A stretch of 36,741 nucleotides of DNA, taken from NCBI GenBank assembly GCA_003551155.1, contig PUMA01000091.1, forward strand, positions 1 through 36,741, in the 5' to 3' direction. The translations under genes were made by a program, and so were the position numbers. Position 1 is the first letter of the stretch, and every line of letters begins with the position of its first letter. The notes under the pieces were generated by a model. That model saw only the letters and a program-made list of their open reading frames with translations. It did no database searches and was not told where the DNA came from. This document shows positions 1 to 36,741 of this stretch, in pieces. This DNA is from Desulfonatronospira sp. (GTDB lineage: Bacteria > Desulfobacterota > Desulfovibrionia > Desulfovibrionales > Desulfonatronovibrionaceae).

Positions 1-252
1 ATACGCTGTCATCTGTTAACATGCATGATCGCCATGACCGCCTTGAGGCTTCTGGAGCTCAAGCTGGGTGACAAGTACACCTCCAGGGTCATCATGGAAG
101 AGATGCATGCTCTTAATTGTGTGCTCACCTGGGCCCAAGGAGCCCAGAAACCGGAACTGGGTCTTGAGGAACCGACCAGCCTCCAGGCCGAAATCCTGAA
201 GGGCATTGGTTATGTGATCCAGGACGCATGGGTTCTACAAACTCAGCACTAA
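1..252 (+). CDS. transposase, C-terminal fragment (cut by window edge)
   Basis: The frame is open from the first base of the window to a stop at 250-252, so the gene begins upstream and only its last 83 codons are visible. The tail reads like the C-terminus of a DDE transposase of the IS4/IS1634 type: a hydrophobic segment (HLLTC-IAMTALRLLE), then a KLGDKYTS stretch, then EEMHALNCVLTW. This is resemblance from memory of such families, not a search result. No catalytic residue lies in the visible part. I could not identify a terminal inverted repeat between 253 and 374, and the other end of the element is outside the window. Intact or decayed status cannot be judged. Confidence 0.55.
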   Translation: MRCHLLTCMIAMTALRLLELKLGDKYTSRVIMEEMHALNCVLTWAQGAQKPELGLEEPTSLQAEILKGIGYVIQDAWVLQTQH

Positions 253-308
253 ATTTGTAAGCTATTTCAGCTGGTAAGGACCTGCGCGCTCATTGATTCC
301 TGAAACTT

Positions 309-336
309 TTGTTAAAGAATTTATGACAATTAATAT
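309..336 (+). promoter_or_regulatory. candidate phoB promoter with Pho-box-like heptamer
   Basis: A TTGTTA (309-314) and TAATAT (331-336) pair with a 16-bp spacer lies 38 nt before the phoB start. Within the spacer, 323-329 read on the minus strand is TTGTCAT, six of seven matches to the PhoB heptamer CTGTCAT, followed by an A/T-rich AAAT. A second good heptamer at the 11-bp period is not evident. PhoB autoregulation is known in other bacteria; its use here is inference. Confidence 0.3.
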
Positions 337-374
337 GATCAGTAAGCAGGAATCTTACGCCTGCGGGAACAGGT

Positions 375-1085
375 ATGAAAAACAAGAAGATCCTCGTTAT
401 AGAGGACGATAAAGACATTCAGAACCTTCTGCACCTCAATCTGGAGGCTGCTGGATACAAAGTTCTTATGGCCGGCAGCGGCTATGACGGGCTGAAGATC
501 GCCAGGCAGGACCTGCCGGATCTTATTCTTCTTGATCTGATGCTGCCCCATATGGACGGTCTGGAAGTCTGCCGCAGGCTTAAAAGCGATGACAAGCTCA
601 AAGGCATAATCATTATCATGCTTACAGCCAGGAGTGAAGAAGTGGACCGGGTGGTGGGTTTTGAACTGGGTGCTGACGATTATGTGGTCAAACCCTTCAG
701 CGTTAGAGAGCTTTTGCTGCGTATCAAGGCAGTACTGCGCCGCGAAGACAGGTCACATTTAAGCGCAGACAAAGTCTGGAAAAGAAACGGTATCGAATTT
801 GACTTTGAGGCCATGGAATTCAGAATAGACAACAGAGCATTATCTCTTACCGCTACAGAGATCAGACTCTTAAGCGAATTCCTCCGCAATGAGGGCAGAG
901 TGCTGGACCGTGAAAAACTGCTGAACAATGTCTGGGGCTATGAGTTCGAAGGCTACGCCCGCACTGTGGATACCCATATACGCAGGCTCAGGTCCAAGCT
1001 GGAGCGTTATGCTGACCTTATTCAGACAGTGCGCGGCCTGGGTTACAAATTCAGCACAGAAAACCTGAAGCAGAACAAAGAATAG
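375..1085 (+). CDS. phoB: phosphate regulon response regulator PhoB
   Basis: An OmpR/PhoB-family response regulator of 236 residues, the usual length. The receiver domain (about 1-120) has the acidic pair E10-D11-D12, phospho-acceptor D54 in LLDLMLPHMDG, T84 and K106 in VKPF. The winged-helix DNA-binding domain (about 130-230) carries the typical LTATEIRLL and RTVDTHIRRLRSKLE segments. Phosphorylated by PhoR, it would activate phosphate-starvation genes. The next gene, 19 nt downstream, is the matching histidine kinase, and pst genes lie just beyond, so PhoB is preferred over a generic OmpR-type regulator. The start ATG follows GGGAACAGGT, a modest ribosome binding site. Confidence 0.93.
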   Translation: MKNKKILVIEDDKDIQNLLHLNLEAAGYKVLMAGSGYDGLKIARQDLPDLILLDLMLPHMDGLEVCRRLKSDDKLKGIIIIMLTARSEEVDRVVGFELGADDYVVKPFSVRELLLRIKAVLRREDRSHLSADKVWKRNGIEFDFEAMEFRIDNRALSLTATEIRLLSEFLRNEGRVLDREKLLNNVWGYEFEGYARTVDTHIRRLRSKLERYADLIQTVRGLGYKFSTENLKQNKE

Positions 1086-1104
1086 AGTCTTTACACCCAA
1101 CAGG

Positions 1105-2892
1105 ATGCAAAACGAATACTCCCTTAAAGTCAAACTCATCGTATCCTTCTGGCTGGTGCTGATCTTTTCCCTGGCTGTTCCTTCCAATTACTTCATCCAG
1201 TCCGTAGAAGACGAGGTGGACAGGCAGCACCTGGAGAGTGTGCGTGAAAGGCTTCGCATTATTGACTGGATCATTTCCAGGCAGTTTGAGGACCTGATGT
1301 CTGGTGAGGCTGATACTCTGCTCAAGAGTTTCGATTTTCTGGATGAAGCAGAAATATCCATTCTCAATCAGGATGGCAGGATAATTGCTCATTCGCATCT
1401 TTCCCGACAGGAATTTGACGGCCATCCGAGCCTGGTTAACATGCCAGAAATAGTCCGGGCCAGAAAAGAGGGTACGGGCTATTACCTGGACAGTAATGGA
1501 ACAAATGGGCAAACAATGGTGCACATTGCCGTGAAGAGAGATTATCCAGGTAATAACGGCCAGTATTACTTGAGAATATCCTCGCCGCATTCAGGCATGC
1601 ACCCTTTTTTTGAACGCATCAGCGCCAACCTGTGGAAGTTCGTTTTCCTTTCCCTGCTGCTCAGCTGTATTGTGGTTTACCTGATGGTAACCTACCTAAC
1701 CTACAGATTTAAACCCATGATTAAAATGGCCAAGTCCATGGGAGAGGGCAACTTTAAACAACGGATCACCGAGTCCCCTGGCAGGGAGTTCGATCCCCTG
1801 GTGGAGGCCATCAACCGCATGGCCCGAGATATTGAAAAAAACATGGAAATTGTATCCTCGCAGAAAGCCGAGCTGGAAACCATTCTCAACGGTATAAGGG
1901 ACGGACTGGCTGCTCTGGATACACAGGGCAGAATAATCAGTTTCAACCGTTCCTTTCAGGATATTTTCAGGCATATGGACCACATTCAGGGGAAGAGGCC
2001 CCTGGAGGTCCTGCTGAACAACCAGCTCCAGAAAGCCTGTGATGGTGTGCTCGGCAAATCCGACCAGCAGACGCTGACAATGGAAATGGAAATAAAGGAC
2101 CGTTTCTATGACGTGCATGTGGTGGCTCCAAGGGATCGCCGAACCATTGGGGCTATTATCCTTCTTCACGATATTACTGCGCTGAAACGGCTGGAGAACA
2201 TACGCAAGGATTTTGTGGCTAATGCCTCGCATGAACTGCGCACCCCTTTGACCTCCATCAAGGGATACACTGAAACACTGCTTGATAATCCCAAAATCAT
2301 GGAGCAGAAAGGCCGGGATCTGCTCAAGGTCGTGCTAAGGAATACAGACAACATGATCCGCCTCCTGGACGATATTCTGCAGCTTTCACGCATTGAATCC
2401 GCCCAGGATCAGGTGGCTCTTGAAGATGTGGACCTCATGAGCGTGGTTTCCAGGGCCTGGAAGAACTGCAAACATTATATCCAGGACAGGGAAGTCAGCT
2501 TTGAGACAGAAATGCTGGAAACTGAGCTGGTTATGGTGCGTGGGGAAGGGGAGTACCTGGGCCAGGTTTTCCAGAATCTTCTGGAAAACAGCATCAAGTT
2601 CGCGCCGGACAGAGGTGTCATCCGGGTTCTTGTCCGGGATCATGGGGAAATGGTGCACATCGGGGTGCAGGACAACGGACCAGGGATTCCCCGCAGCGAG
2701 CAGCAAAGGATTTTCGAGCGCTTCTACCGGGTGAAAAAGGATAAGAACAAGGTCAAGGGAACAGGGCTGGGATTGGCCATTTGCAGAAATATTATCAGTG
2801 TCCTGGGCGGAGAGATCTGGGCGGAGAGCCCTGTCTCCGGTCAGGACCACGGCTGTATAATCTGGTTCTCATTATACAAATCCGGGGCCTAA
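1105..2892 (+). CDS. phoR: phosphate regulon sensor histidine kinase PhoR
   Basis: A membrane-bound histidine kinase of 595 residues. Visible order: TM1 (about 10-30), a periplasmic sensor region of about 145 residues, TM2 (about 178-198), a HAMP-like linker, a PAS domain (about 250-360), the dimerisation/phospho-acceptor domain with H376 in NASHELRTPLTS, and an ATPase domain with the N box (NLLENSIKF), DNGPGIP and GTGLGLAI. It pairs with the upstream phoB. The long extracytoplasmic region differs from E. coli PhoR, which has almost none, and resembles the longer PhoR type of many other bacteria. The last 4 bases (2889-2892) overlap the convergent phoU stop, and no terminator separates them. 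Confidence 0.92.
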   Translation: MQNEYSLKVKLIVSFWLVLIFSLAVPSNYFIQSVEDEVDRQHLESVRERLRIIDWIISRQFEDLMSGEADTLLKSFDFLDEAEISILNQDGRIIAHSHLSRQEFDGHPSLVNMPEIVRARKEGTGYYLDSNGTNGQTMVHIAVKRDYPGNNGQYYLRISSPHSGMHPFFERISANLWKFVFLSLLLSCIVVYLMVTYLTYRFKPMIKMAKSMGEGNFKQRITESPGREFDPLVEAINRMARDIEKNMEIVSSQKAELETILNGIRDGLAALDTQGRIISFNRSFQDIFRHMDHIQGKRPLEVLLNNQLQKACDGVLGKSDQQTLTMEMEIKDRFYDVHVVAPRDRRTIGAIILLHDITALKRLENIRKDFVANASHELRTPLTSIKGYTETLLDNPKIMEQKGRDLLKVVLRNTDNMIRLLDDILQLSRIESAQDQVALEDVDLMSVVSRAWKNCKHYIQDREVSFETEMLETELVMVRGEGEYLGQVFQNLLENSIKFAPDRGVIRVLVRDHGEMVHIGVQDNGPGIPRSEQQRIFERFYRVKKDKNKVKGTGLGLAICRNIISVLGGEIWAESPVSGQDHGCIIWFSLYKSGA

Positions 2893-3557
2893 ACCCGGTC
2901 GTCGAACTGACAAGAATGCTTGATGCTGGTCCCCTGGACAATGAACATGGTGGTCTCGGCTATATTAGTGGCCAGGTCGGCCACGCGCTCTAGCCGCCTG
3001 GCAATATTGATACTCTGCACACATTGCTCTATAGTCTTGCTGTCTTGGCTCATGTGTTCGATGCTCAATTTGATAACCTTGGAGTTTATTTCATCCACTT
3101 CGAAATCCATGCGGCAGACATTTACGGCCCTTTCTGTATCCGGAGAGGAAAAGGCGATAATGGCTTCCTGCAGCATATCGTAGGCTTTCTGTCCCATGAT
3201 CTGAATCTGGTCATAGAACTCCAGGGGAGGGGGCAGGCTTAAGAATATCGTGGCATCGGATATATTGGCTGATTCGTCCCCTATGCGCTCCAGATCATTG
3301 CTCAGACGCATGGCTCCCAGGATAAAGCGCAGATCCCTGGCCACAGGCTGTTCCAGGGCCAGGAGCCGCAGGCAGAGCTGGTCTATAAGGACCTCCAGCT
3401 CATTGATTTCCTTGTCGTGATCCACCACTTCCTGGGCCAGGTCCGCATCCATGCGGGAGAAAGCATTAACAGTCTTGCTCAGGGCCTGTTCCGTCTGGAC
3501 CACCATCTGCATGACCTTCATGTTCAGCCTGTCCAGTTCCTGCGTTAAATGAGTCAT
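2889..3557 (-). CDS. phoU: phosphate transport system regulator PhoU
   Basis: A 222-residue cytoplasmic all-helical protein with two PhoU repeats. Each carries the family's acidic metal-binding type motif: DKEINELE in the first and DFEVDEINSK in the second. PhoU links the Pst transporter to PhoR and dampens signalling when phosphate is plentiful. The frame is open upstream to 3662, but I chose the ATG at 3555-3557 because CAGGAGAC precedes it by about 6 nt and the family begins at this point (MTHLTQELDRL). It lies 22 nt downstream of pstB on the same strand and is very likely co-transcribed with it. It ends tail-to-tail with phoR. Confidence 0.92.
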   Translation of the reverse strand: MTHLTQELDRLNMKVMQMVVQTEQALSKTVNAFSRMDADLAQEVVDHDKEINELEVLIDQLCLRLLALEQPVARDLRFILGAMRLSNDLERIGDESANISDATIFLSLPPPLEFYDQIQIMGQKAYDMLQEAIIAFSSPDTERAVNVCRMDFEVDEINSKVIKLSIEHMSQDSKTIEQCVQSINIARRLERVADLATNIAETTMFIVQGTSIKHSCQFDDRV

Positions 3558-3579
3558 TTTTTGTCTCCTGATATTAAAA

Positions 3580-4425
3580 TTAACCGAATCTTCCTGTGAT
3601 ATATTCTTCGGTGGTTTTTTCTTTGGGATTGGTGAACATGGTGATGGTATCCCTGTACTCAATGAGCTCTCCCAGGTACATATATGCTGTAAAGTCAGAA
3701 ACTCTGGCTGCCTGCTGCATATTGTGAGTCACTATGACTATGGTGTACCTTTCTTTCAGCTGATGGATCAGCTCTTCTATCTTGGAGGTGGAAATTGGAT
3801 CCAAAGCCGAACAGGGTTCGTCCAGCAGGATCACATCAGGTTCAATGGCTATGGCCCTGGCAATGACCAGTCTCTGCTGCTGCCCACCGGATAGTCCCAG
3901 GGCGCTTTCATACAGCCTGTCTTTAACCTCCTCCCAAAGGGCCGCGCCTTTCAGGGACTTTTCCACCACTTCATTCAAATGTTTCTTGTTCCTTATGCCC
4001 TTTAGGCGCAAGCCAAAGGCGATATTGTCGAAGATGGACTTGGGAAAGGGGTTGGGTTTCTGAAAGACCATGCCCACTCTGCGCCTGAGTTCGGCCACAT
4101 CCACTTTGGGGTCATATATATTTTCTCCGTCCAGTTTTATCTCCCCCTGCACCCTGCAGACATCTATCAGATCGTTAAGCCGGTTGAAACAGCGCAGCAG
4201 GGTTGATTTGCCGCAGCCGCTGGGACCGATAAAGGCTGTAGCCCGTTTTACAGGAACTTTCATGTTAATAGACTTCAGGGCCTGGTTCGAGCCGTAAAAT
4301 AGATCGAGGTCCTTGACCTCTAGGCAGCAGTGCTCCTTGTCCAGACTGATTTTGTTCTGGGGGACCATGTCCTGGACCACGCCCGCTGCCATGAGATTAT
4401 TGGATAATACCTGTTCCTGTTTCAT
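3580..4425 (-). CDS. pstB: phosphate ABC transporter ATP-binding protein PstB
   Basis: The ATPase subunit of the high-affinity phosphate importer. Visible motifs are Walker A (GPSGCGKST), Q-loop (VFQKPNPFP), ABC signature (LSGGQQQR), Walker B ([12 protein letters not shown]) and switch histidine (IVTHNM). The start is uncertain. The frame stays open to 4605, but the extra N-terminus looks non-coding. The chosen ATG (4423-4425) gives 281 residues; ATGs at 4392 and 4368 would give 270 and 262, nearer the usual 250-260. None has a strong ribosome binding site. pstB sits with phoU on the minus strand, apart from and divergent to pstS-pstC-pstA, whereas most genomes have pstSCAB-phoU in one run. 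Confidence 0.9.
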
Positions 4426-4518
4426 GTCTTGTCCCGACTTATTAAATTTCAAGCACCCGCGGCGATTTTCCTTGAGATATTTCCCCATACTTCTTGAAAT
4501 GTCGGGTACTCTTTTTTT

Positions 4519-4541
4519 GTTACAATAGCATTGCATGAAAG
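4519..4541 (-). promoter_or_regulatory. Pho-box-like motif facing pstB-phoU
   Basis: Read on the minus strand this is CTTTCAT-GCAA-TGCTATT-GTAAC. The first heptamer matches CTGTCAT at six of seven positions and is followed at the expected 11-bp period by a poorer copy. It lies about 95 nt before the chosen pstB start. No clear -10 element was found, so the assignment is weak. Confidence 0.25.
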
Positions 4542-4647
4542 TGTCTTTTCGAACCCTTTTGATTCCAAGATTCCTTGTTATTTTATCCCAACAGTTCATC
4601 TGCATGACTGCTTAAACCGCCAGAAGGATGTTTTCTCCATCTGCGTA

Positions 4648-4701
4648 TTGTAACGAATTCATAACTTGACTGACATGCAATCCAGGCAAATGAGGTATAA
4701 T
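4648..4701 (+). promoter_or_regulatory. candidate PhoB-controlled pstS promoter
   Basis: Three heptamers at an exact 11-bp period, TTGTAAC (4648), TCATAAC (4659) and CTGACAT (4670), precede a perfect TATAAT at 4696-4701. The last heptamer matches the PhoB consensus CTGTCAT at six of seven; the others are degenerate. The spacing from the third heptamer to the -10 is 19 nt, longer than the roughly 10 nt known for E. coli, unless a fourth degenerate unit at 4681 counts. No good -35 stands alone, as expected for an activator-dependent promoter. The leader to the pstS ATG would be about 60 nt. Confidence 0.35.
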
Positions 4702-4766
4702 TAATCTTTCCAGGCAAGGTTGATGAATTGTTCAGGCATAAACAAAAAAAGTTTTGGAGGAGTATC

Positions 4767-5582
4767 ATGAAAAGAATCTTGGTTATGATTGCTTTTTTAT
4801 TGATGGGCTTTAGCCTTGGTCCACTTCCGGCCATGGCCGGAGAATTGAAAATAAATGGCTCTACCACGGTTCTGCCTGTTACGCAGGTAGTGGCTGAAGC
4901 CTTTATGAAAGACAACCCCGGTTTCAATTTTTCCATATCCGGAGGGGGGTCCGGCAGAGGCATCACGGCCTTAATCGACGGTACCACTGACATCGCCCAG
5001 ACCTCCAGGTGGATCAGGGACAGCGAAGTGAAGATGGCCGTTGAAAACGGCATTTATCCGGTGCCCTTTGTCATTGCCTTCGACAGCATCATCCCTGTGG
5101 TGCATCCGGATAATCCCGTAGATGAACTGAGCCTGGAAGAGCTCAGGAAAATTTATAACGGCGAAATTACCAACTGGTCAGAGGTTGGGGGACCGGACAG
5201 GAGAATTACCATAATTTCCAGAGACTCCGATTCAGGTACCTACGTAGTCTGGGGCGATAAGGTGCTTAAGGGTGACCGCATGACTCCCAGGGCCCAGATG
5301 CTGGCCTCCAACGGAGCCATTGTCCAGGCTGTGCAGGATAACCGGCATGCCATAGGGTACATCGGACTGGGATACCTTACCGACAGGCTCAAGAGCGTGA
5401 AGGTTGATGGTGTACAGCCCACTTCCACAACCACAGCATCAGGCGAATACCCTGTTTCCAGGAGCCTGTGGCTGATCACCAACAACTGGCCTTCCGGGGA
5501 CGTGCTCAGGTTCATCAACTATATACAGCATCCGGACAACGCTCATCTTATTGAAGAAGGTGGATACGTACCCATCTGGTAA
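4767..5582 (+). CDS. pstS: phosphate ABC transporter substrate-binding protein PstS
   Basis: A periplasmic phosphate-binding protein of 271 residues. The start at 4767 is set by a strong TTGGAGGAG at 4755-4763 and by a signal peptide (MKRILVMIAFLLMGFSLG, then an AMA-G cleavage site). An upstream ATG at 4728 would put hydrophilic residues before the signal. The mature protein opens with LKINGSTTVLPV and has SGGGSGRGI and SRDSDSGTY, the phosphate-contacting loops of the PstS family. It belongs to the shorter PBP-like type common in non-enteric bacteria. It is the first gene of pstS-pstC-pstA, with 132 nt before pstC; no terminator was seen in that gap. Confidence 0.93.
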   Translation: MKRILVMIAFLLMGFSLGPLPAMAGELKINGSTTVLPVTQVVAEAFMKDNPGFNFSISGGGSGRGITALIDGTTDIAQTSRWIRDSEVKMAVENGIYPVPFVIAFDSIIPVVHPDNPVDELSLEELRKIYNGEITNWSEVGGPDRRITIISRDSDSGTYVVWGDKVLKGDRMTPRAQMLASNGAIVQAVQDNRHAIGYIGLGYLTDRLKSVKVDGVQPTSTTTASGEYPVSRSLWLITNNWPSGDVLRFINYIQHPDNAHLIEEGGYVPIW

Positions 5583-5714
5583 CGGTCTCCTGGTATAAAC
5601 AGTATTGAGGGAGTATAGGCGTAACCGATCTGCTCCCTCAATATTTCCCCGGTATGCAGAAAAAAACATTTTTTTTCGTTATTAAAATTAAATCGTACCA
5701 GCGTTGTAAGTCGT

Positions 5715-6611
5715 ATGTCCTTTATTTCAAGCCAAAAAAAAGATCTCTTTGTGCACGGAGTCTTCCTGATTGTAGGGGCCAGCGGGATAATTATCCTGAC
5801 CCTGATATTTCTTTTTCTGATCTTAGAGGGCCTTCCCATATTCGACGTTGTCTCAGTCAGGGACTTTGTCCTGGGCAAAGAGTGGTATCCAACGGATATT
5901 AACCCGGACTACGGCATTCTGCCGCTTATAGCCGGTTCTGCCGGCGTTGTCGCCCTGTCCTCGGCCATGGCCATTCCCCTGGGCGTGTTCAGCGCCATTT
6001 ATCTGGCTGAAATTGCTCATCCAAAAACAAGAGCAGTGATCAAACCCATTGTGGAGCTCATCGAAGGTCTGCCTACAGTAGTCATCGGTTTTTTCGGCAT
6101 GGTCGTTGTTGCTCCTTTACTGCAGGAACTGTTCGACCTGGGCACGGGGCTGAACATGTTTAATGCCTCGATTATGCTGGCTTTCATGGCGGTACCTACA
6201 ATCACCAGCATATCCGAGGATGCCATCTACAGCGTGCCCAGACACATGAAGGAAGGCTCTATGGCCCTGGGGGCCACGCATTGGGAAACCATCGCCAGGG
6301 TCATTATACCTGCATCCCTGGCAGGAATATCCACGGCAGTGGTGCTGGGTATTGCCAGGGCCATAGGGGAGACCATGGTGGTGCTCATGGTGGCCGGAGG
6401 CGCAGCCATGGTTCCGGAATCCATATTCGATCCGGTGAGGCCCATGCCGGCAAATATCGCCGCAGAAATGGGCAATGTTCCATTTCGCAGTGATCACTAC
6501 CATGCTCTTTTTGCCATAGGCCTGGTTCTTTTTGTTTTTACCTTTCTCTTCAACCTTCTGGCCAGCTACCTGTCTGAAAGACATAAACAGGTCGGGGCGG
6601 CCACTCTTTAA
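5715..6611 (+). CDS. pstC: phosphate ABC transporter permease PstC
   Basis: An inner-membrane permease of 298 residues with about six hydrophobic segments. The first is at about 13-38, and the core begins near 70 (LIAGSAGVVALSSAMAIPLGVFSAIYL). The cytoplasmic EAA-type loop that meets PstB is visible as EGSMALGATHWETIARVIIP. It forms the channel with PstA. The ATG at 5715 lacks a good Shine-Dalgarno sequence, but the residues after it fit the family and there is no better start. It is followed by pstA after a very short gap, consistent with one operon. Confidence 0.9.
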   Translation: MSFISSQKKDLFVHGVFLIVGASGIIILTLIFLFLILEGLPIFDVVSVRDFVLGKEWYPTDINPDYGILPLIAGSAGVVALSSAMAIPLGVFSAIYLAEIAHPKTRAVIKPIVELIEGLPTVVIGFFGMVVVAPLLQELFDLGTGLNMFNASIMLAFMAVPTITSISEDAIYSVPRHMKEGSMALGATHWETIARVIIPASLAGISTAVVLGIARAIGETMVVLMVAGGAAMVPESIFDPVRPMPANIAAEMGNVPFRSDHYHALFAIGLVLFVFTFLFNLLASYLSERHKQVGAATL

Positions 6612-6646
6612 CAGTGGGACAGATAGACTACCAGCAGGAATTTAAA

Positions 6647-7504
6647 ATGAGATCCAATTTCGTACGCAGGCGCAATCAGTTTATTGCATTTTCCATCTTT
6701 AGGATGGCCATATTCGCGAATGTTCTGGCTCTGGCCGTCTTTCTGGGGTTTATTGCCATTAACGGTGCAAGCGCTATAAGCTGGGAGTTTCTGACTGAAT
6801 ATCCCAGGCGGTCCATGACCGAGGGGGGTATCTGGCCATGTATCGTGGGCACGGTCTATATCAGTTTGGGTTCCATTCTGGTGGCCTTCCCCCTGGGTGT
6901 GGGCACGGCCATTTATCTTAATGAATTTTCCGGCGGCGGCAGATGGACCAGGCTCATACGCATGGGCATAATCAACCTGGCAGGGGTGCCCTCAGTGGTA
7001 TATGGTCTTTTCGGCCTGGCCTTCTTTGTTCTTTACCTGAACATGGGTGTGAGCCTTCTGGCCGGCTCCCTGACCCTGGGGGCATTTATCCTGCCGCTGA
7101 TTATCGGATCGGCTGAAGAGGCACTGCGGAACGTTCCCCAGTCCTATCGCGAGGCGTCACTGGCTCTGGGCGCCACCAAATGGCAGACTATTTACAAAAT
7201 GGTCCTGCCTGCAGCCCTGCCGGGCATGCTCACCGGCATGATCCTGGGTGTAAGCCGGGCCGCCGGAGAGACAGCTCCCATCATGTTTACCGCGGCGGTT
7301 TTTTATACCGGAAAGATACCCACCTCCATCTTCGATGAGATCATGGCCATGCCTTATCATATATATGTCCTGGCCACAGCAGGTACGCATATAGATCAGA
7401 CCAGGCATCTGCAGTACGGAACTGCCCTTACGCTCATGTTCCTGGTTCTGGGGCTCAATCTTGCGGCCATAATAGTGCGCAACAGGCTTCAGAAAAGACT
7501 GTAA
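6647..7504 (+). CDS. pstA: phosphate ABC transporter permease PstA
   Basis: The second permease of the phosphate importer, 285 residues with about six membrane segments and the EAA loop REASLALGATKWQTIYKMVLP that contacts PstB. I chose the ATG at 6647 because CAGGAA lies about 7 nt upstream. A GTG at 6614 in the same frame would add 11 hydrophilic residues and has no ribosome binding site. It ends the pstS-pstC-pstA run. The ATPase gene pstB is not next, as is usual, but lies on the other strand upstream of pstS. No terminator hairpin is visible after the stop. Confidence 0.9.
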   Translation: MRSNFVRRRNQFIAFSIFRMAIFANVLALAVFLGFIAINGASAISWEFLTEYPRRSMTEGGIWPCIVGTVYISLGSILVAFPLGVGTAIYLNEFSGGGRWTRLIRMGIINLAGVPSVVYGLFGLAFFVLYLNMGVSLLAGSLTLGAFILPLIIGSAEEALRNVPQSYREASLALGATKWQTIYKMVLPAALPGMLTGMILGVSRAAGETAPIMFTAAVFYTGKIPTSIFDEIMAMPYHIYVLATAGTHIDQTRHLQYGTALTLMFLVLGLNLAAIIVRNRLQKRL

Positions 7505-7901
7505 AATTTTTACAGGAAAGTGAGCCGTCAATAACGGGCAATGCATTCTTTTCTTATATAAGCAGTGTTGACTCCAGGTCCGGATAAGGCTGAGGCATTT
7601 GCTCAAAAAATAAGTCCGAGACAGATTCAAGCCCTGCAGCACAACACTCATCCCCACACATCTCCAGTTTTCCTGCCGGACAATTAAAGAAGTTTTATAG
7701 ATTCACGAAATCAGTTCTGTATAATGTTTATGCCTTGCAGTGCTGATTGCATGAGATAAAAACTGCTTGTGAACATTTGCAAAAACAACTATCTTTATTC
7801 ATAAAAGTTTTAATGTTCGAACATTTCTATAATGTTTAATTATTTTAATGTGTTTTTATGGCGTCCTTTTCAACCCTGTTTTTTGGAGGGGATTGAATCC
7901 A
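7505..7901. other. 397-nt intergenic region before cls
   Basis: No credible gene. The left half is featureless to me. The right half is A/T-rich and contains a TATAAT at 7720-7725 without a convincing -35, and a perfect palindrome abutting a second TATAAT at 7828 (listed separately). The frame of cls is open from 7848, but I place its start at 7902. Confidence 0.5.
7812..7833 (+). promoter_or_regulatory. 14-bp palindrome two bases before a TATAAT, upstream of cls
   Basis: AATGTTCGAACATT at 7812-7825 is a perfect dyad, and TATAAT follows at 7828-7833. The dyad would lie in the spacer between -35 and -10, a classic place for a repressor operator. The -35 window (around 7805-7810, AAGTTT) is poor. 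The regulator is unknown. Confidence 0.35.
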
Positions 7902-9335
7902 ATGTTGACCGAGTCCTTGATATGGAGCCTTGGGGGCTGGGTTATACGTCTGGGCATGATTCCGGTCATAGGAATGCGCAAGGACAACCCCACCACCTGT
8001 CTGGCCTGGCTGGCGGTCATCTTTCTCATGCCCTGGATCGGCCTCTTGTTGTACCTGCTCCTGGAAGAACATGGACTCAGCCGGCCAAGACTTTCACGAC
8101 GGATCAAAAAGCACAAAAATTTCCATCTGACTAACTCTGTTTATTCTCAGTTTTCAAATTATGCAGATCCAATGGCAAAGCCAGAGTACCAGACCCTGGT
8201 GCATCTGGCTGAAAAGCATGGCGGTCTGCCGATGCTTGGCAGCAACCGGGTCAGCCTAATTGCCGATACCAACGAATTCATCGAGTCCCTGATAACTGAC
8301 ATACAGAGGGCGGAAAATCATGTGCACCTCCTGTTCTATATGTTCCGTGATGATGTCACCGGACAAAAAGTGGCCAGAGCCCTGGTCGATGCAGCCCGAA
8401 AGGGGGTAGTCTGCAGGCTTCTTGGCGATGCTGTGGGCTCAAGAGGGATGTTTTTCGGGCTGGGTAAGTGGATGAGCAAGCACGGAGTTCAGGTGCATAG
8501 GGCCCTACCTGCCAATCCATTGAGGCTCAGGCTGGCCAGGCTGGATATACGCAATCACCGCAAGCTTGCAGTAATTGACGGTAGAATCGGATATACCGGT
8601 TCTCAGAACATAGTCGTTCCGGAGTTTGGACATAAAAAGGCAGGGCAGTGGCATGACGTCATGATCAGAATCCAGGGACCTACTGTAAGGCAGCTGCAGT
8701 CGGTATTTGTTGAAGACTGGTTTTACGAAACACAGGAAATCCTGGACTATCCGGATATGTACCCCTCCTGTTCTTCCAGTGAAGGTGAAGCAGCGGTGCA
8801 GGTGTTGCCCACAGGACCTGACAGACCCATACACGGCTTTCAGGATCTTGTTATTCAGGCTATACATACGGCTGAACGCAAGGTTGCAGTGGTTTCACCA
8901 TACTTCATTCCCAATGAAGGACTGATCACTGCCTTGAGGCTTGCCGCTGCCCGTGGAGTGGAGGTTGAAGTAATCATGCCTGACAGAAGTGATCATCTTT
9001 TAATTGATCAGGCCAGTGCCTACTATTGCGGGGTGGTTCTGCAGAATGGGGCCAGTGTCTATCTTTTCCAGGAAGGCATGCTGCACACCAAGATAATAAC
9101 CATAGATCAGGCCGTAGCCATGGTCGGGTCCGCCAATTTCGACATCCGCTCATTCTATTTGAACATGGAACTGGTCAATATCGTTTTCGATCCCCAGTTC
9201 AATTATCAATTAAGCATGCTCCTGAACTGCTACAAAAAAAGTTCCTTGAGAGTGAATAAAGATTACTGGTTCAAACGCCCTCTTTACAAGAGGATGGCCG
9301 AAGGGGTGGTCAAGATTTTCAGTCCTCTGCTTTAG
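7902..9335 (+). CDS. cls: cardiolipin synthase, phospholipase D superfamily
   Basis: A membrane enzyme that joins two phosphatidylglycerols (or related donors) to make cardiolipin. From the chosen ATG it has 477 residues, with two N-terminal hydrophobic segments (about 5-25 and 35-55, ending in IGLLLYLLLEEHG) and two HKD motifs: H219-K221-D226 (HRKLAVIDG, followed by YTGSQN) and H395-K397-D402 (HTKIITID, followed by GSANFDIRS). The frame is open from an ATG at 7848. I prefer 7902 because the family begins close to the first membrane segment, although the GGAGGGG at 7885-7891 is rather far (about 10-12 nt). It stands alone, convergent with dapL with a gap of 36 nt. Confidence 0.9.
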   Translation: MLTESLIWSLGGWVIRLGMIPVIGMRKDNPTTCLAWLAVIFLMPWIGLLLYLLLEEHGLSRPRLSRRIKKHKNFHLTNSVYSQFSNYADPMAKPEYQTLVHLAEKHGGLPMLGSNRVSLIADTNEFIESLITDIQRAENHVHLLFYMFRDDVTGQKVARALVDAARKGVVCRLLGDAVGSRGMFFGLGKWMSKHGVQVHRALPANPLRLRLARLDIRNHRKLAVIDGRIGYTGSQNIVVPEFGHKKAGQWHDVMIRIQGPTVRQLQSVFVEDWFYETQEILDYPDMYPSCSSSEGEAAVQVLPTGPDRPIHGFQDLVIQAIHTAERKVAVVSPYFIPNEGLITALRLAAARGVEVEVIMPDRSDHLLIDQASAYYCGVVLQNGASVYLFQEGMLHTKIITIDQAVAMVGSANFDIRSFYLNMELVNIVFDPQFNYQLSMLLNCYKKSSLRVNKDYWFKRPLYKRMAEGVVKIFSPLL

Positions 9336-9371
9336 GGATCTGGATGAATCATGTCCCTGCCGTTCTTATTT

Positions 9372-10595
9372 TCAGCTCAGGGCTCCTTTGATCCTTTGCA
9401 TTGCCTCCTGAATGTTTTCCAGGCTGTTGAAGGCACTCAGCCGAATGAACCCTTCCCCGCAGGATCCGAATCCGGTCCCGGGAGTACATACGACTCCCGC
9501 CTTGTTGAGCAGCTCATCAAACAGGCTCCAGGAATCTGAACCGCTCTGAACCCAGATATAGGGGGAGTTTTCGCCCCCTGAGCAGACAAACCCCAAGTTC
9601 TGCATCTCCTTCAGAATAATCCCTGCATTGTTCAGGTAGTAGTCGATATTATTTCGGACTTGGGCCTGTCCTTCCTCAGTGTATACCGCTTCAGCAGCTC
9701 TTTGAACCGGATAGGACACTCCGTTAAACTTGGTACTGTGGCGCCTGTTCCACAATTCTTGAACAGAGGTTTTGTCTCCCTTACGATCATATGCTTTGCA
9801 GTCTTTAGGAACTACGGTATAGGCGCATCTGGTCCCGGTAAAGCCTGCCGTTTTGGAGAAACTGCGAAATTCTACAGCGATTTCTCTGGCCCCGGGAATT
9901 TCAAAGATGCTGTGGGGCATTTCCGGGTCCCGGATAAAAGCCTCATAAGCAGCGTCAAACAGAATTAACGCCTTGTGGTGGAGGGCGTAATCCACCCATT
10001 TCTGAAGTTCTTTTTTGCTGATGCCTGCTCCGGTGGGGTTGTTGGGGTAGCAGAGATAAATCAGATCAACCTGTTCCCTGGGGAGATCAGGAATAAAATC
10101 ATTTTCCGGAAGTGAATCCAGATAAACCAGGCCTTGGTAACGGCCATTGGAAAAAGAGCCGGTACGTCCTGCCATGACATTGGTATCCACATATACCGGA
10201 TATACAGGGTCTGGCAAAGCTACTCTGATGCTGGTGCTGAATAGCTCCTGTATGTTGCCTGTATCGCATTTGGCTCCGTCACTGATAAATATTTCATCTG
10301 CAAAAACATCAGCTCCACGGGCCTGAAAATCATGTGCAGCGATCTTTTCCCTTAAGAATCCATAGCCCTGTTCAGGTCCATATCCTCTGAAAGTAGCAGC
10401 ATCAGACAGCTCGTCCACTGCCCTGTGCAAGGCCTCGATGCAGACAGAAGGCAGTGGAAGGGTTACATCTCCTATGCCCAGTTTAATGATATCTCTGTCC
10501 GGATTGTCAGACTGGATTTTTTGAACCCTTCTGGCGATATCCGCAAAAAGATAAGAGGATGAAAGCTTGAGATAGTTTTCATTAATCAGAATCAT
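9372..10595 (-). CDS. dapL: LL-diaminopimelate aminotransferase DapL
   Basis: A PLP-dependent class I/II aminotransferase that converts tetrahydrodipicolinate directly to LL-2,6-diaminopimelate, bypassing the succinylase or acetylase branches. It has 407 residues, the usual length. The opening [20 protein letters not shown] and the block [13 protein letters not shown] are characteristic of DapL. CYPNNPTG is at 182-189 and the Schiff-base lysine is K248 in [12 protein letters not shown]. The start ATG at 10593-10595 has AAGGGAGT just upstream; the longer frame to 10649 is unlikely. dapF and dapA in the same window supply neighbouring steps, supporting the DapL route to lysine and peptidoglycan. 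Confidence 0.93.
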
Positions 10596-10754
10596 AAGAA
10601 CTCCCTTGAATGTTTCGCTTTCAGTAAAAAAATAAGTCTTAGGTGTCAAACCGGTCTGCAGGTGGAAGCCTGGCTCTGTTTTAAGATGCGCCTGAAAAAA
10701 GTCGAGAAATGAATAATTCAGAAATCAATGATCTACATAACTCTTTGTTTTTAC

Positions 10755-10782
10755 TGACCTCTGACGTCTGATCTCTGATGTC
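10755..10782. repeat. four tandem heptanucleotide repeats, TGAYSTC
   Basis: TGACCTC, TGACGTC, TGATCTC and TGATGTC follow each other with no gap. Two positions vary: C or T at the fourth base, and C or G at the fifth. The array runs straight into the 14-bp inverted repeat at 10783. Short heptanucleotide tandem repeats are known in intergenic regions of some bacteria, such as the STRR sequences of cyanobacteria; no relationship is claimed. Confidence 0.6.
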
Positions 10783-10814
10783 TGTGACTGCAAAAATGAC
10801 TTTTTGCAGTCACA
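10783..10814. repeat. perfect 14-bp inverted repeat with 4-nt loop
   Basis: TGTGACTGCAAAAA (10783-10796), loop TGAC, then its exact complement at 10801-10814. Neither side has a run of T typical of an intrinsic terminator, and both flanking genes point away from it. It may be an operator, an extragenic palindrome, or a leader structure of one of the divergent transcripts. Confidence 0.7.
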
Positions 10815-10878
10815 TCTTTTAATCCCCCTTTGACAACAGACAGACAGGTATTAAAAGCAAAATCCTGATCAGGAATGG

Positions 10879-10907
10879 TTGACTTTTATAACTTAAAAGA
10901 ATAAATT
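10879..10907 (+). promoter_or_regulatory. candidate promoter of the HesB-like gene
   Basis: TTGACT (10879-10884) and TAAATT (10902-10907) are separated by 17 bp, about 33 nt before the ATG. The palindrome TCCTGATCAGGA (10863-10874) sits just upstream of the -35. Confidence 0.4.
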
Positions 10908-10940
10908 AATAATTTTTAAACAAGGAGGAAGCTGAATATC

Positions 10941-11243
10941 ATGTTTGAACTAAGCGATACTGCCAAATCACAATTGGACAAATTCTTTGAAACTCAGGAA
11001 AAGGCGCCCATAAGGGTGTATCTGGCTGCCGGCTGAGGCGGTCCCCGATTGGCACTTGCTCTGGACGAGCAAAAGAACAATGACAACATTTACGACGTCA
11101 AGGGATTCCGGTTTCTGGTAGATAAGAATCTTATGGAAACAGTAGCTCCTATTGAGCTGGATATGACCGAGGGGGGATTTGTTATCCGCTCAAGTCTGCA
11201 GATGGCGGCAGGGGGGTGTTCTTCCTCCTGTTCTACCTGCTAG
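10941..11243 (+). CDS. HesB-like selenoprotein (UGA at codon 32 read as selenocysteine)
   Basis: The gene is 100 codons from ATG 10941 to TAG 11241-11243 with one in-frame TGA at 11034-11036. Read through, the product matches the A-type iron-sulfur carrier (HesB/IscA-like) fold: IRVYLAAG-U-GGPRLALALDE, where U occupies the first conserved cysteine of the family, and a cysteine-rich end, GGCSSSCSTC. Both sides of the TGA code for one continuous domain in the same frame, so a nonsense mutation is unlikely. HesB-like selenoproteins are an established family in deltaproteobacteria and some Firmicutes. A stem-loop suited to SelB lies 20-36 nt after the TGA (listed separately). GGAGG at 10924-10928 is the ribosome binding site, somewhat distant. 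An intrinsic terminator follows. Function is unproven; a role in metal or Fe-S handling is inferred from the fold. Confidence 0.88.
11034..11072 (+). promoter_or_regulatory. selenocysteine UGA with candidate bacterial SECIS hairpin
   Basis: After the UGA (11034-11036) comes a perfect 6-bp stem, TTGCTC (11056-11061) with GAGCAA (11067-11072), closing a 5-nt loop TGGAC. The loop GG lies 27-28 nt downstream of the UGA. Bacterial SECIS elements lie inside the coding sequence just after the UGA and usually show a short upper stem with a G-containing small loop at about this distance, so the geometry fits. SelB binding is inference. Confidence 0.75.
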
Positions 11244-11270
11244 GATAAACATTAACACAACTGAGCAATC

Positions 11271-11298
11271 GGCCATGTCCCCGGGCGTGGCCTTTTTT
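11271..11298 (+). terminator. intrinsic terminator after the HesB-like gene
   Basis: GGCCATG (11271-11277) pairs with CGTGGCC (11286-11292), seven pairs including one G-U, with an 8-nt loop and six T immediately after. It lies 27 nt after the stop codon. Confidence 0.75.
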
Positions 11299-11347
11299 CT
11301 TATTTGTATGCAGATGTTGCAGTCAACTCATAGTCGGAGGTTTATAC

Positions 11348-11635
11348 ATGCAGTGCGATACGATAAAAAAGGGAGTTGAATGTACTTTTATGACTCTCAG
11401 GGGTTGTGCCTACAAGGAAGGCCAGTGTTATCCCATCGTGGAAAAGTGCAATGGATGTGACCGGATAGAGGAATTCAACGGCCAGGTTTATTGCAGAAGC
11501 TATGCTGAACCTGCCATGAAATGGGATCACAGTGCCTGTAATTTCGCCACCCATGTGCAGGCAACAGTGGACAAAAGCGGTAACATCAAGATCAACCCTC
11601 TAAAGGCATCCAAACGAGCAGCCAAGAAAAGGTAA
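11348..11635 (+). CDS. PxxKW family cysteine-rich protein
   Basis: A 95-residue cytoplasmic protein with eight cysteines (3, 12, 20, 27, 34, 37, 49, 64) and the motif PAMKW at 55-59 that gives the family its name. The family is recognised mainly in sulfate-reducing deltaproteobacteria and its function is unknown. The cysteine spacing (C-x2-C at 34-37 and others) suggests metal binding or disulfide chemistry, but this is inference. GGAGG at 11336-11340 is 7 nt from the ATG, an ideal ribosome binding site. It is flanked by terminators on both sides, so it is probably its own transcript although no clear promoter was seen. Confidence 0.85.
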   Translation: MQCDTIKKGVECTFMTLRGCAYKEGQCYPIVEKCNGCDRIEEFNGQVYCRSYAEPAMKWDHSACNFATHVQATVDKSGNIKINPLKASKRAAKKR

Positions 11636-11638
11636 TTG

Positions 11639-11675
11639 AAATCAGGCTGCAGCATTTATTTGCAGCCTGATTTTT
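11639..11675 (+). terminator. intrinsic terminator after the PxxKW gene
   Basis: AAATCAGGCTGCA (11639-11651) pairs with TGCAGCCTGATTT (11661-11673), a 13-bp stem with a 9-nt loop, running into TTTTT. It starts 3 nt after the stop. Confidence 0.85.
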
Positions 11676-11750
11676 AGGGTATTAATTGAAGCCATTGATA
11701 CCATAAGTCCTTCAATTCAGTCTGCTTCAACAAATATTGGTATTCGCCAG

Positions 11751-12974
11751 ATGCAGCACCTTATTGAATATATTGAAGATCAATTTCAGGCAGTGATTGA
11801 TCTTCAATCCAGTATGGTTTCCATCCCGGCTATGGGTCCGGCCAATCAGGGAGAGGGGGAAAAGGACAAAGCCGATTTTATCAAAGAATATCTGCAGGAG
11901 ACTGGCTTAACTGAGATTCAGGAGATTAATGCACCTGATGACCGGGTTGTTTGCGGATACCGTCCTAATCTGGCAGTCAAGCTTGACGGCAGGAATCCCG
12001 AAAAAACCCTGTGGATCATCAGTCATCTTGATGTTGTCCCTCCGGGGGATCTGAAGCTCTGGGAAAGCGATCCGTTCAAGCTCAAGATTGATGGAGACCA
12101 TATTTTCGGCCGGGGAGTGGAAGACAATCATCAGGGAATAGTTTCTTCTCTGCTGGCTGCCCGGGCCTTCATTGCCTTGCGGAAAAAGCCGGAAATCGGC
12201 TTGGGGCTTATTTTTGTCTCTGATGAAGAGACCGGGAACAAGTATGGACTCCCCTACGTTCTGGGTCAACGCCCGGATCTTTTTGCTGCTGCTGATCTTT
12301 TTCTGGTTCCTGATTTTGGAACCAGCGACTCCAGGATGATGGAAGTAGCTGAGAAGAGCATGCTCTGGATAAAAGTATCTGTGCAGGGCAAGCAGTGCCA
12401 CGCTTCCACACCCGAAAAGGGGATCAACTCGCTAATTGCTGCCTCCTCTTTCATTCTGAGACTGGAAGGGCTGCAGCACGTTTTTTCCAGAAAAGATCAC
12501 CTGTTTTCCCCTCCCTGTTCAACTTTCTGTCCCACCAAGAAAGAGGGGAACGTACCCAACATCAACACCATCCCCGGCATGGACATTTTTTATGTTGATT
12601 GCCGGATTCTTCCCAATTATGCTTTAGATGATGTGCTCAGGCAGACACGCGAAATTGGTCGGGTAATTGAAAAAGAGTATAAAGTCAGGATTGATTATGA
12701 AGTAGTCCTGCAGGAACAGTCTGCGCCTCCCACTGATCCGTCCAGCGATGTTGTTGTCAGGCTTGCCCGGGGCATTGAAAAGGTTTATGCAGTACAGCCC
12801 ACTGCTCTGGGAGTAGGTGGAGGAACTGTAGCGGCTTTTCTGCGCCATAAGGGTTATCCTGCTGTGGTTTGGTCCACACTCCTGGGGACCGCACATCAGC
12901 CCAATGAATGCGCCAGCGTCAAGAACACCATAAAAGACGCTCAGGTCATTGCCTTGATGGCTGCTTCAGAGTAG
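11751..12974 (+). CDS. M20 family metallohydrolase (ArgE/DapE/CPG2-like)
   Basis: A zinc-dependent peptidase or deacylase of 407 residues. Visible metal ligands are H92 and D94 (SHLDVVPPG), the bridging D125 (GRGVEDNHQG), the E159-E160 pair (VSDEETGNKYG) and a C-terminal His in LGTAHQPNE. A dimerisation (lid) domain lies at about 200-310 (KVSVQGKQCHASTPEKG). Substrate is unknown. A DapE role is unlikely because this organism has DapL, which bypasses succinylated intermediates. The ATG at 11751 has no clear ribosome binding site, and no better in-frame start is seen. Followed after 59 nt by mnmG. Confidence 0.85.
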   Translation: MQHLIEYIEDQFQAVIDLQSSMVSIPAMGPANQGEGEKDKADFIKEYLQETGLTEIQEINAPDDRVVCGYRPNLAVKLDGRNPEKTLWIISHLDVVPPGDLKLWESDPFKLKIDGDHIFGRGVEDNHQGIVSSLLAARAFIALRKKPEIGLGLIFVSDEETGNKYGLPYVLGQRPDLFAAADLFLVPDFGTSDSRMMEVAEKSMLWIKVSVQGKQCHASTPEKGINSLIAASSFILRLEGLQHVFSRKDHLFSPPCSTFCPTKKEGNVPNINTIPGMDIFYVDCRILPNYALDDVLRQTREIGRVIEKEYKVRIDYEVVLQEQSAPPTDPSSDVVVRLARGIEKVYAVQPTALGVGGGTVAAFLRHKGYPAVVWSTLLGTAHQPNECASVKNTIKDAQVIALMAASE

Positions 12975-13033
12975 CCTCTGTCCAGGACATTTTAGAACTC
13001 TTTCATAATTCTTGCCCATGGACAAGATAGGCC

Positions 13034-14941
13034 ATGCTCAAAGAATTTCCAGAGTCTTTTGATCTGATTGTTGTAGGCGCCGGGCATGCTGGTTGCGAGG
13101 CTGCGTATGCAGCTTCACGTCTGGGGCTTAAGACCCTGCTTTTGACTTTGAATATTGACCGCATCGGACATTTGTCCTGCAACCCAGCCATAGGCGGACT
13201 GGCCAAAGGCCATATGGTCAAAGAAATTGATGCCCTGGGCGGTAGCATGGGTATCTGGGCTGATGAGTCAGGAATCCAGTTCAGAAGGCTCAATACAAGC
13301 AAAGGGCCGGCCGTCAGATCAACCAGGGCACAGATTGACCGGGCCACCTACCTTTCCAGGGTCCAAAAAACACTTTTCAGTCTTGAAAATTTATATATTC
13401 TGGAAGCTTGTGTTGAGGATCTTCTGGTCTCCGGGGGAATAATTCATGGAGTGCGCACCAGGCTGGGTGAAAATATTCCAGGTAAAAACGTTCTTCTGAC
13501 AACAGGGACATTTCTTCATGGCCTGATCCATGTTGGGCTGAAGAGTTATGCAGGGGGACGCCTGGGAGATCCGCCGTCTTCGGGACTTTCTGAATGCCTG
13601 CGTAGACTTGGTTTTGAGCTGGGGCGGTTAAAAACTGGAACAGTACCCAGACTTCTCAAAGAAAGTGTTGATTTTTCGGTCATGCAGGCCCAGCAGGGAG
13701 ACGATCCTCCTCCTTTATTCAGCTTTCACCACAAGACAAGAATTCTTGAACAGCTCCCATGTTATATAACCTACACCAATTCCAGGACTCATGAATGCAT
13801 TTTCGGTGGACTGAACAGGTCGCCGCTTTTTCAAGGGCGCATTCAGGGGACAGGAGCAAGATATTGTCCGTCCATTGAGGATAAGATAACCAGATTTCCC
13901 GACAGGCAAAGGCACCAGATTTTTGTGGAACCGGAAGGTCTGCACAGTCATGAAGTATATCCTAACGGCATATCCACCAGCCTCCCCCTGGATGTGCAGA
14001 AGGATATGCTTAGAACCATATCCGGACTGGAAAAAGCGATCATTGTCCGTCCGGGATATGCCATAGAGTACGACTACATGCTTCCAACTCAACTGAAACC
14101 CACCCTGGAAACCAAGTCAGTTGCCGGACTTTATTGCGCCGGACAGATTAACGGAACATCGGGCTATGAAGAAGCAGCGGCTCAGGGTCTTTGGGCTGTT
14201 CTGAATCTCTATGCCCAGAGCCTGGGCAGGGAATTCATTCTCAAAAGAGATCAGGCATATATGGCAGTTCTTGTTGATGATCTGGTAACCAAAGGTACCA
14301 GCGAACCCTACCGCATGTTTACCTCCAGGGCTGAATACAGACTGCTTCTCAGGGAAGACAATGCTGATGCCAGGCTTACTCCGTTGGGCAGAGAATTGGG
14401 ACTGGTAAAAGAAGAGCAGTGGACAAGCTTCAGAGACAAACAAAAAAAAACAGCAAGCCTCATAAAGGCCCTGGAGTCGATAACCATCCGTCCCGACAGA
14501 GATACGCTGCAGCGACTGTTACATATTGGAGCTCATCCGCCCAAAAAGGCGCTTTCTTTGGGTGATCTGTTAAAACAGCCCCATCTGAGCATTGACGATT
14601 TAAGGCCTTTCTGGTCTGGTCTGGATGAATATCCTCCGGAAATCCAGGATCAGGTGCAGATAGAAATTAAGTATGAGGGCTATATCAGACGCCAGGAGGA
14701 ACTGGCCCAGAGGGCCGCTCACCTGGAAAGCATCAGACTGCCGGAAGACCTAGATTACAAACTTGTTCCAGGCTTGTCCATGGAAGCCGTGGAAAAACTG
14801 TCCGGAATAAGACCCAGGACTCTGGGTCAGGCCGGGCGGATTTCCGGCATTACTCCGGCAACAATCACAGCTTTAGAAATATATCGTAAAAAGCAGCAAA
14901 AGATCACAACAGAACTGGTTAGATCAAAGGCAAGGCAGTGA
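13034..14941 (+). CDS. mnmG: tRNA uridine-5-carboxymethylaminomethyl modification enzyme MnmG (GidA)
   Basis: The FAD-dependent partner of MnmE that modifies the wobble uridine of several tRNAs. It has 635 residues, the usual length for the long form. FAD-binding [10 protein letters not shown] begins at residue 15. Family signatures [42 protein letters not shown] and [16 protein letters not shown] are all present, as is the C-terminal helical domain that contacts MnmE and tRNA ([19 protein letters not shown]). The start ATG follows AGATAGG. mnmE is not in the window. Confidence 0.96.
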
Positions 14942-15034
14942 TGTTTATTTGGCAGTCATGAACTGTCCGGGGAAATTATTTTGATCCTGATGAGATCTCT
15001 AATAATATTATAGCCTAATAAAGAGGATTTGGTT

Positions 15035-15850
15035 TTGGAAGAGGGTTCTGAAAACAGATTATGGAGCATAGTGCGCAGAATTTTTGGATCTCGCTGTGAT
15101 GCTCCGCTGGAAGAAATTATTCTGGAGGCCAGGAAAGAGGGAGGGCTCAAGAATGAAGAAGTCCTGATGCTCTTAAACATACTTCGCCTGCATGAAAAAC
15201 AGGCCGTGGAGATCATGGTCCCCAGGACTGACCTGGTATGCGCCGAAGTCAATGATTCCATGCGGGATGTGGCCGGAATGATCATCGACTCGGGACACTC
15301 CAGAATTCCGGTGTACAGGGAAAATAAAGACCATATAGTAGGGCTCATTCATGCCAAGGACCTTCTGCAGAGCCTCCTGGAAGAAAAGGATACGGATATC
15401 ACGACCATAATGCGGACACCATATTTCATGCCGGAAACCAAGAATGTGAGGCAGATTCTTTTGGATTTCCAGAGCCAGAAGATACATTTGGGCATTGTAC
15501 TGGATGAATACGGAGGAACATCAGGAATTGTCACCCTGGAAGATGTTCTGGAAGAAATCGTGGGCGAGATAGAAGATGAATATGACCCTCCAAGGCCACA
15601 GGAAATTAAAGTCCTTCAGGACGGCTCTTTTCACATTTCCGGACGGACCTCACTGGATGAGCTGAAAAATGAATTGGGCATCGAAATCCTTTCTCTCCAG
15701 GTGGAGACCATCGGGGGATACGTCTGCCAGCTGGCAGGGAGAGTCCCGGACAAGGGAGAGGAGTTTTCAGATAACCGGTTCCATTTTGTTGTCAAGGAAG
15801 CCGATGCCAAAAATATTAAATGGTTAACGGTAACATACCTGCTAAAATGA
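15035..15850 (+). CDS. CBS-domain protein, CorC/HlyC family
   Basis: A soluble protein of 271 residues with two CBS domains (about 65-185; MVPRTDLVCAEVNDS, SRIPVYRENKDHIVGLIHAKDLL, LDEYGGTSGIVTLEDVLEEIVGEIEDEY) and a C-terminal transporter-associated CorC_HlyC domain (about 195-270). It lacks the membrane DUF21 domain of longer relatives, like E. coli CorC (YbeX). The family is linked to magnesium and cobalt efflux, though this role is not settled. The start is probably TTG at 15035, 7 nt after AAGAGGA; a TTG at 15029 is too close to that site and an in-frame stop at 15011 excludes anything longer. The stop overlaps the lnt start. ybeX-lnt adjacency is also seen in E. coli. Confidence 0.87.
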   Translation: MEEGSENRLWSIVRRIFGSRCDAPLEEIILEARKEGGLKNEEVLMLLNILRLHEKQAVEIMVPRTDLVCAEVNDSMRDVAGMIIDSGHSRIPVYRENKDHIVGLIHAKDLLQSLLEEKDTDITTIMRTPYFMPETKNVRQILLDFQSQKIHLGIVLDEYGGTSGIVTLEDVLEEIVGEIEDEYDPPRPQEIKVLQDGSFHISGRTSLDELKNELGIEILSLQVETIGGYVCQLAGRVPDKGEEFSDNRFHFVVKEADAKNIKWLTVTYLLK

Positions 15851-17400
15851 TATCCAGGCAGATGTTCTTCTTCAATCCTTTCCGGGTTTCATTGCTTCTT
15901 TGCCTGTCAGGGATTTTTCTTGCCTTCCCCAACCCTGTCCTGCACATTCCTTTTTTCATCTTCCTGTTTTTTCTGGGACTCAACCTCATTGCTTTCAATG
16001 CCCGATCCCTGTCCGCTGCTTTCAGATGGACCCTGTTCTCTTCGGGTTTTGCCTATGCCCTTGGCTTGTACTGGGTGGTAGTCCCTGTTCATGTCTATGG
16101 AAATTTTCCTTTTGTTCTTGCTGTGTTCTGTCCTCTTTTGCTCGGTTTTGTGCTGGGTTTGTTCAGCTGTGCTTATGTTATCTACCTGTATTTGCTCCGG
16201 AACAGATTCTCCTGGTTCTGGCTGGGGATTTTTGGGGGCGCTGCCTGGGGCTCTCTGGAATTCGCCAGGGAATATCTTTTTACCGGCTTTCCCTGGTTGA
16301 TTGCTGCTCAGGCCTTCAGCGTATGGCCTGAGACCATTCAGGCTGTCGGGCTGGTAGGCAGCTACGGGCTGGGCATGTTTCTTGCTTGTGCCGGCTTGTG
16401 GATGTCCTGCGGACAAAGAATTTCTCTGGTTGCAGGCCTGCTTCTGCTGGCAATGTTTCTTGTTCCCGGGTTCTGGCTTGGAAAACAGGAATATCATGGG
16501 CCTGTTAAAGACATTCTTGTGGTCCAGGGCAATATTGAGCAGGATATAAAATGGGAGGAGGAAATCCAGGTTCAAACTGTTAAAAAATATCAGAAGCTTA
16601 CTCTGGAGGGTTTGGGGGACAGAGGACCGGATCTGGTGATCTGGCCAGAAACCGCCATGCCTTTTTATTTTCAGGAAAAGACCCGGCTGAGCCTTATGGT
16701 ACGGGACTTTGTCCAGGAACAGAATATAAATCTGATCACAGGATCGCCTGCTTATGAGATGCTCCAGGACGATTCCGGTGTTAGGCTTTATAACCGGGCT
16801 TTCTGGGCAGCACCATCAGGCCGGATCATAGATTACTATGACAAGGAGCGGCTGGGGCCCTTTGGAGAATACATTCCCTGGTCGGATTATCTGTTTTTTC
16901 TGAACCGTCTGGTATCAGGACCCCTTGATTTTTCTCCGGGGTATGCCACAGGTCCTTTGATTCAGGAAGATCTTGCCATAGGAATGCTCATTTGTTATGA
17001 AATAATATTTCCGGGACTGGTCAGAGAAAGGGTGGCCAGTGGAGCCAACTTGCTGGTAAACATCTCCAATGATGCGTGGTTCGGGAAAACATCAGCACCC
17101 GAGCAGCATCTGCATTTAAGCGTTCTAAGGGCTGTGGAGCAGGGCAGGTTCATTGTCAGATCAACCAATACAGGAATCTCCGCGTTCATAGATCCTCAAG
17201 GCAGGGTTTATCAGCACACTAATCTGTTTCAGGATGCTTTTCTGAGGGGGGAGGTTAACCTCCTGGAACAGACCACTTTTTATCACAGGTGGCATTGGCC
17301 CATACACTGGGCCCTGGTGATCATCAGCCTGTCAGGTCTTGGCCTGTCTTTAACAAGAAAGGCATCACGAGCAGGAATGATTAAAAATAATGAAGGTTGA
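15847..17400 (+). CDS. lnt: apolipoprotein N-acyltransferase Lnt
   Basis: The inner-membrane enzyme that adds the third acyl chain to lipoproteins. It has 517 residues: about six N-terminal membrane segments (10-215), a periplasmic nitrilase domain (about 220-480) and a final membrane helix (about 488-505). The catalytic triad is E268 (VIWPETAMPF), K333 (YYDKERLGPFGEY) and C383 (MLICYEIIFP), nearly the E. coli numbering. The start at 15847 overlaps the previous stop as ATGA, implying translational coupling; a start at 15820 in the same frame would add nine residues. It confirms a Gram-negative envelope with lipoproteins. Confidence 0.93.
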   Translation: MISRQMFFFNPFRVSLLLCLSGIFLAFPNPVLHIPFFIFLFFLGLNLIAFNARSLSAAFRWTLFSSGFAYALGLYWVVVPVHVYGNFPFVLAVFCPLLLGFVLGLFSCAYVIYLYLLRNRFSWFWLGIFGGAAWGSLEFAREYLFTGFPWLIAAQAFSVWPETIQAVGLVGSYGLGMFLACAGLWMSCGQRISLVAGLLLLAMFLVPGFWLGKQEYHGPVKDILVVQGNIEQDIKWEEEIQVQTVKKYQKLTLEGLGDRGPDLVIWPETAMPFYFQEKTRLSLMVRDFVQEQNINLITGSPAYEMLQDDSGVRLYNRAFWAAPSGRIIDYYDKERLGPFGEYIPWSDYLFFLNRLVSGPLDFSPGYATGPLIQEDLAIGMLICYEIIFPGLVRERVASGANLLVNISNDAWFGKTSAPEQHLHLSVLRAVEQGRFIVRSTNTGISAFIDPQGRVYQHTNLFQDAFLRGEVNLLEQTTFYHRWHWPIHWALVIISLSGLGLSLTRKASRAGMIKNNEG

Positions 17401-17412
17401 GGATATAACTTG

Positions 17413-17447
17413 AGAGTTCAAAATTCCTGGTTGCTGGTTCCTAGTTT
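17413..17447. repeat. degenerate heptamer-period repeat after lnt
   Basis: Five consecutive heptamers, AGAGTTC, AAAATTC, CTGGTTG, CTGGTTC and CTAGTTT, share a TT at the same phase. The last three are clearly related; the first two may be chance. Confidence 0.35.
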
Positions 17448-17595
17448 AAAGAAATAAACTTAATAAATCCTGACAGATACCAGGTTTGGCTTCAAAGACG
17501 TACTGAATAAGCAAAAAAATAATAAATTGAGCTTATTACTGGAGCACTTTTGACTGTCCACGATCTAGAAAGGATTTCTTTATTTTTTTAAGAGG

Positions 17596-17623
17596 TTGAC
17601 CTTATAGAAATCTACACTACAAA
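17596..17623 (+). promoter_or_regulatory. candidate prfB promoter
   Basis: TTGACC (17596-17601) and TACAAA (17618-17623) with a 16-bp spacer, about 40 nt before the prfB ATG. The 262-nt gap after lnt makes an independent promoter likely, but the -10 is imperfect. Confidence 0.3.
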
Positions 17624-17662
17624 TAACAACTGGCCTTATTTATAAAGCAAAGCAGATTACCC

Positions 17663-18767
17663 ATGATTCAGCTCTCAGATTTAAAAGCCCAGTCAGATCA
17701 GGTACTGGAGCGTTTTTCCTCCCTATGGGGGCGCCTTTGACCTGGATAGACAAAAGCAGCGGCTCCAGGAAATCGAACATGAACTGGCCAAGCCCGGAGC
17801 ATGGGAAAACCATGAAAAACTTACCCCCATTCTAAAGGAAAAAAGCGGCCTGGAAGATGAGATAAAAAAGTTGTCCGAGCTTAAGCAGCTCCAGGAAGAA
17901 GTCCAGGAATGGCTTACTTTTGCTGAAGATGAGCAGTCCCAGGAAATTCTGGATGCCTTAAAAGACAGCCTGATTTCATTGCGCAAAAAGCTGGAAAAAA
18001 TCGAACTTGAAGCCTTTCTGAGCGGAAAGGAGGACAAGCATTCCGCAATCATGGCTATTCATCCCGGTGCGGGAGGTACGGAAGCCCAGGACTGGGTGGA
18101 GATGCTTCTGCGCATGTATATCCGCTGGGCGGAAAACAGCGGTTACCAGGTGGAGTATCTGGATTTTCTGCCCGGAGATGAAGCAGGGATTAAAAGCGTA
18201 ACCGTACAAATCAGCGGAGATTACGCTTACGGGTTGCTCAAAGGTGAAAGAGGCATACACAGGCTGATCAGAATCTCTCCTTTTGATGCTTCGGGGCGCA
18301 GGCACACCTCTTTTGCCTCAGTGGATGTCTTTCCCCAGATATCCGACGATATCAATATCGAGATCAAAGACGATGATCTGCGAGTGGATGTTTTCAAGTC
18401 CAGTGGCCCAGGCGGACAGCATGTCAACAAAACCAGTTCAGCCATCAGAATAACCCATCTGCCTACCGGAATTGTAGTCCAGTGCCAGAGTGAACGGTCG
18501 CAGAGGCGTAACCGGGAGGCTGCCCTGAAAATTCTCAAGGCCAAACTGTATGACCAGGAAATGAAAAAAATCGAGGATGCAAGACAGGAAAATTATGCAG
18601 CCAAAGACAGTATTGCCTGGGGCAGCCAGATCCGTACATATACCCTTCACTCTTATCGATTGGTAAAAGACCACAGGTCCAATGCTGAAACTTCTGATGT
18701 TGACGGTGTTCTGGACGGAAATCTTGACGAACTGATCCGCAGTTACCTTTTACATGCCCACAGTTGA
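17663..18767 (+). CDS. prfB: peptide chain release factor 2 with programmed +1 frameshift
   Basis: RF2 releases peptides at UGA and UAA. The gene is in two frames: 25 codons from ATG 17663 up to an in-frame TGA at 17738-17740, then 342 codons in the +1 frame from GAC at 17739 to the stop at 18767, giving 367 residues (E. coli RF2 has 365). The slip site is CTT-TGA-C, with GGGGG at 17727-17731 acting as an internal Shine-Dalgarno sequence, the same spacing as in E. coli. The stop-recognition tripeptide SPF (RISPFDASG) identifies RF2 rather than RF1, and GGQ (SGPGGQHVNK) is the catalytic motif. Because the UGA is read by RF2 itself, the protein limits its own synthesis. It is not a pseudogene. 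Confidence 0.95.
17727..17741 (+). promoter_or_regulatory. prfB +1 recoding site
   Basis: GGGGG (17727-17731), three spacer bases CGC, the slippery CTT (17735-17737) and TGA-C (17738-17741). The peptidyl-tRNA on CUU re-pairs with UUU and GAC is decoded next. Confidence 0.93.
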
Positions 18768-18835
18768 GCCTGTAGCTGATAACATGTAACTCAGCCTGCA
18801 TATGCTTGTTTTTCAGCTTGATATTCAAAAACTAC

Positions 18836-18863
18836 TTGATTTTACTTTTTATCTGAGCATATT
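18836..18863 (+). promoter_or_regulatory. weak candidate promoter of the HU-family gene
   Basis: TTGATT (18836-18841) and CATATT (18858-18863) with a 16-bp spacer, in an A/T-rich 150-nt gap after prfB. The match is modest and other choices are possible. Confidence 0.25.
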
Positions 18864-18917
18864 GTTGTTTCTGTACAGTTTGAACATGCTTGAAATTGTA
18901 AACCAGGAGGGGCGGAT

Positions 18918-19193
18918 ATGAACAAGAGCGAATTGATCAGGTCCCTGGCTGAAGAAAGGAATATATCCGTAGAGGAAGCCACGGATATTATCTCCATTTT
19001 TTTTGATTCCATGAAAGAGGCCTTAAAGAATGGGGACAGGGTTGAGATCAGAGGGTTTGGGAGTTTTAAAATCAAGGAATATCAGGGATATCAGGGAAGA
19101 AATCCCAAAACCGGCGATCCTGTGCAGGTTAGTCCCAAAAAACTGCCTTTTTTCAGGGCGGGCAAAGAACTCAAGGAATATCTGAATACCTGA
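18918..19193 (+). CDS. HU/IHF family DNA-binding protein
   Basis: A 91-residue nucleoid protein with helical N-terminal half (MNKSELIRSLAEE) and the DNA-bending beta arm region: VEIRGFGSFKIKEY followed by the conserved GRNPKTGDPV and FRAGKELKE. It is full length. The AxKxxxFKxGKxLK-type end has PFFRAGKELKEYL. From sequence alone I cannot tell HU from an IHF subunit; the acidic arm region and SIFFDSMKEAL fit either. AGGAGGGGC at 18905-18913 is a strong ribosome binding site. It lies between prfB and dapF and is probably transcribed alone or with dapF. Confidence 0.9.
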   Translation: MNKSELIRSLAEERNISVEEATDIISIFFDSMKEALKNGDRVEIRGFGSFKIKEYQGYQGRNPKTGDPVQVSPKKLPFFRAGKELKEYLNT

Positions 19194-19348
19194 TCCGCAT
19201 CAATTAAATTTTTTCTTGCCAGGTCCTGTAGCTTCTCTCTGTCTGCAGCTTTCAGGCAGTGATGATCGTTTTGCTCAGAGCGATCTTTTGCCTGCCGGTT
19301 GAAAACTTATGTTCCAACATGATGATTGTTAAATCTATCTCATACAAC

Positions 19349-20182
19349 ATGCACCCATTTTTTAAAATGCAGGGGAGTGGAAATGATTTCATCCTCTGGG
19401 ACAACACTGCACTGAGACTGCCGCGCAGATTCATGTCCAGTTGGGCCAGCACTCTTTGCCCCAGAGCTTTTGCCATAGGAGCGGATGGAATGATTTTTCT
19501 GGACAACCCTGCCTCTGCGGACCTGGATTATACTTGGCATTTCTATAATGCTGACGGTTCCCGGGCTGAAATGTGCGGCAACGGATCCAGGTGTGCTGCC
19601 CTCCTGGCATATGAATTGGGGCTTGCAGGAAAGAATCAGACCTTCGGCACCGATGCCGGATCCATTTCAGCCCAGATAAAGGACAAAGGACAGGTCAGGG
19701 TGCAGCTGACCCCGGCCAGAGATTTGCAGTTGCACATGATGTTGACTTTCCAGGAAAATGTTCCTGTTAATGTGCATTTTGTCAACACAGGGGTGCCCCA
19801 CAGTGTAGTACTGTGTGCAGACCTACATAAAGTAAATGTTTCAGACACTGGCCGTATGATACGCATGCATCCTGACTTTGCACCGGCCGGGACCAATGTC
19901 AATTTTATCCAGGTCAAGGATCAAAACAGCATTCTTCTGCGGACCTATGAACGCGGAGTGGAGCGGGAAACTTTTGCATGTGGTACCGGAGCTGCAGCTT
20001 CGGCGATAATAGCCACTGCCCTGGATCTGTGCTCCAGTCCAGTGGAGGTGACCACTACTGGCAAAGAAAGGCTGACCATTGATATCCAGGAAAACCACGT
20101 ATACTTGACCGGCAAGGCAGATTTTATCTACCAGGGTAAAGTTTATCTGGACACCTTTGGATTGGAACTGCCCCGGCCTTGA
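19349..20182 (+). CDS. dapF: diaminopimelate epimerase DapF
   Basis: Converts LL- to meso-diaminopimelate, the step after DapL. It has 277 residues from the chosen start. The two active-site cysteines are C76 (EMCGNGSRCA) and C211 (FACGTGAAAS). The protein opens with FFKMQGSGNDF, which in the family follows the first methionine almost directly, so I chose ATG 19349 although no ribosome binding site is visible. The frame is open to a GTG at 19259 and an ATG at 19322, and neither has a good site. The next gene, 52 nt downstream, is dapA. Confidence 0.93.
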   Translation: MHPFFKMQGSGNDFILWDNTALRLPRRFMSSWASTLCPRAFAIGADGMIFLDNPASADLDYTWHFYNADGSRAEMCGNGSRCAALLAYELGLAGKNQTFGTDAGSISAQIKDKGQVRVQLTPARDLQLHMMLTFQENVPVNVHFVNTGVPHSVVLCADLHKVNVSDTGRMIRMHPDFAPAGTNVNFIQVKDQNSILLRTYERGVERETFACGTGAAASAIIATALDLCSSPVEVTTTGKERLTIDIQENHVYLTGKADFIYQGKVYLDTFGLELPRP

Positions 20183-20234
20183 TTGGACAGAAGATTGCAA
20201 TGATTTATAATCAACCAGCATAAAGGAGGATTTC

Positions 20235-21113
20235 ATGCAGTTCCGCGGCGCTTTTACAGCCTTGGTAACTCCCTTCAAAAACAACCAACTGGATGAAGAT
20301 GCATATCGTAGACTGATTGAATGGCAGCTGGAACAGGGAATTGACGGTGTAGTTCCATGCGGAACTACTGGAGAGTCTGCCACTTTGACTCATGAGGAGC
20401 ACAAAAGGGCCATCAGCATTTGTGTTGATCAGGTAAAGGGCAGGGTGCCGGTTATTGCCGGGGCTGGATCCAACTGTACCAGCGAGGCAGTGGATCTGAC
20501 CAGGCATGCCAAGGATGCAGGTGCTGACGCAGCCTTGCTTATTACTCCTTATTACAACAAACCTACACCTGAAGGCCTGGTAACACACTTTAAAACTATT
20601 GCCAGGGAAGTGCCCATACCTTTTTTTATCTACAATGTGCCTGGAAGGACGTCATTGAATGTCCTGCCTGGAACTGTGGCCAGAATTTTCAATGAGGTGC
20701 CCGAGGCTATAGGCATTAAGGAAGCCACCGGCGATCTCAAGCAGGTTACTGAAGTTGTGGAGGCATGCGGTCCGGACTTTATTGTTTTGTCAGGGGATGA
20801 TTTTACTGTTCTGCCTCTTTTGTGTGTGGGAGGACACGGGGTCATATCGGTAACATCCAATATAGTTCCGGACATGATGCACTCCTTGTATTCAGCCTAT
20901 CAGAACAACAATCAGGAAGAAGCCAAAAGACTGCATCACAAAATGGCTCCGCTCTGCAGGGCCATGTTTCTGGAAACAAATCCCATTCCGGTTAAGACTT
21001 CCCTTGCACTTATGGGCAGAATCGAACTGGAGCTCAGGTTGCCGCTGGTGCCCATGCTGGAAGATAGCGAGGGCAGGCTCAAGGATATTCTGCAGAAATA
21101 CCAGTTGATCTGA
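20235..21113 (+). CDS. dapA: 4-hydroxy-tetrahydrodipicolinate synthase DapA
   Basis: Condenses pyruvate with aspartate semialdehyde, the first committed step toward diaminopimelate and lysine. It has 292 residues, a TIM barrel. Schiff-base lysine K162 (GIKEATGD), Y133 (FIYNVPGRT) and the threonine pair T44-T45 (PCGTTGES) are in place. AAAGGAGGA ends about 4 nt before the ATG, a strong ribosome binding site. With dapF just upstream and dapL about 10 kb away it gives three of the DapL-pathway enzymes. dapB was not seen. Confidence 0.95.
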   Translation: MQFRGAFTALVTPFKNNQLDEDAYRRLIEWQLEQGIDGVVPCGTTGESATLTHEEHKRAISICVDQVKGRVPVIAGAGSNCTSEAVDLTRHAKDAGADAALLITPYYNKPTPEGLVTHFKTIAREVPIPFFIYNVPGRTSLNVLPGTVARIFNEVPEAIGIKEATGDLKQVTEVVEACGPDFIVLSGDDFTVLPLLCVGGHGVISVTSNIVPDMMHSLYSAYQNNNQEEAKRLHHKMAPLCRAMFLETNPIPVKTSLALMGRIELELRLPLVPMLEDSEGRLKDILQKYQLI

Positions 21114-21226
21114 TCTACCCGGAAGGGCGGCATGGGCAGCCAGACCCGGCCCCAGGTCAGAAAATGCTCGAGTTTACAGGTAAAGGCCGGCGAAAGTATT
21201 AAAATTCAGATAGTGGGAAAATATTT

Positions 21227-22249
21227 ATGAATTGGACATATATTACCAAAGAGGCCAAGGACAGACTCAAGGGATACTGCCGGGTATGCCCGGTCTGTGA
21301 CGGTCGTATGTGTGCAGGCGAAGTGCCCGGGATGGGTGGGGTCGGCAGTGGTCAAGCCTTCAAGGTCAACCTGACTGCCTTGCGCCGCTACAGACTGAGA
21401 ATGCGAACATTGCACGAGGTGAAAAATCCGGTTACCAGCCTAAAACTATGGGGAAAGACTCTCAAGATGCCCATTATGGCCGCACCCATGACTGGAACCA
21501 CGTATAATATGGGTGGACAGCTTACCGAACAGGAGTTCATTGATTGTATTATCACCGGCAGCATTGAGGCGGGCACCATCGGGTTCTCCGGTGATGGAGC
21601 TGATCCGGCCATGTTTGACAGCGGTGTATCCGCAATCCTGAACAACCGGGGACAGGGTATTCCCATAATCAAGCCCAGAGCCCAGGAAGAGATCATCAAG
21701 AGAATGAAGAGCGCAGAAGAAGCCGGAGCCATGGCCGTTGGAGTAGATATTGACGGAGCAGGACTGGTGACCATGGCTCTTAAGGGACAGGCCGTAAGCC
21801 CCAAGGACAAGCAGGAAATCAAAGATTTGGTCCGGTCTACCAAGCTGCCTCTAGTGCTTAAAGGAATAATGACTGTTGAAGATGCCCTCGACTCACTGGA
21901 AGCAGGAGTTTCAGCCATAGTGGTGTCCAATCATGGGGGAAGGGTTCTTGATTATGCTCAGGGCGCAGCTGAAGTACTGCCGGAAATCTCGGAACTGGTC
22001 CGCGGACGCATGACCGTTTTTGCAGACGGTGGAGTACGTTCCGGTGCAGACGTGCTCAAGCTCCTGGCCCTGGGGGCGGACGCTGTCCTGGTGGGCAGAC
22101 CGTTGATTACTGGCGCATTTGGTGCAGGCAGGGAAGGGGTTTCATTTGTCCTGGAAAAGTACCGTCAGGAACTTGTTCAGGCCATGCTTCTAACTGGAGT
22201 TCCTGATGTAAAAAGAGTATCTCCCGGAATACTCTCTGATGACTATTAG
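21227..22249 (+). CDS. FMN-dependent alpha-hydroxy-acid oxidase-like protein with N-terminal cysteine motif
   Basis: A 340-residue TIM-barrel flavoprotein of the FMN-dependent dehydrogenase family (glycolate oxidase, lactate oxidase, IDI-2 relatives). Visible parts are the FMN loop PIMAAPMTG (82-90), K212 (LKGI), H236 and R239 in SNHGGRVLD (the catalytic His and Arg of the family), and the phosphate loop ADGGVRSGADV with GADAVLVGRPL. Unusual is the start: C18-x2-C21-x2-C24-x4-C29 followed by a glycine-rich EVPGMGGVGSG, in place of the tyrosine-bearing N-terminus of classic oxidases. I do not see the usual substrate-binding tyrosines, so an oxidase function on lactate or glycolate should not be assumed. 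No strong ribosome binding site. It converges on pyrR with a 14-nt gap. Confidence 0.82.
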   Translation: MNWTYITKEAKDRLKGYCRVCPVCDGRMCAGEVPGMGGVGSGQAFKVNLTALRRYRLRMRTLHEVKNPVTSLKLWGKTLKMPIMAAPMTGTTYNMGGQLTEQEFIDCIITGSIEAGTIGFSGDGADPAMFDSGVSAILNNRGQGIPIIKPRAQEEIIKRMKSAEEAGAMAVGVDIDGAGLVTMALKGQAVSPKDKQEIKDLVRSTKLPLVLKGIMTVEDALDSLEAGVSAIVVSNHGGRVLDYAQGAAEVLPEISELVRGRMTVFADGGVRSGADVLKLLALGADAVLVGRPLITGAFGAGREGVSFVLEKYRQELVQAMLLTGVPDVKRVSPGILSDDY

Positions 22250-22263
22250 TTTACCGTCAGCGA

Positions 22264-22803
22264 TCATTTATCAACGTTGGAAAGAAGGACTTTGTCTTCA
22301 CCGTCTCTTTCTTGGAGCAGCACGTCCACCTGTTCCCCGGGGGAAGTACTGATTTTCATACCCACGAAATCTGCATGTATGGGCAGCTCCCTGTGCCCGC
22401 GGTCGATGAGTACCAGAAGCTTGATCCTGCCGGGACGGCCGAAATCCAGAAGAGCGTCCAGGGCGCTGCGCACTGTGCGGCCGGTATACAGTACGTCGTC
22501 CACCAGAACAAGTTGTTTGTCGGCCACAGGGAAGGTGATCTCTGTGCTGTTGATCATGGGTGTGGAAGTCATGTTGGTCCAGTCATCCCGGTACAGATTG
22601 ATATCCAGCTTACCCAGCCAGATTTTTTGACCGGTTTTTTCTTCAAGCATTACTTTTAGCCTGGCTGCCAGATCCACGCCCCGACGTTGAATTCCGACCA
22701 GGGCCAGGTTTTCAGTGTCAGACATTTGTTCCCACACCTGGGAAGCAAGTCTTTCCAGGGTCTTCTGTATTTGTTTGGCGTTAAAAATTACTCGTGATGT
22801 CAT
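22264..22803 (-). CDS. pyrR: bifunctional pyrimidine regulator / uracil phosphoribosyltransferase PyrR
   Basis: A 179-residue phosphoribosyltransferase. The PRPP loop is VLVDDVLYTGRTVRSAL, and LVLIDRGHRELPIHADFVGM is typical of PyrR. In Gram-positives PyrR binds pyr mRNA to cause attenuation; in many Gram-negatives only the salvage reaction (uracil plus PRPP to UMP) is demonstrated. No pyr genes or attenuator are near, so the regulatory role cannot be assumed. The start at 22801-22803 is preceded on its strand by GGGAG at good spacing. It is divergent from copA. Confidence 0.92.
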   Translation of the reverse strand: MTSRVIFNAKQIQKTLERLASQVWEQMSDTENLALVGIQRRGVDLAARLKVMLEEKTGQKIWLGKLDINLYRDDWTNMTSTPMINSTEITFPVADKQLVLVDDVLYTGRTVRSALDALLDFGRPGRIKLLVLIDRGHRELPIHADFVGMKISTSPGEQVDVLLQERDGEDKVLLSNVDK

Positions 22804-22844
22804 TTAATTCTCCCATGGTCTCGCTTGCCGCGAGGTAAGGCTGA

Positions 22845-22870
22845 TGATCCTGTTCTGCAGGAAAGGATCA
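22845..22870. repeat. 7-bp dyad between pyrR and copA
   Basis: TGATCCT (22845-22851) and AGGATCA (22864-22870) are exact complements 12 bp apart, with an inner CTG/CAG match. The dyad lies 55 nt before the copA ATG and 42 nt before the pyrR start, so it could be an operator for either. Confidence 0.3.
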
Positions 22871-22924
22871 GGAATGTGAATAAAACGAATCAAAAATATA
22901 TCTGTATTTGCAGTCGTGGTAAAG

Positions 22925-25453
22925 ATGTCTGAAGATAAAAAAACATTCAAGACGGGCAAGGAGCTGGACTTTTCCCGGACAAGTTCTCAAGGGATTGAAA
23001 ATACCGTGATTCTTAAGATAAGCGGTATGTCCTGTGCTTCCTGTGTTCGTCGGGTGGAGAAGGCCCTATCAAGTGTGGATGGAGTTCGAGAAGCCGCAGT
23101 CAACCTTTCCACTGAAAAGGCGACGGTAACTCTGGATAGGGTAGTTTCTGCCAGGCAGCTTGTAAGCGCTGTTGAGAGCATCGGTTTTGGTGCTGAACCT
23201 GTGGGACAGCGCCAGGTGAGCCTTGCTATACAGGGCATGCATTGCGCTTCCTGCGTGCGTCGCATCGAAAAAGCCCTGCTTGATGTTCCCGGAGTGTTTC
23301 AGGCCAGTATTAATCTGGCTGCGGAACGGGCTCTGGTTAATTTTGTCGGCGGTCCGGAAACCATAGCTTCTTTGCAGAGGGCAGTGGAAAGCAGCGGATT
23401 CCATGTTGTTCATGTGGGGACGGAGCCGGAGAAGAGCGAGGACAGGGAGCGAGCTATCCGAGAGAAACAGATGAAGCGTCTGGTCAGGGACGTGATCTCC
23501 GGAGCAGCAGTGACTTCAATCGTTCTTATCGGCAGCATTCCCCATATGATGCCCATGTGGTCGGACTGGGTGCCGGGATTTTTGAGCAATGTTTATGTTC
23601 TTCTGATTCTTTCCACATACGTACAGTTCGTCGCCGGCTGGCGTTTTTACCAGGGGGGGTATGCGGCGTTACGTCACTTCACCGCTGACATGAACGTCCT
23701 GGTGGCCATGGGAACCACCTCGGCCTGGCTTTACTCCGCAGCCATGACCCTTTTTCCCGGTTTTCTTACCGGGCTGGGCTTTCCCTACCAGCTTTATTAC
23801 GATGTGGCCACGGTGATAACCACTCTTATTCTGGTGGGGCGTCTGCTGGAGGCCCGGGCCAAGGGACGGACTTCCGAGGCCATCCGCCGGCTCATGGGCA
23901 TGCAGGCCCGTACAGCCCGGGTGCGGCGAAACAGGGAAGATCTTGAAGTACCGGTTGAAGACGTTCAGGTCGGAGATATAGTGCTTGTTCGTCCGGGAGA
24001 ACGTATTCCTGTTGACGGGGAAATATTATCCGGTGCTTCCACAGTGGATGAATCCATGTTGACCGGTGAAAGTCTGCCTGTTTCAAAACAGCCAGGCCAT
24101 GAAGTCATTGGCGGAACCATAAACAAAGTTGGCAGCTTCGAATTCAGGGCGACCAGAATCGGCCAGGACACTGCTCTGGCCAGAATAATTCAGCTGGTGG
24201 AACAGGCTCAGGGCTCCAAGGCTCCCATTCAGAAACTGGTGGACGTGATCGCTGCTTACTTCGTACCCGCTGTGCTCAGCATTGGTGTAATGAGTTTCAT
24301 ATTCTGGTCCATTTATGGACCAGAACCTCAGCTGACTTTTGCCTTAACCACATTTATTGCCGTACTCATTATTGCCTGTCCCTGCGCCCTCGGTCTGGCT
24401 ACACCCACTGCCATAATGGTGGGTATGGGCAAGGGGGCGGAAAACGGTATTTTGATCAAAAACGCTGAAACGTTACAGCTGACCCACCGTCTGCAGACCA
24501 TAGTTCTGGACAAAACCGGCACTCTTACCAGGGGTGAGCCTGAAGTCACAGACATTCTCCCGGAAAAGAACATTGAGGCTCATGAGTTGTTGCGCCTGGT
24601 GGCATCTGTAGAACGGGGATCAGAGCATCCACTGGGAGAGGCAATAGTACGCAATGCCCAGGAAAAGGATATAATGTTGATTGCCCCTGAATCCTTTGAT
24701 GCCATTCCAGGGCAGGGAATAAAGGCTGTTGTTGAAGGCCAAGAAATCCTTGCAGGTAATTTGCGTCTTATGCAGCTAAATGAAATAGTTGTCGATTTTT
24801 GGCAGGAAAAAGCTCAGGAATTGGCCGGCCAGGGAAAGACTCCCATGTATGTGGCCAGAAATGGGGAAGTGGCCGGCATGATAGCCGTGGCTGATCCATT
24901 GAAGGATACATCCAGGGAAGCGGTACGCGCTATGCAGAATATGGGCCTGGAAGTGATCATGGTTAGCGGAGACAACCGCAGGACTGCCGAGGCTATCGGC
25001 CGTCAGCTGGGCATAAGCAGGGTGTTTGCCGATGTATTGCCTGAGGACAAGGCCAAATATGTGGCCAAGCTGCAGCAAGAGGGCAAACGGGTTGGTATGG
25101 TGGGAGACGGTATCAACGATGCACCGGCCCTGGCCGGTGCCGATGTGGGAATCGCCATCGGCACCGGTACGGATGTTGCCATGGAAACCGCGGAAATAAC
25201 CCTGATAAGTGGCGATCTGCGTGGAGTATCAACAGCCATAGCCCTTTCCCGGGCTACTACCAGAACTATCTGGCAAAATCTGTTTTGGGCCTTCATTTAC
25301 AACATAGTACTGATACCAGTGGCTGCCGGTGCTTTATACCCTGTTTACGGAATAATACTGAATCCCATGCTGGCCGGAGCAGCAATGGCTGTCAGTTCCG
25401 TATCCGTAGTCACCAACAGCCTCAGGCTGCGTTCATTCAAACCTGTGGAATGA
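22925..25453 (+). CDS. copA: copper-translocating P-type ATPase (CopA-like)
   Basis: A P1B-type ATPase of 842 residues that exports Cu(I). Two N-terminal heavy-metal domains each carry GMxCASC (about residues 34-40 and 104-110). Eight membrane segments follow. The ion site CPC is in the sixth at about 485-487 ([13 protein letters not shown]). The phosphorylated aspartate is in [13 protein letters not shown] (about 529), with TGES, HP (GSEHPLGEA) and [10 protein letters not shown] in place. The final segments contain YN (FIYNIVLIP) and MAVSSVSVV, the copper-type signature. Start: an ATG at 22925; an in-frame GTG at 22916 is the alternative, and neither has a strong ribosome binding site. No CueR- or CopY-like regulator or copper chaperone lies nearby. 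Confidence 0.93.
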
Positions 25454-25641
25454 AAAACCCGCTTTCTACTATTGCTTTAATGGTCGAAATAAACATATTT
25501 CTTCAAAAAAAACTTGCTTTTGCCTACAGCTTGGAATAATGGAGGTTATCTGGCTTTCATCAGTTTTTGTGAACAGGCTTGAACGGGGAAGCTGCCTGGA
25601 CTGATGATCTTTCTTTTTTAAATTTTCAGGAGCGTTATTTT

Positions 25642-25896
25642 ATGACCAATTTGTATGTGGGCAATCTGCCATGGAGTACTACTGAGGCCCAGCTTCGCGA
25701 TCTCTTTGCCGAGTATGGCGAAGTAAGCTCGGCAAAAATCATTGAAGACCGGGAAACCGGGCGTTCTCGTGGTTTTGGTTTCGTGGAAATGGAAAGTGGA
25801 GCCGAAGAAGCCATTGAGAATCTTAACGGCAAGGACATCGGTGGACGAAACATCAAGGTTAATGTGGCCAAACCGAAAAAAGAAGCACGTTTCTAA
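25642..25896 (+). CDS. RNA-binding protein with one RRM domain
   Basis: An 84-residue protein that is almost entirely one RNA recognition motif. RNP2 is LYVGNLPW (about 4-11), RNP1 is RGFGFVEM (about 43-50), and the rest is the second helix, last strand (NIKVNVAKP) and a short basic tail. It lacks the long glycine-rich tail of cyanobacterial cold-induced RRM proteins. Such single-RRM proteins are common in deltaproteobacteria and cyanobacteria and are often cold-responsive; regulation here is not shown. The ATG at 25642 follows AGGAG at 25628-25632. The longer frame to 25579 is not needed. A strong terminator follows the stop. Confidence 0.9.
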   Translation: MTNLYVGNLPWSTTEAQLRDLFAEYGEVSSAKIIEDRETGRSRGFGFVEMESGAEEAIENLNGKDIGGRNIKVNVAKPKKEARF

Positions 25897-25921
25897 AGAA
25901 AGTTGCTCAATAGCAGATTGT

Positions 25922-25954
25922 ACCATCCCGGGATTTCCCGGGATGGTTTTTTTT
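25922..25954 (+). terminator. intrinsic terminator after the RRM gene
   Basis: ACCATCCCGGG (25922-25932), loop ATTT, then the exact complement CCCGGGATGGT (25937-25947), running into eight T with no gap. The strongest terminator in the window. Confidence 0.93.
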
Positions 25955-26104
25955 GACTAACAATAATCAGTCTTCTTATAAGATGCTGCTTCAAAAACAC
26001 ACCTGGTGTTGGTTTGGACTGTGGTTTGCTTGTTGCTTTGTCCTGAACTGTTGCTTGTCAGTAAATAAATGTCCTGACAGGGTGAAGTTACTTCAGAAAG
26101 ACAG

Positions 26105-26314
26105 CTAAAGTATCTTCATGCATGTTCTGATTTGCAGTTCCTTGAGGATTATCTCTTCATAGTTTATTCTCGAGGGCCACTTATTGGCTTCATCATAAGC
26201 ATATTTTTCCAAAAACTGGCTCTCCTCCCAGAAGTCCAGAAGTTCTTCATCTCCCAGGATTTTGACTTGTTCTTCCAGCGGATAGCTGTCTGGTGTGCGT
26301 AAAAAGTAAGCCAT
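26105..26314 (-). CDS. small acidic hypothetical protein (69 aa)
   Basis: Not recognised. It encodes 69 residues with no membrane segment or cysteine pattern; it is acidic in the middle (LGDEELLDFWEESQFLEKYAYDEANKW) and probably helical. Support for a real gene: GGAGGG stands about 8-9 nt before the ATG on its strand (26323-26328), the composition is protein-like, and the frame fills the space between the RRM terminator and mfd, from which it diverges. No function can be proposed. Confidence 0.55.
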   Translation of the reverse strand: MAYFLRTPDSYPLEEQVKILGDEELLDFWEESQFLEKYAYDEANKWPSRINYEEIILKELQIRTCMKIL

Positions 26315-26465
26315 TAGTAATAATATCCCTCCAGGACTTAAGATTATTATATTCAGGATGGGTTGAGTTTATCTTTAAGAACATGTTAACCACAAGCCAT
26401 GCTTTTGGCAACATTTTTAAGGCTTGAAAAACAGACAAAAAAATTAGCAAAAATAAAACCTGCAT

Positions 26466-29400
26466 GTGGCGGGACCACGATTGTTTATCCACTCTAACCT
26501 AAAAAAAGAGCTCCTGGGCTTAGGCAGCCATCAACATATTCACATCCACAAATCAGGACCGGCCACACAGGTGTACCTGGCTGAATACCTGCGCCTTCAG
26601 GGGAACAGCGTGGTCATGGTCCTGCCTCCAGGAACTGATACCAGCCAATACGCCTCACTATCAGATATTTTCCGCAATTCCGACAACGAAAGGCAAGCCT
26701 TCTGGGAAAATTCCTGGTATTTTGTCAGCACCATAAAACAGCAGCAAAAGCGGGACTGGGGAAATCTATGGACCTGTCTTTTCGGGCTTCTTAACAATAC
26801 AGGGACTGTCAGTGTTCTTACAGCAGATTCCATGCTCTCTTTTCTTCCTCCTCCTGATCTGGTCAGAAATACCTTTTTACTGTTAATGCCTGGAGAACAA
26901 TCAAGCCCGGAATCAATTCTGGACAAGCTTGCTGCCTGGGGATTTTCCAGAGCTTACATGGTTACTGCCCCTGGAGAAGTATCCCAGAGAGGGGATATTC
27001 TGGATATCTTCCCTCCTGGATACGAATATCCTTTACGGCTTGAATTTTTTGGTGACAGGCTGGAAAGTATCAGGTCCTTTGAGCCCCTTTCCCAGAGATC
27101 TGTGCAGAATCTTGATGAATGTCTGATTTTGCCTGTTTCTCCATGTCTTGCAGAAAACCGTTTCATTGAAAAGGCCAGAAAGAAAGCTGATTATTTGAAA
27201 TCCATCGGAGAAATCACCCAGGACCTCAGACTCCATCTGGAAAAAACCATGGAACAGGGCGGTCTGGAGTATCCGCCCGGACTTTATTACGAAAAATCGG
27301 GATCCATGACCGATTTTCTTCCCGGGAAAGCCTTTTATCTGCTGGTAGATTCTAGCCGTTTAAGAACCTGTCTGGAAGAAGAGGAATGGAAAATCAAACA
27401 GTGGGCAGACTCTTCAGGTTATCCTGAAAAATATGTTCTGCAGCCAGCATCCAGGTTCAGAACCTTTTTGCACGATAAGAGGCAGGTTTTTTTTGAAAAG
27501 CTGGTCATGGGCCAAAAAAGAATCGGTTTCGATCTTGAGGAAAAGGAAGTCAGGGAGTTTACGGATATTTTCTGGCAGCCACAGGAGAATAGCAGGCCCT
27601 GGCCTACATTTGTAACAGCCCTGCAGGACTGGCAAAGAACCGCCAATCAGGTTGTTCTGGCCTTTAATTCTTTAAAATCCAGGAGCAAATTTCTAAAAGT
27701 TATTTCAAATGAAGGTTTGAAATTCAAGACGGAATACCAGCCCGAACAGCGCGGTCTTTATGCACTTGTTGCCGGAATGGGTACCGGCATGCATATGAAC
27801 TGGAACCATATATACATCCTGGGTGAGGATGTACTGCAACCAGGCAGAAGACAAAGACTCAAACCCAGGTTGGAAAAATTTTCCGGTATCTCCAGGATTG
27901 AGGACATCCATCCCGGTGATCTGCTTGTGCATCGTGAATACGGACTGGGATGCTTTGCAGGCCTGGAAAGAATCAGCTCCGAAACATCAGCCAATGATTA
28001 TCTGCTTATCCAGTATGCCAACGATGATAAACTGTATATACCTGTCGACCGATTGACACAGGTTCAAAAGTATAAAGGCCAGGAAGGCGTACAGCCTGCT
28101 CTGGACAGGCTTGGAGGTTCGGGCTGGCTTAAAACCAGGGAAAGGGTACGCAAGGCGATTCAAAAAATCGCCAAGGACCTGGTAGACATGTACGCCTACC
28201 GAAAGGTAGCTAAAGGCTACCAATACGGTCCTTCAGGAGAGTTTTATCATGAATTTGTAAATACTTTCGGTTTTGAGGAAACTCCGGATCAGGAGCAGGC
28301 AATTCTTGAAGTCATGCAGGATATGGAAAAGCCTGAACCCATGGACCGCCTGGTCTGTGGAGATGTGGGCTTCGGCAAGACCGAGGTGGCCATGCGTGCT
28401 GCATTCAGGGCGGTTCAGGACGGCAAGCAGGTTGCGCTGCTTTGTCCTACCACTGTACTGGCTGAACAGCATTATCTGAATTTTAAACACCGTATGGAGG
28501 ATTTCTCTGTAAACGTTAGAATGCTGAGCCGTTTTGTGCCGCGCAACAGACAAAAAACCATACTGGAAGCGGCAAAAAGAGGCGAAGTGGATATTATTAT
28601 CGGGACACACAGGCTGCTTTCAAGGGATGTTGATCTGCCCAGGCTGTCTCTTTTGATACTGGACGAGGAACAGCGCTTTGGGGTCAGACACAAGGAAAAA
28701 CTGAAACAATACAGGAAAAATGTTGATGTACTGACCCTGACAGCAACTCCAATTCCCAGAACACTGCAGCTGTCATTATCCGGAATCAGGACTTTAAGCG
28801 TTATTGAAACTCCTCCTCTTGACCGAAAACCAGTGGACAGTTCCCTTATTCAAAGGGATCAGGATTTCCTGCAGCAAGCGCTGCGCAGGGAGCTGGACAG
28901 AAAAGGACAGGTATTCTGGGTTTATAACCGGGTGAAAAGCCTGGACAGCATCCTCGAGTATGTACAGCATCTGGTCCCTGAAGCCAGGGTGGCCAAGGCC
29001 CACGGACAAATGCCTGAAAGATCCCTGGAAGATACTATGCACAAATTCTGGCATCATGATATAGATATACTGGTATGTACGGCCATTATCGAGTCCGGTT
29101 TAGATTTTCCGCGCGCCAACACTTTGATAGTTGATCAGGCCCAGATGTTCGGTTTGGGGCAGCTCTACCAGTTGAGGGGAAGAGTAGGGAGGAGCGATGA
29201 GCAGGCATATGCATACTTTATTGTCCCTTCTGTAACAGATTTAACCGAACAGGCCAGAAAACGGATGCAGATAATCCTGGACATGGATTACCTGGGAGCC
29301 GGCTTTCACGTTGCCATGGAAGATCTTAGGCTGAGGGGAGCAGGCAATATTCTTGGGGAAGTCCAGTCGGGTCAAATAAACAAGGTGGGCCTGGATCTTT

Positions 29401-29915
29401 TTTTGGACATGATGCAGGAAGAGGTGGCCAGGCTCAAAGGAGAGCCTGCCCTGCAGAAGGAGGAACTGGAGATAAACATTGGATTTTCAGCGTACATTCC
29501 TGAAAGTTATATTCCTGATCCGGCTGATCGTTTAAAGTATTACAGAATGTTATCCAGTTGTTCACAGGCTGAGGATTTTGATAAACTCTCTCAGGATATG
29601 CGTGACCGTTTCGGCAGCCTCCCAGAAGAGCTGAAAAATTTCATCCAGGTATTAAAAATCAAATTGATGCTTAAAGCCCTGGGCCCGAAAAAAGCAGACT
29701 TTCTGGAAAACAGGCTTTGCATTGAATGGTCGGGTTCGACAAATTATGTAGATCCTTTCAAAATGGTAAAGTGGATAGAAAAAAATAAGAAAATCGCCAG
29801 GCTGGTTCCTCCAGCCAAATTGGAGTTGCGTTTGAATCATAATCCATCTATTGCTCTTTTCTTAAATGAACTGCAGGAAGAGGTTAGAGATTTAAGCGAT
29901 CACCTTAATCAATGA
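26466..29915 (+). CDS. mfd: transcription-repair coupling factor Mfd
   Basis: A DNA translocase that removes RNA polymerase stalled at lesions and recruits UvrA. It has 1149 residues, matching E. coli (1148). An N-terminal UvrB-like region is followed by the RNA-polymerase interaction domain (about 475-545; GDLLVHREYGLGCFAGL) and the RecG-like motor: Walker A GDVGFGKTE (about 632-640), DEEQ box LILDEEQRFGV, TATPIPRTL, and ESGLDFPRANT with QLRGRVGRS. A C-terminal TRCF domain (about 1000-1100) follows. The start is a GTG at 26466 with no evident ribosome binding site; TTG at 26481 is the alternative. It appears to head a long run of same-strand genes to glyS. Confidence 0.95.
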   Translation: MAGPRLFIHSNLKKELLGLGSHQHIHIHKSGPATQVYLAEYLRLQGNSVVMVLPPGTDTSQYASLSDIFRNSDNERQAFWENSWYFVSTIKQQQKRDWGNLWTCLFGLLNNTGTVSVLTADSMLSFLPPPDLVRNTFLLLMPGEQSSPESILDKLAAWGFSRAYMVTAPGEVSQRGDILDIFPPGYEYPLRLEFFGDRLESIRSFEPLSQRSVQNLDECLILPVSPCLAENRFIEKARKKADYLKSIGEITQDLRLHLEKTMEQGGLEYPPGLYYEKSGSMTDFLPGKAFYLLVDSSRLRTCLEEEEWKIKQWADSSGYPEKYVLQPASRFRTFLHDKRQVFFEKLVMGQKRIGFDLEEKEVREFTDIFWQPQENSRPWPTFVTALQDWQRTANQVVLAFNSLKSRSKFLKVISNEGLKFKTEYQPEQRGLYALVAGMGTGMHMNWNHIYILGEDVLQPGRRQRLKPRLEKFSGISRIEDIHPGDLLVHREYGLGCFAGLERISSETSANDYLLIQYANDDKLYIPVDRLTQVQKYKGQEGVQPALDRLGGSGWLKTRERVRKAIQKIAKDLVDMYAYRKVAKGYQYGPSGEFYHEFVNTFGFEETPDQEQAILEVMQDMEKPEPMDRLVCGDVGFGKTEVAMRAAFRAVQDGKQVALLCPTTVLAEQHYLNFKHRMEDFSVNVRMLSRFVPRNRQKTILEAAKRGEVDIIIGTHRLLSRDVDLPRLSLLILDEEQRFGVRHKEKLKQYRKNVDVLTLTATPIPRTLQLSLSGIRTLSVIETPPLDRKPVDSSLIQRDQDFLQQALRRELDRKGQVFWVYNRVKSLDSILEYVQHLVPEARVAKAHGQMPERSLEDTMHKFWHHDIDILVCTAIIESGLDFPRANTLIVDQAQMFGLGQLYQLRGRVGRSDEQAYAYFIVPSVTDLTEQARKRMQIILDMDYLGAGFHVAMEDLRLRGAGNILGEVQSGQINKVGLDLFLDMMQEEVARLKGEPALQKEELEINIGFSAYIPESYIPDPADRLKYYRMLSSCSQAEDFDKLSQDMRDRFGSLPEELKNFIQVLKIKLMLKALGPKKADFLENRLCIEWSGSTNYVDPFKMVKWIEKNKKIARLVPPAKLELRLNHNPSIALFLNELQEEVRDLSDHLNQ

Positions 29916-29936
29916 ATTTATCATCCGGTATCCTTC

Positions 29937-30884
29937 ATGCCATACTTTATTCTCCGATTTTTTTTGTTATATTATTTCTTTGCCTGCATTTTCACTCTGA
30001 CTGGATGTTCCGGCGAATCTTTTCAGGAAGGAGTGGTGGCAAGGGTTAATGGTGAACCTATCTACCTGGAAGAGCTGGAAGCGTTTCACGATGAATATTA
30101 TTACATGTGGTCCCATGATCTGCCTTCTGATTTGCAGGAAATCAAATCATCATACGGTGACATTCTTCTGGAGCTGATCGTGCATAAGCTGATAAGCCAG
30201 GAAATGCAGGCAAGAAGCCTGAGCGTCAGTCAGGAAGAACTCGCTGGACAAGAAAAAAAAATCCGAGGGGATTATCCTGAAGGTCAGTTTGAAAAAGTGC
30301 TCATTGAAGAGTATATAGATCTCGATTTATGGAGAAGACAGCTTAAACAGAACCTAATACGGGAAAAGTTTATCCTGGAGGTGTTAAGGCCCGGGATCAG
30401 GCTGGATGTTGAAGAGATCAAAGAATACTATAATGCTAATATGGAAGATTTTTATATTCCTGAGCGAATCCGGTTTGTCCACATGACATCCCCGGAAGAA
30501 AACAGGTTGAGGGACTCACTGGATTTTTTCGGAAAAAACGGAGAGTTATCCAAAACCAAAGAAAGATTCCCTGAGGTGAATATAGGGCAGTATGAAATGC
30601 GCATTGATCAACTTCCACAGATTCTGAGCAGGGATCTTGATGTTCTGGAGCCAGGCCAGCACAGCAGTATCAAAAGTGATGGCTCAAAGGATTACTATGT
30701 GATATACGTTCTTGAACATAAACAGGGGGCACTGCTCAAACCTCATCAGGTCTATGATATAATTGAGGAAAAGCTGGTGGAAAAAAAGCTGCAGCAAGCC
30801 TTGCACCTCTGGCTGGAAAAGGCCGTGATTAATTCAAAGATTGAGATAAACCAAACTTTATTAAGAGTTATTGCTTCAGGTTAG
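29937..30884 (+). CDS. SurA-like lipoprotein with a diverged parvulin region
   Basis: A 315-residue periplasmic protein with a lipoprotein signal: hydrophobic start, then LTGC (lipobox, C24). A SurA/PrsA-type N-terminal chaperone domain follows (VVARVNGEPIYLEELEAFHDEYY, then a helical stretch to about 170). The region after it (about 180-290) lies where a parvulin isomerase domain should be, beginning IRFVHMTSPEE, but the parvulin core signature (GGDLG) is absent, so it is probably an inactive or highly diverged domain. The gene starts 21 nt after mfd and ends 2 nt before the next SurA-like gene. A role in outer-membrane protein folding is inferred from family and context. Confidence 0.8.
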   Translation: MPYFILRFFLLYYFFACIFTLTGCSGESFQEGVVARVNGEPIYLEELEAFHDEYYYMWSHDLPSDLQEIKSSYGDILLELIVHKLISQEMQARSLSVSQEELAGQEKKIRGDYPEGQFEKVLIEEYIDLDLWRRQLKQNLIREKFILEVLRPGIRLDVEEIKEYYNANMEDFYIPERIRFVHMTSPEENRLRDSLDFFGKNGELSKTKERFPEVNIGQYEMRIDQLPQILSRDLDVLEPGQHSSIKSDGSKDYYVIYVLEHKQGALLKPHQVYDIIEEKLVEKKLQQALHLWLEKAVINSKIEINQTLLRVIASG

Positions 30885-30886
30885 TC

Positions 30887-31825
30887 ATGTTTAAAAAGAT
30901 TATTTTTTTTATAACCGTGCTTTGTTTTCTCATTCCTTTAAAATCTGCTCAGGCGGGTACTGCCGTAAACAGGATTGTGGCCCACGTAAACGGTGAAGCT
31001 ATTACACTGTTTGATCTGCAGAAAAGGGTGGAGATGTTTCTGGGGCTTTTTGAAGACATTGAGCTGGCTGATCTTCCTCCTGATCAGCAGAAAGAAACAA
31101 AAAGACATGTCCTGGACCAAATGATCAATGATATCCTCATGCGGCAGGAAGCCGAAAGATATCAAATCCAGGTATCCGACAGGGATATTCAGGAACATAT
31201 TCAGAGAGTGCAACAGGACAATAATATGGATCAGGAAGAATTTGAGAAACATTTGCGCATGCAGGGACTCACTCAGGATGATTACAAAAGGCAAATCAGG
31301 GACTCCATGATTACCCAGAGAGTTTTAGGCATTATGGTCAGGCGCAAGACCGTGGTTACCCAAGATGAAATCAAGGAGTACTTCAAGGCAAATCAGGAAA
31401 ATTTTCAGGAAGAAAAAAAGATCCATTTGCAGGTAATAGCAGTTCCAGATTATGATGAGGCCGTAAGACTGCTTGATCGGATCCAGAACGGCGAGTATGA
31501 TTTTGACAGTGCTGCACAAAAATACTCCCAGGGACCCGCTGCCCGGGATGGAGGGGATTTGGGCCTGGTGCGCTGGGACAGGCTGGCTCCGGAATGGAAA
31601 GAGGCATTAAAGAATCTTAAGCCCGGTGAGATAAGCGAACCTTTTTCAGTGAGTGGAGGGGGCGTGTTGCTTATGGCAAGGGATATTCAATCTGAAAGAC
31701 AGATTCCTCTGGAAGAAGTCAAAGATGATATCCGGAATAAGCTGTTTGATGATAAACTAGACCAGAGATTCGAGGAATATATTCAGGGCTTACGGGACAG
31801 GGCGGTCATTGAGGTCCGCTACTAA
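30887..31825 (+). CDS. SurA-like periplasmic peptidyl-prolyl isomerase/chaperone
   Basis: A 312-residue protein with a cleavable signal peptide (MFKKIIFFITVLCFLIP, then AQA-G). The SurA N-terminal domain (about 27-170; RIVAHVNGEAITLFDLQKR) is followed by one parvulin domain (about 175-275) with KIHLQVIAV, FDSAAQKYSQGPAARDGGDLGLV and LKPGEISEPF, all expected in an active PpiC-type isomerase. E. coli SurA has two parvulin domains; this has one. It follows the lipoprotein paralogue after 2 nt and likely works with it on outer-membrane proteins. The next gene (RodZ-like) starts 24 nt later. Confidence 0.88.
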   Translation: MFKKIIFFITVLCFLIPLKSAQAGTAVNRIVAHVNGEAITLFDLQKRVEMFLGLFEDIELADLPPDQQKETKRHVLDQMINDILMRQEAERYQIQVSDRDIQEHIQRVQQDNNMDQEEFEKHLRMQGLTQDDYKRQIRDSMITQRVLGIMVRRKTVVTQDEIKEYFKANQENFQEEKKIHLQVIAVPDYDEAVRLLDRIQNGEYDFDSAAQKYSQGPAARDGGDLGLVRWDRLAPEWKEALKNLKPGEISEPFSVSGGGVLLMARDIQSERQIPLEEVKDDIRNKLFDDKLDQRFEEYIQGLRDRAVIEVRY

Positions 31826-31849
31826 CTCGAACCTCCTCTGGGAGATCTT

Positions 31850-32731
31850 ATGGAAATAAAGGATTTAGGACGCAAACTGCGCGAAGAACGAGAGAGCCAG
31901 GGCTTGAGCCTGGAAAAAGTTCAGGAAGAAACCAAGATCAGCCTTTCCTTCTTAAAGGCTCTGGAGGAGGGCAGTATTGATCAGCTCCCGCATCCGGTGT
32001 ATGCCAAGGGTTTTCTCCAGAATTATGCCAAGTTCCTGGGGCTTGACTGGCAGAAGTTTGGGAAGGATTTCTCCAGAATATATTTTGCCGAGGATGAATA
32101 TCAGCAGATGGAGGAATTGCCGACTGCTTTGAAGCAGGAGAAAAAAGAACGCCTCATGTCTTACAGTGTAAAAGCTTCTGTAGCAGCTCTGGCCATGGTT
32201 TTAATTGTGGGCCTGGGGTGGTTTTTTTATACTTCTTTCTGGGAAGAAGAGCACCGGCTGGATTCTGAGCATGATGCAGAAATAGTTCAGGACAGTCTGG
32301 ATACAAAACCGGAAAATGATCTGGAAACAGGGCAGATTGAGGTTCTTACCCCTGATCCTTCTCTTCTTCTTTCTCAGACAGAGATGCCCGGGCAAGAGAA
32401 CAATTCGGTTATGAGAGTGACTGAGGCTGATCTTGTTGCCTTTACGGACAACATGGCCGCTTTGGATGACGTGCCAGAAGGACCGATCTCCGTAACCATT
32501 GAAGCCCATGAAGAATGCTGGCTTAGGGTTACAGCGGATGAACATAGCCGGGAACATTTTCTCCGGGCTGGAGAAAGTTTGGATTTCGAATACAGTGATT
32601 CCCTGCGTTTGAGGCTTGGTAATGCCGGCGGGGTAAGTATAATAATAAACGGCCGTCCATACCAGTTTGAAGCCAGGTCCGGGGAAGTCATGACCCTTGA
32701 CTTTACGTCCTCGCCATTTGCAGGGAACTGA
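31850..32731 (+). CDS. RodZ-like membrane protein (HTH plus DUF4115)
   Basis: A 293-residue protein built like RodZ: a cytoplasmic helix-turn-helix of the Cro/C1 type (about 5-70; LGRKLREERESQGLSLEKVQEETKI), a single membrane helix (about 109-128), a low-complexity acidic periplasmic linker and a C-terminal beta domain (about 205-290; ISVTIEAHEECWLRVTADE, SDSLRLRLGNAGGVSIIINGRPY). RodZ helps MreB set rod shape; the HTH domain binds MreB rather than DNA. GGGAG lies about 8 nt before the ATG. Membership in a run with SurA-like proteins and recO suggests an envelope and repair cluster rather than a dedicated shape operon. Confidence 0.85.
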   Translation: MEIKDLGRKLREERESQGLSLEKVQEETKISLSFLKALEEGSIDQLPHPVYAKGFLQNYAKFLGLDWQKFGKDFSRIYFAEDEYQQMEELPTALKQEKKERLMSYSVKASVAALAMVLIVGLGWFFYTSFWEEEHRLDSEHDAEIVQDSLDTKPENDLETGQIEVLTPDPSLLLSQTEMPGQENNSVMRVTEADLVAFTDNMAALDDVPEGPISVTIEAHEECWLRVTADEHSREHFLRAGESLDFEYSDSLRLRLGNAGGVSIIINGRPYQFEARSGEVMTLDFTSSPFAGN

Positions 32732-32833
32732 TATGAGAGGTCAATATGGTCAGCATTTCTTGAAAATCAGGCGCCTGCCTTTATATATTCCAGCCTCGTC
32801 TGTTGAATCTGTTGTGAAAGTGACCTGCTGATA

Positions 32834-33550
32834 ATGGCTTTTTCGGAGAATGTACTTGTACTGCGAACCGGCAGATTCAAGGAGTATGATGTCTGGGTCC
32901 GGTTCCTCTCTCCCTCCAGGGGCATACTTTCCGGTTTTGCTTTTGGAGGTTGTCGCAGCAGGCGCAGATTCTGCGGGTGTCTGGACAGCTTGAACCTGGT
33001 CCGTTTTACCGTCAGCGGTCACTCCCTCAGAAAGAAATATCTTACCCTGGAAGAGGGTACCCTGATTTGCGGGTTTAACGGTCTGAAAAAAAGAGCGGAC
33101 AAGCTGGGCATGGCTGTGAATTGTCTGCGTTTTGTCCAGCAGATATGTCTGGAGGGCGATGATTCTGCAGCTATCTACCAACTTACCTTGGCCTCGCTGC
33201 AAACCCTGGATGAGAATCTGCATGTACCTGCATTCTTTCCTTTGCTTTTCAAAGCCAAAGCTGCCTTTATACATGGATATGAGCCAACTCTGAATATCTG
33301 TGCCAGATGCGCATGCCCCCTGGAACAAATGAGCCGTCCCTTTTTCCTTTTTGCCAGCGGCCATGTGATCTGTTCCAGCTGCATTCATAAAGATGACCGA
33401 ACATTGCAGACAGGCAGGAAATCCTTGTTGTTTCTGGACAGGTTACGTGTCTGCGGACCTGAAAAATGGGTCAACTGGGATCCGGAACAAGAGATTCTTC
33501 AGGACTGTTTCCGCATAGTGGATTCATATGTTCAGTATCATCTTGAATAG
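32834..33550 (+). CDS. recO: DNA repair protein RecO
   Basis: A 238-residue recombination mediator that helps load RecA on SSB-coated DNA. The N-terminal OB fold (about 5-78; VLVLRTGRFKEYDVWVRFLSPSRGILSGFAFGG) precedes a helical region and a zinc finger, C156-x2-C159 with C180-x2-C183. The length is normal. The start ATG has no strong ribosome binding site, and the 102-nt gap after the RodZ-like gene shows no terminator. It is followed by glyQ after 32 nt. Confidence 0.88.
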   Translation: MAFSENVLVLRTGRFKEYDVWVRFLSPSRGILSGFAFGGCRSRRRFCGCLDSLNLVRFTVSGHSLRKKYLTLEEGTLICGFNGLKKRADKLGMAVNCLRFVQQICLEGDDSAAIYQLTLASLQTLDENLHVPAFFPLLFKAKAAFIHGYEPTLNICARCACPLEQMSRPFFLFASGHVICSSCIHKDDRTLQTGRKSLLFLDRLRVCGPEKWVNWDPEQEILQDCFRIVDSYVQYHLE

Positions 33551-33582
33551 AGGTTATCCAAAGACATTAACAGGAGCATCCA

Positions 33583-34491
33583 ATGCTGTTTCAGGACATG
33601 ATGCAGAATCTGCAGCGTTTTTGGAGTGATTACGGGTGTGTGCTGCAGCAGCCATATGATATGGAAGTGGGAGCCGGGACCTTCAATCCGGCCACCTTTT
33701 TGCGGGTTATAGGCCCGGAACCATGGAATACCGCCTATGTGGAGCCCTCCAGGCGACCTACTGACGGACGTTATGGCGAGAATCCCAACAGGCTGCAGCA
33801 CTACTATCAGTTCCAGGTCATCTTAAAACCTTGCCCCGCGGATGTTCAGAATATTTATCTGGAAAGCCTGAAAGCCCTGGGCATTGAAGCGGACAGGCAT
33901 GATATCCGGTTTGTGGAGGACGACTGGGAATCTCCCACATTGGGAGCCTGGGGCCTTGGCTGGGAAGTATGGCTCAACGGCATGGAAATCACTCAGTTTA
34001 CCTATTTCCAGCAGGTGGGAGGAATAGATCTGGACCCTGTAAGTGTAGAGCTCACATATGGACTGGAAAGGATCTGCATGTACCTGCAGGAAAAGGAATC
34101 GGTCTTTGACCTGGACTGGAACAGAGACCTTACATATGGCGATATTCATCATCAGGGCGAGAAAGAACACTCCAGGTATAATTTTGAACTGAGCAATCCG
34201 GAAATGCTCCTTGTGCATTTCAGAAATTTTGAAAAGGAATGCATAAAGCTTTGTGAACATGAGCAGGTCCTGCCGGCTTATGACTATTGCCTCAAATGCT
34301 CCCATACTTTTAATCTCCTGGAAGCCAGAGGAGCCTTGTCCATTACTGAACGAACCGGCTATATAGCCCGGGTCAGAAACCTGGCTTCAAGAATTGCATT
34401 CTTATTCCTGGAGCAGCGCAAGAATATGGGACATCCCTTTTTGGCAAAAACCGGGATAAACAAGAAAGAGAACAGAGAAAAAGGCATTTAA
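33583..34491 (+). CDS. glyQ: glycine-tRNA ligase alpha subunit
   Basis: The catalytic subunit of the bacterial alpha2-beta2 glycyl-tRNA synthetase; 302 residues. Signatures are [25 protein letters not shown] split over the opening, [36 protein letters not shown] and [11 protein letters not shown] (class II motifs). The end is [13 protein letters not shown] lies upstream of the ATG at about 10 nt. The beta subunit gene follows after 115 nt. Confidence 0.96.
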
Positions 34492-34606
34492 TGATTATTA
34501 TTAGTTTGTTTTGGACAGCCTGTCTGTTTACCACTTGAAAAGGCCTTCAGTGAGCTCGTTTCATGCTTCAGGCTGAAATATTCCCTGAAAATAAAGGATT
34601 CAAAAA

Positions 34607-36694
34607 ATGTCTGAATTTGTTCTGGAGTTGGGATTCGAGGAAATGCCGGCCCGTTTCCTGAAAACATTGTCCCATGACTTTCAGCATGTCCTGGCCCTCA
34701 ATCTTGATTCGCACATGATCAGTTTTGAACTGATCAGGGTATATTCCACGCCAAGAAGGCTTTGCGCTTATATTTCAGGTTTGGCAGATTCCCAGGAGGA
34801 AAGGGTGGAGCTGATAACCGGACCTCCTTTGTCCATCGGTCTGGATGAGAATGGAAAACCTACCAGGGCTGCTCAGGGGTTTGCCAGTTCCCACCAGGTC
34901 AAGGTTGAGGGGCTTATTGTTCATTCAACGGAAAAGGGCAGCTATCTGGCTGTAGAAAAGAATACAGGAGGCAGAAAGAGCATAGAGATTCTGCCGGAGA
35001 TCTGTGTCAGTGCAGTTAACAGCTTGAGTTTTCCCAAGAAGATGCGCTTGTCTGATCGTTTTGCTTTCGGAAGGCCCATCAGGTGGATACTGGCAGTTCA
35101 TGACAGTCAAGTCGTTGATTTTCAGGTATCAGATATTCGCGCGTCTGATTTTACCTTTGGCCATCGAGTGCTTGGTCCGGGACCGTTTAAGGTGAACAAG
35201 GCCTCAGAGTTCATGATGTTGATCAGGGAGAAAGGGAAAGTAATTCTCGATCCCGAGGAACGAAGTGAAATTATCAGACGAGAATCAGAAAAGATGGCCC
35301 GTCAAATCGGCGGCCAGGTGATTGCCAATGATGCTCTGATCCAGGAGAATGCCAATCTGGTTGAATTTCCCAGGCCCATTATGGGTGGTTTTGATTCCAA
35401 GTACCTTGAGTTGCCCAGGGAAGTTCTCCTGACCAGCATGGAAACCCATCAGAAAAGTTTCGGCCTGACAGATACAAGGGGACGGCTCCTGCCTTACTTC
35501 CTGGCTGTCATTAATAATGATCCTGAAAATCCTGAACTTATCCGCAAAGGCTGGGAAAGGGTGCTCAAAGCCCGGCTTGAGGACGCTGTTTTCTTCTGGG
35601 AAACGGATAAGTACTACTCATTTGATGAGTGGCTGGAAAAAATGGAAAAAGTAGTCTTTTTGGCCCCTCTGGGCTCCATGGGAGACAAGTCCAGACGCCT
35701 TGAGCGCATAAGCGGCTACCTCTGCGATCACCTGCAGATCGCCGACAAAAAAGACGTACAAAAGGCGGCATTGATCTGCAAAGCAGATCTGGTTTCGGAA
35801 ATGGTGAGAGAGTTTGCTGACCTGCAGGGGATAATGGGCGGAATCTACGCCAGTCATGCAGGGTTCAAGGACAGTATCGCCAGGGCGGTCTACGAGCATT
35901 ATCTGCCTCTGGGCCCGGAAACAGACCCTCCTTCAAGCCCTGAGGGCGCCATTGTATCTTTGGCGGACAAGGCTGACAACCTGGTGGGTTGCTTCGGACT
36001 GGAAATGCTCCCCACAGGTGCTGCCGACCCCTATGCCCTTAGAAGACAGACTCTGGGTATTATCAGGATTATTCTGGCCCATAAGCTGCGCCTAAACCTG
36101 GAGAAGCTTTTGTCCTTTACCGCCAAGACCTACGTTGGAGTGCAGTGGAAGCAGGATCCGCAGCAGGCCCTGGAAAAGCTGCTGCATTTTTTTGCCGTCA
36201 GACTCAAATCCTACTGGCAGGCTCGGGGATTTGACAACAAGCTTGTAGAGGCAGTTATTCAAAGCGGATATCTGGATGTTCTGTCTGCTGAATACAGACT
36301 TTCAGCCATCAATGAGTTCAGTTCCGGCTCTGAGTTTGAGGCTGCTGTCCTGACCTACAAAAGAGTGGACAATATAGTTCGCAAGCACGAGGAAAGTTCC
36401 GGTTTATTACTGAGCCAGGACTATGATCCCGCTTTATTGCAGGAGAGACACGAAATCGAGCTGCACGAGGCCATAACAAAGACCATGTCTGATTGGGACA
36501 CTCTGTGGAAAAAAGAAGACTACAGACAGCTTTTTGCCAAGCTGCATACTTTAAGGCCCTATGTGGATGCTTTTTTTGACAATGTCATGGTAATGTGCAA
36601 CGAACCCCTGCTCAGGGAAAATCGACTGAGCATGCTCAATTTTCTTTCTCAGCGTTTTAGAAAACTTGCTGATTTTTCTGCGCTCCAGGTTTGA
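34607..36694 (+). CDS. glyS: glycine-tRNA ligase beta subunit
   Basis: The tRNA-binding subunit of bacterial glycyl-tRNA synthetase, complete at 695 residues. It starts with FVLELGFEEMPARFL, and includes STPRRLCAYI, GRPIRWILAVHD, TSMETHQKSF, FLAVINN, RLEDAVFFWETD and the HD-like SLADKADNLVGCF, then a DALR-type anticodon-binding end (about 590-690). AAAGGA precedes the ATG. The 115 nt between glyQ and glyS is longer than usual but holds no terminator. Confidence 0.96.
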   Translation: MSEFVLELGFEEMPARFLKTLSHDFQHVLALNLDSHMISFELIRVYSTPRRLCAYISGLADSQEERVELITGPPLSIGLDENGKPTRAAQGFASSHQVKVEGLIVHSTEKGSYLAVEKNTGGRKSIEILPEICVSAVNSLSFPKKMRLSDRFAFGRPIRWILAVHDSQVVDFQVSDIRASDFTFGHRVLGPGPFKVNKASEFMMLIREKGKVILDPEERSEIIRRESEKMARQIGGQVIANDALIQENANLVEFPRPIMGGFDSKYLELPREVLLTSMETHQKSFGLTDTRGRLLPYFLAVINNDPENPELIRKGWERVLKARLEDAVFFWETDKYYSFDEWLEKMEKVVFLAPLGSMGDKSRRLERISGYLCDHLQIADKKDVQKAALICKADLVSEMVREFADLQGIMGGIYASHAGFKDSIARAVYEHYLPLGPETDPPSSPEGAIVSLADKADNLVGCFGLEMLPTGAADPYALRRQTLGIIRIILAHKLRLNLEKLLSFTAKTYVGVQWKQDPQQALEKLLHFFAVRLKSYWQARGFDNKLVEAVIQSGYLDVLSAEYRLSAINEFSSGSEFEAAVLTYKRVDNIVRKHEESSGLLLSQDYDPALLQERHEIELHEAITKTMSDWDTLWKKEDYRQLFAKLHTLRPYVDAFFDNVMVMCNEPLLRENRLSMLNFLSQRFRKLADFSALQV

Positions 36695-36698
36695 TACG

Positions 36699-36728
36699 TT
36701 GCTCGTATTCGTCTCTTGACATTATAAT
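36699..36728 (+). promoter_or_regulatory. possible promoter after glyS for a gene beyond the window
   Basis: TTGCTC (36699-36704), 18 bp, TATAAT (36723-36728). A consensus TTGACA at 36716-36721 could alternatively be the -35 of a promoter whose -10 is just past the edge. No gene is visible in the last 47 bases. Confidence 0.3.
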
Positions 36729-36741
36729 AAATCAAGAAATA

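Follow-up and report, generated by a model that had tools for sequence, protein, structure and literature searches.

Reading frame and recoded UGA codon

In our study, the window (the whole stretch of 36,741 nucleotides that was analysed) was found to contain, at 10941–11243, a gene that very probably yields a functional bacterial selenoprotein of the HesB/IscA-like type, with UGA decoded as selenocysteine (Sec). The gene runs on the plus strand from the ATG at 10941 to the TAG at 11241–11243 and, when TGA is translated as Sec, encodes a protein of 100 amino acids with Sec as residue 32. Only one in-frame TGA was present, at codon 32, and a single domain was encoded on both sides of it, as an earlier preliminary description had claimed. 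Translation with table 11 gave two pieces, one of 31 amino acids (10941–11036) and another of 64 amino acids from the TTG at 11049. The preliminary description had also expected that standard annotation would miss the full gene; this holds for naive ORF callers, although a dedicated family model is already in place at NCBI. Desulfonatronospira MAGs are near relatives, with an identity of 87–91% in the Sec protein. In the proposed mechanism, SelB with Sec-tRNA(Sec) would bind the hairpin listed in Table 1 and Sec would be inserted at the UGA, giving a 100-residue protein of the A-type-carrier fold, whereas without selenium the translation would stop after 31 residues.

Table 1. Features of the HesB-like selenoprotein gene and its flanks.
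Feature	Position	Strand	Evidence
Shine-Dalgarno-like AAGGAGGA, 11 nt before ATG	10922..10929	+	read off the sequence
Predicted HesB/IscA-like selenoprotein gene	10941..11243	+	translation with TGA as Sec (U); NF038090 match; orthologues with the same TGA
UGA codon 32, predicted to be read as Sec; position of the first conserved Cys of IscA	11034..11036	+	homologues; profile alignment to solved A-type proteins
SECIS hairpin of bacterial type, with TGGAC as apical loop on the stem TTGCTC/GAGCAA	11056..11072	+	91/91 Sec copies; covarying pair; fold
C-terminal Cys tail CSSSCSTC (C93, C97, C100)	11217..11240	+	three Cys kept in nearest homologues; pLDDT <50
Likely intrinsic terminator 3' of the Sec gene, between the Sec gene and the PxxKW gene	11271..11298	+	fold −15.7 kcal/mol, z −3.5

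Family assignment and predicted fold

The Sec-read protein matched the curated NCBIfam model NF038090 (IscA_HesB_Se) with 104.2 bits against a cut-off of 85 (residues 1–95 on model positions 1–101), and the earlier assignment to the HesB-like selenoproteins was thereby borne out. The cut-offs of the other models were not reached by the Desulfonatronospira protein, which scored 40.9 against 66.35 bits for HesB_rel_seleno (TIGR01911), 23.9 against 150.6 bits for the IscA equivalog and 24.7 against 117 bits for the ErpA equivalog, and fell slightly under the cut-off of Pfam PF01521 (23.1 against 26.3). A profile built from 27 relatives matched, among the solved structures, A-type Fe-S carrier-like proteins only. 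In the profile alignment the TGA position coincided with the first conserved Cys of these solved proteins, in agreement with the earlier claim that the UGA occupies the place of the first conserved Cys of the family. The AlphaFold model of the Sec protein had a pLDDT of 80, with values below 50 for the tail residues 89–100. Its top Foldseek matches were IscA 1x0g and 1r94 (E ~5e-6, TM ~0.6), with SufA 2d2a lower among the top matches. On this model, the Sec protein is predicted to have the A-type carrier fold.

The SECIS hairpin

The hairpin that had been described at 11056–11072 with the loop TGGAC was found with exactly these coordinates and this loop. The RNA fold proposed earlier supported the 19-nt stem-loop alone (−7.1 kcal/mol, z −4.0) but not the whole region 11034–11080, where the folding energy was not unusual (z −0.33). 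As the energy-only test on 11034–11080 was not significant, the case for a SECIS rests on comparative evidence. The Rfam search over the window gave no match.

In all 91 distinct Sec orthologues the distance from the U of UGA to the start of the loop UGGAY was exactly 28 nt, and the hairpin was present at the same offset in 91 of 91 distinct Sec orthologues against 4 of 69 distinct Cys homologues. In five Sec copies an equally long upstream hairpin was listed first by the script, and the conserved stem was there too. The residues Ala-Leu-Asp-Glu were encoded by GCT CTG GAY GAG in 91/91 Sec copies, and many synonymous codons were used by the Cys copies encoding the same residues. One stem pair was kept as G-C, U-A and C-G across 21 diverse Sec copies, where the silent third base of the Leu codon tracked a later codon for Pro, Gln or Arg. 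This pair showed 8 cells with both sides changed (0 of 500 shuffles were as high) and a covariation score of 0.244 against a maximum of 0.063 with the partners slid; the covariation was confined to this pair, three of the six stem pairs being invariant in the 21-copy set and so uninformative alone. Taken with the fixed codons, the covarying pair is a sign that the RNA structure itself is under selection, in addition to the protein it encodes. By this comparison of sequences, the hairpin at 11056–11072 is a conserved SECIS under selection, and the contrast between the Sec and Cys copies strongly supports the view that the UGA hairpin acts as an RNA element within a coding sequence.

An intact SECIS-like hairpin was retained at the Sec-form position in the Cys forms L071, L085, L089, and L094. 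These hairpins are probably fossils of a recent Sec-to-Cys conversion.

Selenocysteine machinery and other readings of the UGA

The source assembly (2.0 Mb, 94.5% complete) was found to contain selB (378.5 bits), with selA (606.5 bits) on the same contig, a tRNA-Sec (79.8 bits, anticodon tca) and a selD gene with its own in-frame TGA, read as GAGUASK. Two formate-dehydrogenase-like (fdhA/Fdh-alpha) matches with TGA were also present, and one exceeded the cut-off of its family. The check for selA, selB, selC, and selD proposed earlier was thus positive, with selA, selB, selD, and tRNA-Sec all in the same assembly. Given this set and the TGA-bearing formate dehydrogenase genes, Sec decoding is expected in the organism, and the earlier claim that it makes Sec agrees with this.

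The DNA gives the reading frame only and not the residue, and the UGA might be read by a suppressor tRNA, as a reassigned codon or by programmed readthrough with another amino acid. We consider this highly improbable, since a release factor of the RF-1 type carrying the RF2 frameshift signature is encoded in the window, the genome has tRNA-Sec and SelA/SelB/SelD, and the hairpin goes with the UGA copies and has been lost from nearly all Cys copies. Alternatively, the TGA could be a former Cys codon (TGC or TGT) turned into a stop by mutation in a pseudogene, or a sequencing error. Only one base change would be needed and Cys homologues do exist, but this explanation is already refuted by the same TGA in orthologues from many independently assembled genomes, the full conservation downstream and the invariant hairpin. 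The evidence for decoding as Sec (the machinery, the conserved SECIS and the Cys homologues) is computational but strong.

The prfB gene of the window (ORF 17871–18767 and upstream) is an RF2 gene with a classic programmed +1 frameshift at 17735–17740 (CTTTGA). A GGGGGC tract lies upstream of the site CTT TGA C, where the zero frame (...SSLWGRL) stops; the +1 frame goes on as DLDRQKQRLQEIE. The frameshift site is a second recoded UGA in the window.

Comparison with known HesB-like proteins

Previous studies counted 11 HesB-like selenoproteins in 2006, in D. vulgaris, G. sulfurreducens and others (PMC1794560), and found DVU_1382 of D. vulgaris in 2007 through stop-codon mining (PMC1914089). They are also listed as a family with the motif UxGP (PMC13188914). 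In Methanococcus maripaludis, a HesB-like selenoprotein was identified through mutagenesis and 75Se labelling, according to work cited in PMC11097638, and a disruption mutant of the Methanococcus hesB-like gene was viable and retained nitrogen fixation (PMC11097638). The model name NF038090 was not found in the literature searched. As the family has been known since 2006–07, the Desulfonatronospira gene is a further member of a known selenoprotein family, and a clean added example of one that is widespread.

The HesB-like selenoproteins of Desulfovibrionales (e.g., DVU_1382) are alike in the UGA at the first family Cys, the (U/C)-x-G-P motif, the length of about 100 amino acids, the Cys-rich C-terminus and the order of bacteria. 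They differ from the Desulfonatronospira protein in sequence divergence only, the tail being CSSSCSTC in Desulfonatronospira and CSSCTSC in those proteins. The canonical IscA, SufA, and ErpA have the fold and the position of the first Cys in common with the Sec protein, whereas the latter contains Sec for Cys and a tail of C-x3-C-x2-C for C-x-C, the C-terminal motif of IscA, and lies far below the cut-offs of the IscA and ErpA models. Archaeal Sec insertion depends on a SECIS of a different type and place. In the methanogen HesB_rel_seleno proteins (TIGR01911) the HesB-like fold is a related one and Sec likewise occupies the UxGP motif (PMC13188914), but the Desulfonatronospira protein is below the curated cut-off of that model.

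Distribution of Sec and Cys copies

A gene of the NF038090 type was found over the cut-off in 15 of the 18 genomes of the family Desulfonatronovibrionaceae and in 262 of the 297 genomes of the class, and most of the matches listed in the family and class genomes carried exactly one TGA. In some genomes there was also a Cys form, which has Cys in the place of Sec. Homologues had earlier been proposed as a check on the codon-32 position, and Cys or Sec was found there. In many Desulfovibrionales the Sec copy directly adjoined a Cys copy, in about 35 of 80 named loci (e.g., L050–L058, L066, L067, L072, and L073). In these tandem pairs the Sec copy was usually the first and the spacing was mostly 40–250 nt. 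No report of such Sec/Cys tandem pairing was found in the open-licence literature searched. The tree of the Sec and Cys copies contained about 20 state changes, at least nine of them forced by supported branches, with too few columns for the deep forks; the number of changes argues for repeated Sec/Cys switches.

At five tandem loci of Solidesulfovibrio-like genomes a third copy without Sec or Cys was present. Paralogues that adjoin the Sec copy and lack both Sec and Cys at the active position were found at L051:6444-6752, L052:5868-6161, L107, L110, and L113. Examples of their sequence there are FLSFMDAAGPRLDLA and PRGSKGPHLVLG, and the paralogues form two separate groups.

Possible function

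There is roughly an even chance that the protein handles metal or Fe-S clusters through Sec32 and the three clustered Cys residues of its flexible C-terminus (C93, C97, C100). The first conserved Cys is a cluster ligand in IscA. The protein might instead be a thiol/selenol oxidoreductase forming a selenylsulfide between Sec32 and a Cys of the tail, which we regard as a real but less probable possibility. Sec is indeed accompanied by a Cys-rich tail, and redox functions are suspected for the majority of the prokaryotic selenoproteins that are still uncharacterised (PMC13188914). However, the fold is that of the A-type Fe-S carriers, and the position of Sec is that of their conserved Cys and not a known redox site. 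Two points tip the balance slightly towards metal or Fe-S handling and away from the redox role, namely the fold and the failure to find a canonical A-type carrier in Desulfonatronovibrionaceae. Counting against a functional assignment are the result that no neighbour is common to the different lineages, the viable and nitrogen-fixing Methanococcus mutant (PMC11097638) and the low model confidence of the Cys tail.

In the 18 Desulfonatronovibrionaceae genomes no canonical protein was found that reached the PF01521 cut-off, whereas 9 of 14 control genomes have one; the search is of limited sensitivity, as the Sec protein itself was missed in its own genome, and divergent members can therefore be missed. 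Two NifU_N proteins were present in the own genome. The search suggests that the Sec protein is the sole A-type-like protein in Desulfonatronovibrionaceae. A bolder proposal, which we consider rather unlikely, is that it would be the main A-type Fe-S/metal carrier of the family, with a selenolate ligand and hence selenium-dependent Fe-S trafficking. If so, the Sec and Cys proteins encoded in tandem in other Desulfovibrionales would form heteromers or be isoforms switched by selenium. Since canonical A-type carriers seem to be missing from these genomes and relatives have Sec and Cys copies in tandem, the role of the family can be tested in laboratory strains of Desulfovibrio.

Gene neighbourhood and terminators

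The gene of a Cys-rich PxxKW/DUF6811 protein (11348–11635) adjoins the Sec gene throughout Desulfonatronovibrionaceae, where the gene order HesB, PxxKW, M20 peptidase, MnmG is kept. The context with PxxKW and M20 peptidase was seen only in this family (26 loci, some of which are the same place twice), and no neighbour common to the HesB-like Sec gene across lineages was found. The PxxKW protein was rejected as a functional partner because a terminator-like hairpin separates the two genes and the neighbourhood is restricted to one family. The term 'PxxKW' was not found in the literature searched.

A strong hairpin was also found upstream, at 10783–10814, with 14 pairs and a T-rich tail (−14.7 kcal/mol, z −5.8). 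It lies between an aminotransferase gene on the minus strand and the Sec gene, with no obvious plus-strand gene upstream, and could represent a terminator or else a small repeat element.
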